Position numbers and translations under genes: made by a program. This document shows positions 1 through 61,977 of a stretch of 61,977 nucleotides of DNA, piece by piece. The notes beneath the pieces are model-generated. The model did not search any database. It was not told the origin of the DNA and worked only from the letters and a program-made list of their open reading frames with translations. The stretch comes from an uncultured Bacteroidota bacterium (GTDB lineage Bacteria; Bacteroidota; Bacteroidia; UKL13-3): positions 1-61,977 of the forward strand of contig CAISCU010000038.1 of NCBI GenBank assembly GCA_903883965.1. The letters are read 5' to 3'. Position 1 is the first letter of the stretch. Every line of letters begins with the position of its first letter.

Positions 1-44
1 GCAGCAAAGCTGCGCGCGTCTCCCTCTTTTAAGGCCCTACCCAA

Positions 45-317
45 TTACCTTTTTGAAATTCTATTGCCAGTTATTTGTCTTTGCAATTGACACTTGAACC
101 TATTTATTTCTGGATTTCTAATTTTTTGGTGCTTTTGTGAAACCCCACTGTTAACCCGTTTACGCCATCTTTTCCAAGAGCTTCTCTTGAGTTCGTTCCG
201 CATTATTTTTACTACTTCGGCCTCGGTAATGCCAAATTGAAAATGGATGGCTTCAAAAGGAGTTCTATCCTCCCAAGCCATTTCTATAATACGATCAATT
301 TCTATTGCAGTAAACAT
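45..317 (-). CDS. TIGR03643 / DUF2805 family small protein
   Basis: A 90-residue basic protein of unknown function. It is recognisable from the block EIDRIIEMAWEDRTPFEAI near the N-terminus, a central KRSSWKRWRKRV segment, and a C-terminal SQKH..RNPEINRFKC..Q ending in ISKR, all typical of the short TIGR03643/DUF2805 family. The first half looks like a small helix-turn-helix-like fold and the rest is strongly basic, so nucleic-acid binding is possible but is only inference. The ATG at 317 is preferred to the in-frame ATG at 335 because family members begin a few residues before the EIDRII block. It diverges from the ppx-like gene at 393. Confidence 0.8.
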   Translation of the reverse strand: MFTAIEIDRIIEMAWEDRTPFEAIHFQFGITEAEVVKIMRNELKRSSWKRWRKRVNSGVSQKHQKIRNPEINRFKCQLQRQITGNRISKR

Positions 318-350
318 GTTAAGGTAAACAAGCATGTGTGTTGATTGTTT

Positions 351-358
351 TATATTTG
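351..358 (+). promoter_or_regulatory. Candidate -7 box of the ppx-like gene
   Basis: TATATTTG is an exact match to the Bacteroidota -7 consensus TAnnTTTG. It lies 34 nt upstream of the ATG at 393. No good -33 TTG is seen at the usual distance, so the call rests on the -7 box and its position. Confidence 0.5.
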
Positions 359-392
359 AACTAATTGCTATCTTGAAATTTTAAAACCAAAC

Positions 393-1319
393 ATGCATTC
401 TCAAACCATTGCCATCATTGACTTAGGTACCAATACATTTAACTTATTAATTGGTAAAAAAAGCAAGTCTAATAAAGAAATTTTGTTCTCTTTGGAATTA
501 CCTGTTATGTTAGGTAAAGGAGGCATTCAGAACAATTTATTGACAGATGCCGGCATTCAAAGAGCAATGCTTGTACTTCATGAATTTGACAAGCATATTC
601 AAGCATATCAAGTTCAAACCATTAAAGCATTTGCCACTTCGGCTATCAGAAATGCTTCAAATGGTAAAGCATTTACACATCAACTAGAAACCATATTCAA
701 GTATCAAATTTTAACCATTTCTGGCCAAACTGAAGCTGCTTTTATTTATGAGGGAGCCAAACATGCCATCGCTCAAGAACAAGACAATTTTTTGGTAATG
801 GATATTGGCGGAGGTAGTGTTGAATTGATCATAGGCAATACTTCTCATATTCATTGGAAACAAAGTGTTGAAATGGGGGCATTGCGCTTAGCTGCCTTGT
901 TCCAAGACCAAGACCCAATGACTCAAGACCAAATTGCAGCACTGAAAGCCCATTGTCAACTTCAGCTTACAGAATTAAAAATAGCACTTCATGCATTTCC
1001 CGTGGGTATTTTATTAGGTACATCGGGCCCATTCGACTCTTTTAGTCAAATACTTTCACAGCATTTTCATTTGCAACAGCCAAATGCAAACCAACATGCA
1101 CATACTATTTCAATTGCCAATTTTTTACACCTTTCAACATACCTCAAACATTCAAATAAGTTAGAAAGAAGCAAAACAAAGGGTCTGATTGAATATAGAA
1201 AAGATTTAATTGTAGTGGCGGCATTGCTAGTAGAGGTAGTAATGGAATTATATCCCTTTAAAAAGATAATTGCGGTGGATTACGCCCTCAAAGAAGGCGT
1301 ATTCTTTTCGGAAAATTAA
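393..1319 (+). CDS. Ppx/GppA-family phosphatase (exopolyphosphatase-like)
   Basis: 308 residues with the actin/HSP70-like fold signature of the Ppx/GppA family: phosphate-1 loop IIDLGTNTFNLLIG (about 8-21), ATSAIRNASNG (81-91), SGQTEA with the likely catalytic Glu near 114, phosphate-2 loop MDIGGGSVELIIG (136-148), and LGTSGPFDSF near 210. Family members hydrolyse polyphosphate or pppGpp in the cytosol. At about 300 residues this is the short, two-domain form common in Bacteroidota, without the C-terminal HD-like domain of E. coli Ppx. Which substrate is used cannot be told from sequence. Its stop codon overlaps the end of maf on the other strand by 4 nt. Confidence 0.9.
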   Translation: MHSQTIAIIDLGTNTFNLLIGKKSKSNKEILFSLELPVMLGKGGIQNNLLTDAGIQRAMLVLHEFDKHIQAYQVQTIKAFATSAIRNASNGKAFTHQLETIFKYQILTISGQTEAAFIYEGAKHAIAQEQDNFLVMDIGGGSVELIIGNTSHIHWKQSVEMGALRLAALFQDQDPMTQDQIAALKAHCQLQLTELKIALHAFPVGILLGTSGPFDSFSQILSQHFHLQQPNANQHAHTISIANFLHLSTYLKHSNKLERSKTKGLIEYRKDLIVVAALLVEVVMELYPFKKIIAVDYALKEGVFFSEN

Positions 1320-1882
1320 ATCAATTGCAAAGCCTTCATTTCTTGCCTTAACCTGTGAACTGGCAAACCCATCACATTGTAAAAACAACCATTTATTTTT
1401 TGAACAGCTGCATAGCCAAACCAGTCTTGAATGCCATATGAACCTGCCTTGTCAAAAGGATTGTAATTTTGAATGTAAAACTTTTTTTCTTCCAGACTCA
1501 ATTGACTACAACTTACAAAAGTTTGCTCAACAAAAATGTGTTCCATTGCATTTCCTTTTAAACAAATTCCAGTAAATACTTCATGGGTATTGCCACAAAT
1601 TTGGTCTAACATTTCAATGGCTTCTGCTTCTGATTGCGGCTTGTTCAATACTTTTCCATTGATCCAAACTACAGTATCGGCAGTTAATAGAATTTCATCC
1701 TGTAACAAAACCCTTGGATAATGTGCTGCTTTTTTTTGCGCCAGGTATGCTGGTATATCTCCTGCCTGAAGCGATTCCGGGAACGATTCGTCAGTATCAT
1801 AGGTGCAAATGCTATAATCAAAGCCCAGCCCTTTTATGAGTTCCTGTCTTCTTGGTGATTTAGATGCCAGTATTAATTTCAT
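1316..1882 (-). CDS. maf: Maf-like nucleoside triphosphate pyrophosphatase
   Basis: 188 residues, usual Maf length. N-terminal LASKSPRRQELI (5-16), the catalytic-region TADTVV (67-72), KP at 81-82 and the THEVFTG segment (99-105) identify the Maf/HAM1-like nucleotide pyrophosphatase family. Maf enzymes hydrolyse non-canonical or excess dTTP/UTP-type nucleotides to monophosphates and have been linked to septum formation. The start lies 2 nt from the stop codon of the upstream MORN/VWA gene, so the two are very probably co-transcribed and translationally coupled. Confidence 0.92.
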   Translation of the reverse strand: MKLILASKSPRRQELIKGLGFDYSICTYDTDESFPESLQAGDIPAYLAQKKAAHYPRVLLQDEILLTADTVVWINGKVLNKPQSEAEAIEMLDQICGNTHEVFTGICLKGNAMEHIFVEQTFVSCSQLSLEEKKFYIQNYNPFDKAGSYGIQDWFGYAAVQKINGCFYNVMGLPVHRLRQEMKALQLI

Positions 1883-1884
1883 GT

Positions 1885-3030
1885 TTAGTCTATTAAATCA
1901 ACCCATTCAAATTGACCCGCTTTGAACTTGAATAAATCTTTTTCGATGAGCACATCGTCTCCATCTTTTAATTTTTTCATATCCACATCGGTATTGGTTG
2001 TATGAATACTTCCTTTGGTATGCAGCGCCAATTTTAGGTATTGGTCATTGACACCTTTTTTGGTACCACACAATACCACATGTACAGGCTTCCTGAGTCT
2101 TTTGAGCAATGCCATGTCTCTGATTTGGCTATCATCGGCCAACAATACAATTTCGGAATAATTTTTACAATTGAGTTGAGAAGTCATCAGGGCTTCAATG
2201 TCGTTTTCAGGGTCGTCTCCACCCTCTCCCATTTTGCGTACTTCTTCAACATCTCTTTTGAGCTTTTTGTAATCTTTGGCTTCAAACAAATGAACACCTC
2301 CTGTTTTGCCAATTACTTTTTTGAGATCATCTAAATTGTCTCCGTCATTGAACAGTGAATAATACCTTATGGTTCCATCTTCATAGGTTTGTTTAAACCA
2401 TACCAATAACTGGCCAATGTATGGAAACATAGAACCGGTCATGTCTACCACCAACAATACATTTTTCCATTTGTTGTTGCGCTGAAATACTTTAAAAATG
2501 GTGGAGTCTCTGATTTTGTATTCACCACTCAAAAATTTGTCGAACTTTAAGGTCGTTTCTTTAGTTGGACTCTCGTAAGTAACGGTACCTTTTTTATCGA
2601 AATGCGCATAACTACCTACCAATTCGCCTTTAGCAAATTGCCCTTCCGTTAACAAAATGCCATTTTGATCAAAATTTCTTTCGTAGCCATTTTTTTGACC
2701 CCCTTGATATATTTCTTCAGTTTTGGTACTACAATTGGGAAAGAATGAAACACTAGGACCATTCAGTACCCCTTTTAAATAGGTATTGCTAAACTCAATA
2801 CAATCTTGCTCATCAAAATATTTGATTTCAAGGCCTTCTTTTTCGCCATTGTCATAATAAACTTCGTATTTTAAATCGCCATTGGGCCAGAAATAGCGCC
2901 AAAACCCTTGCTTTTTACCGTTCAAGAGTGTTTGGTTAATGGTATCTCCTTCGTACACTTCAAATGTTTGGGCATTTGAAGATTTAGCTACCAAGAAAAA
3001 TATACAAATGAGTATGTAAAGCCTTTGCAT
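1885..3030 (-). CDS. Exported protein with MORN-type repeats and a von Willebrand A-like domain
   Basis: About 381 residues. A hydrophobic signal peptide (ILICIFFLVAKSSNA) is followed by roughly 130 residues of MORN-2-like repeats (GxWxxYxxNGxLKxE pattern), then a VWA-like domain that opens with VLLVVDMTGSM. DMTGS fits the metal-ion adhesion motif DxSxS with Thr in the second position. The start at 3030 (MQRLYIL) is preferred to 3054 because a perfect -7 box occupies 3038-3045. VWA domains bind partners through a metal; MORN-2 repeats are poorly characterised in bacteria. No function can be assigned. It precedes maf in an apparent two-gene operon. Confidence 0.8.
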   Translation of the reverse strand: MQRLYILICIFFLVAKSSNAQTFEVYEGDTINQTLLNGKKQGFWRYFWPNGDLKYEVYYDNGEKEGLEIKYFDEQDCIEFSNTYLKGVLNGPSVSFFPNCSTKTEEIYQGGQKNGYERNFDQNGILLTEGQFAKGELVGSYAHFDKKGTVTYESPTKETTLKFDKFLSGEYKIRDSTIFKVFQRNNKWKNVLLVVDMTGSMFPYIGQLLVWFKQTYEDGTIRYYSLFNDGDNLDDLKKVIGKTGGVHLFEAKDYKKLKRDVEEVRKMGEGGDDPENDIEALMTSQLNCKNYSEIVLLADDSQIRDMALLKRLRKPVHVVLCGTKKGVNDQYLKLALHTKGSIHTTNTDVDMKKLKDGDDVLIEKDLFKFKAGQFEWVDLID

Positions 3031-3037
3031 GAAAGCC

Positions 3038-3045
3038 CAAATATA
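3038..3045 (-). promoter_or_regulatory. Candidate -7 box of the MORN/VWA-maf operon
   Basis: On the minus strand this reads TATATTTG, a perfect TAnnTTTG. Only 7 nt separate it from the chosen ATG at 3030, so the transcript would be almost leaderless if this promoter is used. Confidence 0.45.
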
Positions 3046-3120
3046 CACTTGCAAACGAAAAGGTTTACAATAGTTTTTTTAATTGGCCGCTTCATTTTAT
3101 AAATTGCTAAAAAAAGAGGT

Positions 3121-5856
3121 ATGAAAAAGTTCGCTACTGCATGTTTGTCTATTGCAATTATAATTGGCTTTTTAGGCAATCAATTTCATTCGTTTGAAGC
3201 ATTTGAAGAGGGCATAGAAATGGAGGGCATGGAAGAAGATTTGCGTGAGCGTGCAGAATGGATGAACCAAACCTTGGCCAACCCATATACCCATGAAATT
3301 CCAGAGGGAATTAGACAAGCAGAATTGGCCTTTTCAGCCAATTTACCTGTAGAAGATTATTCTGGTAAGCATGCACTTTTTACTCAAATAGGACCTTACA
3401 ATGTAGGTGGAAGAACTCGTTCTATTGCCATGGACATAGACCATTCTGAGGTTTTGCTGGCAGGATCTACAATGGGTGGTATTTGGCGAAGCGGCAACAA
3501 AGGACAAACTTGGAACAAATGTACAACTAGCCCAGAAGTCAATAATATTTCATGCTTGATTCAAGATACCAGATCCGGCAAACATGCCAATTGGTATGCA
3601 GGTACAGGAGAATTGTATGGAGCAAGTTTGCCAGGTGCATTTTATGCAGGCAATGGATTGTATAAATCTAATAACGGAGGTATTACTTGGAGCAGGATAG
3701 GCAATTTAATTACACCTCCTGGTTCTTTGGCAAACAATTGGAGTGCCATTCACCGTTTGGCCATAAATACGGCCATTGATTCAATTGATGTGTTGTTTGC
3801 AGCCAATTTTGATGGCATTTTTAGAAGTTTAGATGGTGGCATTACCTGGAGTAAAAAAAGAGGAGGTGGCATCACAGCCGGAAAAAGTTATTTTACAGAT
3901 GTTTTGGTTACCCCTTCAGGCATAGTATATGCTGCACTTTCGGGTGGAGGCAGCCATGCAGGAATTTGGCGTTCAAAAGACAATGGCAATACTTGGTCAA
4001 ATATTTCTCCAGTTAATTTTCCTGCATCAACAGAGCGAGTGGTCATGTGTGTATCGCCCAAAGACGAAAACCAATTATTTTTTGTTGCCAACACCCCTGG
4101 TTCAGGGAAAGCCACTAAAAATTTTGAAGGAACAGCTGAATGGAACAGCCTTTGGAAATACACCTATTTAAATGGAGATGGAACTGGAAACAACGGAATT
4201 TGGTCTGATCGCTCTCAAAACATTCCTGCCATTGGCGGTGCATTTGGCGATTTTATTGCACAGGGAGGCTATTGTTTAGACATTCAATTTCACCCAACCG
4301 ATACCAATGTAATTTTATTGGGCGGAACCAATTTATACCGTTCTACTGATGCATTTAGAAGCAGCCAAAATACCACCTGGATTGGCGGATACAAACCCGG
4401 CACTTTTTTACCAGATTTTAAAGTCTATACAAACCACCATCCCGATAACCATTTTGTTTTGTTTGATAAAAACCAACCCAATCAAGTATACTCTGTTCAT
4501 GATGGTGGCATTTCTAAAACCGAAAATATATTAGCCAATGAAGTGCAGTGGAACTCTTTAAACAATGGGTACACCAATACCCAATTCTATACTGTTGCAA
4601 TTAGTCAAACAGCTGGAGACAATAGGGTCATTGGAGGATTACAAGACAACGGATCCTTGTTGTGTTTGAACCCAAACTCCAATACCAATTGGATTCAACC
4701 GCTGAGCTACGATGGTAGTTTCTGTTTTATTTCGCCTAAAGCAAACGAATATTACATGAGCATTCAACAAGGAAGGGTTATGCGCCTGGTTTTGAATGAG
4801 GATGGATCGCTCAAACAATATGCCCGAATAGACCCAAGAGGTGTAGACAAAAGTAAGTACCAATTTATCAATCCATTTACACCCGATGCCAGCAATTTTG
4901 ACAAAATTTATATTCCAGCTGGCAATATTCTTTGGAGAAATGATGACGTTACGCAAATACCATTGAGCAATGTTCCAGACAGCACCAGTTATACTACCAA
5001 TTGGCACCTGTTGCAAAATACATTGCTGCCTACTGCAGGTGATGAAATTACTGCGGTCTACAGTTCTAAATTAGAACAAGATGTATTGTACTATGGTACT
5101 TCAAATGGAAAACTGTATCAATTAAAACATGCCAGTTCAGATACTGCAACCCCAATTAATTTAACCAGTAAAAGCTTTCCTTCGGGTTATTTGAATTGTA
5201 TTACACAAGACCCAACTGATGCAAACAAGCTATACGTAGTGTTTACCAATTATGGCATATTGAGTGTATTTGAAAGTACAGATGCGGGCAAGAGTTGGCA
5301 AGCCATTTCTGGCAACTTAGAAGAAAATGCAACTGGAGCGGGCAATGGGCCTTCATGCCGTTGGTTAACCATCACACAAGTTGGCGATAGCAATATTTAT
5401 TTTTTGGGAACCAGTACCGGTTTATACAGTTGCAAACAACTCAATGGGCCAGCAACTATTTGGTACAAACAAAAAGGGAGCATCATAGGAAACCAGGTTG
5501 TGATGATGATGGATTACAGAAAAAGCGATGGATTATTGGCAGTTGCTACCTATGGAGCTGGTGTATACACAGGAAAAGTAAACTCGCTAGACCCAAGCAA
5601 TGGCATCAAACATTTGCAACAAGAAATCAATGTTCAAGCATATCCAAATCCGGCACAAGATGCCCTGACTATTCAATTTGAAAATGCAGCAAAAAGACAA
5701 ATTACTTTATATAGCATGACAGGTAAATTGTTACTGACAGAAAACTGCACAGAAAAACAATTGGCCGTTTCGCTAAGTCATTTACCAGCAGGCCCGTATG
5801 TGCTAACAGTATTAGAAGCTCAGAAAAAATGGAGCAAGAAAATTTGGAAGAACTAA
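3121..5856 (+). CDS. T9SS-secreted BNR/sortilin-type beta-propeller protein
   Basis: 911 residues. The N-terminus has a short hydrophobic segment (FATACLSIAIIIGFLGNQFHS) usable as a signal peptide. The body carries repeated propeller motifs of the S-x-D-x-G-x-T-W type (for example GNKGQTWNKC, NNGGITWSRIG, LDGGITWSKK, DNGNTWSNIS, DAGKSWQAIS), which mark BNR/VPS10-like blades. The final 75 residues (AYPNPAQDALTIQF ... YSMTGKLLL ... LPAGPYVLTV) form a T9SS type A sorting domain, so the mature protein is probably attached to or released from the cell surface. Some family members bind or cleave glycans, but no catalytic signature is visible. It is convergent with the PLP enzyme, overlapping it by 4 nt. 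Confidence 0.9.
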   Translation: MKKFATACLSIAIIIGFLGNQFHSFEAFEEGIEMEGMEEDLRERAEWMNQTLANPYTHEIPEGIRQAELAFSANLPVEDYSGKHALFTQIGPYNVGGRTRSIAMDIDHSEVLLAGSTMGGIWRSGNKGQTWNKCTTSPEVNNISCLIQDTRSGKHANWYAGTGELYGASLPGAFYAGNGLYKSNNGGITWSRIGNLITPPGSLANNWSAIHRLAINTAIDSIDVLFAANFDGIFRSLDGGITWSKKRGGGITAGKSYFTDVLVTPSGIVYAALSGGGSHAGIWRSKDNGNTWSNISPVNFPASTERVVMCVSPKDENQLFFVANTPGSGKATKNFEGTAEWNSLWKYTYLNGDGTGNNGIWSDRSQNIPAIGGAFGDFIAQGGYCLDIQFHPTDTNVILLGGTNLYRSTDAFRSSQNTTWIGGYKPGTFLPDFKVYTNHHPDNHFVLFDKNQPNQVYSVHDGGISKTENILANEVQWNSLNNGYTNTQFYTVAISQTAGDNRVIGGLQDNGSLLCLNPNSNTNWIQPLSYDGSFCFISPKANEYYMSIQQGRVMRLVLNEDGSLKQYARIDPRGVDKSKYQFINPFTPDASNFDKIYIPAGNILWRNDDVTQIPLSNVPDSTSYTTNWHLLQNTLLPTAGDEITAVYSSKLEQDVLYYGTSNGKLYQLKHASSDTATPINLTSKSFPSGYLNCITQDPTDANKLYVVFTNYGILSVFESTDAGKSWQAISGNLEENATGAGNGPSCRWLTITQVGDSNIYFLGTSTGLYSCKQLNGPATIWYKQKGSIIGNQVVMMMDYRKSDGLLAVATYGAGVYTGKVNSLDPSNGIKHLQQEINVQAYPNPAQDALTIQFENAAKRQITLYSMTGKLLLTENCTEKQLAVSLSHLPAGPYVLTVLEAQKKWSKKIWKN

Positions 5857-6998
5857 GCTTGGTCTAAAACCTGTTCTAGATCTTGCAATAAATCTTCTAT
5901 ATCCTCTACTCCAACACTCAGTCTAAGTAAACTATCTACTACACCCGCTTGCTCTCTATCTGCTTTAGGAATTGAGGCGTGGGTCATAGTGGCAGGATGG
6001 TTGATTAAACTCTCTACTCCACCAAGGCTTTCAGCCAAAGTGAACACTTTAAACGAAGAAGCAAATTTAAAGGTATCTTCTAGAGTAGCATCTTTTAAAA
6101 CGATAGAAATCATCCCTCCAAAACCTCGCATTTGCTTTTTGGCGATTTCATGGTTTGGATGGTCTGTAAATCCAGGCCAATATACTTTTTCTATTTTAGG
6201 ATGGTTCTTTAAATAATTGGCAACAGCTATGCCATTTTCGCAATGAGCCTTCATTCTCAAATGAAGTGTTTTAAGCCCTCTGAGCGCTAAAAAACTGTCT
6301 TGTGGCCCTGGAGTGGCCCCACATGAATTGTGAATAAAAGCCAAGCGCTCATACAAAGATTGGTCGTTTACACACAAGGCACCCATAACTAAATCGGAAT
6401 GACCGCCTAAATATTTAGTTACACTGTGCATGACAATATCGGCTCCTAAATCGAGTGGATTTTGCAAATATGGTGATGCAAATGTATTGTCTACTCCTAA
6501 CAGCAAATTGTTTGCCTTTGCAATAGCGGCACAAGCAGCAATATCAACTATTTGCATAGTAGGATTGGTAGGCGTTTCTATCCAAATTAATTTGGTTTTG
6601 TCATTGATGTATGACTTGATATTGTTTGCATCAGACAAATCAATAAAATGAAATTGAATGCCAAACAGGGCAAAAACTTTGGTAAACATGCGGTAAGTAC
6701 CACCATATAAATCGTTCCCTGTAATGACTTCGTCACCGGGCTGAAGCAATTTTACAACTGCATCTATGGCACCCATGCCACTGCTAAAACAAAGCGCATG
6801 GTTTGCATTTTCTAATGAAGCCAAACATTTTTCAAGTGCAGTTCTGGTTGGATTCTTACCTCTTGCATAGGCATACCCTTGGTGTTTACCAGGGCTTGCT
6901 TGCCAAAATGTAGATGTTTGGTATATGGGAGTCATCACAGCACCTGTGCTTGGATCAGGTTCTTGACCTGCATGAATGGCTTTGGTTCCGAATTTCAT
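5853..6998 (-). CDS. Cystathionine gamma-synthase/lyase-type PLP enzyme
   Basis: 381 residues from the start at 6998 (MKFGTKAIHAGQEPD), the standard beginning of the Cys/Met-metabolism PLP family; the longer frame from 7115 adds 39 unlikely residues and overlaps a promoter motif. Visible features are TSTFWQ, YAYARGKNPTR, FSSGMGAI, ETPTNP, DNTFASPYLQNPL and the PLP-lysine motif HSVTKYLGGHSD, plus the C-terminal ESLGGVESL..HPA..TH and RLSVGVED. The cytosolic enzyme makes or splits cystathionine (methionine/cysteine interconversion). Synthase and lyase are not separable here, so no symbol is given. Confidence 0.92.
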   Translation of the reverse strand: MKFGTKAIHAGQEPDPSTGAVMTPIYQTSTFWQASPGKHQGYAYARGKNPTRTALEKCLASLENANHALCFSSGMGAIDAVVKLLQPGDEVITGNDLYGGTYRMFTKVFALFGIQFHFIDLSDANNIKSYINDKTKLIWIETPTNPTMQIVDIAACAAIAKANNLLLGVDNTFASPYLQNPLDLGADIVMHSVTKYLGGHSDLVMGALCVNDQSLYERLAFIHNSCGATPGPQDSFLALRGLKTLHLRMKAHCENGIAVANYLKNHPKIEKVYWPGFTDHPNHEIAKKQMRGFGGMISIVLKDATLEDTFKFASSFKVFTLAESLGGVESLINHPATMTHASIPKADREQAGVVDSLLRLSVGVEDIEDLLQDLEQVLDQA

Positions 6999-7024
6999 TG
7001 TGTATATTATTTGTAATATGCCCA

Positions 7025-7032
7025 CAAACTTA
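7025..7032 (-). promoter_or_regulatory. Candidate -7 box of the cystathionine enzyme gene
   Basis: Minus-strand TAAGTTTG matches TAnnTTTG exactly and lies 26 nt upstream of the ATG at 6998. It supports that start over the one at 7115. Confidence 0.5.
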
Positions 7033-7041
7033 CGCTCGAAA

Positions 7042-7488
7042 ATGTTAGGAAAGAAACCTGAATTTATTTTGGATGCATTTAGTAAGCGCTTTAATTTGCT
7101 TAAAGTTAGAAACAAATATCCTATGCCAACTCAGTTTATCAAAAAAATGAATAAAACAGAAGCAGGTTTTCACTTGCTAATGATACTTAGCCTTGCAGAC
7201 GGTTCTATACAAAGGGCTGAAAGTTCTGTTATTCTCGATTTTTTAGAAAAAAATTTTCATGAACCCATTGAAATTATTAAAGAACAGGCCTTTTTAAGAG
7301 CATTGCCAGAAGAAGAACGAAAAAACCACCTGCATGAAACGGCCGAGCATTTGTACAAAATTACCGACCAAGAAGAAAGACATAAACTCATAGAGTTTGC
7401 CATGAAAGTGGTAATGGCAGATAAAAAAATGGACCAAGAAGAAAATAGTTTTATCAATGCGCTATATGACGCATGGGATTTGGCCTAG
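7042..7488 (+). CDS. TerB-like helical domain protein
   Basis: 148 residues from the ATG at 7042. The core from about residue 36 (NKTEAGFHLLMILSLADGSIQRAES) and a second acidic turn near the end (VVMADKKMDQEENSFINALYDAW) are the two internally related half-sites of the TerB/tellurite-resistance-like fold, an all-helical domain with acidic metal-binding loops. Function in Bacteroidota is not established and no tellurite genes lie nearby. Alternative starts are 7018 (overlapping the divergent promoter zone) and 7123, which sits immediately before the recognisable domain; the first 27 residues are therefore uncertain. Confidence 0.75.
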   Translation: MLGKKPEFILDAFSKRFNLLKVRNKYPMPTQFIKKMNKTEAGFHLLMILSLADGSIQRAESSVILDFLEKNFHEPIEIIKEQAFLRALPEEERKNHLHETAEHLYKITDQEERHKLIEFAMKVVMADKKMDQEENSFINALYDAWDLA

Positions 7489-7496
7489 AAACGGCT

Positions 7497-7592
7497 CTAA
7501 TTCTTTTTTCTTCTAACATATAAAACAGTAAATGCTGCCAACAAACCAGTGATAGCACCTGCAACAAAAAACCAAATTGATTTATTTTTCAT
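7497..7592 (-). CDS. 31-residue single-pass membrane protein at the end of the amidase-mlaD operon
   Basis: A reading frame below usual cut-offs encodes a 31-residue peptide: MKNKSIWFF, then a hydrophobic helix (residues about 7-26, VAGAITGLLAAFTVLY) and a basic tail RRKKN. This is a well-formed small membrane protein with a Gly-rich helix and positive-inside tail. It starts 15 nt downstream of the mlaD-like stop codon and is transcribed in the same direction, so it is most likely the third gene of that operon. No homolog is recognised by eye. The clean stop, start and helix argue against chance, but expression is not shown. Confidence 0.6.
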   Translation of the reverse strand: MKNKSIWFFVAGAITGLLAAFTVLYVRRKKN

Positions 7593-7607
7593 TGAAAAAA
7601 AGATCTA

Positions 7608-8618
7608 TTAATTGCCCTTTTTTAAATCTTTAGACCTTTGTTTGTCGGCTTTTTTAGAGGCATTGCCAAACACCGAAACATTCACATATCTGGCTGGATA
7701 AGTTCTCAGATCTTTTAACAATGCTTGCAATTCAAACGCAGACTGATTGAGGTTGTTGTACAACATTGAATCGCTTATAAGTTTGGCGGCTGATCCATTT
7801 CCTGTATTTAATTTCTGTGCCAAGTCGTTGAGCGATTTTGCAGTTTGGTTTAACTCTTCAATCATGCTTTTAACTGGCGCTTTTGAGAGTGAATCAGAAA
7901 TTGAATGGATATGTTGAATGCTACCTGAAATTTCTTTGTTATTATTTTTGAGATTGGTAGTTAGCGACTCCACATTTGCCAATGATTTGGCGATGTGTTC
8001 AGACTCATTTTTAACGATTGTGTTTAAATTGATACTTACCTGGCTCAGGTTTTTCATAGTAACAGATAAATCTTCTAAACCCGAAGCCAATTGCTGAGAA
8101 CCGCCATTGCCCAATACAATTTGTAATTCACCCAATACTTTATTCAACGAAACCAATACATTTTCAGTTTTGTTTTTAACGGGTTCTATCATGCCAGAAA
8201 TAGATTCTCCTATTCCAATTTCTTGAGTACCATCAATGGTATCGCCCTTTGAAATTGGGTTATTGATATCAGGGACAATTAACGAAATGGCTTTGCCCCC
8301 CAAAATATCAGGGCTCACAATACAAGCCTGTGTGGTAGTTGACAAAACCACATTTTTATCTATTGCAAGTGAAGCAATGATTCTGTTGGCACTATCTGTA
8401 GCCAAAAATGCCAACTCTTCTACCTGACCTACTTTTAAACCTTTGTAATAAATTGGGGTTGACTTATTAATGCCATCTATATTTTCGTAAACAACGTAAT
8501 AGATATACTGCCCTGAAAACAATTTTTTACCCCTTAAAAAATTATATCCAAAATATAGCGCAGCCAACGAAACCACTGCAAACAAGCCAATCTTCGCTTC
8601 CCTTTTAATTTTTATCAT
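7608..8618 (-). CDS. MlaD/MCE-family lipid-transport substrate-binding protein
   Basis: 336 residues. A basic N-terminus and one membrane helix (about 10-30, IGLFAVVSLAALYFGYNFLRG) anchor the protein in the inner membrane; the MCE domain follows (about 37-115, including GINKSTPIYYKGLKVGQVEEL and GGKAISLIV), then a long helical region rich in N/S/L that probably forms a coiled-coil tunnel. MCE proteins form rings that carry phospholipids between the membranes. The permease and ATPase partners (mlaE, mlaF) are not in the window. It lies 49 nt or more downstream of the amidase gene and 15 nt upstream of the 31-residue membrane protein. Confidence 0.88.
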   Translation of the reverse strand: MIKIKREAKIGLFAVVSLAALYFGYNFLRGKKLFSGQYIYYVVYENIDGINKSTPIYYKGLKVGQVEELAFLATDSANRIIASLAIDKNVVLSTTTQACIVSPDILGGKAISLIVPDINNPISKGDTIDGTQEIGIGESISGMIEPVKNKTENVLVSLNKVLGELQIVLGNGGSQQLASGLEDLSVTMKNLSQVSINLNTIVKNESEHIAKSLANVESLTTNLKNNNKEISGSIQHIHSISDSLSKAPVKSMIEELNQTAKSLNDLAQKLNTGNGSAAKLISDSMLYNNLNQSAFELQALLKDLRTYPARYVNVSVFGNASKKADKQRSKDLKKGN

Positions 8619-8667
8619 GATAGAATTTGTGTCAAAAATAAGAATTTAGTTGTAAATAGAACTTGAA

Positions 8668-9447
8668 TTATTTTGGCGTACTGGTTCCTTCAAACTGTAA
8701 TTTATAATCTTTAAAAGCAAGGGCTAAGGCATTTGAAAATTCAAACAAGCCTTCTTCGCTGCCTAAATATTCTCTATCGCTTTTGTTACTTAAAAAACCT
8801 GATTCAACTAAAACACTGGGCATTCCTGTTTTCCAAAGTACTACAAAACCAGCTTGTTTGACTCCCCTGCTTGGCCTGTGAACCGATTTAGAAATATGTG
8901 ATTCAACTTTAGATGCAAACTTGATGCTTTGCTCCATGTAGGCGTTCTGAAACAATGAAAAATAAATATGAGATTCAGGAGAATTTGGGTCAAATCCATC
9001 GTACTTATTTTGGTAGTCAGATTCGAGTAATAACACATCATTTTCTCTTTTGGCCACTGCTAAATTGCTGTTGGCTTTGTGTAAACCCATTGCAAAAGTT
9101 TCTGTACCTGAAGTTTTAGGATTTGGAGAGGAATTGCAATGGAGCGAAATGAATAAATCGGCATTGTTCCTGTTGGCTATGTCTGCACGTTCCCATAATT
9201 CTACAAATTTGTCGGTTTTTCTGGTGTAAATAATTTTAACTTCAGGAATGAGTTCAGTAATTCTGGTTCCAAGTGCTAAGGCCATGCGCAATGTTAGGTC
9301 TTTTTCTTTGACGCCACCATACATACAGCCCGAATCATGACCACCATGCCCCGCATCGATGATGACCGTCTGAACTCCCTTTTTTTTGTTTTTGGGTTGA
9401 TCAATTGGAACCGCTGCTACAAATAAAAAGAGCAAATAAATTGGCAT
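8668..9447 (-). CDS. N-acetylmuramoyl-L-alanine amidase (Amidase_3)
   Basis: Zinc-dependent periplasmic peptidoglycan amidase that cuts the bond between MurNAc and the stem peptide. Visible residues: VIIDAGHGGHDSG (first Zn His), the downstream Glu in GGVKEKDLTL, SLHCNSS (second Zn His) and catalytic Glu in VLVESGFLSN. Start choice: the ATG at 9447 gives a compact signal peptide (MPIYLLFLFVAAVP); the longer frame to 9522 would leave only 7 bp to the divergent lptD start and would cover that gene's -7 box. It heads an apparent operon with the mlaD-like and 31-residue membrane genes. Confidence 0.88.
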   Translation of the reverse strand: MPIYLLFLFVAAVPIDQPKNKKKGVQTVIIDAGHGGHDSGCMYGGVKEKDLTLRMALALGTRITELIPEVKIIYTRKTDKFVELWERADIANRNNADLFISLHCNSSPNPKTSGTETFAMGLHKANSNLAVAKRENDVLLLESDYQNKYDGFDPNSPESHIYFSLFQNAYMEQSIKFASKVESHISKSVHRPSRGVKQAGFVVLWKTGMPSVLVESGFLSNKSDREYLGSEEGLFEFSNALALAFKDYKLQFEGTSTPK

Positions 9448-9483
9448 AATTTTTTCGTGCTTAGGGAATTTTAGCACTTTGAT

Positions 9484-9491
9484 TAGTTTTG
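9484..9491 (+). promoter_or_regulatory. Candidate -7 box of lptD
   Basis: TAGTTTTG fits TAnnTTTG exactly. It lies 38 nt upstream of the TTG start at 9530 and inside the longer version of the divergent amidase frame, supporting the shorter amidase start. No clear -33 element is seen. Confidence 0.45.
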
Positions 9492-9529
9492 CAGCAGATT
9501 TTAAAAACAAACTGATTCTCATTTAACAA

Positions 9530-12181
9530 TTGAAATTCAATAGCAAATATACAATTTTCGGCATTTTGTCGGCTATCTTAGGCCTGTTGCTATTGCATAC
9601 AGTTGAATTAAAAGCAAAAAATATTGATTCAAAAGCCATTGATGCTAATTTGATGCTGGCTCCAAACCAGTATTTAGGACTAGATAGTTTGTATCAGGCA
9701 AAACAAGATAGCCTAAAAAAGGATAGCAATTATTTACCCAGAAGCAGCGCTGCTTTAAAATCTTTGGTGAGTTATTCTTGCAAAGACTCCATTGTTTACC
9801 AAACAGCAACAAAAACATCAACCCTATATGGCCAATCTGATGTAAATTACGAAGACTTGTCAATTCAATCATACCAAATAGCCATTAATATCAATAAAAA
9901 CACGGTACACGCTATAGGAATCAAAGACAGTACAGAGAAATTAACACAAACTCCTGTTTTTAAGCAAGGAGGAAGTGAATACAAAGTAGAAGAGGCCACT
10001 TTTAATTATGAAACCAAAAGGGGCATTATGAAAGAATTTAAAACCAACGAAGGGGAAGGATTCATTAAAGGTGAAAAAGTAAAGCGTGACGAGCACAACA
10101 ATTTTTTCATCAATCATTCTTATTATACAACTTGTAGTGAAGACCATCCGCATTTTTACATTGCTGCAGAAAAACTCAAAGTCATACCAGGTAAAAAGGT
10201 AATTACCGGCCCCGCCAACTTGGTAATTGAAGGTGTTCGCACTCCCCTATTTGTTCCGCTAGGTATTTTCCCGCTCAAACGTGGACAACAATCAGGAATC
10301 ATAATTCCAAGTTATGGAAATGCTGTTGGCAGAGGTTTTTTCTTAGCCCAAGGCGGTTACTATTTGGGACTTGGAGACCATTATGATTTAACGCTATTGG
10401 GGGATATTTATACCAATACAAGCTGGAAACTAGGAGGCCGATTCAATTATAATTTTAAATACAAATTTGCGGGTTCGTTCAACGCCAATTTTGCTTACAA
10501 CAAGCAAAACAATCCCGAAGACCCCAATTACAGTCAATTTAAAACATTCCAAGTTCAATGGAACCATCGGGTTGATGCCAAAGCCAGACCAGGAATTACA
10601 TTTGGTGCTGATGTAAACATTGTAGGCAACCAATATTTAGTTTACAATGCATATTCAGCTCAATCTTTTAACAATGTATTGAATTCGAGTGTGTATTTTG
10701 GAAAGGTGTTCAACAAAGGCAAACAAAGTTTGAATTCATCTGCTAGGGCCTCACAAAATTTACAAACCAGAGACCTCAGTTTAACTTTGCCAGATTTAAC
10801 TTTTACAGTAGCTTCTTTTCAACCTTTCAAACCAAAATCAAAACCCACAGCCGACCATTGGTATGAAAAAATAAGTATGAATTATACCGGTTTGTTTCAG
10901 CAAATAATCAATACCAAAGACTCTTTATTGTTTAAAGAAAGAAGCAGTAATGAATGGCAAAAGTATACCGATACCGCATTTAACAATGGCTTACGACATG
11001 GTATAAATATTCAAAACAGTTTCAATTTGTTTAAATATTATACCCTATCAATGGGTATGGATTACAACGAAAGTTGGACTTTTAAAACTCGTCAGAAAAC
11101 TTGGGATGAAACGAGTAAAAGTATTCAATCTAGCTTTAACAGTGACTTTGACCGTGCCTATAGTTTTTCTTTTAGAGCAGGATTGAGCACGCGTTGGTAT
11201 GGACTTAAAAATTTTAAGAAAGGGCGATTGGCCGCTATCAGACATGTCATGAACCCGAGTGCCGATTTTAGTTATGCTCCAGATTTTAGTTCAGATAAAT
11301 ATGGGTTTTATTCTAGAGTACAAAAGGATGACGCTGGCAATTATGAAAAATATTCGCGTTTTGAGGGCACCTTATTTGGTGGACCTGGAGCTGGCCGTCA
11401 GGGGAACATCAATTTCTCTCTAGACAACAATTTAGAGGTTAAATGGAAAAATGGGAAAGACACTACCCAAAAAGTAACCAAGGTTAAAATCATTGAAAGT
11501 TTAAGGGGCAGTGGTTCTTATAATTTATTGGCCGATTCATTGAATTTAAGCACCATCAATATTTCAGGTAGAACCACTTTATTTAAATTTATTTCTATCA
11601 TTGGAGGCGCCGTTTTTGATCCTTATCAAAACCTAGTGGTTGAAACTGGTTCGTATAAATCATACCGAAGAATAAACCGTTTTAACTTTGACAATGGCAT
11701 GCCTGCCATTTTAACTACCTCAAATTTGGGCTTATCGGCTAGTTTAAACCAAGACTTATTGAAAGGGAAAGAAGAAAAATCGAAGCTCCGTAAAAAAGAA
11801 ATGGAAGCATTGGGTTTTATGCCCTTGACAATGCCATGGTCTTTGAGCTTTAATTATACCATAGCTTATGATTACAGAAGCAAACTGAGTAAAGTAAATG
11901 AAGGCATGACTCAGACGCTCTCCGGCTCTGGAAATATCAATCCAACTAAAAACTGGTTTATCAATTTCAATACTGGATTCGACTTTAAACTCAATAAAAT
12001 TTCTCATATTTCAATAGACTTGAGAAGAGATTTGCATTGCTGGCAATTTACCTTTAACTGGACGCCACTTTCAGCTTATGGCACCAATTATTTCTTGTTC
12101 AACATCAATGTAAAATCAAGTGTATTACAAGATTTAAAAATACCGAAGAAAAAAGATTGGTACGACGATAGAAAGATTTAA
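9530..12181 (+). CDS. lptD: LptD-like LPS-assembly outer-membrane protein
   Basis: 883 residues. A signal peptide ([21 protein letters not shown]) leads into a periplasmic OstA-like beta-jellyroll (about 95-230, with the [24 protein letters not shown]-type block, split here for length) and a long C-terminal barrel with alternating aromatic/polar strands (from about 255, [16 protein letters not shown]). LptD, with LptE, inserts lipopolysaccharide into the outer leaflet of the outer membrane. The start codon is TTG, the only plausible start near the signal peptide; the next in-frame ATG falls well after it. It is transcribed divergently from the amidase/mlaD-like genes, so outer-membrane and cell-wall functions share one intergenic region. 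Confidence 0.9.
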
Positions 12182-12227
12182 AAAACAAGCCATAAATTCG
12201 TTCCCTCTTAAAAACAACCTCATACAA

Positions 12228-13304
12228 ATGAAAACAGTTGCATTGAATGACTTACATGTAGCCCTTGGCGCTAAAATGATTGAATTTGCTGGGTACAATA
12301 TGCCTGTGCTTTATACCAATTTAATTCAAGAACACTTAGCTGTGCGTAACAGCATTGGGGTATTTGATGTAAGTCACATGGGTGAGTTTATGCTGAAAGG
12401 CGAAAAAGCACTTGATTTGATACAACTGGTTACCTCAAATGATGCATCAAAGTTAACAGATGGTAAAGTGCAGTACAGTTGCTTGCCCAATGATAAGGGT
12501 GGTATTGTAGATGACTTATTGGTTTACCGCTGGAGTCAAGACGAATATTATTTGGTAGTAAACGCTTCTAACATTGAAAAAGATTGGAATTGGATAAGCC
12601 AACACAACACTTTTGGGGTTGAAATGAAAAATTTAAGCGATGAAATGAGCTTATTTGCCGTTCAGGGTCCAAATGCCATTAAAGCTCTCCAAAAACTTAC
12701 CGATGTAAATTTAAGTGCAATGGAGTATTACACTTTTTGTGGTGGCACCATGGCTGGCTGTGAAGATGTGATTATTTCTAATACTGGCTATACAGGTGCT
12801 GGTGGATTTGAAATTTATGTATGGAACAAAGATGCTCATAAAATGTGGGATGCCATTTTTGAAGCAGGTGCTGAATTTGACATCAAACCTGCCGGATTAG
12901 GTGCAAGAGATACCTTGAGATTAGAAAAAGGTTTTTGTTTGTATGGTAACGATATCAACGATGAAACTTCTCCTATTGAAGCTGGCTTGGGATGGATTAC
13001 CAAATTTACCAAACCATTTATTCAGCATGAATTCCACCAACAATTAAAAACAAACGGCACACAAAAGAAATTGGTTGGATTTGAAATGATTGACCGTGGA
13101 ATTCCTAGACAACACTATCCAATTAAAGATGCCAATGGTAACTTAATTGGTGAAGTGACTTCAGGAACTCAGTCACCTTCTTTGAACAAAGCAATTGGAA
13201 TGGGCTATGTAACTACATCACATAGCAAAGCTGAGCAAGAAATTTTCATTGAAATCAGAGAAAAACTGGTAAAAGCAAAAGTGGTAAAAATTCCATTCTT
13301 GTAA
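12228..13304 (+). CDS. gcvT: Aminomethyltransferase (glycine cleavage T protein)
   Basis: 358 residues, typical T-protein length. The hallmarks are the N-terminal [57 protein letters not shown] and [19 protein letters not shown]. The enzyme moves the methylene group of the H-protein-bound intermediate to tetrahydrofolate, releasing ammonia. The other glycine-cleavage genes are not adjacent. It is followed after 7 nt by comB, so the two are probably co-transcribed. A near-consensus -7 box, TAAATTCG, lies at 12193-12200. Confidence 0.96.
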
Positions 13305-13311
13305 ACTCATT

Positions 13312-14022
13312 ATGAAATCGATTGAAGTAGTTTACTCTCCCAAATTATTGCCCTTGTATGACTTGAGCGGCAAATTGGTTGTGGTAATAGATATTCTGAG
13401 GGCAAGTAGTACCATTTGTGTGGCATTTGAAACGGGGGTCAACAAAGTATTACCTGTAGCTGGAATAGATGAATGTCTGATCTTCAAAGATTTTGATTTT
13501 TTAATAGCTGCTGAACGCAATGCAATAAAAGTTCCTGCATTTGACATGGGTAACTCTCCATTTGAGTTTCAAAACCCATTGCTTGCCGGAAAAAACATTG
13601 CATTTACCACAACCAATGGTACAAAAGCTTTAAAAATGGCCAAAGCGCAAGGTGCCAAAGAAATTCTGATTGGTTCATTTTTAAACCTATCGGCACTCTG
13701 TAAACAACTAGAAGAATTACAATTAGATGTGGTGTTGCTTTGTGCGGGATGGAAAGACAAATACAACCTTGAAGATTCTTTATTTGCTGGAGCGGTTGCC
13801 GCTCATTTGAGTGACTATTTTGCAAAAAATGATGACGCATGTATAGCTGCCATTGAACTCTATGAAAAACATGCCAATAATTTGGATGAAATCATCAGAA
13901 AATCTTCGCATGCAAACCGTTTTCAACTGTTACACCTGCATACAGATGATATTGCTTTCTGTAGCCAAATTGATTATACCCAAAAGGTACCAAAACTAGT
14001 TGGCGAATACCTTGTGATTTAA
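13312..14022 (+). CDS. comB: 2-phosphosulfolactate phosphatase (ComB family)
   Basis: 236 residues. VVVIDILRASSTICVAFETG, AAERNA, DMGNSP, FTTTNGTKAL, LCAGW and the acidic EDSLFAGAV segment are characteristic of ComB, a Mg-dependent acid phosphatase. In methanogens ComB acts in coenzyme M synthesis; in Bacteroidota the substrate is not settled, and sulfolactate-type compounds (for example in sulfonolipid or sulfonate metabolism) are only a possibility. No other coenzyme M genes are present. Likely operon partner of gcvT. Confidence 0.88.
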   Translation: MKSIEVVYSPKLLPLYDLSGKLVVVIDILRASSTICVAFETGVNKVLPVAGIDECLIFKDFDFLIAAERNAIKVPAFDMGNSPFEFQNPLLAGKNIAFTTTNGTKALKMAKAQGAKEILIGSFLNLSALCKQLEELQLDVVLLCAGWKDKYNLEDSLFAGAVAAHLSDYFAKNDDACIAAIELYEKHANNLDEIIRKSSHANRFQLLHLHTDDIAFCSQIDYTQKVPKLVGEYLVI

Positions 14023-14082
14023 GTTATTAAGCCTGGGTTTAACAAACTGAATTGAACAGAAAAATTGCTGCATTACAATTTT

Positions 14083-14110
14083 TTTGTTCAAGTTTTAAGT
14101 TATAAGTTTG
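14083..14110 (+). promoter_or_regulatory. Candidate promoter of ald-icd
   Basis: TTTG at 14083-14086 and a perfect -7 box TAAGTTTG at 14103-14110 are separated by 16 nt, close to the Bacteroidota -33/-7 arrangement. The ATG of ald is 19 nt downstream of the -7 box. Confidence 0.55.
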
Positions 14111-14129
14111 CCCACCTAAAAACTAGATT

Positions 14130-15245
14130 ATGATAATTGGCGTTCCAAAAGAAATCAAAAACAACGAAAATCGCGTTGGTTTAACTCCTGCAGGTGTTTC
14201 TGCACTTTGTAAATCAGGACATTCAGTTTATGTTCAAGCAACTGCAGGTATTGGCAGCGGATTTAGCGATGAAGAATACAAATTAGCCGGAGCAACAATG
14301 CTTGCTACTATTGAAGAGATTTATGCCATTGCTGATATGATTATTAAAGTAAAGGAACCCATTGAAATGGAATATCCTTTGATCAAAGAAAACCAATTGT
14401 TATTTACTTATTTCCACTTTGCTTCATACGAACCCCTTACCAATGCAATGATTGACCGCAAGGCAATTTGCTTAGCATACGAAACTGTTGAGAAAAAAGA
14501 CAGGTCATTGCCTTTGTTAGTTCCAATGAGTGAAGTAGCTGGTAGAATGAGCATACAAGAAGGAGCAAAATACCTAGAAAAACCAATGGGTGGAAGAGGT
14601 ATTTTATTGGGTGGTGTACCGGGTGTTAAACCAGCAAATGTTTTGATTTTAGGTGGTGGTATTGTGGGTACTCAAGCGGCTAAAATGGCTGCTGGTATGG
14701 CTGCAGATGTAACCATCATGGACATTTCAATACCTCGTTTAAGAGAATTAGACGATATCTTACCTAAAAATGTAAAAACTGTATTTTCTAATGAATACAA
14801 CATTCGTGAAGCCATCAAACAGGCTGATTTAATCATTGGAGCAGTATTGATACCAGGTGCTAAAGCCCCTCATTTGATTACCAAAGACATGTTAAAAGAC
14901 ATGAGACCTGGAACGGTTTTGGTAGACGTTGCCGTAGACCAAGGTGGATGTATTGAAACTTGTAAACCAACTACACACGAAAACCCTACTTATGTAATTG
15001 ACGGTATTATTCATTATTGTGTAGCTAACATGCCTGGCGCTGTTCCTTATACATCAACATTGGCTTTAACAAACGCAACTTTACCTTATGCATTGCAATT
15101 GGCTAACAAAGGCTGGCAAAAAGCTTGTGCAGACAATGAAGAATTGAGATTGGGCTTAAACGTTGTAAATGGAAAAGTAGTGTACAAAGGCGTATCAGAT
15201 GCATTCAACTTGCCTTACCACCCTGTTACTGAAGTATTGAATTAA
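14130..15245 (+). CDS. ald: Alanine dehydrogenase
   Basis: 371 residues. N-terminal MIIGVPKEIKNNENRVGLTP, VKVKEP-type catalytic lysine region (IKVKEPIEMEYP), YFHFAS, the NAD-binding glycine-rich loop LILGGGIVGTQAAKMAAGM (about 170-188) and VDVAVDQGGCIET identify the NAD-dependent enzyme that interconverts L-alanine and pyruvate plus ammonia. The length and motifs are normal. Twelve nucleotides separate it from icd, so the two form an operon at the junction of nitrogen and carbon metabolism. Confidence 0.96.
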   Translation: MIIGVPKEIKNNENRVGLTPAGVSALCKSGHSVYVQATAGIGSGFSDEEYKLAGATMLATIEEIYAIADMIIKVKEPIEMEYPLIKENQLLFTYFHFASYEPLTNAMIDRKAICLAYETVEKKDRSLPLLVPMSEVAGRMSIQEGAKYLEKPMGGRGILLGGVPGVKPANVLILGGGIVGTQAAKMAAGMAADVTIMDISIPRLRELDDILPKNVKTVFSNEYNIREAIKQADLIIGAVLIPGAKAPHLITKDMLKDMRPGTVLVDVAVDQGGCIETCKPTTHENPTYVIDGIIHYCVANMPGAVPYTSTLALTNATLPYALQLANKGWQKACADNEELRLGLNVVNGKVVYKGVSDAFNLPYHPVTEVLN

Positions 15246-15257
15246 TTATATATTCCC

Positions 15258-16490
15258 ATGAGCAAAATTAAAGTAAGCAATCCGGTTGTTGAACTGGATG
15301 GAGATGAAATGACCAGAATTATCTGGAAATTCATCAAAGATAAATTGATTCTTCCGTACTTGGACTTAGACATTAAATACTATGATTTGGGCATGGAATA
15401 CCGCGACCAAACCAATGACCAAGTAACCATAGATGCAGCAGAAGCGATAAAAAAATACAATGTTGGCATTAAATGTGCTACCATTACTCCAGACGAAGCA
15501 AGGGTAAAAGAATTTAACCTCAAGCAAATGTGGAAGAGCCCTAACGGTACTATTCGCAATATTTTGGATGGAACTGTTTTTCGTGAGCCAATTGTTTGTG
15601 CAAACGTTCCAAGATTGGTACCTAACTGGACTGCTCCAATTTGTATTGGAAGACATGCATTTGGCGACCAGTATAGAGCTACCGATTTTGTAACCAAAGG
15701 CAAAGGAAAACTCACCATTAAATTTGAAGGCGAAGACGGCACAGTCATTGAACATGAAGTGTATCAATTTAAAGGTGATGGAGTGGCATTGGCCATGTAC
15801 AACACAGAAGAGTCTATCAGAGGTTTTGCAAGGGCTTGTTTTAACCAAGCAATTATGAAAAAATGGCCTTTGTATTTGTCTACCAAAAACACCATTCTTA
15901 AAAAATATGATGGTCGTTTCAAAGACATTTTCCAAGAAGTTTACGAACAAGAATTTAAGTCTGAAATGGCAGCAGCTGGTATAACTTATGAGCACCGCTT
16001 AATTGACGACATGGTAGCATCTGCATTGAAATGGAACGGGAACTTTGTATGGGCTTGTAAGAACTATGATGGAGATGTTCAGTCTGATACCGTTGCTCAA
16101 GGTTTTGGTTCTTTGGGATTGATGACTTCAACCTTGGTAACACCTGATGGTAAAACCATGGAAGCTGAAGCTGCACACGGAACAGTTACCAGACACTTCC
16201 GCGATCACCAAGCTGGTAAACCAACTTCTACCAACCCCATTGCATCTATTTTTGCTTGGACCAGAGGTTTGGAGTTCAGAGGCAAATTAGACGGAAACAC
16301 CCAACTGATTGATTTCTGTAAAGCACTGGAAACTGTTTGCGTTGAGGTGGTAGAAAGCGGTAAAATGACCAAAGACTTAGCTGTTTGTATTCATGGCAAC
16401 AAAGTTGAACATGGCAAACATTACTTATACACCGAAGAATTTTTAGATGCCATTGATTTGGCACTTAAACAAAAACTCGGAATAAATTAA
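15258..16490 (+). CDS. icd: Isocitrate dehydrogenase, eukaryotic-type (type II), NADP-dependent
   Basis: 410 residues. It belongs to the subgroup resembling mitochondrial/cytosolic [59 protein letters not shown], and in the C-terminal half [24 protein letters not shown] and [14 protein letters not shown]. It oxidises isocitrate to 2-oxoglutarate in the TCA cycle, producing NADPH. It is the second gene of the ald-icd operon and is followed by a strong hairpin terminator. Confidence 0.96.
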
Positions 16491-16495
16491 AACTT

Positions 16496-16520
16496 AAAAA
16501 GCAGCCTTGAGCTGCTTTTT
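16496..16520. terminator. Bidirectional terminator between icd and the Nfu-like gene
   Basis: Perfect 10-bp stem (AAAAAGCAGC / GCTGCTTTTT) with a 5-nt loop at 16506-16510, followed by further T residues. It lies 6 nt after the icd stop and 23 nt from the convergent Nfu stop, so it can serve both strands. Confidence 0.85.
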
Positions 16521-16542
16521 TTATATACCTATATTTATTTTT

Positions 16543-16785
16543 TTAGTTTACTGCAACTACTGCTTTTACAAATGGCAAAGCGGTTTTAATACCACTTTCT
16601 ATTCCGGCCTTCATGGTCATATGACTCATGCTGCAACTGCTACAATTACCTATTAACCTCAAACGAACTTCGTAATCACTGGTAACTTCTACCAGCTCTA
16701 CGTCTCCTCCATCTGCTTGTAAAAAAGGCCTCATGCCGTTTAAAGCAATTTCAATTTTTTCTTCTATTTCTGTCAGCATTGTCAT
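16543..16785 (-). CDS. NifU C-terminal-domain (Nfu-type) Fe-S scaffold/carrier
   Basis: 80 residues comprising a single NifU C-terminal domain: IEIALNGMRPFLQADGGDVELVEV, then GNCSSCSMS with the CxxC pair that ligates a bridging [4Fe-4S] cluster, and MTMKAGIES. Such proteins hand Fe-S clusters to target enzymes. It starts 6 nt after the Mrp-family ATPase gene on the same strand, an arrangement that fits a joint role in Fe-S delivery. Confidence 0.92.
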   Translation of the reverse strand: MTMLTEIEEKIEIALNGMRPFLQADGGDVELVEVTSDYEVRLRLIGNCSSCSMSHMTMKAGIESGIKTALPFVKAVVAVN

Positions 16786-16791
16786 TGCAAA

Positions 16792-17859
16792 TTAAATATT
16801 GGCATTGATAACCGCAATTTGTCTAGCCAATTTTTCTGTGAGCATAAAAAATGCTTTTTGTACTGGCGTATTGTTTTCCATGACTGCAGGTTTTCCTGAG
16901 TCGCCACCTTCTCTAATTTCCATATAAATTGGTAGTTCACCTAAGAATGGAACATCTAGTTCATTTGACATGGTTTTTCCTCCTCCATAGCCAAATAGGT
17001 AATACTTATTTTCTGGTAATTCGGCAGGTGTAAAATAAGCCATGTTTTCAACTATTCCTAAAATTGGTACTTTTACAGGAGTCATATTAAACATGGTGGC
17101 AGCTTTGTAGGCATCTGCCAATGCAATTGCCTGTGGTGTAGTTACCAATACAATACCTGTTAATGGAACCACTTGCAACATGGTTAAATGAATGTCGCCA
17201 GTACCTGGGGGTAAATCAATGATCAAATAATCGAGATCACCCCAATCGGTATCATTCACCATTTGCCTCAATGCAGAAGAAACCATTGGGCCTCTCCAAA
17301 CAACAGCTTGCTCTGGTTCAATTAAAAAGCCTATAGATAACAATTTGATACCGAATTTTTCTATTGGAACCATCAAAGATTTGCCATCTACTTCTCTCAT
17401 TAGAGGCTTTGCTGATAATTCACCAAACATCATCGGAACTGAAGGCCCATGAATATCGGCATCTAACAAACCTACTTTAGCTCCTTTAATTGAAAGTGAC
17501 ATGGCAATACCTGCGGCAACAGATGATTTTCCAACACCCCCTTTTCCGGACGCAACTGCAATGATATTCTTGACTTGTGGCAAAATCAGTTTGTCCTGTC
17601 TTTTGGTATTGACATTGGCCGTCATTTCTATCTGCACTTCAAGTACATCACCAAAAGCTTTGTGTAATGCCAAGCGACAATCTTTCTCAATTTTATCTTT
17701 GAAAGGGCAAGCAGGAGTAGTCAATACTACTTGAAAAGAAACTTGGTTTCCGTTCAAAGACAACTGTTGAATCATATTCAGGCTAACCAGATCTTTTCTA
17801 AAATCCGGTTCCTGAACCGTTGAAAGTACCGCTAAAATATCTTTTTCTGTTATGTTCAT
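16792..17859 (-). CDS. Mrp/NBP35-family (ApbC-like) Fe-S cluster carrier ATPase
   Basis: 355 residues. An N-terminal MIP18/DUF59 domain (about 5-85; Cys51 in TTPACPF) precedes a deviant P-loop ATPase with ASGKGGVGKSS (103-113), DADIHGPS, VWRGPMVSSAL and DLPPGTGDIHLT. Mrp proteins bind and transfer Fe-S clusters. The CxxC pair normally found after ENM-x-YF in the C-terminal half is absent: the sequence reads ENMAYFTPAELPENKYYLFG. Cluster binding may therefore rely on other residues or on the neighbouring Nfu-like protein, 6 nt downstream. Confidence 0.93.
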   Translation of the reverse strand: MNITEKDILAVLSTVQEPDFRKDLVSLNMIQQLSLNGNQVSFQVVLTTPACPFKDKIEKDCRLALHKAFGDVLEVQIEMTANVNTKRQDKLILPQVKNIIAVASGKGGVGKSSVAAGIAMSLSIKGAKVGLLDADIHGPSVPMMFGELSAKPLMREVDGKSLMVPIEKFGIKLLSIGFLIEPEQAVVWRGPMVSSALRQMVNDTDWGDLDYLIIDLPPGTGDIHLTMLQVVPLTGIVLVTTPQAIALADAYKAATMFNMTPVKVPILGIVENMAYFTPAELPENKYYLFGYGGGKTMSNELDVPFLGELPIYMEIREGGDSGKPAVMENNTPVQKAFFMLTEKLARQIAVINANI

Positions 17860-17943
17860 GAATTGCTTATTTAAGTTATAACAAGCCTAACAATGAATTG
17901 TTCGGTGTATTTTACTCGTTAAATGGTATGCAAGAATCAAAAA

Positions 17944-17970
17944 AAAAGCCCTTGAAATTCAAGGGCTTTT
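17944..17970 (-). terminator. Terminator of tRNA-Pro
   Basis: Near-perfect 13-bp stem with a minimal loop; on the minus strand the stem is followed by a run of T. It begins about 10 nt after the tRNA 3' end. Confidence 0.85.
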
Positions 17971-17980
17971 ACCTGTTTAG

Positions 17981-18054
17981 TCGGGGTGGCAGGATTCGAA
18001 CCTACGACCTCCACATCCCAAATGTGGCGCGATACCAGGCTACGCTACACCCCG
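17981..18054 (-). tRNA. tRNA-Pro (anticodon TGG)
   Basis: 74 nt. The acceptor stem CGGGGTG pairs with CACCCCG followed by discriminator A; the anticodon stem CCACA/TGTGG encloses the loop TTTGGGA with anticodon TGG; the T arm has GGTTCGAATCC. CCA is not encoded: the gene is followed by CTAAA on its own strand. It is a single gene with its own promoter and terminator. Confidence 0.96.
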
Positions 18055-18125
18055 ATTGTTTTTTAAAGAACTGTAAAACAAGTTTTTAAAGAACTACAAA
18101 ACCAATTGATTGATTTTGGTGGGTG

Positions 18126-18155
18126 CAAATATAAGCATCCTATGTAATAAACAAA
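18126..18155 (-). promoter_or_regulatory. Promoter of tRNA-Pro
   Basis: On the minus strand, TTTG (18152-18155), an 18-nt spacer, and a perfect -7 box TATATTTG (18126-18133). This is the best match to the Bacteroidota TTTG/TAnnTTTG promoter in the window. The leader to the tRNA would be about 65 nt and holds a duplicated GTTCTTTAAAA segment. Confidence 0.75.
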
Positions 18156-19022
18156 GCAAAGCTTAAAAAATGTTTGGTGTTTTTATACTTTTTAAATAAA
18201 AACAGTAAAGGTTGGTGAGGATTCAAACTAATTATTGGAATATGAGCTTTTCAAATACCACTGCAACTGGTAGACAAATTTGTAAAAACAATAGTGGGGC
18301 CTATACTGCTGTTCTAGTTGAAATAAATTAGCTTGAAGTTGTTTCCATTGGTTGCGCTTCCAATTGAAAGTAGCAAAATTGAAACACTAAATATTTAGTT
18401 GCTAAAGCACTCAAATTAAATTCCCTGAGACCATAAATAATAGATAGATAGATAATCCTGTAAAGTTGACTTAAAGTTGATGCACAATCAATAATATCAT
18501 TTCATTTGAAACTATTGATCATACAATGTACTTCCTTCAGAAAATTTATTATAAAAATATACTGTTGAACTGAACGTTTATGGATACTTTTTTAACAATT
18601 GACTTGGCTTTCTTTTTAGGCTATTGTCATGAGTTGATTGTGCTTAAGTTTCAAGTTCTTTAAGAAGCAATTAACTATTAGTATCTAAAATCTAATCATT
18701 GAATTTTATTCAGATATTTCAACTGTTAGCAGGTTTTGTTTAGGCAAGATTGGCTTCCAAAGGAAGCATTTATTCTTTATCGGGTTTTAGTTTGTTAAGC
18801 CGAGATATCGTATTGAAGTATACAATAATATCGTAATTGGAACTTCTATTTGAAGCTTTTATTCGTAATTAGCTACAATTGAATAATTGAGCATACCTCA
18901 GTAGTTAAAAAGGGCAAACTCAATACTTCTGGAAAAGTATTTTGTACTAATGAATGCGCATCCAAAGGATGCTAACATTTATTGAGATTATGGTTTGATG
19001 GCCGAATAGTATAAAAGCAATC
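18156..19022. other. Non-coding region with decayed hairpin repeats
   Basis: No credible gene on either strand. It contains a short TAGA tandem near 18440 and scattered remnants of the hairpin array to the right: a degraded copy near 18606-18621 whose flank (CTATTGTCATGAG) resembles that of the 19023 copy (CTATTGTCACGAG), an intact stem with loop AAA at 18753-18767, and a covariant stem GCATCC-AAA-GGATGC at 18958-18972. The decay increases towards the left. Confidence 0.6.
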
Positions 19023-20033
19023 GCTTCCTTGGGAAGCTATTGTCACGAGCCAATTACTGTTTAGGAAGTACTGCTTCCTTCGGAAGCTGTCGTTCCTAAG
19101 CAAGTTTGGTTGGGTAAGTAACGCTTCCTTCGGAAGCTATGGTTCGCAAGCAAGTTTGGATGGATAAGTGACGCTTCCTTCGGAAGCTATGGTTCTTGTA
19201 GCAAATACTGTTTGGCAATTTCACTTCCTTCGGAAGCTAATGTTCTTGTAGCTAATACTGTTTGGCAATTTCGCTTCCTTCGGAAGCTAATGTATTGTAG
19301 GCAAGTTTAGAAGGTAAATGACCGCTTCCTTCGGAAGCTATTGTTTCAACCTCAACGCTTACTTCGGAAGCTTTCATCCTAGAACAAAGTCTGTTTGATG
19401 AGATCGCTTCCTTCGGAAGCTAATGTTCTTGTAGCTAATACTGTTTGGCAATTTCGCTTCCTTCGGAAGCTAATGTATTGAAGGCAAGTTTAGAAGGTAA
19501 ATGACCGCTTCCTTCGGAAGCTATTGTTCGCAAACAAGTTTGGATAGACAACTGACGCTTCCTTCGGAAGCTATTGAATGATAGACAACGCTTCCTTCGG
19601 AAGCTTTGGTATTGAATAACACGCTTCCTTCGGAAGCTGTCGTTCGCAAGCAAGTTTGGATAGACAACTGACGCTTCCTTCGGAAGCTATTGAATGATAG
19701 ACAACGCTTCCTTCGGAAGCTTTCATACAATAGCAATTTTTATTTGGGGATTCTGCTTCCTTCGGAAGCTGTCGTTCGCAAGCAAGTTTGGATGGACAAC
19801 TGACGCTTCCTTCGGAAGCTATTGAATGATAGACAACGCTTCCTTCGGAAGCTTTCATACAATAGCAATTTTTATTTGAGGATGCCGCTTCCTTCGGAAG
19901 CTGTCGTTCGCAAGCAAGTTTGGATGGGTAAGTAACGCTTCCTTCGGAAGCTATTGAATGATAGACAACGCTTCCTTCGGAAGCTTTCATACAATAGCAA
20001 TTTTTATTTGAGGATGCCGCTTCCTTCGGAAGC
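19023..20033. repeat. Array of 23 short hairpins (GCTTCC-TTC-GGAAGC)
   Basis: A 15-bp palindrome with a 6-bp stem and 3-nt loop recurs 23 times. Starts: 19023 (loop TTG), 19073, 19123, 19173, 19223 (A at base 1), 19273, 19324, 19357 (stem variant), 19406, 19456, 19507, 19557, 19590, 19623, 19673, 19706, 19755, 19805, 19838, 19887, 19937, 19970 and 20019. Twenty copies are exact. Start-to-start distances are 49-51 or 33 bp. Flanks recur in families, for example TATTGAATGATAGACAAC and TTCGCAAGCAAGTTTGGAT. There is no transposase or cas gene nearby. The array lies between two tRNA genes that point away from the minus end. Confidence 0.97.
19623..20018. repeat. Three tandem 132-bp higher-order units within the hairpin array
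   Basis: Hairpins at 19623/19673/19706, 19755/19805/19838 and 19887/19937/19970 repeat the spacing 50-33-49 bp exactly, with the same three spacers in the same order and only scattered substitutions. The next copy starts at 20019 and is cut off after one hairpin. Confidence 0.92.
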
Positions 20034-20047
20034 TGGTATTGTTGAAT

Positions 20048-20076
20048 GGGATTAGCGCTCTGCGAGCGCTGATCCC
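20048..20076. repeat. 13-bp hairpin with TGC loop after the array
   Basis: GGGAT-T-AGCGCTC, loop TGC, GAGCGCT-G-ATCCC: 12 Watson-Crick pairs plus one T-G wobble. It has the same triloop architecture as the array repeats but an unrelated stem sequence. Confidence 0.8.
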
Positions 20077-20103
20077 AAGGGGAGGCTATAAACAAGTAAA
20101 GTC

Positions 20104-20128
20104 AGCAGCTGCGCTGCTTGATTTTTTT
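20104..20128 (+). terminator. Rightward hairpin terminator of the array region
   Basis: 6-bp GC-rich stem AGCAGC/GCTGCT with loop TGC, then TGA and seven T. It would stop any transcript that runs rightward through the hairpin array. Confidence 0.6.
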
Positions 20129-20173
20129 GTGCCCCAAATTTTACTCAAGCAAGCTTGGTAAAATTTGGGGCAC

Positions 20174-20198
20174 AAAAAAACCTGCAATTGCTTGCAGG
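20174..20198 (-). terminator. Terminator of tRNA-Ser
   Basis: On the minus strand, a 7-bp stem CCTGCAA/TTGCAGG with a 4-nt loop is followed by seven T, starting about 12 nt after the tRNA. Confidence 0.8.
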
Positions 20199-20209
20199 CT
20201 TTACTTGTT

Positions 20210-20302
20210 TGGCGGAGAGAGCGGGATTCGAACCCGCGATACACCTTGACAGCGTATGACGGTTTAGCAAACCGTTGGTTTCAGCCTCTCACCCATCTCT
20301 CC
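20210..20302 (-). tRNA. tRNA-Ser (anticodon GCT)
   Basis: Class II tRNA of 90 nt (20213-20302) plus CCA at 20210-20212. The acceptor GGAGAGA pairs with TCTCTCC and is followed by discriminator G; the anticodon stem ACGGT/ACCGT encloses TTGCTAA with anticodon GCT; a long variable arm is present and the T arm reads GGTTCGAATCC. Unlike tRNA-Pro in this window, the bases after the discriminator are CCA, which may be real or chance. Confidence 0.96.
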
Positions 20303-20324
20303 GTGGGCTGAAATTTAAGGAAGG

Positions 20325-20332
20325 CAAATCTA
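20325..20332 (-). promoter_or_regulatory. Candidate -7 box of tRNA-Ser
   Basis: Minus-strand TAGATTTG is a perfect TAnnTTTG, 22 nt before the tRNA 5' end. The -33 region is weak (GTTTAG). The remainder of 20333-20522 is AT-rich with no gene; a near-consensus TAATTTG at 20511-20517 lies just before the next start codon. Confidence 0.55.
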
Positions 20333-20522
20333 AAGATGTTAGGGCTAAACTCCATACTTTTTTTTATTTTTTTTACGCTTGCTATGGTTTAGAGGTAGTT
20401 ATTTTGTTAAGAACTTAGTTATTAGCCTATTAAATCATTTAAAAATGTTTTTTAATTTATTTTTCAAAATTACATACTGAATACGTGCTTTTAGCTGTTA
20501 ATTAGTATGATAATTTGCCCAT

Positions 20523-23129
20523 ATGAACAAAGAAATTCACCAATACTACAAACTCCGTGACTTAAAAGTATTTTCTTCAACTGAATGGCTGGCAAACAAT
20601 GAGAAGAAATATAGGACTGTATACGATGAAACAGAATGTGGCTTTATTTATTGTGAATGGTCGTTTTTCAACAAATTATTTGATGAAAAAGAGTGGTCTA
20701 TAGAAGTTTCTTTGAAATGTGTCAACATTGGAAATGGCAATGAAATTTGCAAACTTCAAGTGATAAAACCCATTCAAAAAGACGAGAACATTGTATATAT
20801 CAGAGAAGGATGGGGGGTTAAATTTCCAGGCAAATTTTGGGAGAAGGGCACCTACAGATGGGAAGCCTGGGTAGAAGGTACCCTTGTTGCCGAAAAAATA
20901 TTTTACATCATAGACCTAGGTATTGTTTCAGATACTGTCAATCCTTATTTTGAAATAAATAGCGTTAAGCTTTACGAAGGACCTGGAAAAAACCTGTTAC
21001 ACCCAGAAAGAGCATATTTGTATGGATTTGATGGCAAACAAACCCGCTATGTTTGGTTAGAATTGATGGCCACTAATACCATTCAGTCTGCAAATGCCTG
21101 GCCATTGGAAATTCAGTACTTTTTTATGACCAAAACTGGGCAATTAAAAGGAGTTGTTGAAAGCCTCTTATTTATTGATCCTGAACAAAAAAACATTGAA
21201 TTGAATGCAGGCTGGGGAAGCGATCATTTAGGAACATGGGCTGCAGACCATTACAATATTATGGTTGTTTTCATGGACCATGTAATAGCGGTGGTACCTT
21301 TTGAAATTGGCGATGAAATAGTGCGTGAAGAACAACCAAAAATTGCTACAGAACAGCCCAAAGAAATTGAACTGGTAAAAGCCGAACAAGCACCTAAAAA
21401 CATTGAAGATGTACTTGGAGAGTTAGATGCATTGATTGGATTAAATGGCATTAAAAAGAAAATCAGAGAGTATACAACCTATTTAAATTTCATTCAACTC
21501 AGACAAGAAAAAGGATTCAAGGATGCCGAAAAAATTCAGCTTCATGCAGTATTTACTGGTAATCCGGGCACTGGTAAAACTACTGTTGCTAAAATGCTGG
21601 GAATGATTTACAAACAACTGGGTCTACTTACTAAAGGCCATGTGATTGAAGCAGATCGAAGCGATTTAGTAGCAGAATTTATTGGCCAAACAGCTCCTAA
21701 AACAAAAGAAATTATCAAAAAAGCAAAAGGCGGTATTTTATTAGTAGATGAAGCTTACGCATTGGCAAGAAAAAATGATGATTCAAAAGATTTTGGCAAA
21801 GAAGCAATTGAAATACTTCTAAAAGAAATGAGCGATGGAGATGGAGACATTGCCATTATTGTGGCTGGCTACCCGAATGAGATGGAAGATTTCTTAGGGT
21901 CAAATCCTGGTTTAAAATCGAGGTTTACCATGTTTTATGAATTTCCAGATTATACCCCTCAAGAATTAATGGAGATTGCCATTTATAGTGCCATCAAAAG
22001 AGGTGTCATTTTTTCAGATAGCGCTGCTCAATGCTTAAATAAGAAATTAATTGATGCTTACAGAAATAGAGATAAAATGTTTGGCAATGCCAGGTATGTG
22101 AATTCGCTAATTGATGAAAGCAAAATGAATATGGGATTGCGCATGATGCAAACCAAAGACCCTAAATCACTTACTAAATTAGAAATTTCTACTATTGAAG
22201 AAATTGATATTGAAAAAATATTCAAACGCAACATTCCCAGTATTGCGGAAATTCCTATAGACGAAGAACTGCTCAAACAAGCACTCAATACCTTGCACCA
22301 CATGATTGGCTTAAGCAGTGTAAAAACTGAAATAGACGAGCTGGTTAAACTGGTTCGTTTTTACAGAGAAATTGGCAAAGATGTGAGGCAAAGTTTTTCG
22401 TTACATGCAGTATTTACTGGCAATCCGGGAACTGGTAAAACAACAGTTGCCAGAATACTGGCTCAAATTTACAAGGCCTTAGGCATTTTAGAGCGAGGTA
22501 ATTTAGTAGAATGCGACCGTCAATCATTGGTGGGTGGTTTTGTTGGTCAGACAGCTATCAAAACCACAGAGGTTTTACAAAAAGCCATGGGTGGCGTTTT
22601 ATTTATTGATGAGGCATATGCGCTGAGTGAAGGTGGAGAAAATGATTATGGAAAAGAAGCTGTAGAAACCATTTTGAAAAAAATGGAGGACAGCAGAGGT
22701 CAACTCATTGTTATAGTAGCAGGTTACACTTCAAACATGAAACATTTTTTAGAGTCTAATCCTGGATTAAAATCAAGGTTCGACAGAGAAATGCATTTTG
22801 AAGATTATGACGCAACGCAACTCAATGAAATTGCTTTAAAAATGTTAGCTGGAAATGCAATCACCCCAAATGAAGATGCTGCAAATCATTTAAAGAAGTA
22901 TTTTGAGAGCATTCATTCACAAAGAGATTCTTATTTTGGCAATGCCAGAACTGTCAGAAAAATAGTTGAAGAGGCTATCAAAAATCAACATTTGAGATTG
23001 GCTAAAACAGACTCAGAAAATAGAACATTAGAAATGATTGGTACGCTAACCTTGGAAGATGTATTGGAGTTTACTTTGGTTCAAGAGCTGTCATCAAACA
23101 AGAAAACCATTGGATTTAAACAATCCTAA
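20523..23129 (+). CDS. Tandem AAA+ ATPase (CbbX/SpoVK-like) with a beta-rich N-terminal region
   Basis: 868 residues. Residues 1 to about 285 are a Trp/Phe-rich, beta-type region not recognised. Two complete AAA+ modules of the CbbX/SpoVK/EccA class follow: module 1 has FTGNPGTGKTT near 343, GGILLVDEAYAL and NPGLKSRF; module 2 has the same Walker A near 633, GGVLFIDEAYAL and NPGLKSRF. Both keep Walker A, Walker B and the arginine-finger region, so both should hydrolyse ATP. Family members remodel protein complexes (Rubisco activase CbbX; type VII secretion EccA). No such partner lies nearby; the gene stands alone between tRNA-Ser and a two-component system. No signal peptide, so it is cytosolic. 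Confidence 0.9.
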   Translation: MNKEIHQYYKLRDLKVFSSTEWLANNEKKYRTVYDETECGFIYCEWSFFNKLFDEKEWSIEVSLKCVNIGNGNEICKLQVIKPIQKDENIVYIREGWGVKFPGKFWEKGTYRWEAWVEGTLVAEKIFYIIDLGIVSDTVNPYFEINSVKLYEGPGKNLLHPERAYLYGFDGKQTRYVWLELMATNTIQSANAWPLEIQYFFMTKTGQLKGVVESLLFIDPEQKNIELNAGWGSDHLGTWAADHYNIMVVFMDHVIAVVPFEIGDEIVREEQPKIATEQPKEIELVKAEQAPKNIEDVLGELDALIGLNGIKKKIREYTTYLNFIQLRQEKGFKDAEKIQLHAVFTGNPGTGKTTVAKMLGMIYKQLGLLTKGHVIEADRSDLVAEFIGQTAPKTKEIIKKAKGGILLVDEAYALARKNDDSKDFGKEAIEILLKEMSDGDGDIAIIVAGYPNEMEDFLGSNPGLKSRFTMFYEFPDYTPQELMEIAIYSAIKRGVIFSDSAAQCLNKKLIDAYRNRDKMFGNARYVNSLIDESKMNMGLRMMQTKDPKSLTKLEISTIEEIDIEKIFKRNIPSIAEIPIDEELLKQALNTLHHMIGLSSVKTEIDELVKLVRFYREIGKDVRQSFSLHAVFTGNPGTGKTTVARILAQIYKALGILERGNLVECDRQSLVGGFVGQTAIKTTEVLQKAMGGVLFIDEAYALSEGGENDYGKEAVETILKKMEDSRGQLIVIVAGYTSNMKHFLESNPGLKSRFDREMHFEDYDATQLNEIALKMLAGNAITPNEDAANHLKKYFESIHSQRDSYFGNARTVRKIVEEAIKNQHLRLAKTDSENRTLEMIGTLTLEDVLEFTLVQELSSNKKTIGFKQS

Positions 23130-23317
23130 TAAGCAGATAATGCCCTAAATACTCTTAATTTTTTCATTAAAGTTTCTAAATCAACACTTAAAATACGCAC
23201 TCTTAATTTGCGCAATAGCTGAATTTATAAGCGTATGCTCTATTTTAAAAACGATGGGGTTCATTTTAGGTGTTAAAATAAAGGGGGGTTTTGATAAATT
23301 CGTATAAAGCTGAGTAA

Positions 23318-24034
23318 ATGAGTAAAGATACTGTTGCACATATTTTGCTAGTTGAAGACGAGAAAACCCTTGCATCTCTCTTAAAAGAGAGTTTAAAAAT
23401 TGAAGGGTTTACAAGTAAGTATTGTAAAGATGGTGAAGAAGCATGGGAAGTCTTCAAAACAGAAAAATTTGACCTCTGCTTATTAGATGTAAACATGCCA
23501 AAAATGAATGGCATAGAACTGGGCAAACGAATCAGAGAAAAAGACGCATTTGTACCCATTTTGTTTTTAACAGCAAACTCACAAGAAGATGACATATTAA
23601 ATGGATTTGAAGTGGGTGCTGATGATTATATGACTAAGCCATTTAGTTTAAAAGAATTGAACATGCGTATTCGGGTACTTTTAAAACGCAGTCAAACACA
23701 AAGAAATTTCATTGCTACAGCCGCACCAGAACTATTTGAATTGGGCAGCTTACAATTTGACCTGTCTAATCAAATTGTAAAACATGGTGGAGAGGAGAAA
23801 AAAATTAGCAAAACGGAAGCTGAATTACTCAAGCTATTTATACAACACAAAAACCAAGTATTGACACGCAATACAATTCTTTTGCACATATGGGGAAGAG
23901 ATGATTTTTATACTGCCCGAAACTTAGATGTATACATTAATAAATTAAGGAAGCTCATTAAAACAGCAGATCAATCTGAAATTATTAACATTCATGGAAC
24001 TGGATTTAAATTGGCCGATAAACCAACTGGGTAA
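23318..24034 (+). CDS. OmpR/PhoB-family response regulator
   Basis: 238 residues. The receiver domain has the acidic pair VEDE near the N-terminus, the phospho-acceptor Asp in LLDVNMP, Thr in FLTAN and Lys in MTKPFSLKEL. The C-terminal winged helix (about 140-235) ends with the TGFKLADKP-type wing (IHGTGFKL). It binds DNA once phosphorylated by its kinase. Its stop codon shares one base with the start of the sensor kinase gene (TAATG), so the two are translationally coupled. The 188 nt upstream show no convincing promoter box. Confidence 0.95.
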   Translation: MSKDTVAHILLVEDEKTLASLLKESLKIEGFTSKYCKDGEEAWEVFKTEKFDLCLLDVNMPKMNGIELGKRIREKDAFVPILFLTANSQEDDILNGFEVGADDYMTKPFSLKELNMRIRVLLKRSQTQRNFIATAAPELFELGSLQFDLSNQIVKHGGEEKKISKTEAELLKLFIQHKNQVLTRNTILLHIWGRDDFYTARNLDVYINKLRKLIKTADQSEIINIHGTGFKLADKPTG

Positions 24035-26073
24035 TGCACAATAGATATTTATTATTGTTCAGTTTTGTATTTGTTTTCATGATTACGAAAACATGTTTTT
24101 GCCAACCTGTATCAAATATACAGGACAGTACTCAAATGGTTGTTAGAGCTAAATATTTACTGCAACAGTTCAAAAACAATCCAAATTATTCCAACGATGC
24201 TTTCAATAAATTAAATGAGATGTTGTTGGCTTGTGAAAAAGAAAATGCCGTTGATTTACAAATAGAAATACTTCAAGCACAACTCAAAATTGCACAACAA
24301 CAGGCAAATTATAATTTACAAAGAGAGAAACTTTTTAAACTTGAAGTTTTATTTAACCAACTAAAAGACCCGTTGAATAAAGCGCAAGTTGCCTATCAAA
24401 TTGCCAAAACATACCATACACAAGGCTACCAACCAGGGGCTATCAATTATTATTTTCAATCACTGAAATTATTTGAAATCTTAGGAAATGAAAACGGCCA
24501 ATTGGTTTGTTTTACTGCACTTGGAGATGTTTATGCGCGTATGAAATTATTTTCAAAATCAATTGAATACAATTTAAAAGGATTGAAATTGGTTGAACAA
24601 AAGAAAGATAAATTTGCGCAAGTTTTAATTGTAGAAAACCTTGCAACTATATACCAAAACCAACGCAATCCCAAAAAATCATTTGAGTGTTTGTTAAAAA
24701 CATATCAGTTATACGCAGACATTGGAAACAAAGCTGGTGCCTCCAATGCCTTGTTAAAAATGGCACAAAATGCAGCTGAAGAAAAAGCATATGTACAATC
24801 AAAAAAGCTTTTCGAACAATCATTACAGATAGCTTTGACTATCCATTCTAAACCGCTCATTGCTCAGAATTATAATGGTTTAGCTGCCATTGCAATTCAT
24901 GAAAAATTGTATGTAGATGCTGGTAACTTCTTTAAAAAAACCATAGACATTGCAAAACCCCTAGGCTTAAATATTCAGTTAGAAGAAGCCTACCAAGGAT
25001 TGTCTACTATTTATAAGTCACTCAATGACGAAAGTAAAGCGAAGGCCTTTAACGCATTGAGCAAAGAAATCAGCGATTCTATTTACAATGATTCTATTTT
25101 AAAAAAGGCTGCCGATTTACAATTGAGGTATGAATCAGAAAAAAAACAAAACGAAATTGAGTTGTATAAAAAAAATATTCTAGTAAACGAATTGAATTTT
25201 AAAAAAGAAAAACAATTGAGGTATTTTTTTACTGCTTTATCCGCTTTGTTAATTGTATTATTTGGAGTGGTATTTTTATTCTACCATCAAAATAAGCGCA
25301 GCAATCAGCAGTTAAATAGCCAAAACGAAGTACTCATTCATAAAAACAAATCTATAGAAAAACAAACTGAACAACTTGAACAATTAAACGAAGTAAAAGA
25401 CCGTTTTTACGCAATTGTATCACACGACCTGAGAAATAATTTGAGTACTATGAAATTGTATTTTGATTTGATTTCAAACCCTCAATTTGAACCAGAAAAC
25501 CAAACTGAATTAACAAGAGACATTGCCTTTTCTGTTCAAAATACCATTGATTTATTAGAGAATTTATTGGTTTGGGCATCGAGCCAATTAAAGGGAATAA
25601 CCATTCAACCTTCAGCAGTTAATCTGCATGAAGTATGTAACAATACGATTGACCTTTTACAAGGAGCTGCTAGTCAAAAAAACATCCAAATTCAACCATT
25701 TATCTCTGCTACTGAAGCAATTTGTTTTGGAGATAAGAACATGATTGAACTGGTAATGAGAAACCTGATTTCAAATGCCATTAAGTTTACTCCTGAGAAT
25801 GGGCATGTCCAAATTAAAAGCTCAATTGATGATACAAGTGTCTCTTTCTATGTAATAGACAATGGGGTTGGCATTGACCCCAATAAAATTGAACGCATCT
25901 TTGATGCTTATAAAAACAGCAGTACAAAAGGCACAGGAAATGAACAAGGAACAGGCTTGGGACTAATGCTGTGTAAATTATTTGTTGAAGAGAACAGTGG
26001 TACAATAGCTGTAAATAGCCAAATAGGAAAGGGTAGTACATTTACTGTTACCCTTCCTATTTTTAAAATATAG
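24034..26073 (+). CDS. Sensor histidine kinase with periplasmic TPR repeats
   Basis: 679 residues. Signal peptide (LLLFSFVFVFMITKTCFC), a periplasmic stretch of tetratricopeptide repeats (about 90-350, for example AKTYHTQGYQPGAINYYFQS), one membrane helix (about 396-419), a short coiled coil and a kinase core: H-box SHDLRNN with the phospho-acceptor His near 463, N-box NLISNAIKFTP, G1 DNGVGID and G2 GTGLGLML. TPR sensor kinases of this layout are common in Bacteroidota; the signal sensed is unknown and may be a protein. It is paired with the overlapping upstream response regulator. Confidence 0.93.
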   Translation: MHNRYLLLFSFVFVFMITKTCFCQPVSNIQDSTQMVVRAKYLLQQFKNNPNYSNDAFNKLNEMLLACEKENAVDLQIEILQAQLKIAQQQANYNLQREKLFKLEVLFNQLKDPLNKAQVAYQIAKTYHTQGYQPGAINYYFQSLKLFEILGNENGQLVCFTALGDVYARMKLFSKSIEYNLKGLKLVEQKKDKFAQVLIVENLATIYQNQRNPKKSFECLLKTYQLYADIGNKAGASNALLKMAQNAAEEKAYVQSKKLFEQSLQIALTIHSKPLIAQNYNGLAAIAIHEKLYVDAGNFFKKTIDIAKPLGLNIQLEEAYQGLSTIYKSLNDESKAKAFNALSKEISDSIYNDSILKKAADLQLRYESEKKQNEIELYKKNILVNELNFKKEKQLRYFFTALSALLIVLFGVVFLFYHQNKRSNQQLNSQNEVLIHKNKSIEKQTEQLEQLNEVKDRFYAIVSHDLRNNLSTMKLYFDLISNPQFEPENQTELTRDIAFSVQNTIDLLENLLVWASSQLKGITIQPSAVNLHEVCNNTIDLLQGAASQKNIQIQPFISATEAICFGDKNMIELVMRNLISNAIKFTPENGHVQIKSSIDDTSVSFYVIDNGVGIDPNKIERIFDAYKNSSTKGTGNEQGTGLGLMLCKLFVEENSGTIAVNSQIGKGSTFTVTLPIFKI

Positions 26074-26092
26074 TATTGAGAACTTGCTCTTA

Positions 26093-29000
26093 TTAATGAA
26101 TGCGTATTGATTTAGTATAAACGTTATGATGGAATTGAATTCTCAAATAATATACTCCAGACAATCCTTGTGTTTTAATTTGGGCATGGGTATTGTCAAT
26201 CATTGATTCAATATTTACAGCTGCACCTAATTGATTAAAAAGCTGAACGGATTCTATTTTGGTGTCTGTTGTATTTACATTGAAATAGCCATCATGAACT
26301 GGATTTGGGTAGATGGTTAATTGATTGAAATCTAAATTTTCGTTTAAACCAGTTGTTTCAATTTTCTTTAAACATATGGTTCTGATTGCAGATTGATGAA
26401 TTGCCTTGTTGTACTTTTCTGATACATACCAATTGATAAAAACAGAATCGTTGACAGCAGTATTTGCTAAATAATTTGCATATATCTGCTGCTTTGAAAC
26501 AGAAAAACGTGTTTGACCACTGTTCATTTCAAATGAAACAGAATCAGTTTTATTTGAGTTTACAAAATTGAGTTTTTGAGATGTAAATGGGTTGGGATTA
26601 CTCCATTCAAATTCTACAGAATCTGTTTGAATAGTTGAATTATTATTTAAGTTAAATTGAACAAATGGTAATGGTTTGATGAGTTCTATAGGATTAAAAT
26701 TCAGTACTCTTTTTAATGTTAAAGTATTAGAATTAAGTGCTTGAAGAGTATCGTTGAATTCGTTTTTATTGAACAAGGCATAAACCATGCATTTAACTGT
26801 TAAAGAATCGCCCCTGTCTAATGGATATTGATTTAAAATTGTAGCAATTGGGAATTTGTATTCTAATACGTTTCCAACATTTTCTGTAATCAAATCTTTG
26901 TTATTAATGAGCAACGCAATCCTAAAAGAAGTAGCAAAAGCTGAAGGTGACCATGCCAATTGAATTGATCCGGTATCATTTAATTCTACAGTAATATTAT
27001 TGCCATTCAGAGGATTTAAAACATTGAAATTAGTTAACATTTTATTATCTCTTTTTACATTAATCTGCAAAAAATTTGAGCTCTTGATTGACTTGCCTTT
27101 TCTGTTAGAAGCTAATACTTGAAAGGTTAATAAAATTGAATCTCCATATTGCAGGCCTAATTTTTGAGTTAAACTATCCAATAGTCTTGCACTTAAATTG
27201 AGATTGGTATCAAAGGTATTTAAACTGTACAAATGTGAATTCCCATTTGATTGGTTGTAAGTTGTATCTATAGTTAATGTATAAGATTCAGCAAACTTTG
27301 AACCTTCCCATTCCAATTTTAACTCATTGGCTTTTTTAGCATTTGCCTCAAAATTATTGGAAATTGGTATCAATAAATTAAAGGCCTCTGGTATCAATGG
27401 CAATTTTAGGTAACACAAAATTGAATGATTGGATGGTAGTGAATCATTGAAATTGTTATAAGACCAAATTGTCAGGTAAATAGGAATTGAATCTCCTTTA
27501 GCAAGTTTTAACGATTGAGATAGCATTCTGAGTACATCAAAATTGATTTGAAAAGTAGTATCCGTAGATGAAGTAGTGTATTTAACCAATCCTGGTTTTT
27601 CAACATCAGCTGAGGTATCTATTGAATAAGCGTAGAAATCAGCACCTGATGATGCGCTCCAATTTAAATTCAATGGATTGAAATTGACTGAATCTAGCTC
27701 AATTGTACTTTGATTAATTGGATTAATCAATGAAAAGTTTCCTAAAGTATGTATTTCATTGTTGTTAAAATTCAATGTATTGAGTTTGAGGTCGCCAGTT
27801 AATTTAAGGATTGCAATTTTTGATTCAATTTCTTGAGAGGCAACTATAGCACCTTGAATGGTGGTTGAACTCAATCCATTGTTATTGTTTGAAACCAAAT
27901 ACAATGTGGAATCATTTTGTAAATGAATACCTGATATCTGATTAAAACTAAGAGGTAACCCATTTTTATACAAATCAATATAATTTATTTTAGTGGCAGG
28001 TACAATTTGATTTGATGTCAATCCAGCTTCATTGATGAGTAACTCAACTGGCCCAGTGCTTCCATTATAAGTAAATACCTTATTTTGAATTGGTGTTGCA
28101 TTTTTTATTGATAATTTACTCATTCTTTTGATTTGCTGACTCTGATTTTCAGCATGCTCATATATTAAAAATTCATCATTACTGATTGCTATTAATTCAT
28201 CAATTGTCCAATCAGCAGCTAAAATACCCGCCTCGGCACCTGAATTTAAAACCAAATAAGTAGTTAATTCATGGCTTATTGGATTCAATGAAACCAATCT
28301 GTGAATTCTATCTGCATTGGCAATCGAATCTTTGAATAAAGGCTTGGCAGAAATACTATAAAGCAAATGATTAGGAGTTAGAGTTAAACTTTTAAAACCA
28401 TAACCTGGATTGGTAAATTTGAGTTGCTCATCTATTAAAAAATTTGAATCTTTCTCGAACGGGCTAAATTGATTGATTATTTTACGGTTTGCATTCAAAC
28501 AAACAAATCCAGAACGCAATTCATCTATTAACCAGAAATTATTATTATATACAACCAAACCATTGGGATCATAGCCATTCTCTGAATATGGAACAAATTT
28601 AGAGGTTATGCCTTGTGCACAATCGGAGATAGTGTCTGTGACATACAGTTGCTTTTTAAATACGGTTAATTCCTCACTTAAACTACCATTGATTGGCTGT
28701 TTAAAATTATAAAGAATTGGACGTTCGTTTAAAACAGAATAAAAGTTACTATCTGTATTTATTTTAATAGTTAAAATACTAGGTTGAGTATTCGCATTTG
28801 GATGAATCTGTACTCCGTTTTGGGCACAATTAATATTAATTTGTTGTATTTCTGGACCTTTTCCTGTTACTAAATAAAATTCATTCGCTTTGGTGGCATT
28901 GGTTATAGATTGGTAATTGCCCTCTAAAATTGAAACCCCATTTGTATTGGTTAAAATTTGCATTTGTTTAGGTGAAATCAATTGAGGCATAGGGTGAGCT

Positions 29001-29644
29001 TTGAGTTGAACCAAATCAAATCTGTAAGTTCCAGAAGTGGCATAAGTTGATGTTGTTCCTAAATAACTACTTCCATTTGGCGAGAATGTAGAAACAATTT
29101 TAATGGCAAACATAGGATTGTTGTTTACACCAGTTATACCTGAAAAATCAGCAGTTCTGTATATAAAAGTATTTGAAACCAATGAACGGTATAAATTATT
29201 TGTGGTATCTGTTCCAGGCCCTGTATACTGTGACCAATTTATACCGTCAATTGTGTACAATAATTTAACAAATTTACTCGAAGTTGCTGAGTGCCTTTGG
29301 TACCATGAGAAGAACAAATTACAATAACCGCTGGTACTGATTTTAAATATAATTCCAGAGGTATCTCTTTTAGTACCATTTGCAGGAAATGTAGCCAATT
29401 GAATAGCAGAATTATCTCCAATACTACTTGAGTCATTTACAACACCATCACTAAAAGTGTTAATTACAGTACCTGAAAGTTGAATGGCTCCATTTCCTAT
29501 TTGAGGCATTTTGGTTCCAGTTGAAACGGTTGCGTCAGCGTTAACCAATGAGTCTTTGGTATTAAATGTCCATTTGTGTAATGAAACTTGAGTAAATCCA
29601 AAATAAGGGATTAAACTAATGAGTATGAGTATAAACTTTTTCAT
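26093..29644 (-). CDS. Large T9SS type A secreted protein with repeated beta-sandwich modules
   Basis: 1,183 residues. Signal peptide MKKFILILISLIPYFGFTQ; an N-terminal lectin/jelly-roll-like part with many S/T/N; then at least four modules sharing a pattern such as FNLLIPISNN..LKLEWEGSKFAESYTLTID, spaced about 110 residues and resembling fibronectin-III or SusE-type domains; and a T9SS type A sorting domain (LTIYPNPVHDGYFNV ... GVYYLRIQF). It should be exported by Sec and T9SS and bind something at the surface. No enzyme motif is seen. It is convergent with the sensor kinase gene, 19 nt apart, and has its own promoter. Confidence 0.85.
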   Translation of the reverse strand: MKKFILILISLIPYFGFTQVSLHKWTFNTKDSLVNADATVSTGTKMPQIGNGAIQLSGTVINTFSDGVVNDSSSIGDNSAIQLATFPANGTKRDTSGIIFKISTSGYCNLFFSWYQRHSATSSKFVKLLYTIDGINWSQYTGPGTDTTNNLYRSLVSNTFIYRTADFSGITGVNNNPMFAIKIVSTFSPNGSSYLGTTSTYATSGTYRFDLVQLKAHPMPQLISPKQMQILTNTNGVSILEGNYQSITNATKANEFYLVTGKGPEIQQININCAQNGVQIHPNANTQPSILTIKINTDSNFYSVLNERPILYNFKQPINGSLSEELTVFKKQLYVTDTISDCAQGITSKFVPYSENGYDPNGLVVYNNNFWLIDELRSGFVCLNANRKIINQFSPFEKDSNFLIDEQLKFTNPGYGFKSLTLTPNHLLYSISAKPLFKDSIANADRIHRLVSLNPISHELTTYLVLNSGAEAGILAADWTIDELIAISNDEFLIYEHAENQSQQIKRMSKLSIKNATPIQNKVFTYNGSTGPVELLINEAGLTSNQIVPATKINYIDLYKNGLPLSFNQISGIHLQNDSTLYLVSNNNNGLSSTTIQGAIVASQEIESKIAILKLTGDLKLNTLNFNNNEIHTLGNFSLINPINQSTIELDSVNFNPLNLNWSASSGADFYAYSIDTSADVEKPGLVKYTTSSTDTTFQINFDVLRMLSQSLKLAKGDSIPIYLTIWSYNNFNDSLPSNHSILCYLKLPLIPEAFNLLIPISNNFEANAKKANELKLEWEGSKFAESYTLTIDTTYNQSNGNSHLYSLNTFDTNLNLSARLLDSLTQKLGLQYGDSILLTFQVLASNRKGKSIKSSNFLQINVKRDNKMLTNFNVLNPLNGNNITVELNDTGSIQLAWSPSAFATSFRIALLINNKDLITENVGNVLEYKFPIATILNQYPLDRGDSLTVKCMVYALFNKNEFNDTLQALNSNTLTLKRVLNFNPIELIKPLPFVQFNLNNNSTIQTDSVEFEWSNPNPFTSQKLNFVNSNKTDSVSFEMNSGQTRFSVSKQQIYANYLANTAVNDSVFINWYVSEKYNKAIHQSAIRTICLKKIETTGLNENLDFNQLTIYPNPVHDGYFNVNTTDTKIESVQLFNQLGAAVNIESMIDNTHAQIKTQGLSGVYYLRIQFHHNVYTKSIRIH

Positions 29645-29651
29645 ATAAATA

Positions 29652-29679
29652 CAAATTTATTGAACGTATTCTTTCCCAA
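29652..29679 (-). promoter_or_regulatory. Candidate promoter of the 26093-29644 gene
   Basis: Minus-strand TTG (29677-29679), 17-nt spacer and perfect -7 box TAAATTTG (29652-29659). Only 7 nt lie between the box and the ATG, implying a leaderless or nearly leaderless mRNA. Confidence 0.5.
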
Positions 29680-29708
29680 TGTTAACAGAGCGTTAACTAT
29701 TAACTTAA

Positions 29709-29745
29709 AAACAAGAAAAGCGGCACTAGGCCGCTTTTCTTGTTT
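29709..29745. terminator. Terminator after the 29760-31481 gene
   Basis: Perfect 16-bp stem ending in GCGGC/GCCGC with a 5-nt loop (29725-29729) and A/T-rich flanks; strong in the minus direction. Confidence 0.85.
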
Positions 29746-29759
29746 AATTAAAATACCTA

Positions 29760-31481
29760 TTAAGGTTTTGAAACCCCAATAAATAAAGTATTGTTATTGT
29801 CGATCATGATAAAATCATTTCCATCGACAAATCCATCACCATTGGCATCAGTTACTAAATAGCCTGAAGCAAAATTGGTATTGTCATTGTCAACATCAAT
29901 AAAATCATTTCCATCGACAAATCCGTCTTGGTTAATATCGCCTCCATAAATTGCAAATACATCATCTTCAACCATTACTTGGTTTGCACCATATGCACTT
30001 TCTGCAGAAACAGTAAAATCATACAATTTAGACGCTGCATTGAATAATACCGGATTAGCACTCCAAGTCTCTATTGAATTTCTATGCTTCACAACTATAT
30101 AATATTGATTATTAAACATTGATTTTGGCAAAGTCATTGAAGTTAATCCTTCGATAGACAAAGTAGGATTCAGGGTCAATTCAGACAAAAGTGTTTCTGG
30201 ATTAATAAAATCTACTGTGATTAAATCAGCATCTGTTTCTGCATAATTGCTCACTGCTGAATTAAACAAAGCTGATGTCATGGTTCTGTTTCCAGTAAAT
30301 ACCCCTTGTAACAAAACACTTAAATCAAATTTAATGCTAGCTGGTGCATTTGAAAGTTGATTGATATGATTGCTTTGATTGGTAATGTCTGATTGCAATT
30401 GTGTTGCTGGATTGTAAGCAAATATTTTAGTTGGATAAGCTTGATTACTAGTAGAAAAATTCCAATTAATTGAAGGTACACCAGCAAATTTCTTGTTATT
30501 AACCAATCTAATAGTTGCAATCAAAGTTCCATCTCCTGTTGTAGCCAATACTTTACCGTTAGCATAACCTCCTATTGGAGACTTAGGTGTTAACCTGATA
30601 TAATTTGGCGAAACTAATTCCCAATAGGTTCTTCCTGATCCAGCATTAACGGCAACGGGTGTTTGACCAGAAGTAGTTAAATCGCTTGATGCAATTAAAA
30701 CTGAAACTGTACCACCATTTCTGAATTCATTAGAGATAGAAAAACCTCCTTGAAATTGAGACATGATGATAGGGAAATTGGTAATATTTGGATTGGTATT
30801 TTTGATATATATCTTAAACTCATAAATAGAATCACTGATAAAAGTATCTTTCACCATTTTAGCAATGTATGAAAATTTAGAAATGACAGTTGATTGATTG
30901 ATATGTGAGCTTTGATTGGTAATATCAATTTGCTGAGAAGTTGCTGCATTGTATGCAAAAATCTTTGTAGGATATGCTTGATTTGTTGCACTAAAATTCC
31001 AAGCTAAATTAGGCGTACCAGAGAAATTAGTAGAATTTGTCAATCTAAATCTCGCAACTTTGGTTCCATTTCCTGCTCCAGAAATAACTGTTCCGTTAGC
31101 CAAGATTTTAGGTGTAATACGGATATAATTTGGATCTGTTAGTTCCCAAAATGCTCTACCTGAACCTGAATTGGTTGGAGTAGGAATTTGTGCGGCTTGT
31201 AAAGCTGAACTTCCGCTAACTACTGATACAGCTATTGTACCATTGTTTCTGAAAGATGAAGCCAAACTAATACCTGCTTGAAATTGAGACAAAACAAAAG
31301 GAGTTGAACTTGTATTTGCACTTGTATTTTTCAAGTAAATATCAAATTCATACACGTTAGCAGATACCAGTGAATCATTTGTAATGATACACTGATATGC
31401 CGTTGGAAGTTGTGCATTTGCAGTAAGACCTGCAAATGCTACAATAACCAACAATTTTATTTTTAAAATAATGTTTTTCAT
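29760..31481 (-). CDS. Secreted protein with two cohesin-like modules and dockerin-like calcium repeats
   Basis: 573 residues. Signal peptide (LLVIVAFAGLTANAQ), then two copies of a roughly 179-residue module (537-bp period) with the pattern YEFDIYLKNT...LSQFQAGISL...GSGRAFWEL..PNYIRITPK...WNFSATNQAYPTKIFAYN. After a short region come two dockerin-type loops, GDINQDGFVDGNDF and DANGDGFVDGNDF, and the end FIGVSKP. There is no T9SS type A domain. The module also forms the N-terminus of the gene at 35037. It lies 27 nt after the 31509-34844 gene, with a small palindrome (31487-31501) between, and is likely co-transcribed with it. A structural or adhesion role is inferred. Confidence 0.8.
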   Translation of the reverse strand: MKNIILKIKLLVIVAFAGLTANAQLPTAYQCIITNDSLVSANVYEFDIYLKNTSANTSSTPFVLSQFQAGISLASSFRNNGTIAVSVVSGSSALQAAQIPTPTNSGSGRAFWELTDPNYIRITPKILANGTVISGAGNGTKVARFRLTNSTNFSGTPNLAWNFSATNQAYPTKIFAYNAATSQQIDITNQSSHINQSTVISKFSYIAKMVKDTFISDSIYEFKIYIKNTNPNITNFPIIMSQFQGGFSISNEFRNGGTVSVLIASSDLTTSGQTPVAVNAGSGRTYWELVSPNYIRLTPKSPIGGYANGKVLATTGDGTLIATIRLVNNKKFAGVPSINWNFSTSNQAYPTKIFAYNPATQLQSDITNQSNHINQLSNAPASIKFDLSVLLQGVFTGNRTMTSALFNSAVSNYAETDADLITVDFINPETLLSELTLNPTLSIEGLTSMTLPKSMFNNQYYIVVKHRNSIETWSANPVLFNAASKLYDFTVSAESAYGANQVMVEDDVFAIYGGDINQDGFVDGNDFIDVDNDNTNFASGYLVTDANGDGFVDGNDFIMIDNNNTLFIGVSKP

Positions 31482-31508
31482 TTTTTACTGTTTTAAACAG
31501 TTTCTTTA

Positions 31509-34500
31509 TTAGAATGGTCTAATAATTTGAATAATGTTTCCAACGTTATTATCAACTATTGATAAATCTGAATTGTCTACAATTCCATCATAGTTGATAT
31601 CTGAAGGGATGTATCCGATTACTGTTTGGTTATTACTACAATCAGCTAAGTCAGAAGCATCACACAAACCATCCTTGTTAACATCACCACTAAAAATCAA
31701 CGAAACTGTGCCTGTTGTTTTTACGTTTTCGCCGTAAACATTTGTTGAACCACAAGAGAAACAAATATCTGTTGCTGGAGTAGCAAATGTATTTCTGATA
31801 GCGATTGGCTTAGCGCTCCAAGTTTCAATGCTGTTCCTTCCAGATAAAGCTATATAAAACGATTTACCCAATTCTGAACTTGGTACTTTTACATTTCCAA
31901 TACCATTTGAATCCAATACTGTTGTATAAGTTTGAACCAATTCGAAAGGAGCTGTAGTTGTATACAATTTAATGGTAACTGAATCTGGCACTTGCTTACC
32001 AGAATTTGCATTGTAAGTACCTTCAACAAATGCTTTAACACTTAAAACTGCATTTGCAACTGGTACATAAGTAGAGTTTGTGTAGTCGTTGTTAATCGGA
32101 TCAAAACTTGCCCAACCAGCTGTCCAGTCTGTAGAACCAAAAGCACCTTTGTAATTTACAGGAGTGATGTTTGGATTAGCCGACAATTTAGTAGAAGAAG
32201 TGAAACTATAATTAGACCACTGTGCAGCACCTGATGGAGGCAATAATTTAGCCATCGGATTGTTGATGTCTAAACCTGTTAAACCAACTTGAGAAAGTGT
32301 TACAGTATCGTTTGTTCTAGCACCAAACCAAGTACGAATAGCTGAAATAGTTGCAAATGCACCAGAGCCTAATAAGAAAGGTTTGTTGGTAGAATTGTTA
32401 GCAGTTAAATGAGCCATAGTATTGTTTCTGTATTCTGATGAATCTGCATTTTGACTCGCTGCTGACTCTGATCCATCTATGAATAAACCAGCACCCCAAC
32501 CTGCAAATACTGAGTTGAAAATACTCAATTGTGAACCACGACGAATTCTTGCTCCTTTGCCACCATCACCATTTGCCAATGCTTTAAAACCACTAGCCAA
32601 TGTTCCATCATAAGCAGCACGTGGACCTATAGATGTGACGTTTGAAAAAATAGCTCTAGTTCTTGGATTGGTATAGTAAGAAGGGAAAACACCATTTGTA
32701 GGAGCATCGTTGTTATCTGACTCAAAGCCTTCTGAAGTTGAAATTGAAGGGTTATCAGCAATTTGTGGATCACGAATAGCCAATGCAAATTGTACGGTAC
32801 CTGAATAACCATTGTCGGTATCAAAATCATCATCCAATGTTTTGTAAACAATTAAATTTTTACAGTTTACAGAACCACCAAACCACTCAAATCCATCATC
32901 ACCACTGTATGATACTTGCACATTCTCTATAGTAGTACCGCTACCAACACCTGCAAGAGTTAAACCATTGGTTTCATTATTAGAAGCAAATGCAATACCT
33001 GAAAATTCAATACGTAAAAATCTTAAAACACCCGAATTGTCATCAGATACAGATCCTCCAAATAAACCTGCAGTTCCAAATAAACCACCTTCTACTTGTC
33101 CATATCCAACAGGGAAGTTAACTGGAGCTCTTCCACAAATGATCACACCACCCCAATCACCTGTAGCTCTTGAACCAGCTGCTTGGTCTGACGTGAAAAC
33201 AATTGGTCTGTTAGCAGTTCCTTCTGCAATGATTTTAGCTCCTCTTTTTACAATTAAAACGGCTTTATTGCTAGAATTCTTGATACCTTGAATGATGGTT
33301 CCAGGTTGTATAGTTAAAGTATAACCACTGTCAATATTAACTTGACCAGAAATTTTCCAAATTTTATCGTTAGTCCAAGTAGTATTGGTTGAAATATTAC
33401 CTGTTACTGTTTGAACAGTTGGCTGGTAAGTTACTGTATAATCTGCATTGATTGGATTCCAATTGGTCCATCCTTGAGTCCAGTCTGTAGAACCAAAAGC
33501 TCCTTTATAAGATACTGGAGTAAAAAACGAGTTGGTTAATTTAGAAGAAGTAAAAGATGCACCAGTTAATTGTTTAGAACCTGAAGTTGGAATTAATTTA
33601 GTCATTGGACTGCTGATGTCTAATCCAGTTAAACCTAAATTTGCTAAAGTAGTTGTATCATTATTTCTAGCAGCAAACCAAGTGCGCAAGTTAGAAATGG
33701 TAGCAAATGCACCTGAACCCAATAAAAATGGGGTATTGGTTGCATTGCTGGCAGTCATATGACCGAAAATATTGTTTCTAAATTCAGATGAATCAGAATT
33801 TTGTCCAGTAGCAGATTCAGAACCATCTACGAACAATCCAACACCCCATCCTGCAAAAACAGAGTTCATGATACTCAATTGTGAACCTCTACGAATCCTC
33901 GCTCCTTTGCCTCCATCGCCGTTTGAAATAGCTTTGAAACCACTTGCCAATGTTCCGTTATAAGCAGCACGTGGACCTATACTTGTAATGTTTGAAAATA
34001 CAGCTCTTGTTCTAGGACTGGTGTAGTAATTTGGAAATACTCCATTAGTAGGTGCATCATTATTATCAGATTCAAATCCTTCTGAAGTTGAAATTGATGG
34101 GTTATCAGCAATTTGTGGATCACGAACTGCTAAACCAAATTGTACATTTCCTGAGAAACCATTGTCGGTATCAAAGTCATCATCTAAAGCACGGTAAACA
34201 ACTAAATATTTACAATTTACAGTACCACCAAACCACTCAATACCATCATCACCACTGTATGAAACTTGTAAGTTTTCTACTGTAGTACCACTTCCAACAC
34301 CAGCTAAAGTTAAACCATTGGTTTCGTTATTAGAAGCAAATGCAATACCTGAAAATTCAATACGTACATATCTAATTATACCTGAATTATCATTGCTCAC
34401 ATTACCACCAAATAAACCAGCAGTACCAAACAAACCACCTTCTACTTGTCCATAACCTACAGGAAAGTTAACTGGAGCTCTTCCACAAATAATGACACCA

Positions 34501-34844
34501 CCCCAATCACCTGAAGCCCTAGAACCTGCTGCTTGGTCTGAAGTAAAAACAATAGGTTGACTAGGAGATCCATTTGCAATAAGTTTAGCACCTCTTTTAA
34601 TGATCAATACTGCTTTGTTAGAGCTATTTTTAATCCCTTTAATAATGGTACCAGGTTCAATTGTTAAAGCATAACCACTGTCAATGTTCACTTGACCACT
34701 GATAAAATAAATCGAGTCGTTGTACAAAGTTCGATTTTGATAGTTACCAGCATTTAAGGTGCTGGTTGGAGCCTGCGCAAAGGCCGAACCACCCAGGGTT
34801 AAGCCAATTAAAACGAGCAGAAAGAATCGTAGATTCATTTTCAT
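31509..34844 (-). CDS. Large secreted beta-helix-like protein with two near-identical 450-residue repeats and dockerin-like end
   Basis: About 1,111 residues from the ATG at 34844; the longer frame to 34874 would run through a perfect -7 box. The signal peptide is FFLLVLIGLTLGGSAFAQ. Two long repeats each read SGQVNIDSGY..TI.PGTII.GIKNSSNKAVLI, SDQAAGSRA.GDWGGVIICGRAPVN and SYSGDDG.EWFGG, the WGG-type family probably folding as a right-handed beta-helix. The end has Ca-loop motifs DVNKDGLCDASD and DINYDGIVDNSD, then IIQIIRPF. Related proteins often neighbour TonB receptors in Bacteroidota. It is divergent from the 35037-40185 operon. Confidence 0.8.
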   Translation of the reverse strand: MKMNLRFFLLVLIGLTLGGSAFAQAPTSTLNAGNYQNRTLYNDSIYFISGQVNIDSGYALTIEPGTIIKGIKNSSNKAVLIIKRGAKLIANGSPSQPIVFTSDQAAGSRASGDWGGVIICGRAPVNFPVGYGQVEGGLFGTAGLFGGNVSNDNSGIIRYVRIEFSGIAFASNNETNGLTLAGVGSGTTVENLQVSYSGDDGIEWFGGTVNCKYLVVYRALDDDFDTDNGFSGNVQFGLAVRDPQIADNPSISTSEGFESDNNDAPTNGVFPNYYTSPRTRAVFSNITSIGPRAAYNGTLASGFKAISNGDGGKGARIRRGSQLSIMNSVFAGWGVGLFVDGSESATGQNSDSSEFRNNIFGHMTASNATNTPFLLGSGAFATISNLRTWFAARNNDTTTLANLGLTGLDISSPMTKLIPTSGSKQLTGASFTSSKLTNSFFTPVSYKGAFGSTDWTQGWTNWNPINADYTVTYQPTVQTVTGNISTNTTWTNDKIWKISGQVNIDSGYTLTIQPGTIIQGIKNSSNKAVLIVKRGAKIIAEGTANRPIVFTSDQAAGSRATGDWGGVIICGRAPVNFPVGYGQVEGGLFGTAGLFGGSVSDDNSGVLRFLRIEFSGIAFASNNETNGLTLAGVGSGTTIENVQVSYSGDDGFEWFGGSVNCKNLIVYKTLDDDFDTDNGYSGTVQFALAIRDPQIADNPSISTSEGFESDNNDAPTNGVFPSYYTNPRTRAIFSNVTSIGPRAAYDGTLASGFKALANGDGGKGARIRRGSQLSIFNSVFAGWGAGLFIDGSESAASQNADSSEYRNNTMAHLTANNSTNKPFLLGSGAFATISAIRTWFGARTNDTVTLSQVGLTGLDINNPMAKLLPPSGAAQWSNYSFTSSTKLSANPNITPVNYKGAFGSTDWTAGWASFDPINNDYTNSTYVPVANAVLSVKAFVEGTYNANSGKQVPDSVTIKLYTTTAPFELVQTYTTVLDSNGIGNVKVPSSELGKSFYIALSGRNSIETWSAKPIAIRNTFATPATDICFSCGSTNVYGENVKTTGTVSLIFSGDVNKDGLCDASDLADCSNNQTVIGYIPSDINYDGIVDNSDLSIVDNNVGNIIQIIRPF
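32060..34755 (-). repeat. Two tandem 1,350-bp coding repeats
   Basis: Matching landmarks lie exactly 1,350 bp apart: ATAACCACTG at 33321-33330 and 34671-34680, and TAAGCAGCAC at 32611-32620 and 33961-33970. Protein copies are nearly identical, but third positions differ often, so the duplication is not very recent or is under protein-level constraint. Outer boundaries are approximate. Confidence 0.85.
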
Positions 34845-34871
34845 ATAAATTGTTGTTTGATAATTTTGATT

Positions 34872-34879
34872 CAAAAGTA
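34872..34879 (-). promoter_or_regulatory. Candidate -7 box of the 31509-34844 operon
   Basis: Minus-strand TACTTTTG is a perfect TAnnTTTG, 27 nt upstream of the chosen ATG at 34844. It excludes the longer start at 34874. Confidence 0.5.
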
Positions 34880-35007
34880 TAGCAACAATTAAAATGGAAT
34901 CTTACTCATTTGTTACATTATGGTTAATTTAGAAATAATGAAGTTAGCTTATTAATTTGGTTGCTTTTTTTTAACAGTACCTTAACAAGGAGCGCGATAG
35001 GTAAAAA

Positions 35008-35015
35008 TAAATTTG
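35008..35015 (+). promoter_or_regulatory. Candidate -7 box of the 35037-40185 operon
   Basis: TAAATTTG matches TAnnTTTG exactly and lies 21 nt before the ATG at 35037. The two divergent -7 boxes are about 130 bp apart, leaving room for shared regulation. Confidence 0.5.
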
Positions 35016-35036
35016 TAGAAAAAATAAACCTATAGC

Positions 35037-36971
35037 ATGAAGTATTATTCTCTATTAATTGCTTTGATCACTGTTTCTTTGTTTAAAGCCAATGCTCAAA
35101 ATCCAGATTACTTAATTTCAATTAAAAACGAAAGTTTGAGTGCACCTAATGTTCTTGAATTTGACTTGTACATTAAATCGGTTGGAAATATTTCATTAGA
35201 ATATGCTTCATTTCAAACAGGAATTAATATTTCATCAAAATTTTTAAATGGTGGAACATTGTCTATTGATACCGTAAGTGGTAGCTCTGAGTTTAACACA
35301 TCCAAACAGGCTCCAGTTATAAATAAACCTGGATCTTCATGGGATGCAATCAACAACAGGATAAAAATTATCGCACAACAACCTCCCGGAGCTGGTAATG
35401 GAAAAATTATCAGTCAAAATGGAGATGGAAATAGAATTGCACGTTTTAAAATTACAAATACTACAAACTTTGATACTCTGTTGCCAAACTTAACTTTTAA
35501 TTTTGGTGCAGCAATCACTTGGACTACCAAAATATATGCCTATGTAAATGGCATTTCAACTGATATTACAGATCAAAATAAAATTGTAAGTAATACCACT
35601 AGTATTGTTCTTCAAGAACCAAAGAATATTGGCAAAACATTTAAAATAAATGATGTTCAAACCAATAGCATTCAAATGCAATTGAACGAAAAACAAAATG
35701 CCCAGAACGTTCTAGTACTGATTAACAAATACCATACTCCTAACTATCAACTAAATGATGGAGAACAATTCAGCCCAAATCAATCATACGCTAATGCTCA
35801 AATTTTGAGTGACAGCAGTAGAGTTGTATATGAAGGTGAAGCAAATGGAACTATAGATATTGCAGGTTTAGAAGAAAATAAAAAATACTATATAGCAGCC
35901 TATTTGTACAATGGAACTGATGCTAATAAAAATATTTTAACCAGACAAAATTTTAACACTGACACAACAACCAAAATTAGTACAATCAACAACCCCAAAA
36001 TTGGTTCAATTAAACCAACTATTGGAAATATTTTCGATACCATACAAGTAATTGGAACCAAATTATTCCCTTACGATTCGGTATATTTTGGCAAAACTAA
36101 AGTAAATGTAATTGGTAATATAGGAGATTCAATCTTAAGCATTATCATTCCACAAGGGGAATTGAGCAATCTTGTAAAGGTATATACATCATATGGCACA
36201 TCTAATTCACCTTCTTATTTCACAATCTTACCTAGTATTCAATTCATTGATTCTAACCCAGCCTCAATTGGACAAACCATAACTGTTGAAGGATTTAATT
36301 TTGAAGGTTTAGATTCATTGTTAATCGGAAATATTTCGCAAGAAATTATTGAATCAAATGACCACTCGGTTTCGTTCAAATTGAGTTACTACAATATGGA
36401 CGAAATCGTTCATATTTACTGTAAAAATGGGACTATTTCATCTACGCAGAAAATCAGATTTAAACCAGCCATTTTTGATGTAACTCCAAAAATTGGTACT
36501 ACCAATGATCCTATTCAAATTAAAGGTAGGAACCTTTACAATATTGACAGTGTAATGATTGGAAATGTAAAAGCAACCGTTACAGGAATTTACCCCGATT
36601 CATTGATTACCATTACTATTCCAAATATGGCAAGTAAATCATTGGTAACTGTTTACACTAAAAATGGCATAGCAGTCAGTGTAGATTCACTGAATGTGAT
36701 TTCAGGAATTGAGGGTATCAATTATTCAAATCATATTTTAAGTTTTTTTGATTTCAATAACAATTTAAATGTTATTTCTACTGATAAAAACACCTTTATA
36801 CTCCAAGTGAGCATCTATGACATAAAAGGTCAGATGGTATACCAAACAAAAGAGAACATCATTGGCCAAACAGAAATTGCAATTGCACAAGAAGAACTCG
36901 TAAACACAAACTTTATTGTGATAATTACAAAAACATCTAAAGGAATATCTAAAATCAAATTAATAAAATGA
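35037..36971 (+). CDS. Secreted protein with cohesin-like N-terminus, TIG/IPT domains and T9SS-type end
   Basis: 644 residues. Signal peptide MKYYSLLIALITVSLFKANAQ; residues about 22-185 match the module found twice in the 29760-31481 product (LEFDLYIKS, ASFQTGINISS, GDGNRIARFKITNTTNF, TKIYAY); then a fibronectin-like stretch, three TIG/IPT-like domains (GSIKPTIGNIFDTIQVIG, IDSNPASIGQTITVEG, FDVTPKIGTTNDPIQIKG) and a C-terminal segment (LQVSIYDIKGQMVYQ ... NFIVIITKTSKGISKIKLIK) like a divergent T9SS type A domain. It is first in an operon with the TonB receptor, overlapping it by 4 nt. Confidence 0.82.
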   Translation: MKYYSLLIALITVSLFKANAQNPDYLISIKNESLSAPNVLEFDLYIKSVGNISLEYASFQTGINISSKFLNGGTLSIDTVSGSSEFNTSKQAPVINKPGSSWDAINNRIKIIAQQPPGAGNGKIISQNGDGNRIARFKITNTTNFDTLLPNLTFNFGAAITWTTKIYAYVNGISTDITDQNKIVSNTTSIVLQEPKNIGKTFKINDVQTNSIQMQLNEKQNAQNVLVLINKYHTPNYQLNDGEQFSPNQSYANAQILSDSSRVVYEGEANGTIDIAGLEENKKYYIAAYLYNGTDANKNILTRQNFNTDTTTKISTINNPKIGSIKPTIGNIFDTIQVIGTKLFPYDSVYFGKTKVNVIGNIGDSILSIIIPQGELSNLVKVYTSYGTSNSPSYFTILPSIQFIDSNPASIGQTITVEGFNFEGLDSLLIGNISQEIIESNDHSVSFKLSYYNMDEIVHIYCKNGTISSTQKIRFKPAIFDVTPKIGTTNDPIQIKGRNLYNIDSVMIGNVKATVTGIYPDSLITITIPNMASKSLVTVYTKNGIAVSVDSLNVISGIEGINYSNHILSFFDFNNNLNVISTDKNTFILQVSIYDIKGQMVYQTKENIIGQTEIAIAQEELVNTNFIVIITKTSKGISKIKLIK

Positions 36972-39820
36972 ACCAATTGATTCCTTCACTTAGACATATA
37001 GCACTAAGTATATTTTTTACAATATTGTTTATTGGTTCTACAGCTGGTCAAAATGCAAGCATTAGTGGTAAAATAGTAGATCAAAAAAATGGAGAGGAGC
37101 TCATAGGTGCTACCGTGCGCATTAGCAATACATCTTTGGGTGCCATATCTGATGTCAATGGACAATACCTCATAAAAGGTATTCAACCAGGAACCTATAC
37201 TATTGAAATGTCTTTGGTTGGATATGTAACAAAAAGTTTTAAAAATATCTCTCTAATGGCTGGAGAATCTAAGGTTCTAAGTTTTGAAATGCAGCCTTCA
37301 ACCAAAGAGCTTCAAGAATTTGTAACAACTGCAAAAATAGATAGGCAGACATCAGGAGGTTTATTGATTCAACAAAAAAACTTGTCCAGCATTTCTGACG
37401 GTATTTCATCCGAAACCATTAAAAGATCACCAGATAAAACTACAGGTGATGCGCTAAAGAGGGTAAGTGGTGTAACAGTGCAAGACAACAGATTTGTAGT
37501 TGTTAGAGGACTGGCAGATAGGTACAATATAGCCTTAATAAATGGGGTTGATTTACCAACTACCGAACCCGATAAAAAGGCCTTTTCGTTTGACATTATC
37601 CCGTCTGCATTGATTGACAATATGGTTATATATAAAACTGCATCACCAGAATTAAGAGCAGATTTTGGTGGCGGTGCAGTATATGTGACAACCAAAGATA
37701 TTCCTGAGAAAAAAATTTTTAATATCAATATCAGTTCGCAATACAATGAGTATACTACATTTAAACCTTTTGTAGATTATAATGGCGGTAAATTAGATTT
37801 TCTAGGTATAGATGATGGCTCTCGAGCATTACCTAAATCATTGTTAGGCTCAAAAGAATTTGGAAGTGCTACTATAGATGAAGAAGTTAGAAACTCTAAA
37901 TTACTTGGAAATAATTGGGGTTTAAATAATCAAAATTCGCAATCCCCTGGCTACGGAATTCAAGTTGTTTATGGTAATAATTTCAAATTTCTGAATAAAG
38001 AATGGGGAATCATTGCATCTTTATCAACTAGCTCAACTCCTAAAACTTACAATAACAATATATTTACCTATGGTGGTGGTGGCTCCTCAAACGATACCAT
38101 TAAATGGTTTAGCTTAGAGGACAATACGTATGAAAAAAATCACTTAACCGGTATTTTGTTCAATGCATCAGTAAAATTAAACAACAACCATAAAATTTCT
38201 TTAAAAAACCTAGCTAATATCAATGGAGAAGATGTTGTTATCAATAGGTTTGGTTACCAAAATGAGAATGGTATTTTTAATTTTGAAAAAGGATTTGCCA
38301 GACAATTTACAAGTAATATTTTTTACAGTGGACAAGCGAAATATGAAGGATATATTCCAAGTGTAAAATTAAAAATCAATGGCACAGTAGGCATCAATAT
38401 TACTAGCAGGGATATGCCTGGACAAAAGAGATTGTTATACAATTCTTCACTAGATGCATCAGATTCTGTTTTTAAAGTTGCATTTCCTGCAGGATCTCCT
38501 AACCCTATGCTTTCAGGTATGACCTATACCTACTTAAAGGAAAACGGAAATATCTATGCCTTAGATTTAACGAGAACATTCAAATGGGGTAAATTCAAAC
38601 CTACATTCAAAACAGGCTATTACCAATCTAACAAAGAAAGAAACTTTAATGCCAGAATTTTTGGATGGAGATTAAGTACTAAAATTTATTCAAATCCAGA
38701 ATTACTAGAACTTGGACCAGGTGAAATATTTGCAGATTCAAACATTACTAAAGACCGGTTTAGAATAAATGAAATTACCAGTAATACTGATACCTATACT
38801 GCTTCCTCTAAATTGAATGCTGCTTATTTTAGCGTTGACCATTATTTGTTTACAAGACTGAGACTAAACTATGGCATAAGATACGAAAGTTTCAATCAGA
38901 AATTAGCTTCAATTGACCCTTACATATCTAAAGACACCACTTACGACAACACTTACAATAATTTCTTTCCAATTGTAAATTTGACATACAATTTAACCGA
39001 AAAAATAAATTTTAGAAGTTCCTATTCTAAAACGGTTGTTAGACCAGAGTTTAGAGAAATTGCTCCATTTACTTATTACGATTACGTAAACAATACCATC
39101 ACATATGGTAAAAGTAATCTAAAGCCTATTCAAATAAGCAACTTAGACTTGAGGTTTGAAATATACCCAACAGGTGGACAGGTTTTCACATTCACTTACT
39201 TTTATAAAACCTTTGAAAATGCCATAGAGAATACTTTCGATTATGGTGCAGGAAACAGAACCAGAACTTTTAATAACATTAAAAGTGTAGAATGTTCAGG
39301 GTACGAATTGGAATTCAGATTGAATCCAGGAATCGTTTTCAATACTCCACAAAATTCTATGGCCAGGTTCTTTACTTTTAGCCTAAATTCATCAATAATT
39401 AATTCAAAAGTTGATTTATCTAATTTGGCTGGATTGGCTGGAAGTGACAACCATAGACCATTACAAGGTCAATCAGGTTATTCTTTGAATGCAGGTATTT
39501 TAATCATGCCACCAAGTGCAAAATGGAATTTTAACATTTTATACAATAGAATTGGCAGAAGAATGGCATTAGAAGGTGGTAGACCAGAATTACATATATG
39601 GGAAGTTCCAAGAGATTTAATTGATATTCAATTCAGTTACCAGTTGAACAAATTTGTAACTGCCAAGGCTATTTTTAGTGATATTTTAAACCAATATTAC
39701 CGCCTTTACAGAGATACTGATTTAGACGGTAAATATACTCCAAACACTACAGATGTTATCACAAATCAGTGTAGGTATGGATCCAATTTCAGCTTTTCAT
39801 TGGCAATTAATTTATTTTAG
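36968..39820 (+). CDS. TonB-dependent receptor with carboxypeptidase-regulatory-like N-terminal domain
   Basis: 950 residues. Signal peptide (ALSIFFTILFIGSTAGQ), a carboxypeptidase-regulatory-like domain (about 29-112, ISGKIVDQKNGEELIGATV ... LIKGIQPGTYTIEMSLVGY), a plug domain (about 130-235, with VSGVTVQDNRFVVVRGLADRYN and FGGGAVYVTT) and a 22-stranded-type barrel up to the C-terminal aromatic FSFSLAINLF. It sits in the outer membrane and imports a ligand with TonB energy. The ligand is not predictable. No SusD partner follows, so it is not a classical Sus pair. The start overlaps the preceding gene and a cytochrome-like lipoprotein follows 5 nt downstream. Confidence 0.93.
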   Translation: MNQLIPSLRHIALSIFFTILFIGSTAGQNASISGKIVDQKNGEELIGATVRISNTSLGAISDVNGQYLIKGIQPGTYTIEMSLVGYVTKSFKNISLMAGESKVLSFEMQPSTKELQEFVTTAKIDRQTSGGLLIQQKNLSSISDGISSETIKRSPDKTTGDALKRVSGVTVQDNRFVVVRGLADRYNIALINGVDLPTTEPDKKAFSFDIIPSALIDNMVIYKTASPELRADFGGGAVYVTTKDIPEKKIFNINISSQYNEYTTFKPFVDYNGGKLDFLGIDDGSRALPKSLLGSKEFGSATIDEEVRNSKLLGNNWGLNNQNSQSPGYGIQVVYGNNFKFLNKEWGIIASLSTSSTPKTYNNNIFTYGGGGSSNDTIKWFSLEDNTYEKNHLTGILFNASVKLNNNHKISLKNLANINGEDVVINRFGYQNENGIFNFEKGFARQFTSNIFYSGQAKYEGYIPSVKLKINGTVGINITSRDMPGQKRLLYNSSLDASDSVFKVAFPAGSPNPMLSGMTYTYLKENGNIYALDLTRTFKWGKFKPTFKTGYYQSNKERNFNARIFGWRLSTKIYSNPELLELGPGEIFADSNITKDRFRINEITSNTDTYTASSKLNAAYFSVDHYLFTRLRLNYGIRYESFNQKLASIDPYISKDTTYDNTYNNFFPIVNLTYNLTEKINFRSSYSKTVVRPEFREIAPFTYYDYVNNTITYGKSNLKPIQISNLDLRFEIYPTGGQVFTFTYFYKTFENAIENTFDYGAGNRTRTFNNIKSVECSGYELEFRLNPGIVFNTPQNSMARFFTFSLNSSIINSKVDLSNLAGLAGSDNHRPLQGQSGYSLNAGILIMPPSAKWNFNILYNRIGRRMALEGGRPELHIWEVPRDLIDIQFSYQLNKFVTAKAIFSDILNQYYRLYRDTDLDGKYTPNTTDVITNQCRYGSNFSFSLAINLF

Positions 39821-39825
39821 TTTCA

Positions 39826-40185
39826 ATGACCTCTCAAAATAATACCATTATTTTATTGGTATTGTTTTTAATAATAGCTTGTAAAAAAGAAAATGCCGTA
39901 TCAACCATTAAAACTATATATTCGGTTGATACGGTATCTTTTAAAAATACAATTGTTCCATTGTTGATTAACAATTGCAGCAATTCAGATTGTCACCCTG
40001 ACATTGCTGTTTATGACAATCTAATGTTATATCCAAGGCCACTTGTTGTGCCTAATGATATTGCAAATTCTGGCTTATACCAATCTGTTCTGAGCAAAAG
40101 AATGCCCTTAAATATTAAAAAATTAAGTGACAATGAAGTTAAACTAATTGCAACTTGGATTTTAGCAGGCGCAAAAAACAATTGA
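39826..40185 (+). CDS. Small lipoprotein with a CX4CH haem-binding-like motif
   Basis: 119 residues. Lipobox LIIAC puts lipidation at Cys19. The sequence FKNTIVPLLINNCSNSDCHP (Cys51, Cys56, His57) matches the (V/I)xPILxxxCxxxxCH pattern of Bacteroidota mono-haem cytochrome-like lipoproteins, with Met93 in KRMPL as a possible second axial ligand. If haem is attached the protein would carry electrons in the periplasm or at the outer membrane. CX4CH is not the standard CXXCH, so haem attachment is inference. It is third gene of the operon with the TIG protein and the TonB receptor. Confidence 0.75.
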   Translation: MTSQNNTIILLVLFLIIACKKENAVSTIKTIYSVDTVSFKNTIVPLLINNCSNSDCHPDIAVYDNLMLYPRPLVVPNDIANSGLYQSVLSKRMPLNIKKLSDNEVKLIATWILAGAKNN

Positions 40186-40186
40186 T

Positions 40187-43100
40187 CTATTGTACAATTA
40201 ATAAAGTCTGACTTCTGTTTCCAAATTCATCTATCAATTCGAGGCTGTAAATGCCTTGTGCCAAATTCCAAACATTCAAGTTGAATTGTAAATTCCCATG
40301 AACTATTTCAGCGCAATTTTCTATTCTAACAATTTGTCCGAGTTGATTTGTTAGCACCAATTTTGCAGATTTACCTTCCAAACCTTGACATCTCAAAATC
40401 GCATTTGAAGCTATTGGATTCGGATAAACTTGCATTTTTTTTATTGATTGATTTTTTGGCACATAAAGCTGTTTATAATCTATAGCTGAGCCTTTATTTA
40501 CAAAAATTAATTTGAAACGTTGTTCTCCTAAGTCAGCCAAACTTGATACATTAAAACTATATTGATTTTGTGTCTGAATGGTTGTCAGAGTTCCTAAGTA
40601 AGCGTCTTCTAACAAAACATCATATCCATCAAATTGAGCAAGTCCTTTGAAAATCAGTAGGTGCTTACCAGTAAAATTAGATTGAACAGCTAAAGGAATT
40701 GTAACAAAATTGTCTACCGGAGCAATGGTCTGAATGGCGCAATTAATACCATCTGTTGTTTTAGTATACACATTGAGGTTATTATTTCCCATTTTCTCAG
40801 TATCCATTTCATCTTTTGAATTTTGGGCTGATCCAACAATGGCTAAAATGGCCTCATCTTGAACTTTATCAGGCTTTACAAACAAAATTCGGATAGCCGA
40901 AATTTCATTTTTAAACATGGTACTTGCTAGCAATTGGCTTTGTTTTGCCATTTCAGTTATGGCAAGTGCAGGGTTAGTTGAATTTGCTTTTACAAAAAAT
41001 GCGCTACCTGATTCAATGGTCTGGCTTGCCTGATTGGTTCCCATTTGTAAAGCCCCATTCCAACTGGCATAATGGTCTCCTGATGGCTTGTAAATCCAAT
41101 AGGCATTTTCAATGTTGTTTCTTTGCCATGCTTGTGCGTTGTCAGACCAAACAATACTGCTTGGATATGGATTGCCTATTAAATTCCAACCTTTCCCATT
41201 AGCGGGAGTATAGCTTACATTAAATTGAAATGGTCCTGTTTGAATGGTACCTTTAGCAGACAATAAAACATCTTGTGCATTGTAAATTGAACTGCCATTT
41301 AACAAACTACATCCTTGACTCCGATTGCCTCTCACAAAAACATTGTATCCAGTTCCAGCAGCCAATTGATGTGTAATTGTTGAACTGATTCCTTTCCAAG
41401 CATTGGCATAGACTGTTGTACCATATGCTCCAGTTCCAAATGAAATTGCAGTTTGTTCATCGTAAGTAAGCATAGAAAAAGTACTGGTTAATGTGGCGTC
41501 AAATCCATTGCTATTGGGTGTTAAATTAGGGCAAATATTTCCGCCACTACCTAGTCCAGTGATATGAATTTGCTGCTGCCAACTAGAAGCAACATTGGGT
41601 CCTAATGTAAAAGGTGCTGCCAAATACCTGTATCTTCTTCCTGAGCTTCCCGGAATGTACCTTTCTACTTCAACTTCACCATTGAGATAGTTCCCATTTC
41701 CAGTATTGATTTGAGCGGTTTGTTGGGCTGTTGATTTCAACAGTAAATTTCCGTGCGTATATAAGGTACCAGCAAGTGGTACCAATTGACCCATTAATTC
41801 CAATTTGCTTCCCAAATGAAGCGACTGGTTATACGTTAAGTTATTTAATTTGCAATTGACAGAATCGAGATACAAAGTTCCGGCATCTGTTGTTCCAGTG
41901 AAATTTAAACTCCCACTCGTTGCTTTAATTTTTCCGGTGCCACTGATGCCTGTCAATTTCAATTCATTTCCGTTTAAATCTAGGCTTGCTCCCGACTCTA
42001 AAACCAATGCATTGACCGTTGTATTGCCTGTGAGTATTGGAGCTGCAAACACGCATGTACCTCTAGCTGGAATAATTACTTTACTAGTCAAAACTGGAGC
42101 TGATATACTTGGCTCATACGAATTTGTTGAAGATTGATAAACATACCAGTTAGATGGATCTGAAAATGAGCTACCAATTCCTCTTCCAAAAACAGCTTGA
42201 AGGTTTTCCGGAATAGTAGTTAAAATAGGCCTTTGAATACTAACAGTAATTTTATTTGAAATACTGTAACCACATTGCTTGGTTGAGGTTACAATTAAAT
42301 GGTACTCTCCTGAATTTAATGCAGTATATGCAGCAGTTGTTGCTCCATTCAAAGCTATACCATTCTGATACCATTGGTAATTGACATTGGCTAGATTTGA
42401 TGCCACAAGTTGAATGGCATTGCCACTGCAATTCTGAGTTGAACCAATTGATGAAATGCTTGCAATTGGTTTTTGATGAAGTCCAACATAACTACTGTCT
42501 TTTACTACACAGCCGTAACTATTGGTTGCTTGTACTTGGTACCAAGCATTTGTTTTGGCAAATATACTTGAACTTGTTTGACCCGTTTGCCAACTAAAAT
42601 TGGTGAAACCCGAAGTGGCACTCAGCAATACACTATCGGTACATGCTGAAATGGAATCTAACAACAATACATTGCGTTTGTCGGTATTGAGCTTGATATA
42701 AATACTGTCTTTTACCACACAGCCGTAACTATTGGTAGCTTGCACTTGATACCAAGCATTTGTTTTGGCATATATACTTGAACTTGTTTGACCCGTTTGC
42801 CAACTAAAATTGGTGAAACCCGAAGTGGCACTCAGCAATACACTATCGGTACATGCTGATATGGAATCTGACAACAATACATTGCGTTTGTCGGTGTTGA
42901 GCTTGATATAAATACTATCAGAACCAAAACAGCCCAATGCATTGGTAACATTGACTTTGAACCAACCGGTAGCATTGGCATAAACTACCGAATTATTTAC
43001 CGAGTTATCAACTGGATTGTATGTAAGCATTGAGTTTGGATCTGTATTAGGAGAAAGCCATTGAACGCTTGTAAACCCTGTTCCTGCATCTAATTTTACA

Positions 43101-44686
43101 TAACTGGTACACGATTGTATAGAATCGGTATTTAATGTAATAACAGATCCGGAACAGCCCCCTTGACTGTATGGGCCAGCCAACAATGGTGAAGACTGTA
43201 AATAATTGGCCGTATGGTTCAGCCCATTGTATTCAATAACAGCAAGGTAATAATTGGTATTGTTTTGCAAACCACTCACCCAAGTTGTAGATCCTGAACC
43301 ATTGTAAACGACATAAATATCATTGCCAATTTTTGTACCTGAACCAAAAGTTGAATTGGCTATGTATACCATGGAGTCAATTGGAAAATTATTGATTGCC
43401 TGAGCTGCTCGCATCAACACAATTCTATTTGAACCATTTCCTGTTTTCCAAGAAATTCTTAATTTATTGTTTGCAAATGAATCCACTTGCAAAGATTCAG
43501 CTGCAATTGTAGGCTGCAAAGGCAAAGCCAAGCCCCAAATTTTATTGACAAACTGCGGACTGTCTATGTAGGGATTGCGGTTACCTTGATACCCATAAAT
43601 GGCATTGTTTCTGTTGATTTCTTTTACACTTGGAGGGTCTTGGTTATGCCATTTGATCAATAAATTTAAAAACCAGGCATCAAATACAGGATAGGCATTG
43701 CCAGCTAATATCTCATTAGAATTGCCATTTGCCACCCAGGATGCAATGGCTGTGTTGTATCGGGTAGCCATATAAAATTGTGCCCTGGCAACATCTCCTT
43801 TGTACTCGTCTACAGGCTCAAAAACTATACCTGAATAACCAGCTGTCACACTAGGCCCTAATTTGCCCCCAATTTGTGATGTATATGTAGGTGAATTTAC
43901 TTCACCATATGGATAATTGTTGCGCATACCATTTACTTTACCATCGGTTGGGAAAATATGGTGCATATCCGAAACCATTGGACTGGCATCAGCAAACCAA
44001 CTTTGAGGGAAACTGTGTTCACGGTTATAGCAATCTCCTTCTACTGCATAGGTACCGCATTGATTCACCGATAATGTATACACATAACTTGCTGCATTGC
44101 CAGTTACTGCAGTTGAGTAAATATCCCATAATTTGCCATCGTAATAGGTGTCTGTATTTGTATAAGCCGCCCATAAACCAGCATAACTGGTAACAGTATG
44201 CCCAGAAATTTTAGTAGACAGAGAACTCAACAAAGTACTTCCTGTTCCGGTTTGAGCACTGTAATAATTTAAAGGAATATTGGCACTTGCAATACCCGTT
44301 CCTGAAACTGCAATAGTTTTTACACTTACTCCTGTGCTAGTTTGGTTAATTTGTCCGGATAAAGCACCAACTACAATTGGAGCAAAACGAACATAAATTT
44401 CAGTTGAATCAACCTTACCAGCAACAGGAACCAACTGAATACTTTGACAGAATCCTTTATTTACATTGACAGAGATCTCAAAATTAGCCGTTGCAGTAAT
44501 AACGATATTGGCTGTTAAACCTGAACCAAATACTTTGTAACGCTGAGTTGATGTTGCTTTATTTAATGGGCAATTGCCATAATTGGGCAATGTACTTTTG
44601 TTTGTAATGATAGTAGCTGATTTTAAACTATTCATTGAAACTGCAAACATCAAAAACAAAACAATTGACTTTAAATATTTTACCAT
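40187..44686 (-). CDS. T9SS-secreted endonuclease I fused to Ig-like and carbohydrate-binding-like modules
   Basis: 1,499 residues. Signal peptide, an N-terminal Ig-like domain (about 25-115), then an endonuclease I domain (about 135-370) with EGDCYNREHSFPQSWF and SDMHHIFPTDGKVNGMRNNYPYG, which hold the expected catalytic and metal-binding His/Asn residues. A fibronectin-like part, PKD/Ig-like modules including a near-identical 70-residue tandem pair, a G8/beta-roll-like part and a T9SS type A sorting domain (VYPNPIASNAILRC ... GIYSLELIDEFGN) follow. It should cut DNA outside the cell, giving phosphate or nucleosides or loosening biofilm. It is convergent with the lipoprotein gene, 1 nt apart. 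Confidence 0.9.
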   Translation of the reverse strand: MVKYLKSIVLFLMFAVSMNSLKSATIITNKSTLPNYGNCPLNKATSTQRYKVFGSGLTANIVITATANFEISVNVNKGFCQSIQLVPVAGKVDSTEIYVRFAPIVVGALSGQINQTSTGVSVKTIAVSGTGIASANIPLNYYSAQTGTGSTLLSSLSTKISGHTVTSYAGLWAAYTNTDTYYDGKLWDIYSTAVTGNAASYVYTLSVNQCGTYAVEGDCYNREHSFPQSWFADASPMVSDMHHIFPTDGKVNGMRNNYPYGEVNSPTYTSQIGGKLGPSVTAGYSGIVFEPVDEYKGDVARAQFYMATRYNTAIASWVANGNSNEILAGNAYPVFDAWFLNLLIKWHNQDPPSVKEINRNNAIYGYQGNRNPYIDSPQFVNKIWGLALPLQPTIAAESLQVDSFANNKLRISWKTGNGSNRIVLMRAAQAINNFPIDSMVYIANSTFGSGTKIGNDIYVVYNGSGSTTWVSGLQNNTNYYLAVIEYNGLNHTANYLQSSPLLAGPYSQGGCSGSVITLNTDSIQSCTSYVKLDAGTGFTSVQWLSPNTDPNSMLTYNPVDNSVNNSVVYANATGWFKVNVTNALGCFGSDSIYIKLNTDKRNVLLSDSISACTDSVLLSATSGFTNFSWQTGQTSSSIYAKTNAWYQVQATNSYGCVVKDSIYIKLNTDKRNVLLLDSISACTDSVLLSATSGFTNFSWQTGQTSSSIFAKTNAWYQVQATNSYGCVVKDSSYVGLHQKPIASISSIGSTQNCSGNAIQLVASNLANVNYQWYQNGIALNGATTAAYTALNSGEYHLIVTSTKQCGYSISNKITVSIQRPILTTIPENLQAVFGRGIGSSFSDPSNWYVYQSSTNSYEPSISAPVLTSKVIIPARGTCVFAAPILTGNTTVNALVLESGASLDLNGNELKLTGISGTGKIKATSGSLNFTGTTDAGTLYLDSVNCKLNNLTYNQSLHLGSKLELMGQLVPLAGTLYTHGNLLLKSTAQQTAQINTGNGNYLNGEVEVERYIPGSSGRRYRYLAAPFTLGPNVASSWQQQIHITGLGSGGNICPNLTPNSNGFDATLTSTFSMLTYDEQTAISFGTGAYGTTVYANAWKGISSTITHQLAAGTGYNVFVRGNRSQGCSLLNGSSIYNAQDVLLSAKGTIQTGPFQFNVSYTPANGKGWNLIGNPYPSSIVWSDNAQAWQRNNIENAYWIYKPSGDHYASWNGALQMGTNQASQTIESGSAFFVKANSTNPALAITEMAKQSQLLASTMFKNEISAIRILFVKPDKVQDEAILAIVGSAQNSKDEMDTEKMGNNNLNVYTKTTDGINCAIQTIAPVDNFVTIPLAVQSNFTGKHLLIFKGLAQFDGYDVLLEDAYLGTLTTIQTQNQYSFNVSSLADLGEQRFKLIFVNKGSAIDYKQLYVPKNQSIKKMQVYPNPIASNAILRCQGLEGKSAKLVLTNQLGQIVRIENCAEIVHGNLQFNLNVWNLAQGIYSLELIDEFGNRSQTLLIVQ
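42494..42913 (-). repeat. Two tandem 210-bp repeats inside the endonuclease gene
   Basis: The segments 42494-42703 and 42704-42913 are almost identical at DNA level, each encoding about 70 residues (SISACTDSVLLSATSGFTNF and following). A third, more diverged unit borders them at 42914. The low divergence indicates a recent duplication or gene conversion. Confidence 0.88.
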
Positions 44687-44740
44687 AACATGTAAAAATA
44701 CTATTTTTTATTTGTGTTCAATGAACCCATAAAAAAACAT

Positions 44741-44767
44741 AAAAAAAGCCACCTTTTAGGTGGCTTT
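44741..44767 (-). terminator. Terminator of the Cys/Lys-rich protein gene
   Basis: 9-bp stem AAAGCCACC/GGTGGCTTT with 5-nt loop at 44754-44758, followed on the minus strand by a run of T. Confidence 0.85.
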
Positions 44768-44788
44768 GAAATTTTTGAAAGACTTAAA

Positions 44789-45127
44789 TTATTTCTTATC
44801 TTCTGATTTCTCAGGAGTACTTTTTTCTGATTTATTTGCACAACAAGATTTCTTTTCGCCTGACTTGCAAGATTTTTCTTCTTTCTTATCAGCACAAGCT
44901 TTCTCGTCTTTTTTACCCTGACAAGACTTATCTTCCTTCTTGTCTTTGCAACATTTGTCATCTTTTTTACCATGACAAGACTTTTCATCTTTTTTATCGC
45001 AATGCGATTTTGCAGGCTTATCTGTTGCAACTGAAGTTTCGGTTACAGTTGTATGCTCTGTTGTTTGCGCATTTACGCCGATTACCATGAATGCAACGAA
45101 TGCTGAGGCTAAAATTAATTTTTTCAT
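44789..45127 (-). CDS. Exported Cys/Lys/Asp-rich repeat protein
   Basis: 112 residues. A standard signal peptide (MKKLILASAFVAFMVIGVNA) is followed by a mature chain almost entirely of K, D, E, S and nine Cys at about 43, 51, 59, 60, 69, 78, 87, 95 and 96, arranged in degenerate 8-9-residue repeats of the form K-S-C-x-G/D-K-K-D-E. No hydrophobic core is present, so it is probably disordered unless metal or disulfides fold it. Metal binding or redox buffering is a guess. The gene has its own perfect -7 boxes and a strong terminator, which supports expression as a single gene. An overlapping frame (44701-45030) is a shadow. Confidence 0.78.
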   Translation of the reverse strand: MKKLILASAFVAFMVIGVNAQTTEHTTVTETSVATDKPAKSHCDKKDEKSCHGKKDDKCCKDKKEDKSCQGKKDEKACADKKEEKSCKSGEKKSCCANKSEKSTPEKSEDKK

Positions 45128-45150
45128 CTGTGGTGTAATTAAATGATATT

Positions 45151-45178
45151 CAAATTTAACGAAATACTTCCAAATATA
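45151..45178 (-). promoter_or_regulatory. Two candidate -7 boxes of the Cys/Lys-rich protein gene
   Basis: Minus-strand TAAATTTG (45151-45158) and TATATTTG (45171-45178), both perfect TAnnTTTG, 23 and 43 nt before the ATG. Confidence 0.5.
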
Positions 45179-45193
45179 GTGTAAGCTACCTGC

Positions 45194-45847
45194 TTAAATT
45201 TCTGCCAATATGGTCTTCCCACCTTTTACTTTCTGTTCTAATTGCACATTTACTTTGGTGCCAATTGGTAAATAAATATCAATGCGCGAGCCAAATTTAA
45301 TAAAACCCATTTCTGTGCCCTGTACTACTGGTTGACCTTCTTTTACATACCATACAATTCTTTTGGCCAAAGCACCTGCAATTTGACGGAACAACACTTC
45401 AGTTCCATTGGGGTGTTGAATGACAGTAGTTGTTCTTTCGTTTTCAGTAGAACTCTTTGGATGCCATGCTACCAAGTATTTACCAGGATGGTATTTAAAA
45501 TACTTTACAATACCTGAAATTGGATTTCTGTTAACGTGTACATTGAATGGACTCATAAAAACTGAAATTTGCAATCTTTTTCCTTGAAAATATTCTGGCT
45601 CTTCTACTTCTTCAATCACCACTACTTTACCGTCTGCAGGTGAAATTACATGAGCCGCATTGATTGGGGTTATTACAGTTGGATTTCTAAAAAACTGCAA
45701 AATAATCACCAAAAACACAATCGACAATGCCAATAAAACATTGTGTAACCAAGTGATTTCAGGTAAAAAATAGTGTACTGGAAAATTAATGACCAATAAA
45801 AACAAAAGGGTTAAAAAAATAGTTGCTTTTCCTTCTCTGTGTAACAT
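45194..45847 (-). CDS. psd: Phosphatidylserine decarboxylase family protein
   Basis: 217 residues from ATG 45847 (MLHREGKATI); the longer frame reaches into the gdhA terminator hairpin. Two N-terminal membrane helices, then the decarboxylase core: ISPADGKVV, VFMSPFNVHVNRNPISG, and KFGSRIDIYLP, in which GS is the self-cleavage site that generates the pyruvoyl cofactor on Ser. This is the short archaeal/Bacteroidota-type enzyme that converts phosphatidylserine to phosphatidylethanolamine at the inner membrane. It lies downstream of gdhA and cdsA. Confidence 0.9.
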   Translation of the reverse strand: MLHREGKATIFLTLLFLLVINFPVHYFLPEITWLHNVLLALSIVFLVIILQFFRNPTVITPINAAHVISPADGKVVVIEEVEEPEYFQGKRLQISVFMSPFNVHVNRNPISGIVKYFKYHPGKYLVAWHPKSSTENERTTTVIQHPNGTEVLFRQIAGALAKRIVWYVKEGQPVVQGTEMGFIKFGSRIDIYLPIGTKVNVQLEQKVKGGKTILAEI

Positions 45848-45869
45848 AAATATGTATTTTATTATAACC

Positions 45870-45901
45870 AAAAAGAGAACACGGTAAACCCATGTTCTCT
45901 T
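45870..45901 (-). terminator. Terminator of the glutamate dehydrogenase gene
   Basis: 9-bp stem AAGAGAACA/TGTTCTCTT with an 11-nt loop, followed on the minus strand by five T. It separates gdhA from psd. Confidence 0.55.
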
Positions 45902-45925
45902 CTTGAAATTGATTCAATTTAAATT

Positions 45926-47203
45926 CTATAGTCCAAATTTACCGCGTAGTTTTTCTACTTCGGCAACTTTTTCGATGGCTACCACATAAGCTGCAATTCG
46001 CATGCTGATATTGTATTTCTGAGAGGCTGCGTAAACACCTTCGAATGCTGTTTTCATCACACGATCAGCTCTGCGGTATACGCGTTCTTCTGTCCAGAAA
46101 TAACCCAATCTGTTTTGTACCCATTCAAAATAACTCACGGTTACACCACCGGCATTGGCTAAAATATCTGGAACCACCATGATTCCTTTTTTGTTTAAAA
46201 TTTCATCTGCACTTGCAGAAGTTGGTCCATTTGCACCTTCTACAATTAATTTGGCTTTGATGCGGTTAGCATTTTCCTCATTAATTTGGTCTTCCATTGC
46301 AGCAGGTACCAATACATCAACTTCCAATTCTAACAATTCAGCATTGGTAATTTTTTTACCTGCTTTGAATCCTTCAAGTGTACCTTTATTGCCATCACGG
46401 TATGCAATTGCTTCTTCAACGTTGATTCCATCTGGATTGTGGTAAGCTCCACTTACATCTGAAATGGCCACAACTTTCATGCCTTGTGATGCCAATAATT
46501 TGGCTGAAATGCTACCTACATTACCAAAGCCTTGAACAGCTGTAGTTGCTCCAACTGGGCTGATACCCAATTTTGATAATGCAGATCTGGTAGATACCAT
46601 TACACCTCTACCAGTAGCTTCTACCCTACCTAAAGAACCACCCAATACAATTGGTTTACCCGTAACTACTGCTGGAGTTGAATGTCCTACTAATTTTGAA
46701 TATTCGTCCATCAACCAAGCCATTTCTTGTGGCCCAGTTCCCATGTCAGGAGCAGGAATATCTTTGTCAGGACCAAAAACATTTACCATTAAATCTGTAT
46801 ATGATCTGGTTAATCTTTCTAATTCTCCTTTGCTCATGCTGCGAGGATCGCATTTGATGCCACCTTTACCTCCACCATATGGAATTCCAACTACTGCACA
46901 TTTCCATGTCATCCATGCGGCCAAAGCTTTCACTTCATCTAAATGTACATCCATTGAATAACGGATACCCCCTTTTGATGGACCTAGATTGGCATTGTGT
47001 ACTACCCTGAATCCTTCAAATACTTTTACCTTTCCATCGTCCATGGTTACAGGTATATTCACAATAACTGCTTTTTGAGGAGCAATTAATACATTGTAGT
47101 CGCTTTCATCGAGTCCGATGATTTTTGCGGCTACATCAAAACGTTTTTTCATTGACTCGAATGGATTTTCCGAGCTGTGTTTAATCACATTGTCACCTGC
47201 CAT
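45926..47203 (-). CDS. gdhA: Glu/Leu/Phe/Val-family dehydrogenase, probably glutamate dehydrogenase
   Basis: 425 residues. FRVVHNANLGPSKGGIRY, MTWKCAVVGIPYGGGKGGI (substrate and catalytic Lys region), PDMGTGPQEMAW, TGKPIVLGGSLGRVEATGRG and the nucleotide-binding VQGFGNVGS place it in the GDH family of the GdhB/RocG kind. It interconverts glutamate and 2-oxoglutarate plus ammonia in the cytosol. It lies between cdsA and psd but has its own -7 box and terminator, so it is probably a separate unit. Confidence 0.94.
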   Translation of the reverse strand: MAGDNVIKHSSENPFESMKKRFDVAAKIIGLDESDYNVLIAPQKAVIVNIPVTMDDGKVKVFEGFRVVHNANLGPSKGGIRYSMDVHLDEVKALAAWMTWKCAVVGIPYGGGKGGIKCDPRSMSKGELERLTRSYTDLMVNVFGPDKDIPAPDMGTGPQEMAWLMDEYSKLVGHSTPAVVTGKPIVLGGSLGRVEATGRGVMVSTRSALSKLGISPVGATTAVQGFGNVGSISAKLLASQGMKVVAISDVSGAYHNPDGINVEEAIAYRDGNKGTLEGFKAGKKITNAELLELEVDVLVPAAMEDQINEENANRIKAKLIVEGANGPTSASADEILNKKGIMVVPDILANAGGVTVSYFEWVQNRLGYFWTEERVYRRADRVMKTAFEGVYAASQKYNISMRIAAYVVAIEKVAEVEKLRGKFGL

Positions 47204-47231
47204 TGCTTAGTTTTTTATATTGAAAATTTGA

Positions 47232-47239
47232 CAAACTTA
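47232..47239 (-). promoter_or_regulatory. Candidate -7 box of gdhA
   Basis: Minus-strand TAAGTTTG, a perfect TAnnTTTG, 28 nt before the ATG. Confidence 0.5.
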
Positions 47240-47272
47240 ATTGAAATTCTGATAAATAACAGAAACTTTATA

Positions 47273-48085
47273 TTAGATACTGAATAAGAGGTAAAAATAT
47301 ACTGCAGGCACCGATAAAAAGATGCCATCAAAGCGATCTAAGAAGCCTCCATGTCCTGGCAAAAACGTGCCGCTGTCTTTGATGCCAATATTGCGTTTTA
47401 ATAACGATTCTACCAAATCGCCCATGCTTCCAAAAACAACAACCAATGCGGCTACTACCATCCAATCTGTTCGGCTCAAGTCGTCCCAAAAATGAGCCAT
47501 AACAACAGCTGCACCTACCGTTAAAATGAGTGAACCTATGAGTCCCTCCCATGTTTTTTTAGGACTGATTCTTTCAAATAGTTTGTGTTTACCAAAGGCT
47601 CTTCCGGCTAAATATGCAAAAGTATCGCTACACCATTGCAAAATGAAAATACCTAAAGGCAAGGTAAAACTGTAACTCAAGGCGTTGAAGTATCCCAAAT
47701 GCGCCAACATACTCAATGGGAAAGAAATGTACATGATTCCTAAAACTTGAAAAGCCAAGGTTTCAAATTCATTTCCGGTGTTTTCAAACAACTTCACAAT
47801 AAACAAGACCGAAAAAACAGGAATCAAATGGTAAAACCATGCCAATGACAAATCGTTTTTAATGATCAAGGCAAACATGAGGTTAATGATAGAACCCGCA
47901 ATGACACCTAAGTATTTTTCTAACCACGATTTATCAGGCAACATCAGTTCATAAAATTCTAACAAACAAAGAAAATTGACCATAAACAACAAGGCCAAAA
48001 AACTCCAAGCACTGAAAAGTGTTGCAATGACCATGGCACTGACAAATACAGTTCCAGTTATAGTACGTTGCCAAAAATTATTCAT
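47273..48085 (-). CDS. cdsA: Phosphatidate cytidylyltransferase
   Basis: 270 residues, largely membrane-embedded with about eight hydrophobic helices. The CdsA signature is complete: SPKKTWEGLIGS and, near the end, GDLVESLLKRNIGIKDSGTFLPGHGGFLDRFDG with its conserved acidic residues (split here by description). It makes CDP-diacylglycerol from phosphatidic acid and CTP, the precursor of all phospholipids. Its start overlaps the end of the DUF2007 gene by 8 nt, so CPBP protease, DUF2007 protein and cdsA form one operon. Confidence 0.94.
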   Translation of the reverse strand: MNNFWQRTITGTVFVSAMVIATLFSAWSFLALLFMVNFLCLLEFYELMLPDKSWLEKYLGVIAGSIINLMFALIIKNDLSLAWFYHLIPVFSVLFIVKLFENTGNEFETLAFQVLGIMYISFPLSMLAHLGYFNALSYSFTLPLGIFILQWCSDTFAYLAGRAFGKHKLFERISPKKTWEGLIGSLILTVGAAVVMAHFWDDLSRTDWMVVAALVVVFGSMGDLVESLLKRNIGIKDSGTFLPGHGGFLDRFDGIFLSVPAVYFYLLFSI

Positions 48086-48284
48086 TATCTATCAAATTAA
48101 TACATGCAATTGCTTGTTCTACATCTTGATTGGGGCAATACACCTCTGCCAACCCAAAACTCAAATAAGAAGAATCAATTTTATTTACAATGATGCTGAT
48201 AATTCCAGCGTCCTCCAATTTGTTTTTTACCACCTCTGCTGCAAAAGTGTATGGTGAGCTGAACACTATTTGCCAATTATTCAT
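48078..48284 (-). CDS. DUF2007 family small protein
   Basis: 68 residues from the ATG at 48284 (MNNWQIVFSSPYTFAAEVVK). The pattern ...A.....L.DAGI...V.NK.DSSYL..G.AEVY and a final short helix match DUF2007, a ferredoxin-like small domain often tied to signal-transducing PII-like folds; function unknown. The longer frame to 48335 would overlap the upstream CPBP gene by much more. The start overlaps the CPBP stop (ATGAATAA arrangement) and the end overlaps cdsA, so its production is coupled to both. Confidence 0.85.
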   Translation of the reverse strand: MNNWQIVFSSPYTFAAEVVKNKLEDAGIISIIVNKIDSSYLSFGLAEVYCPNQDVEQAIACINLIDNE

Positions 48285-49218
48285 GAAACAATTGCCTGTA
48301 TTGCGATTTGTGCTGCCAATAAAAAAACAATGCAATGCTTACAACACTCAAAATGGTTACCAAAACTGGAAACTGGTATTGGTCACTCAAAAAAAGCACA
48401 TCTGGATATTTTTGAGAAAGGTTAAATACAATTAGCGCCAAACTGTTGTTTACAAAATGAGCCAGAACAGCAACCCAAATATTACCTGAATACATGTACA
48501 AATAACCCAAGCCAGCACCCAGAACCACTCTTGGAATAAACCCAAAAAACTGCCCATGAATACCGCTAAAAACAATGGCTGCAAACCAAATTGCAAGGTG
48601 GTTATTGTAAAAGCACATTCTGGTGAAATTTTGTAAAATTCCTCTAAAAAAGAACTCTTCTGTAATGGCAGGAAGCACAGCTACTACCAATAAACTGAAT
48701 AAAAAACCGCCTGTTGTATTGGATTGAATTAAAATTTTGGTAATGGCTTCAGCCTGTATTTCCATTGCACGCAAACTAGCTTCTAGTGCTTTGAATTGCT
48801 CTGGAAACGTAAAACCTTGGTTGAGCACATTGAGCCAATTGATCAATGGCATTGCCACAACAATGAACAAAGGAGCAATGAGTAAATAATACATTTTAAA
48901 TGGATAAACCACCCTAATAAAAGTCATTGCCTTTCTGCCAATTGCATTAGGAAACAACAATGAGGGTATAAGAAAGGTACCTATTGACCCTGCAAAGGCC
49001 TGAAAAAACAACAGTGCTATCCGAGATTGTTCATTTTGTGTTGCAGGATCTAAGGCTTGGGTTAGTTGGAGTAAATCTACCCCCATGGTCCATTTCATTA
49101 AAAACACCCCAGCCAATGAAAAAATAGAAGTAAAAACCAATACCATTCCGGCTAAAATCAATAATCTTGAAAAGAAAAACAGAAATCTGTTTCCGTTTAA
49201 AAAATTGGTAGCTGTCAT
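48277..49218 (-). CDS. CPBP-family intramembrane metalloprotease
   Basis: 313 residues from ATG 49218 (MTATNFLNG); the longer frame to 49248 enters the divergent dusB promoter. About eight membrane helices. CPBP motifs are present: EEFFFRGILQNF (catalytic Glu pair plus R), then FSGIHGQFFGFIPRV with His, and a third helix with HFVNNSLAL. Such proteins are intramembrane Glu proteases related to Rce1; some Bacteroidota members have no known substrate. First gene of the operon with the DUF2007 gene and cdsA. Confidence 0.9.
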   Translation of the reverse strand: MTATNFLNGNRFLFFFSRLLILAGMVLVFTSIFSLAGVFLMKWTMGVDLLQLTQALDPATQNEQSRIALLFFQAFAGSIGTFLIPSLLFPNAIGRKAMTFIRVVYPFKMYYLLIAPLFIVVAMPLINWLNVLNQGFTFPEQFKALEASLRAMEIQAEAITKILIQSNTTGGFLFSLLVVAVLPAITEEFFFRGILQNFTRMCFYNNHLAIWFAAIVFSGIHGQFFGFIPRVVLGAGLGYLYMYSGNIWVAVLAHFVNNSLALIVFNLSQKYPDVLFLSDQYQFPVLVTILSVVSIALFFYWQHKSQYRQLFHE

Positions 49219-49231
49219 CTTTGTATATTTG
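49205..49231 (+). promoter_or_regulatory. Promoter of dusB
   Basis: TTG at 49205-49207, 16-nt spacer, perfect -7 box TATATTTG at 49224-49231. The GTG at 49231 lies within the box, so translation must start further downstream, at the GTG at 49255. Confidence 0.65.
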
Positions 49232-49254
49232 TGCCGCAATATACGCATGCAATT

Positions 49255-50262
49255 GTGGTAAAAATTGGAAAAATAGAATTGGGAGAATTCCCTTTGTTGT
49301 TAGCACCCATGGAAGATGTGAGTGACCCGCCATTTAGGGCGGTATGTAAAGATGCTGGGGCAGATATGATGTATACTGAGTTTATCTCTTCAGAGGGATT
49401 GATCAGAGATGCCATCAAAAGCAAAAAAAAGTTAGATATTTTTGACTATGAAAGGCCTATAGGCATTCAAATTTTTGGTGGAGATGAAGAAGCCATGATG
49501 CTTTCAGCCAAAATTGTAGATGCTACCGGACCCGACTTATTAGACATTAACTTTGGATGTCCGGTTAAAAAAGTAGTGTGTAAGGGTGCAGGTGCAGGTA
49601 TTTTGAAAGATGTACCCAAAATGGTTCAGCTTACAAATGCGGTAGTCAAATCAACATCACTCCCAGTTACAGTAAAAACAAGATTGGGTTGGGACGAAAG
49701 TAGTATCAATATCATGGAAGTTGCCGAACGTTTGCAAGACATAGGCGTTCAGGCTTTAACCATTCATGCAAGAACCCGTGCGCAAATGTATAAAGGGGAA
49801 GCTGATTGGACTTGGATAGAAAAAGTAAAAAACAATCCCAGAATACATATTCCAATTTTTGGGAATGGCGATATTGATTCTCCAGAAAAAGCACTGAATT
49901 ATAAAAATAAATTTGGGGTGGACGGAATCATGATAGGACGAGCTGCAATTGGTTATCCATGGATTTTCAATGAAATTAAACATTATTTTAAAACAGGAGA
50001 GCTGTTAAACCAACCTGGTATTGAAGAACGTGTTCAGGTTTGCAAAAAACATTTGCTCCGGTCTGTTGAATGGAAAACAGAAAGGCCAGGATTGTTAGAA
50101 ATGCGTCCACATTACAGCCATTATTTCAAAGGGCTTGATCATTTTAAAGATTTTAGAACACAACTGGTAAGCTGTTTAGAATTGGATGGTATTTTGGCCA
50201 TTTTAGACCAAATAGAAGTGCATTATTTAAATACACCTGCTATTTCTCCTGAGCAAATTTAA
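49255..50262 (+). CDS. dusB: tRNA-dihydrouridine synthase B
   Basis: 335 residues from the GTG at 49255, giving MVKIGKIELGEFPLLLAPME, the usual Bacteroidota DusB beginning. Motifs: APMEDVSDPPFRAVCKDAGAD, GIQIFGG, DINFGCPVKKVVCKGAGAG (catalytic Cys in VCKGAGAG region), TVKTRLGWD, LTIHARTRAQMYKGEADW, FGNGDI and GIMIGRAAIGYPWIF. The flavoenzyme reduces specific uridines of tRNA to dihydrouridine using NADPH. Its 3' end overlaps the convergent hydrolase gene by 23 nt. Confidence 0.95.
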   Translation: MVKIGKIELGEFPLLLAPMEDVSDPPFRAVCKDAGADMMYTEFISSEGLIRDAIKSKKKLDIFDYERPIGIQIFGGDEEAMMLSAKIVDATGPDLLDINFGCPVKKVVCKGAGAGILKDVPKMVQLTNAVVKSTSLPVTVKTRLGWDESSINIMEVAERLQDIGVQALTIHARTRAQMYKGEADWTWIEKVKNNPRIHIPIFGNGDIDSPEKALNYKNKFGVDGIMIGRAAIGYPWIFNEIKHYFKTGELLNQPGIEERVQVCKKHLLRSVEWKTERPGLLEMRPHYSHYFKGLDHFKDFRTQLVSCLELDGILAILDQIEVHYLNTPAISPEQI

Positions 50263-51580
50263 TCTGAACCCATTTTACTATTGCTTCAACAACATCCTTC
50301 GATACATTTCCTGGGCTAAGGTATTCTGATGGATTAGGAGGACCTTCTCCAGCCATGAATAAATGATTCAATTGGGGGAAAGATAAAAAGCTAGCATTGC
50401 TTTTGAAACCTATTGTACTTTTCCATATTTCAAAATCTTTCATTGGCACTTGATAATCCCTTTCACCTTGCAGCACCAAAATGGGTTGCTTTATTTTTAA
50501 AACAGCTACCCGTGGATTGTAGTTGGCTAAATATTGCCAATAATGAAGCGTATGTGGTCCCATCACTTGTTTATTCGAAGTCATTTTAAAAACCTCTTTA
50601 CTGGTAGATTGAAACATTTGCTGAATGACTGAAGCTCTAATTGTTGAATCCGAATCTGAGCCATCTAAAGCACTCAAATAATTTACTTGCTCTATGGCCA
50701 ATTCAGGTATTTCCCTGAGTGTTCCAGCTAATGATATATATCCAGCAAATCCTTTTATTTTTTGATGAATGAGTGGTATCAAATACCCACCTTGGCTGTG
50801 ACCCAAAAGAATTATTTTTTTAGAATCAATTTCAGGTCTTTTTTTGAGTTGGATAAAAATAGCTTTCAGGTCTTCTAAGTATTCATTTTGCACCGTAAAT
50901 TTCTCTCCGCTAGAATCGGATTGTATTAATTTTTCTTGGTAGTTGAGTGTTCGCTTGTCATACCTAAATACCGCAATGCCAGATGAAGCAATGCCCCATG
51001 CCAAATCTTTGTAAATTTTATTTGAACCAATGCTCAAGTCCTTGTCTACAGGTCCTGAACCTGGAACAATCAAAATCAAGGGCAATTTCTGGGTTGATTT
51101 GGGCAAACTTAATATACCTGTTCCTCTATAATTGGGCGTTCCAAATTGTACCTTTCTTTCTTCAAATTTTTCGGCATCGACATAATCTGCGGGGGTATAA
51201 CTGATTTTTCCGGGAGATAAAAACAAACCAGCTACCTCCTCTAAAGAATCAAAACTCAATGAAAGCACCATAGCTGACTTATCTGTTTTGATGGGCATTC
51301 GCACCAAAGTAAGCCCCTTATTTTTTTGAACAACTTTCTCTTTGGTTTCAATGGGCATGCCAAATAGGAGTTGAATTTGCCCCCAACTGGCTTCTAATTC
51401 ATCCACCTTCAACATTCTCGACATTTCAGGATTAAACAACTGGTGTATGGCTTCAAATTTTTCTTTGACAAACCAGCTGTATATGCTATCTGTTTTGGCT
51501 AAAATAATTTGGTTTTGAGCTGTCAATAACTGAGCGTAAAAACTCGCATACACACATATAAATAATTTTAGGTATTTCAT
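50240..51580 (-). CDS. Exported alpha/beta hydrolase with DUF3887-like N-terminal domain
   Basis: 446 residues. Signal peptide (LKLFICVYASFYAQLLTA), an N-terminal small domain (about 25-130) of the cystatin-like DUF3887 type often joined to Bacteroidota hydrolases, and an alpha/beta hydrolase fold with oxyanion region LILIVPGSGPVDKDLS, nucleophile elbow GHSQGG, Asp in LVLQGERDYQVP and His in PQLNHLFMAGEG. Probably a periplasmic esterase or peptidase-like hydrolase; substrate unknown. A strong hairpin lies just upstream, between it and the HiPIP-like gene, so it must have its own promoter. Confidence 0.88.
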   Translation of the reverse strand: MKYLKLFICVYASFYAQLLTAQNQIILAKTDSIYSWFVKEKFEAIHQLFNPEMSRMLKVDELEASWGQIQLLFGMPIETKEKVVQKNKGLTLVRMPIKTDKSAMVLSLSFDSLEEVAGLFLSPGKISYTPADYVDAEKFEERKVQFGTPNYRGTGILSLPKSTQKLPLILIVPGSGPVDKDLSIGSNKIYKDLAWGIASSGIAVFRYDKRTLNYQEKLIQSDSSGEKFTVQNEYLEDLKAIFIQLKKRPEIDSKKIILLGHSQGGYLIPLIHQKIKGFAGYISLAGTLREIPELAIEQVNYLSALDGSDSDSTIRASVIQQMFQSTSKEVFKMTSNKQVMGPHTLHYWQYLANYNPRVAVLKIKQPILVLQGERDYQVPMKDFEIWKSTIGFKSNASFLSFPQLNHLFMAGEGPPNPSEYLSPGNVSKDVVEAIVKWVQIKFAQEK

Positions 51581-51601
51581 TTATTAGCAAGCAATGGGCA
51601 T

Positions 51602-51629
51602 AAAAAAAGCCACTTGCGTGGCTTTTTTT
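51602..51629 (-). terminator. Terminator of the HiPIP-like gene
   Basis: 12-bp stem (AAAAAAAGCCAC/GTGGCTTTTTTT) with loop TTGC at 51614-51617. Its A/T arm starts within the stop codon of the gene, so termination is immediate. Confidence 0.85.
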
Positions 51630-52002
51630 ATGCATCTTTTTTAAACCAAGATTTGCAATTTCCTTCTGGACTAACTGGCCCTTTGATCAATTGACAAGAG
51701 CCACATCCTGATCCATCTTCAGCAGCTTTGAAGAACCTGCAATTTGCACAATTCTTTTCAGCATCGGTAGAAAGAGCAACATAGCTAACAGATTCTCTTT
51801 GTTTGATATCTGCTTCACTTAATCCACTTAAATCATTGCAATCTGCTTTGGCAGCAGTTGGTTCTGAATTTGTTGAATTGGAAGTTGCACCTTCAGTACT
51901 CTCTGAAGTTGGTGATTTAGGATCATCTCCACAAGCTGATAAAACTACAGTAGATGCAGCTGCAGTCACAGCAAAAACCTTTAAAAAATCTTTTCTTTTC
52001 AT
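51628..52002 (-). CDS. High-potential iron-sulfur protein (HiPIP)-like lipoprotein
   Basis: 124 residues. N-terminal KRKDFLKVF followed by a hydrophobic stretch and lipobox LSAC (Cys24), a Tat-like signal (KR in place of RR) with lipidation. A Ser/Thr/Glu-rich linker leads to a HiPIP-like domain (about 55-121) with Cys85 and Cys88 (CANC), Cys103 (GSCQLIKGP) and Cys116 (GNCKSW), the spacing expected for the four [4Fe-4S] ligands. Cys55 and Cys100 are extra. HiPIPs carry electrons in the periplasm. The gene stands alone with its own terminator and a perfect 18-bp palindrome at its start. Confidence 0.85.
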   Translation of the reverse strand: MKRKDFLKVFAVTAAASTVVLSACGDDPKSPTSESTEGATSNSTNSEPTAAKADCNDLSGLSEADIKQRESVSYVALSTDAEKNCANCRFFKAAEDGSGCGSCQLIKGPVSPEGNCKSWFKKDA

Positions 52003-52003
52003 G

Positions 52004-52021
52004 GATGTAAATATTTACATC
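52004..52021. promoter_or_regulatory. Perfect 18-bp palindrome upstream of the HiPIP-like gene
   Basis: GATGTAAATATTTACATC begins 1 nt upstream of the start codon, directly downstream of a near-consensus -7 box (TAAATTCG on the minus strand). Position and symmetry fit a repressor operator over the transcription start; the ATGTAnnnnnnTACAT core resembles PadR-type sites. Confidence 0.5.
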
Positions 52022-52092
52022 GAATTTAAAGAATGATTACATAAAATTTCATTGAAGAAATAATTTAGAACTCATCTACACAAACCAATCAA

Positions 52093-52467
52093 TTACTTTT
52101 TTAATTTGATTTTTTCTGAAGCTGAAGACGAAGACAACCCTTTTAAGGTTCTGATTAAATCTGCTTGAGATTCTACCAACCTTTTAAGGTAATCAACTTC
52201 TTGTTCTAAACTTTTAATTTTCTCTTTTGAAACTGAATCAGAACCCCCTTTGTACGTAAATACGCCAAGGTCTTCTGTAGATTGAGTCAACACATCGATG
52301 TCCAGGCCAAGCACATCACATATTTTTTTGAGGGTGTAAAAGTTTACCTTACCAGTCTGCTCAATGCTCGAAATGAGAGGTCGAGTTTTGTTAATCTTTT
52401 CTGCTAACTCCGCCTGGGTTATCTTGCGACTGATTCTAGCAACTTTTATTCTTAAGCCTAAATGCAT
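52093..52467 (-). CDS. XRE-family transcriptional regulator with C-terminal coiled coil
   Basis: 124 residues. Residues about 3-62 form a Cro/C1-type helix-turn-helix: LRIKVARISRKITQAELAEKI (scaffold and recognition helices with LISSIEQTGKVNFYTLKKICDVLGLDIDVL). A second half (about 75-110, EKIKSLEQEVDYLKRLVESQADLI) is a predicted coiled coil for dimerisation, leaving a Ser/Lys-rich tail. No sensor domain. The target is unknown; possible sites are direct repeats in its own upstream region and the palindrome at the neighbouring HiPIP-like gene. Confidence 0.9.
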   Translation of the reverse strand: MHLGLRIKVARISRKITQAELAEKINKTRPLISSIEQTGKVNFYTLKKICDVLGLDIDVLTQSTEDLGVFTYKGGSDSVSKEKIKSLEQEVDYLKRLVESQADLIRTLKGLSSSSASEKIKLKK

Positions 52468-52484
52468 GGGCCAAAGATGGTTAT

Positions 52485-52518
52485 TTAGTTACTTTCATTC
52501 CACCAATATTAGTTACTT
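52485..52518. promoter_or_regulatory. Direct repeats upstream of the XRE gene
   Basis: TTAGTTACTT occurs at 52485-52494 and 52509-52518, 24 bp start to start, 18-51 bp upstream of the XRE start. A near-consensus -7 box (CATCTTTG, minus strand) lies between them and the ATG. They may be autoregulatory sites. The rest of 52468-52635 holds no gene. Confidence 0.35.
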
Positions 52519-52635
52519 CTAGATATATTTACAAGCCAATTCATTATTATTATGTATAAATGACGAAAATATTACCAAATTAGCTGATTTTCAATAATTT
52601 ACATTTAGCTTTAAAGTCCGTATGTGAAGTTAATA

Positions 52636-53796
52636 TTAATTAGCAAATTTATACCCAATATTTAAATACAATTTTGCATCTGCTGGCATTTCATCTGCGG
52701 TTTTATTGGCCCTCAAGTGGCCTAATCTAACAATTAACAAATTGTGACGGGGTACACAAAAAACATATTGACCCAGAATACCTCTCGCATAAAATACTTT
52801 TTCGTTTTTAAAGGTTGCTAACCACCACTGATAACCATAATAATCTACTGGAAAGCCTTCGCTGTTTTTTATTAGAGAAGGACTGACAGCCTCTTGTACA
52901 TAGCTTGAATCGAGGAGTTGAATGCCATTCCAATTGCCTTGGTTGAGTAATAACTTCCCAATTCTGGCAAAATCATGGGCAGTGGCATAAAAACAACAAC
53001 TCACTTTTTCCATACCATTGGGCAAGTCCGTTCCCCATTGAGCTGTGAATTCACTGCCTATTTTAGACCAAAGTTGTTCTGAAGCAAATTGTGCAACCGT
53101 CTTACCCGTAATCTTTTTTAATAACATCCCTAACAATTGGGTATCTCCTCCTTTGTATTTAAATAAAGTACCTGGTTGGGCAACTACTGTAGGCTTCAAA
53201 ACAGTTTCGTTCACATCAGTACCATAATATGCTTTTGCGGGCCATGCAAAGGGGCTGGAATAGGTTTCATTGAAATCTAATCCTGATGCCATCCAAAGTA
53301 GGTGTTTGATTGTTATTTGTTGGAAATTGGTTGAATCTAATTCTGGCAAATACTTACGAATTGGATCGTTTACACTACCTATGTATTTTTGTTTCAAAGC
53401 AATGCCAATTAAAATAGATTGAATAGATTTTGCCATTGAAAAAGAATTGCTTAGATAAGCCAAACCGGTTTCATCTGTATAATTTTCATATAAAATGCTG
53501 TCGTTTTGAATGACCAATAATGCAGTAGTTTTATAGGAATCGATGGCTATTTTTTCAGCGCTATCAGGTGACAAGGAGCCATAATAAGCCGATTTTGGCC
53601 AAGGTTGAGACAAGCCATTTTGAACTACTGCGGATGGAAATTCATTGATATCATTGATATCTGGACCTGTTTTACCTTGTAAAATAGTTAATTTAAAAAG
53701 GGTATTCAAATATTGGTAACCAGTCAAATAAATCAGCAGCTCTAGCAATAAGAAAACAGCTAATAATGCAACAAATAGTTTTTTGAAGAATTTCAT
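52636..53796 (-). CDS. Serine hydrolase, class C beta-lactamase family
   Basis: 386 residues from ATG 53796 (MKFFKKLFVALLAVFLLLELLIYLTG), which gives a membrane anchor or signal; the longer frame to 53862 crosses the groEL terminator. Catalytic SxxK is seen in FSMAKSIQS, with a downstream Tyr-containing loop (FKYKGGDTQLLG) and GYQWWL near the end, typical of beta-lactamase/penicillin-binding-protein-like esterases. Members cleave diverse esters or D-amino-acid peptides in the periplasm; true beta-lactamase activity is unlikely to be inferable. Monocistronic. Confidence 0.88.
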   Translation of the reverse strand: MKFFKKLFVALLAVFLLLELLIYLTGYQYLNTLFKLTILQGKTGPDINDINEFPSAVVQNGLSQPWPKSAYYGSLSPDSAEKIAIDSYKTTALLVIQNDSILYENYTDETGLAYLSNSFSMAKSIQSILIGIALKQKYIGSVNDPIRKYLPELDSTNFQQITIKHLLWMASGLDFNETYSSPFAWPAKAYYGTDVNETVLKPTVVAQPGTLFKYKGGDTQLLGMLLKKITGKTVAQFASEQLWSKIGSEFTAQWGTDLPNGMEKVSCCFYATAHDFARIGKLLLNQGNWNGIQLLDSSYVQEAVSPSLIKNSEGFPVDYYGYQWWLATFKNEKVFYARGILGQYVFCVPRHNLLIVRLGHLRANKTADEMPADAKLYLNIGYKFAN

Positions 53797-53831
53797 TTGA
53801 TGAAGATACGAAATGTCATACAAGTGCAAAA

Positions 53832-53859
53832 AAAAAGCTGAACCGCAGTTCAGCTTTTT
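53832..53859 (-). terminator. Terminator of groES-groEL
   Basis: 12-bp stem (AAAAAGCTGAAC/GTTCAGCTTTTT) with loop CGCA at 53844-53847, followed on the minus strand by more T. It lies 18 nt after the groEL stop. Confidence 0.88.
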
Positions 53860-53876
53860 CAAATATTCACTTTAAA

Positions 53877-55523
<1,647 letters not shown>

Positions 55524-55799
55524 TTAAATGATTGCAAAAATGTCTGATTCACGCATGATCAGATAGTCTTTTCCTTCAATGGCAATTTCAGTACCAGCAT
55601 ATTTACCGTACAAAACAGTATCTCCAGCTTTTACTGTCATTGGTTCGTCCTTTTTACCATTACCCACTGCTATTACAGTTCCACGTTGAGGTTTTTCTTT
55701 GGCTGTGTCTGGGATGATAATGCCACCCGCTGTTTTTTCTTCTGCAGTTGCAGGTTCAACTAGAACCCTGTCTGCCAATGGTTTAAGATTTACTGACAT
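55524..55799 (-). CDS. groS: Co-chaperonin GroES
   Basis: 91 residues: [12 protein letters not shown], the mobile loop [21 protein letters not shown], and [19 protein letters not shown] match GroES. It caps the GroEL ring. It heads the groES-groEL operon. The upstream region (55800-55977) shows no CIRCE inverted repeat, so HrcA control is not evident; a near-consensus -7 box CATATTTG is present on the minus strand about 70 nt upstream. Confidence 0.98.
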
Positions 55800-55951
55800 A
55801 TTTTTTAGTTTTATATTGTTAAATGAGGTATCACTTGTAAGTCAATCTTTATGCCAAGGCAAATATGCTGACACTTTTTCCTATATTTTGAAATTAGAGC
55901 AACTAACTACTGAAAAAGCGGCACATTTTATACATGCAACCCTTCTTCGGC

Positions 55952-55959
55952 TATCTTTG
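55952..55959 (+). promoter_or_regulatory. Candidate -7 box of the ECF sigma gene
   Basis: TATCTTTG, a perfect TAnnTTTG, 18 nt before the ATG at 55978. No clear -33 motif. Confidence 0.45.
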
Positions 55960-55977
55960 ACTATTGTAAGTTAATGC

Positions 55978-56541
55978 ATGCGACAAACTGAACAAGACAT
56001 GATTCAAGGCTGTATCAAAGGCAATTTGAGCAGCCAGAAACAGCTATACGAACAGTATGCTGGTAAAATGCTTGCCGTTTGTATGAGATATGCCAGAGAC
56101 AGGTCTGAAGCTGAGGATATGCTTCAAGAAGCTTTTTTAAAGGTTTTTCAAAATATTGGCAAATTTAAATTTGAGGGTAGTTTTGAAGGTTGGATTAGAA
56201 GAATTATGGTATTCAGTGCCATCAATTATTACAAGCAAAGAAGCCGCAAATTCAAAGAAGATTTAGACCAACAACACATAGATGTAGCCTATAACGAAGA
56301 AATAATTGACCGCATTTCAGCTAAAGAAATCATGGAATTGGTTCAACAAATGCCTGAGGGCTATAAAATCATATTTAATTTATTTGCCATTGAAGGTTTT
56401 TCGCACAAAGAAATTTCAGAAGAATTAGGAATTGCTATTGGCACAAGCAAATCTCAATATGCGAGGGCAAAACAGTACATGCAAAATCTGTTAGCCAAAC
56501 ACGATCATTTTAAATACAGAGACAATTCCCATGCAAAATAA
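55978..56541 (+). CDS. ECF-family RNA polymerase sigma factor
   Basis: 187 residues. Sigma region 2 (about 25-90: LYEQYAGKMLAVCMRYARD, EAEDMLQEAFLKVFQNIGKF, GWIRRIMVFSAINYYK) and region 4 (about 120-175: MELVQQMPEGYKIIFNLFAIEGFSHKEISEELGIAIGTSKSQYARAK described in parts) are complete; no region 1 or 3, as expected for ECF sigmas. It should direct RNA polymerase to a small regulon. It overlaps the next gene by 11 nt; that gene begins with a probable sigma-binding cytoplasmic part, so the pair is likely sigma and regulator. Confidence 0.94.
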   Translation: MRQTEQDMIQGCIKGNLSSQKQLYEQYAGKMLAVCMRYARDRSEAEDMLQEAFLKVFQNIGKFKFEGSFEGWIRRIMVFSAINYYKQRSRKFKEDLDQQHIDVAYNEEIIDRISAKEIMELVQQMPEGYKIIFNLFAIEGFSHKEISEELGIAIGTSKSQYARAKQYMQNLLAKHDHFKYRDNSHAK

Positions 56542-57979
56542 TTTTGAACAACATATCCGTGAAAAATTATTGGGTATCTCTGAGATGCCGGCTGAAACTG
56601 TTTGGCCCAAAATTGAAGAAAACTTAATAGAGAATGGTGCATTTGAAATCAACATCAATCAAAAGCTTGATGGCCATTCTATCTCCAATACAAATGCTGA
56701 AATATGGCATAATATTGAAAAAGAACTGCAAAAAAAGAAGAAGAAAAAACTCCTGATTTGGGTCTTTTGCATAACAACAGGAGTGATTGCTAGTATTTCG
56801 GGCATGTATCAATATTTGAATTACAGTAAAACAAATACCATTGATAGTGCTCTTCCTTTGGCACAAACAGCAACAGTATCAGAAAGTCTACCTCAAAAAA
56901 CTGGATTGAAGGCAATTAAAAAGTCGGCTCAGCAACACAAAGTAACTGAAGAAAAATCTGCAGGTATAGGATCCATCATTGAATTGACTAAAACCTACAA
57001 TAAAAGCAAGCGTACTATTCAAGGCAAAAAGCATGATTATAGACAAACTACAATAAATTCATCAGGCATAGAAATTGCTAACAATACCAATGAATCTACT
57101 AATAAGGTAGTCAAAGAAAATGGTTCTCAAAATCAAATTAATGCGCTTGATTCTACAGTTGCTCAAGTAGAAATAGTAAAGGAAATGCTGCCAACTGACC
57201 GCAAGGTGCAGGAAATTAAAAAGGATTCGAATGGTTTATTGAATTTTGCAAATTCAGAAAAGTATAGCAAACTAACAGACAAAAAAACAGGCAATTGGGC
57301 GTTAGTGATTGGCTTTGGAACAAGCTATACTGGTATGCAATTATTTAGCAACTCCAACCAAAATAATTTAACTGAATTGGCTACTCGCAAACAAATTGAA
57401 AAACCTTTTATGGATTGGAATGCCAATCTTTTATTAGAATATAAAATTGCAAAAAGATGGACTCTTAGCTCTGGTATCAACATTAGCCATTTTAGACAGC
57501 AATTGAATTTTAACAAACAGCCCGCGCAAACAACAGCACAGCATTCACAACCGGCTAGTTCCTATTTATTTGTGAACGACACCCTATTTAGTGGATCAAA
57601 CTATTCGGGAGTTAATACTTACACATTTAATGAATTTCCAATTTGGCTGAATTATTCAATCAAAGAAAATGCCCATTATTGTTTGGATGTACAGTTTGGT
57701 TACGCATTGGGACTGCTGTATCATGTAGATGCTTATTTGCTTGACCCAAGTGGAGTTGGCCTATTGATTGCTAACAATGTTGAGACATTCCCCAAATTTA
57801 AGGAAGCCCATTTTATAAAAATAGCTCCAGGCATCACCTATAAAGTCAATCAACGAAACGAGTTTGGATTCCAATTCAATTGCAAAGCTGCATTGAATTC
57901 AATTATTGCGGAAAACAATTGGGTACAACAAAGGCCTTATGCCTTTGGACTTGAGTTGCGCTATAGAAGACGGTTCTAG
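56531..57979 (+). CDS. Trans-envelope protein: anti-sigma-like cytoplasmic part, one inner-membrane helix, C-terminal outer-membrane-type barrel
   Basis: 482 residues. Residues 1-73 carry two related units, FEQHIREKLLG...VWPKIEENL and FEININQKLDG...IWHNIEKEL, and no signal peptide. A KKKKKK block precedes a membrane helix (about 74-97). A Ser/Thr/Asn/Lys-rich linker (about 98-255) is long enough to cross the periplasm. Residues about 256-482 have short amphipathic strands (WALVIGFGTSYTG, WTLSSGINISHF, YCLDVQFGYALGLLY, NEFGFQFNC) and end in LRYRRRF, with the C-terminal Phe typical of Bacteroidota PorT-like barrels. Similar proteins after ECF sigma genes are usually called outer-membrane beta-barrel proteins. 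The topology is predicted, not shown. Confidence 0.82.
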   Translation: MQNNFEQHIREKLLGISEMPAETVWPKIEENLIENGAFEININQKLDGHSISNTNAEIWHNIEKELQKKKKKKLLIWVFCITTGVIASISGMYQYLNYSKTNTIDSALPLAQTATVSESLPQKTGLKAIKKSAQQHKVTEEKSAGIGSIIELTKTYNKSKRTIQGKKHDYRQTTINSSGIEIANNTNESTNKVVKENGSQNQINALDSTVAQVEIVKEMLPTDRKVQEIKKDSNGLLNFANSEKYSKLTDKKTGNWALVIGFGTSYTGMQLFSNSNQNNLTELATRKQIEKPFMDWNANLLLEYKIAKRWTLSSGINISHFRQQLNFNKQPAQTTAQHSQPASSYLFVNDTLFSGSNYSGVNTYTFNEFPIWLNYSIKENAHYCLDVQFGYALGLLYHVDAYLLDPSGVGLLIANNVETFPKFKEAHFIKIAPGITYKVNQRNEFGFQFNCKAALNSIIAENNWVQQRPYAFGLELRYRRRF

Positions 57980-58161
57980 TTCTTTTTTCTTAGGCCAAAA
58001 ACAAAAGCCAATATGGCTCCAAACAAGATGGCTTTCAAACCCATCTTTGACATTAAGTTCCAAGAAAATGTTTCATTGTTAATGTAAAAAGCAAGTACAC
58101 AACTGATTGCCAAATACAACCCAGTAATTTTTATAAACCTTGGGAAAATGAGCTTAAACAT
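57976..58161 (-). CDS. Small two-helix membrane protein
   Basis: 61 residues with two hydrophobic helices (about 12-27, ITGLYLAISCVLAFYI, and about 40-57, MGLKAILFGAILAFVFGL) and a basic end RKKN. No family is recognised. It starts 3 nt after the stop of the subtilase gene on the same strand, so it is probably co-translated with it, and its 3' end overlaps the convergent barrel gene by 4 nt. A role in handling the protease is only a guess from position. Confidence 0.7.
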   Translation of the reverse strand: MFKLIFPRFIKITGLYLAISCVLAFYINNETFSWNLMSKMGLKAILFGAILAFVFGLRKKN

Positions 58162-58164
58162 GGT

Positions 58165-59739
58165 TTATTGTCCTGCAAATTGGTTGGCCAACAAAATGGC
58201 TTCATACGCATTTACCACAGCTCCTGTTTTACACAATTCGCTCAATTTTGCTTTCTTTTTGGTGCCAGGAATTTTCACTTTTTTGTTATAAACAAGTGCT
58301 GATTTTAAAATGATGTCTTTTACCTGAACAGCCGTTAAATTTGGATAATAAGATCTTAATAAAGCTGCTAGACCAGCGACTACAGGAGATGCCATACTGG
58401 TACCACTCATCTCTTCATATTTATTTCCAGGCATGGTTGACAGAATATCTTCACCTGGAGCAAAAACATCTACTTTACTTTTACCGTAATTAGAAAAACT
58501 GGCAGTTAACTCTTTTCCTTTTTTCCAAGATGATGCACCTACTTCTATCCAATTACTGGCCGATTGAGAACTACCATTTAAGTATGGAGTGGGGAAATTA
58601 TAGTTGAATTCTAAGTTTTTAGCATCGTTTCCAGCAGCATGTACCAATAAAACATCTTTGGATGCAGCATATTGCACGGCTTCATCTATCCAGTTTTTGT
58701 GAGGAGAAAATGATTTACCAAAACTCATATTGATTACTCTAGCTCCATTGTCAACCGCATACCGGATTGCATTTGCTATGTCTTTGTCTCTCTCATCTCC
58801 ATCAGGAACTGCTCGCAATGTCATAATTTTAGCTTGAGGACAGACCCCTTTTACCCCTATTTCATTGCCTACATTGGCCCCAATAATACCTGCTACATGC
58901 GTACCATGTTCTGGACCTGGACCTTGAACTTTGTTGTTGCCATAAAATGGGCTGGTATTTTCATCATCATTGTCGCCTACTATGTTTCTTGGGTTAAAAG
59001 AAATGTTAAGTTGATAATTAACTGATTTATCTAAACTGTTTTTAGCTTCACTTAGTTGCTTTTGAACTGGAGAATTTTTAGCACCTCCAGTTTTAGCAAT
59101 TTCTTTTAAAAACATTTTAGCAAAGAAGTCCATTCGATTGGCATTTTTAATAGACTTGATTTGATCTATACTTGGATTTTCAGTACCTAAAACTGTTCTA
59201 ATTGAGTCCATTCTTTGCATGATTTGACTATATGAAACAGCAATATTCTTGTACTTTTGATAGGTAGATTCGTAATGCTTTTTGGCAGCTTCAAATTGCT
59301 GAAACAATGCAGTATCTGTTTGATTCAAACGAACCAAGCTGTCATAGGTTGGTTTTAACTTTACAAAAAGGCGAACACTTTCGTATGTATCTACATCAAT
59401 GTTGCCGTTTTTACCACCAATGAAATTCCATCCATATACATCATCAGTGTATCCATTGCCATCGTCGTCTAATTGGTTATCAGCAATTTCTTTAGTATTG
59501 ATCCATAATTGAGAAATCAGATCTTCGTGATTGGTATCGGTTCCCCCATCAATTACTGCAACTGTTACAGCAACAGCTTTTTTGTTTTGCAACAATTCTT
59601 TTGATGCTTTCTCAGAAGATATTCCCCAAATTTTGTCTGATTTAGGGTCCAAATGGTGCCAATTGGCAGGTGCCATTTTCTGGCCAAATGAAAAATTAGA
59701 AAACGATAAAGCAATAAAAGCTGTTAATAGTATACGCAT
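58165..59739 (-). CDS. Exported S8-family serine peptidase (subtilase) with a helical insertion
   Basis: 524 residues. Signal peptide (LLTAFIALSFSNFSFG). The catalytic triad is complete: Asp64 (VAVIDGGTDTN), His278 (EHGTHVAG) and Ser448 (SGTSMASPVVAGLAALL), with Asn371 in HAAGND for the oxyanion hole. The Asp-His distance is about 214 residues instead of 35-60: residues about 115-245 form a Lys/Gln/Ser-rich, probably helical insertion. No inhibitor propeptide and no T9SS domain are seen. Acidic loops (DDDGNGYTDD) may bind calcium. Probably periplasmic or secreted; followed by the 61-residue membrane gene. Confidence 0.92.
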   Translation of the reverse strand: MRILLTAFIALSFSNFSFGQKMAPANWHHLDPKSDKIWGISSEKASKELLQNKKAVAVTVAVIDGGTDTNHEDLISQLWINTKEIADNQLDDDGNGYTDDVYGWNFIGGKNGNIDVDTYESVRLFVKLKPTYDSLVRLNQTDTALFQQFEAAKKHYESTYQKYKNIAVSYSQIMQRMDSIRTVLGTENPSIDQIKSIKNANRMDFFAKMFLKEIAKTGGAKNSPVQKQLSEAKNSLDKSVNYQLNISFNPRNIVGDNDDENTSPFYGNNKVQGPGPEHGTHVAGIIGANVGNEIGVKGVCPQAKIMTLRAVPDGDERDKDIANAIRYAVDNGARVINMSFGKSFSPHKNWIDEAVQYAASKDVLLVHAAGNDAKNLEFNYNFPTPYLNGSSQSASNWIEVGASSWKKGKELTASFSNYGKSKVDVFAPGEDILSTMPGNKYEEMSGTSMASPVVAGLAALLRSYYPNLTAVQVKDIILKSALVYNKKVKIPGTKKKAKLSELCKTGAVVNAYEAILLANQFAGQ

Positions 59740-59775
59740 GTTTGGATAGGTAATTTGAGTAAAAAGCTAAAAATA

Positions 59776-60204
59776 TTAGTCTCTGATATCTACAATGTAT
59801 TCAACTAAATCAGGGCTTGGACCTGTAATTTTAACGAGGCCTTTTTTGCCTTTTCTTGTCAATACAAAAATATTGTCTCTTTTATTTGAGATAGATTCAT
59901 AAACAGGTTCCAACAGCAATTCTCCTTGTTCGTTGATCAGTCCAACCAAGAACCCAACTTCTACCCTAGCAATCCCTTTTTCAAATGGCATGATGTTGTC
60001 AAATTCTGGTTTGATAATTTCTTCACCAGTTGGATCAATGTATCCAACTTTGCCAGCTTTTATCACTTTTGCTTTGCCATTTTTAAATGGATAAATGACA
60101 TCATATCCTTTGAGTAATTTTCCGCCTACCCTTTTTTGGGCATGGGCATTGGATATTGAAACGGTTAACAGTAAACCTAATAATACGATTGATAAGCCTT
60201 TCAT
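59776..60204 (-). CDS. Exported WG-repeat protein
   Basis: 142 residues. Signal peptide (IVLLGLLLTVSISNAHA), then about four KWG/WG-like repeats with the pattern VIYPFKNGKAKVIKAGKVGYIDPTG, IIKPEFDNIMPFEKGIARVEV and GLINEQGELLLEPVYESI. Such repeats form small beta-propeller or beta-solenoid surfaces for binding; many members have no known partner. The usual Trp is replaced by V/L in several repeats. It is on the same strand as the subtilase, 36 nt upstream of it. 60205-60304 holds no gene. Confidence 0.85.
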   Translation of the reverse strand: MKGLSIVLLGLLLTVSISNAHAQKRVGGKLLKGYDVIYPFKNGKAKVIKAGKVGYIDPTGEEIIKPEFDNIMPFEKGIARVEVGFLVGLINEQGELLLEPVYESISNKRDNIFVLTRKGKKGLVKITGPSPDLVEYIVDIRD

Positions 60205-60304
60205 AAAGAAGCGAATTTATAATAAAACCTCAAAATTCAAATTTATTCATGAATTTAGACCAGAATTAATTGTTTAAATGAACACTTTTTAAGATTTTTA
60301 AAAG

Positions 60305-61294
60305 ATGAATGCACAACAAAGAAATGGTTTGTACTTACTAAGTTTGATACCAGGCTTGGTCTGTATTGCCGGAATTTGGATGGGAGGATGGTTTTGTGGA
60401 GCCAACCTGTTGTTCTCTCTTATTTTTTTGGGAATTTTAGAATGGATACTTCCTTCAAACGAATCTAACATACACAGTTCGGCAACAGCTACTTACCCTG
60501 AATTTGTTTTGTGGTTACATGTACCACTTCAAATGGCCAGTATTTTTGTTTTATTAGAAGGCATATTCAATGAAACCATTGTTGGTTGGGATATTGTGCT
60601 AGCCGCATTGAGCACAGGAGTGCAAGCTGGCACCTCTGCTGTAGTAGTTGCACACGAATACATTCATAGAAAAAATAAACTCAAAAAAGCTATGGGTCTT
60701 TTCTTACTTTTTAGCGCAGGCAATGTGTACTTTTATACTGCACATTTAAAGATCCATCACAAATGGGTAGGTACTGAAAAAGATCCTGCTTCTGCTAAAT
60801 TGAATGAAAGTTTGTATGCATTTTTTTTGCGTTCAGTGATTGGTCAAATCAGAGATTCCTATGCATTAGAACAAAAACAAGGTAAAGCACTGAACCCTAT
60901 TTTGTCACAAATAGCCGGACAAATTGTTTGGGTACTTGTACTAGCTGGTATACTTGGCATTGGGGGAGTTTTGGCATGGCTCATTCACTCATTAACGGCT
61001 GCATTTTTATTGGAGTACGTCAATTACATAGAACATTACGGATTAAACAGAGAAAATAATGAAAGGTGCACTGAAATGCATAGCTGGGATTCCAATAAAT
61101 TGGTGAGCAGGTTTGTATTGGTAGACCTTAGCCGACATGCCGATCACCATTATTATGCATCAAAACCTTACCATACATTAAACGCCTATTCTCAGGGAAA
61201 TAAATTGCCCGCAGGTTATGCAGGTTTGTTTTTTATTGCCGCCATACCACCCTTGTGGTATAAAGTCATACACCCAAGAATAAGTAAAGTCTAA
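60305..61294 (+). CDS. AlkB-family membrane di-iron alkane/fatty-acid hydroxylase
   Basis: 329 residues, about six membrane helices. All histidine boxes of the alkane 1-monooxygenase group are present: HEYIH (117-121), HLKIHH (147-152), NYIEHYG (240-246) and HADHH (278-282). These bind the di-iron centre that hydroxylates terminal carbons of alkanes or related lipids with O2. The NYxEHYG box distinguishes it from fatty-acid desaturases. Electron donors (rubredoxin) are not nearby, and alkane growth cannot be inferred, since Bacteroidota members may hydroxylate other lipids. Followed after 18 nt by scoB. Confidence 0.9.
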   Translation: MNAQQRNGLYLLSLIPGLVCIAGIWMGGWFCGANLLFSLIFLGILEWILPSNESNIHSSATATYPEFVLWLHVPLQMASIFVLLEGIFNETIVGWDIVLAALSTGVQAGTSAVVVAHEYIHRKNKLKKAMGLFLLFSAGNVYFYTAHLKIHHKWVGTEKDPASAKLNESLYAFFLRSVIGQIRDSYALEQKQGKALNPILSQIAGQIVWVLVLAGILGIGGVLAWLIHSLTAAFLLEYVNYIEHYGLNRENNERCTEMHSWDSNKLVSRFVLVDLSRHADHHYYASKPYHTLNAYSQGNKLPAGYAGLFFIAAIPPLWYKVIHPRISKV

Positions 61295-61312
61295 AATGAA
61301 TACCTTTGTAAC

Positions 61313-61966
61313 ATGCTTGATAAATTTGGAATTGCAAAGAGAATTGCAAAAGAACTAAAAGACGGATATTACGTAAATCTAGGAATTGGAATTCCTACAT
61401 TGGTTGCCAACTATGTTCCTGAAGGAATAGAAGTGATATTACAGTCAGAAAATGGCTTATTGGGCATTGGCCCATTTCCGTTTGAAGGAGAAGAAGACCC
61501 CGATTTAATCAATGCGGGTAAGCAAACAGTTACTACCTTAAAAGGTTCTTCATTTTTTGATTCAGCTATGAGTTTTGGTATGATTAGAAGTGGCAGGGTT
61601 GACCTAACAGTATTGGGCGCTATGGAAGTTGCTGACAATGGTGATATTGCCAATTGGAAGATACCAGGAAAAATGGTTAAGGGCATGGGTGGCGCTATGG
61701 ATTTGGTTGCTTCGGCAAAACATATTATTGTAGCCATGCAGCATGTAAACAAAGCTGGAGAATCAAAATTATTGCCAGCTTGTACTTTACCAATTACTGG
61801 ACTAGGCTGTGTAAAGAAAGTAGTGACCGAATTGGGTGTTTTTGATATTGACCAACGCGGATTTGTATTGTTAGAAAGAGCCCCTGGTGTAAGTGTAGAA
61901 TATATTAAAGAAAAAACAGCTGGAAGACTTGTAGTTGAAGGCGATATACCTGAAATGGAGTTATAA
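61313..61966 (+). CDS. scoB: 3-oxoacid CoA-transferase subunit B
   Basis: 217 residues. YVNLGIGIPTLVANYVPEG, catalytic Glu in SENGLLGIGPFP, GGAMDLV and TGLGCVKKVVTELGVFDI identify the B subunit of succinyl-CoA:3-oxoacid CoA-transferase (also AtoA-like). It swaps CoA between succinate or acetate and 3-oxoacids. The A subunit, usually directly upstream, is absent; the upstream neighbour is the AlkB-type gene. The A subunit may lie beyond the window end or elsewhere. A perfect TACCTTTG box (61301-61308) lies 4 nt before the ATG. Confidence 0.93.
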   Translation: MLDKFGIAKRIAKELKDGYYVNLGIGIPTLVANYVPEGIEVILQSENGLLGIGPFPFEGEEDPDLINAGKQTVTTLKGSSFFDSAMSFGMIRSGRVDLTVLGAMEVADNGDIANWKIPGKMVKGMGGAMDLVASAKHIIVAMQHVNKAGESKLLPACTLPITGLGCVKKVVTELGVFDIDQRGFVLLERAPGVSVEYIKEKTAGRLVVEGDIPEMEL

Positions 61967-61977
61967 AAGAGACGGCC

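Follow-up and report, generated by a model that had tools for sequence, protein, structure and literature searches.

The 61,977-nt stretch of DNA analyzed here (the window) belongs to a freshwater Bacteroidota bacterium and contains, adjoining a tRNA-Ser gene, an array of short hairpins. The question raised by this locus is what such an array is, and how it came to lie there. In a search that tolerated up to two mismatches, the palindrome GCTTCC-TTC-GGAAGC (also written GCTTCCTTCGGAAGC, of which the plus strand likewise holds 23 copies at no more than one mismatch) was detected 23 times on the plus strand. Twenty of the copies were exact, while the other three, starting at 19023, 19223 and 19357, carried one mismatch; 100 shuffles of the window gave a mean of 0.02 copies and a maximum of 1. 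Consecutive hairpins start 33, 49, 50 or 51 bp apart, with no other distances, and the intervening spacers measure either 17-18 or 33-36 nt. The hairpins are far more alike (mean pairwise identity, 0.97) than the long spacers (0.64) or the short ones (0.80). In all of these respects, i.e., the number of copies, the two preferred spacings and the superior conservation of the palindrome, the initial annotation was accurate.

The spacers sort into families, whose members are up to 100% identical within the array. In the tRNA-proximal third, a block of three units (∼132 bp) is present three times, at 95-97% identity; such near-identical blocks are difficult for short-read assembly, and the copy number may therefore be off. 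The array shares with CRISPR a palindromic repeat, regular spacing and polarity of growth. CRISPR, however, has repeats of 23-48 bp and unique spacers of one length, whereas the repeat here is 15 bp long, and its spacers are of two sizes and recur both within and between arrays. The earlier view that the locus is neither CRISPR nor a simple tandem repeat was thus upheld.

The surroundings of the array are listed in Table 1. About 177 bp separate the array from the tRNA-Ser(GCT) 3' end; the array is thus most naturally read on the minus strand, as is the tRNA, and the hairpin there is GCTTCC-GAA-GGAAGC. Inspection of the open reading frames in the interval between tRNA-Pro and tRNA-Ser revealed no convincing gene, and a 174-codon frame at 19571-20095 was dismissed as an artefact of the repeat. 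Since degenerate hairpins continue outwards on the tRNA-distal side (GCATCCTTTGGATGC at 18958-18972 and, on the minus strand, GCTTCCTTTGGAAGC at 18753-18767), the array extends further than originally described, and these outliers are probably its old end.

Table 1. Features of the tRNA-Ser(GCT) locus, in coordinates of the window (strand: - minus,. unassigned).
Feature	Position	Strand	Remark
tRNA-Pro(TGG)	17980..18054	-	with tRNA-Ser, delimits the site found empty in G002, a sister species
Degenerate outlying hairpins GCATCCTTTGGATGC, GCTTCCTTTGGAAGC	18753..18972	.	hairpin search, repeat analysis
Hairpin array, 23 copies of GCTTCC-GAA-GGAAGC	19023..20033	-	33 or 49-51 bp spacing
T-arm-like tail hairpin GGGATCA-GCGCTCGCAGAGCGC-TAATCCC	20048..20076	-	attR-like junction
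C-rich linker TATAGCCTCCCC	20079..20090	-
X' arm CTTTACTTGTT	20091..20101	-	complementary to X
Hairpin 3, AGCAGC-GCA-GCTGCT	20104..20118	.	with plus-strand T-run
Central hairpin 2	20122..20180	.	23-nt perfect arms, 20122-20144 and 20158-20180; inverted repeat I1
Hairpin 1 CCTGCAAGCAATTGCAGG, then T-run	20181..20198	-	terminator of tRNA-Ser
X arm AACAAGTAAAG	20199..20209	-	first base directly after the tRNA CCA
tRNA 3' half from the T-loop, AATCCCGCTCTCTCCGCCA	20210..20228	-	attL-like end of the element
tRNA-Ser(GCT)	20210..20302	-	host gene of the element; tRNA search

The distribution of the 15-mer was analyzed further within the genome and among its relatives. In the genome itself (2.48 Mb, 55 contigs), 36 copies were found at no more than one mismatch, all of them in or beside two tRNA-Ser arrays. 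The second array is divided between two contigs, lying at the end of one (contig 28) and at the start of the other (contig 8), downstream of tRNA-Ser(TGA) and in the same orientation; these contigs overlap by 135 bp and therefore carry a single array. Three more arrays occur in two sister species: one in G001, behind tRNA-Ser(GCT), which lies across two contigs and, judging from the contig ends, would be a single split array, and two in G003, behind tRNA-Ser(GCT) and tRNA-Ser(GGA). All 5 arrays of the genus are hence located downstream of a tRNA-Ser gene (anticodons GCT, TGA and GGA), in the same orientation relative to the tRNA. On the strand of the tRNA, nearly all copies show a GAA loop; a single inverted copy closes the G003 GGA array. 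Their length ranges from 5 to 23 units. Other genomes of the family contain at most a stray one-mismatch match to the 15-mer. In a wider scan of genome contigs, matches of two hairpins appeared in unrelated phyla, with no tRNA-Ser nearby, and were treated as unrelated. An unrelated GC-rich metagenome-assembled genome carries seven exact GCTTCCGAAGGAAGC hairpins (L064, 2713-3250), the last ones with a 56-bp period, again with no tRNA-Ser nearby.

The tRNA-Ser association, the second array, the arrays of the relatives and the sequence that intervenes between tRNA and array had all escaped the initial annotation, which considered that the array might be a one-off expansion or an assembly artefact. 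The genomes are indeed drafts, and the second array is split between contigs. The same architecture, periods and orientation were nevertheless observed in separate assemblies of two other species, and G001 and G003 carry an array orthologous to that of the window. We therefore consider an artefact or a one-off expansion to be very improbable.

The array was also suspected of being a REP/BIME-like element, i.e., a palindrome spread by a RAYT (Y1 transposase) that has since been lost or acts from elsewhere. The RAYT-associated palindromes of REP/BIME systems (PMC2817692, PMC3733652, PMC3116915) resemble it in being short, regularly spaced and clustered in intergenic regions, and hairpins with a similar loop do flank Y1_Tnp genes in the relatives. 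In G002, 51 copies of the GACCCYGAAGGGGTC hairpin family, spaced by ∼52 bp, form several clusters (L126, L135 and L172) around RAYT (Y1_Tnp) genes and at other sites, including one behind tRNA-Ser(GGA). The genome under study has a single Y1_Tnp/RAYT-like gene, which is flanked by AACTCCGYTAGGAGTT instead of the GCTTCC hairpin, and the RAYT of G003 has no such hairpins at its flanks. Moreover, copies of the GCTTCC hairpin are not dispersed, either in this genome or in G001 and G003, and they keep one orientation instead of alternating within clusters. Thus, true REP-like arrays exist in the genus, but the GCTTCC arrays were not found to be among them; a RAYT/REP origin was rejected, and we regard it as improbable. 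The Y1_Tnp locus itself (L084; C10:71627-72904) bears eleven AACTCCGYTAGGAGTT hairpins with a 56-bp period and resembles a REP/RAYT locus.

Between the tRNA gene and the array lies a gene-free element of ∼170 bp, and the same construction was observed before each array. Its parts follow in a constant order: an X arm, a terminator hairpin with its T-run, a central hairpin, a third hairpin, an X' arm, a C-rich linker and a tail hairpin. The central hairpin bridges the T-run of the first terminator to an A-run, such that two terminators stand back to back in a large palindrome. Hairpin 3 with its T-run is a terminator for plus-strand transcription through the array. X begins 0-4 nt after the tRNA end (at base 0 in most cases), and in most loci 13-22 nt separate X' from the tail. 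The X and X' arms differ in sequence from one locus to another yet pair with each other: among 28 loci, the mean pairing score was 11.1 for the arms of the same locus versus 6.5 for swapped ones. The sequence flanking the tail resembles the T-stem of the tRNA at its own locus more closely than it does the T-stems of other tRNAs (permutation p=0.0008). In a MAFFT alignment the variable arms fail to align, and RNAalifold accordingly recovered only pairing between the tail and the tRNA T-stem. Behind tRNA-Ser(TGA), an exact copy of the X arm AGAAGATGAAAGC is found within one of the array spacers at that locus (L032, 3590-3605; L031, 60-95), which suggests sequence exchange between element and array.

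The element is not restricted to the genus. A strict tail pattern, GGATCACGNAGTNATCC, was found in 14 of 395 Bacteroidia genomes. In 15 of the 17 tail stretches that were fetched, a tRNA-Ser, -Arg or -Pro gene is located immediately upstream on the same strand; of the other two, one starts at the edge of its contig, and in the second (L216) no tRNA was recognized on the 5' side. A covariance model built for the entire element matched 331 of the 395 genomes (E≤0.001), of which the weak matches may represent just a tRNA end and a terminator, since the model includes both, and the safe set consists of the many full-length matches below 1e-18. A degenerate tRNA-like sequence with a tail-like hairpin in its T-arm, followed by a tRNA element, was observed behind tRNA-Ser(GGA) in another genome (L238 of G294, 1500-1890).

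In the relatives, the element carries the marks of integration. At the tail hairpin, a displaced tRNA 3' half would start at AATCCC; in the window it has decayed to AATCCCATTC, leaving only the degraded AATCCC, and the integration is therefore read from other genomes. A perfect or near repeat of the tRNA 3' end (17-19 nt, 95-100% identity) was detected for 10 of 89 tRNA genes, beginning at the T-loop (AATCC...) at positions +108 to +351, each time behind a tail-like hairpin; shuffled controls gave none. In G075 (L254) the element is present four times head to tail, with boundaries that fall exactly at the T-loop of a tRNA-Ser gene: at each of them GGGTTC(ACGTNAGT) is joined to AATCCCTCTCTCTCCGCCA, and chromosomal sequence resumes after the final displaced tRNA end. 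Two copies each were found in G109 (tRNA-Val) and G122 (tRNA-Ser). Tails also occur in tandem in genomes of other families, namely G094 (5 and 4 tails on two contigs, 101-104 bp apart) and G152 (4 tails, 121-122 bp apart). In these two genomes (L203, L202 and L206), the tail hairpin GGATCACGNAGTAATCC itself forms arrays of ∼102 or 122 bp period, behind tRNA-Ser and tRNA-Pro. The complementary observation comes from G002, in which the orthologous tRNA-Ser(GCT)/tRNA-Pro site measures ∼240 bp and has neither element nor array, i.e., an empty site. The tRNA-end repeats and the stacking are the footprint that insertion at the tRNA T-loop would be expected to leave, as judged from sequence, although duplication without an enzyme may alternatively account for it.

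The genomic islands of tRNA genes, which accrete by means of tyrosine integrases (Islander, PMC4383910), offer the nearest parallel: they too insert at the 3' end of a tRNA gene and restore it, leave the displaced 3' fragment as a direct repeat and stack serially. In contrast to them, the element is only ∼170 bp long, far too short to encode an enzyme; it carries no genes, its body is a terminator palindrome, no integrase was identified for it, and a hairpin array lies beyond the junction. An archaeal palindrome behind tRNA genes also has a fixed place, but it is single and short, lies ∼10 bp from the tRNA, and has neither array nor tRNA-end repeat. At the gathering scores of Rfam 15, the window and 12 element loci yielded only tRNAs, and at a low threshold the sole additional matches were sub-threshold ones to unrelated families. 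Plasmid sequences gave no match, and no tail was found in viral contigs. One viral contig carries two GCTTCC hairpins. No earlier description of the element was found in the literature searched, and the miniature tRNA element beside an array is apparently undescribed.

On these grounds, insertion of the ∼170-bp element in the T-loop of a tRNA gene would restore the tRNA 3' half and add a back-to-back terminator palindrome, while at the far end a junction hairpin resembling a T-arm would remain, with the former tRNA 3' end displaced beyond it. This far end would read GGGATCACGNAGT joined to AATCCC, and an excised circle would carry the junction GGGATCACGNAGTAATCCC.

The arrays always start just past the tail, in one orientation, and the tails of the genus hold an inner hairpin of their own. 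In the G003 GCT locus this hairpin, GCTCCCGCAGGGAGC, is identical to the array hairpin at 12 of 15 positions (a match expected by chance at about 0.008 per tail) and is located exactly 33 bp from the first array hairpin. We suppose that the array was seeded when the junction hairpin was duplicated along with its flank; this would account for the short period (15 + 18 = 33 bp). The link between junction hairpin and array hairpin is only suggestive: the inner hairpins of the other tails match at 8 and 11 of 15 positions, and the similarity of the post-tail flanks to the short spacers was not significant (p 0.18-0.55), so that seeding by the tail is offered as a proposal and not as a result. The element, furthermore, does not force an array. 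The tRNA-Ser(TGA) gene of G003 has the element alone, and in G002 the element behind tRNA-Ser(GGA) is followed by REP-type hairpins that are also present elsewhere in that genome; flanks of tRNA-Ser may attract unrelated repeats.

Palindromes can provoke duplication. Two papers (PMC4686876, PMC10527192) describe GCGAAGC as an unusually stable DNA mini-hairpin, and the C-GAA-G loop that each array hairpin has on the minus strand is alike. Such a stable hairpin on one strand would provoke duplication by slippage or unequal exchange during replication, presumably on the tRNA side; only intact hairpins would therefore keep being copied, while the spacers drift. Imperfect hairpins (n=12) gather towards the tRNA-distal end, their mean relative position being 0.81 on a 0-to-1 scale (p=5e-5), which indicates that the array grows or is homogenized on the tRNA side. 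Such growth or homogenization fits both the distal damage and the spacer families that are common to arrays at different tRNA genes and in different species, with identities of 0.94-0.97 for some.

The same polarity and shared spacers, together with the two discrete unit lengths and the way in which copies of the parent element are stacked head to tail at the T-loop, would also be consistent with accretion by a site-specific recombinase, in which each unit is a minimal recombination site added singly at the tRNA side, in the manner of CRISPR spacers or integron cassettes. The units of the array, however, lack a tRNA 3' end, the three-unit blocks of 132 bp were duplicated together, as in tandem duplication, and no recombinase was identified. 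This mechanism appears slightly less probable still than a REP origin.

The main rival of hairpin-driven duplication is a functional array, whose hairpins would be under selection as binding sites (for a DNA- or single-strand-binding protein or a recombinase of the element) or as a structured RNA ending at the plus-strand terminator at 20104-20130. In its favor, the 15-mer persists across three species and three tRNA loci whose spacers differ, the hairpins are better conserved than the spacers, and the plus-strand terminator lies just past the array. Conversely, no change involving both arms was seen within the arrays, only the outlier GCATCCTTTGGATGC being compensated, and the number of units varies from 5 to 23, one element having no array. 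Damage that accumulates at one end is, in addition, expected of copying and not of uniform selection. Weak stems in the spacers were considered as part of an RNA fold and rejected, as they do not covary (p=0.52). Selection on the hairpins is hence rather unlikely, if less so than the other alternatives.

The array is non-coding, fast-evolving, tandem and anchored to tRNA-Ser, and its cellular function is putative at most. Most likely it is just a by-product of duplication driven by the hairpins, and it might secondarily block transcription in both directions behind the tRNA. That it was seeded at an integration junction and then expanded by such duplication is an explanation that we hold with about even confidence. 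With somewhat less, we propose more broadly that Bacteroidia harbor widespread, undescribed, gene-free mini-elements of ∼170 bp that insert in tRNA T-loops (Ser, Arg, Pro and Val), reconstitute the end of the tRNA, supply a terminator acting in both directions and seed, at the far junction, tandem hairpin arrays that grow on the tRNA side. If so, many tRNA 3' ends and terminators in Bacteroidia would be supplied by a tiny mobile element and not inherited with the tRNA, and tRNA ends would act as nurseries for arrays of tandem hairpins. This would also explain why the contigs of draft genomes break at tRNA genes, and the progression from single element to stacked elements to hairpin array would provide a natural series for measuring hairpin-driven tandem growth.
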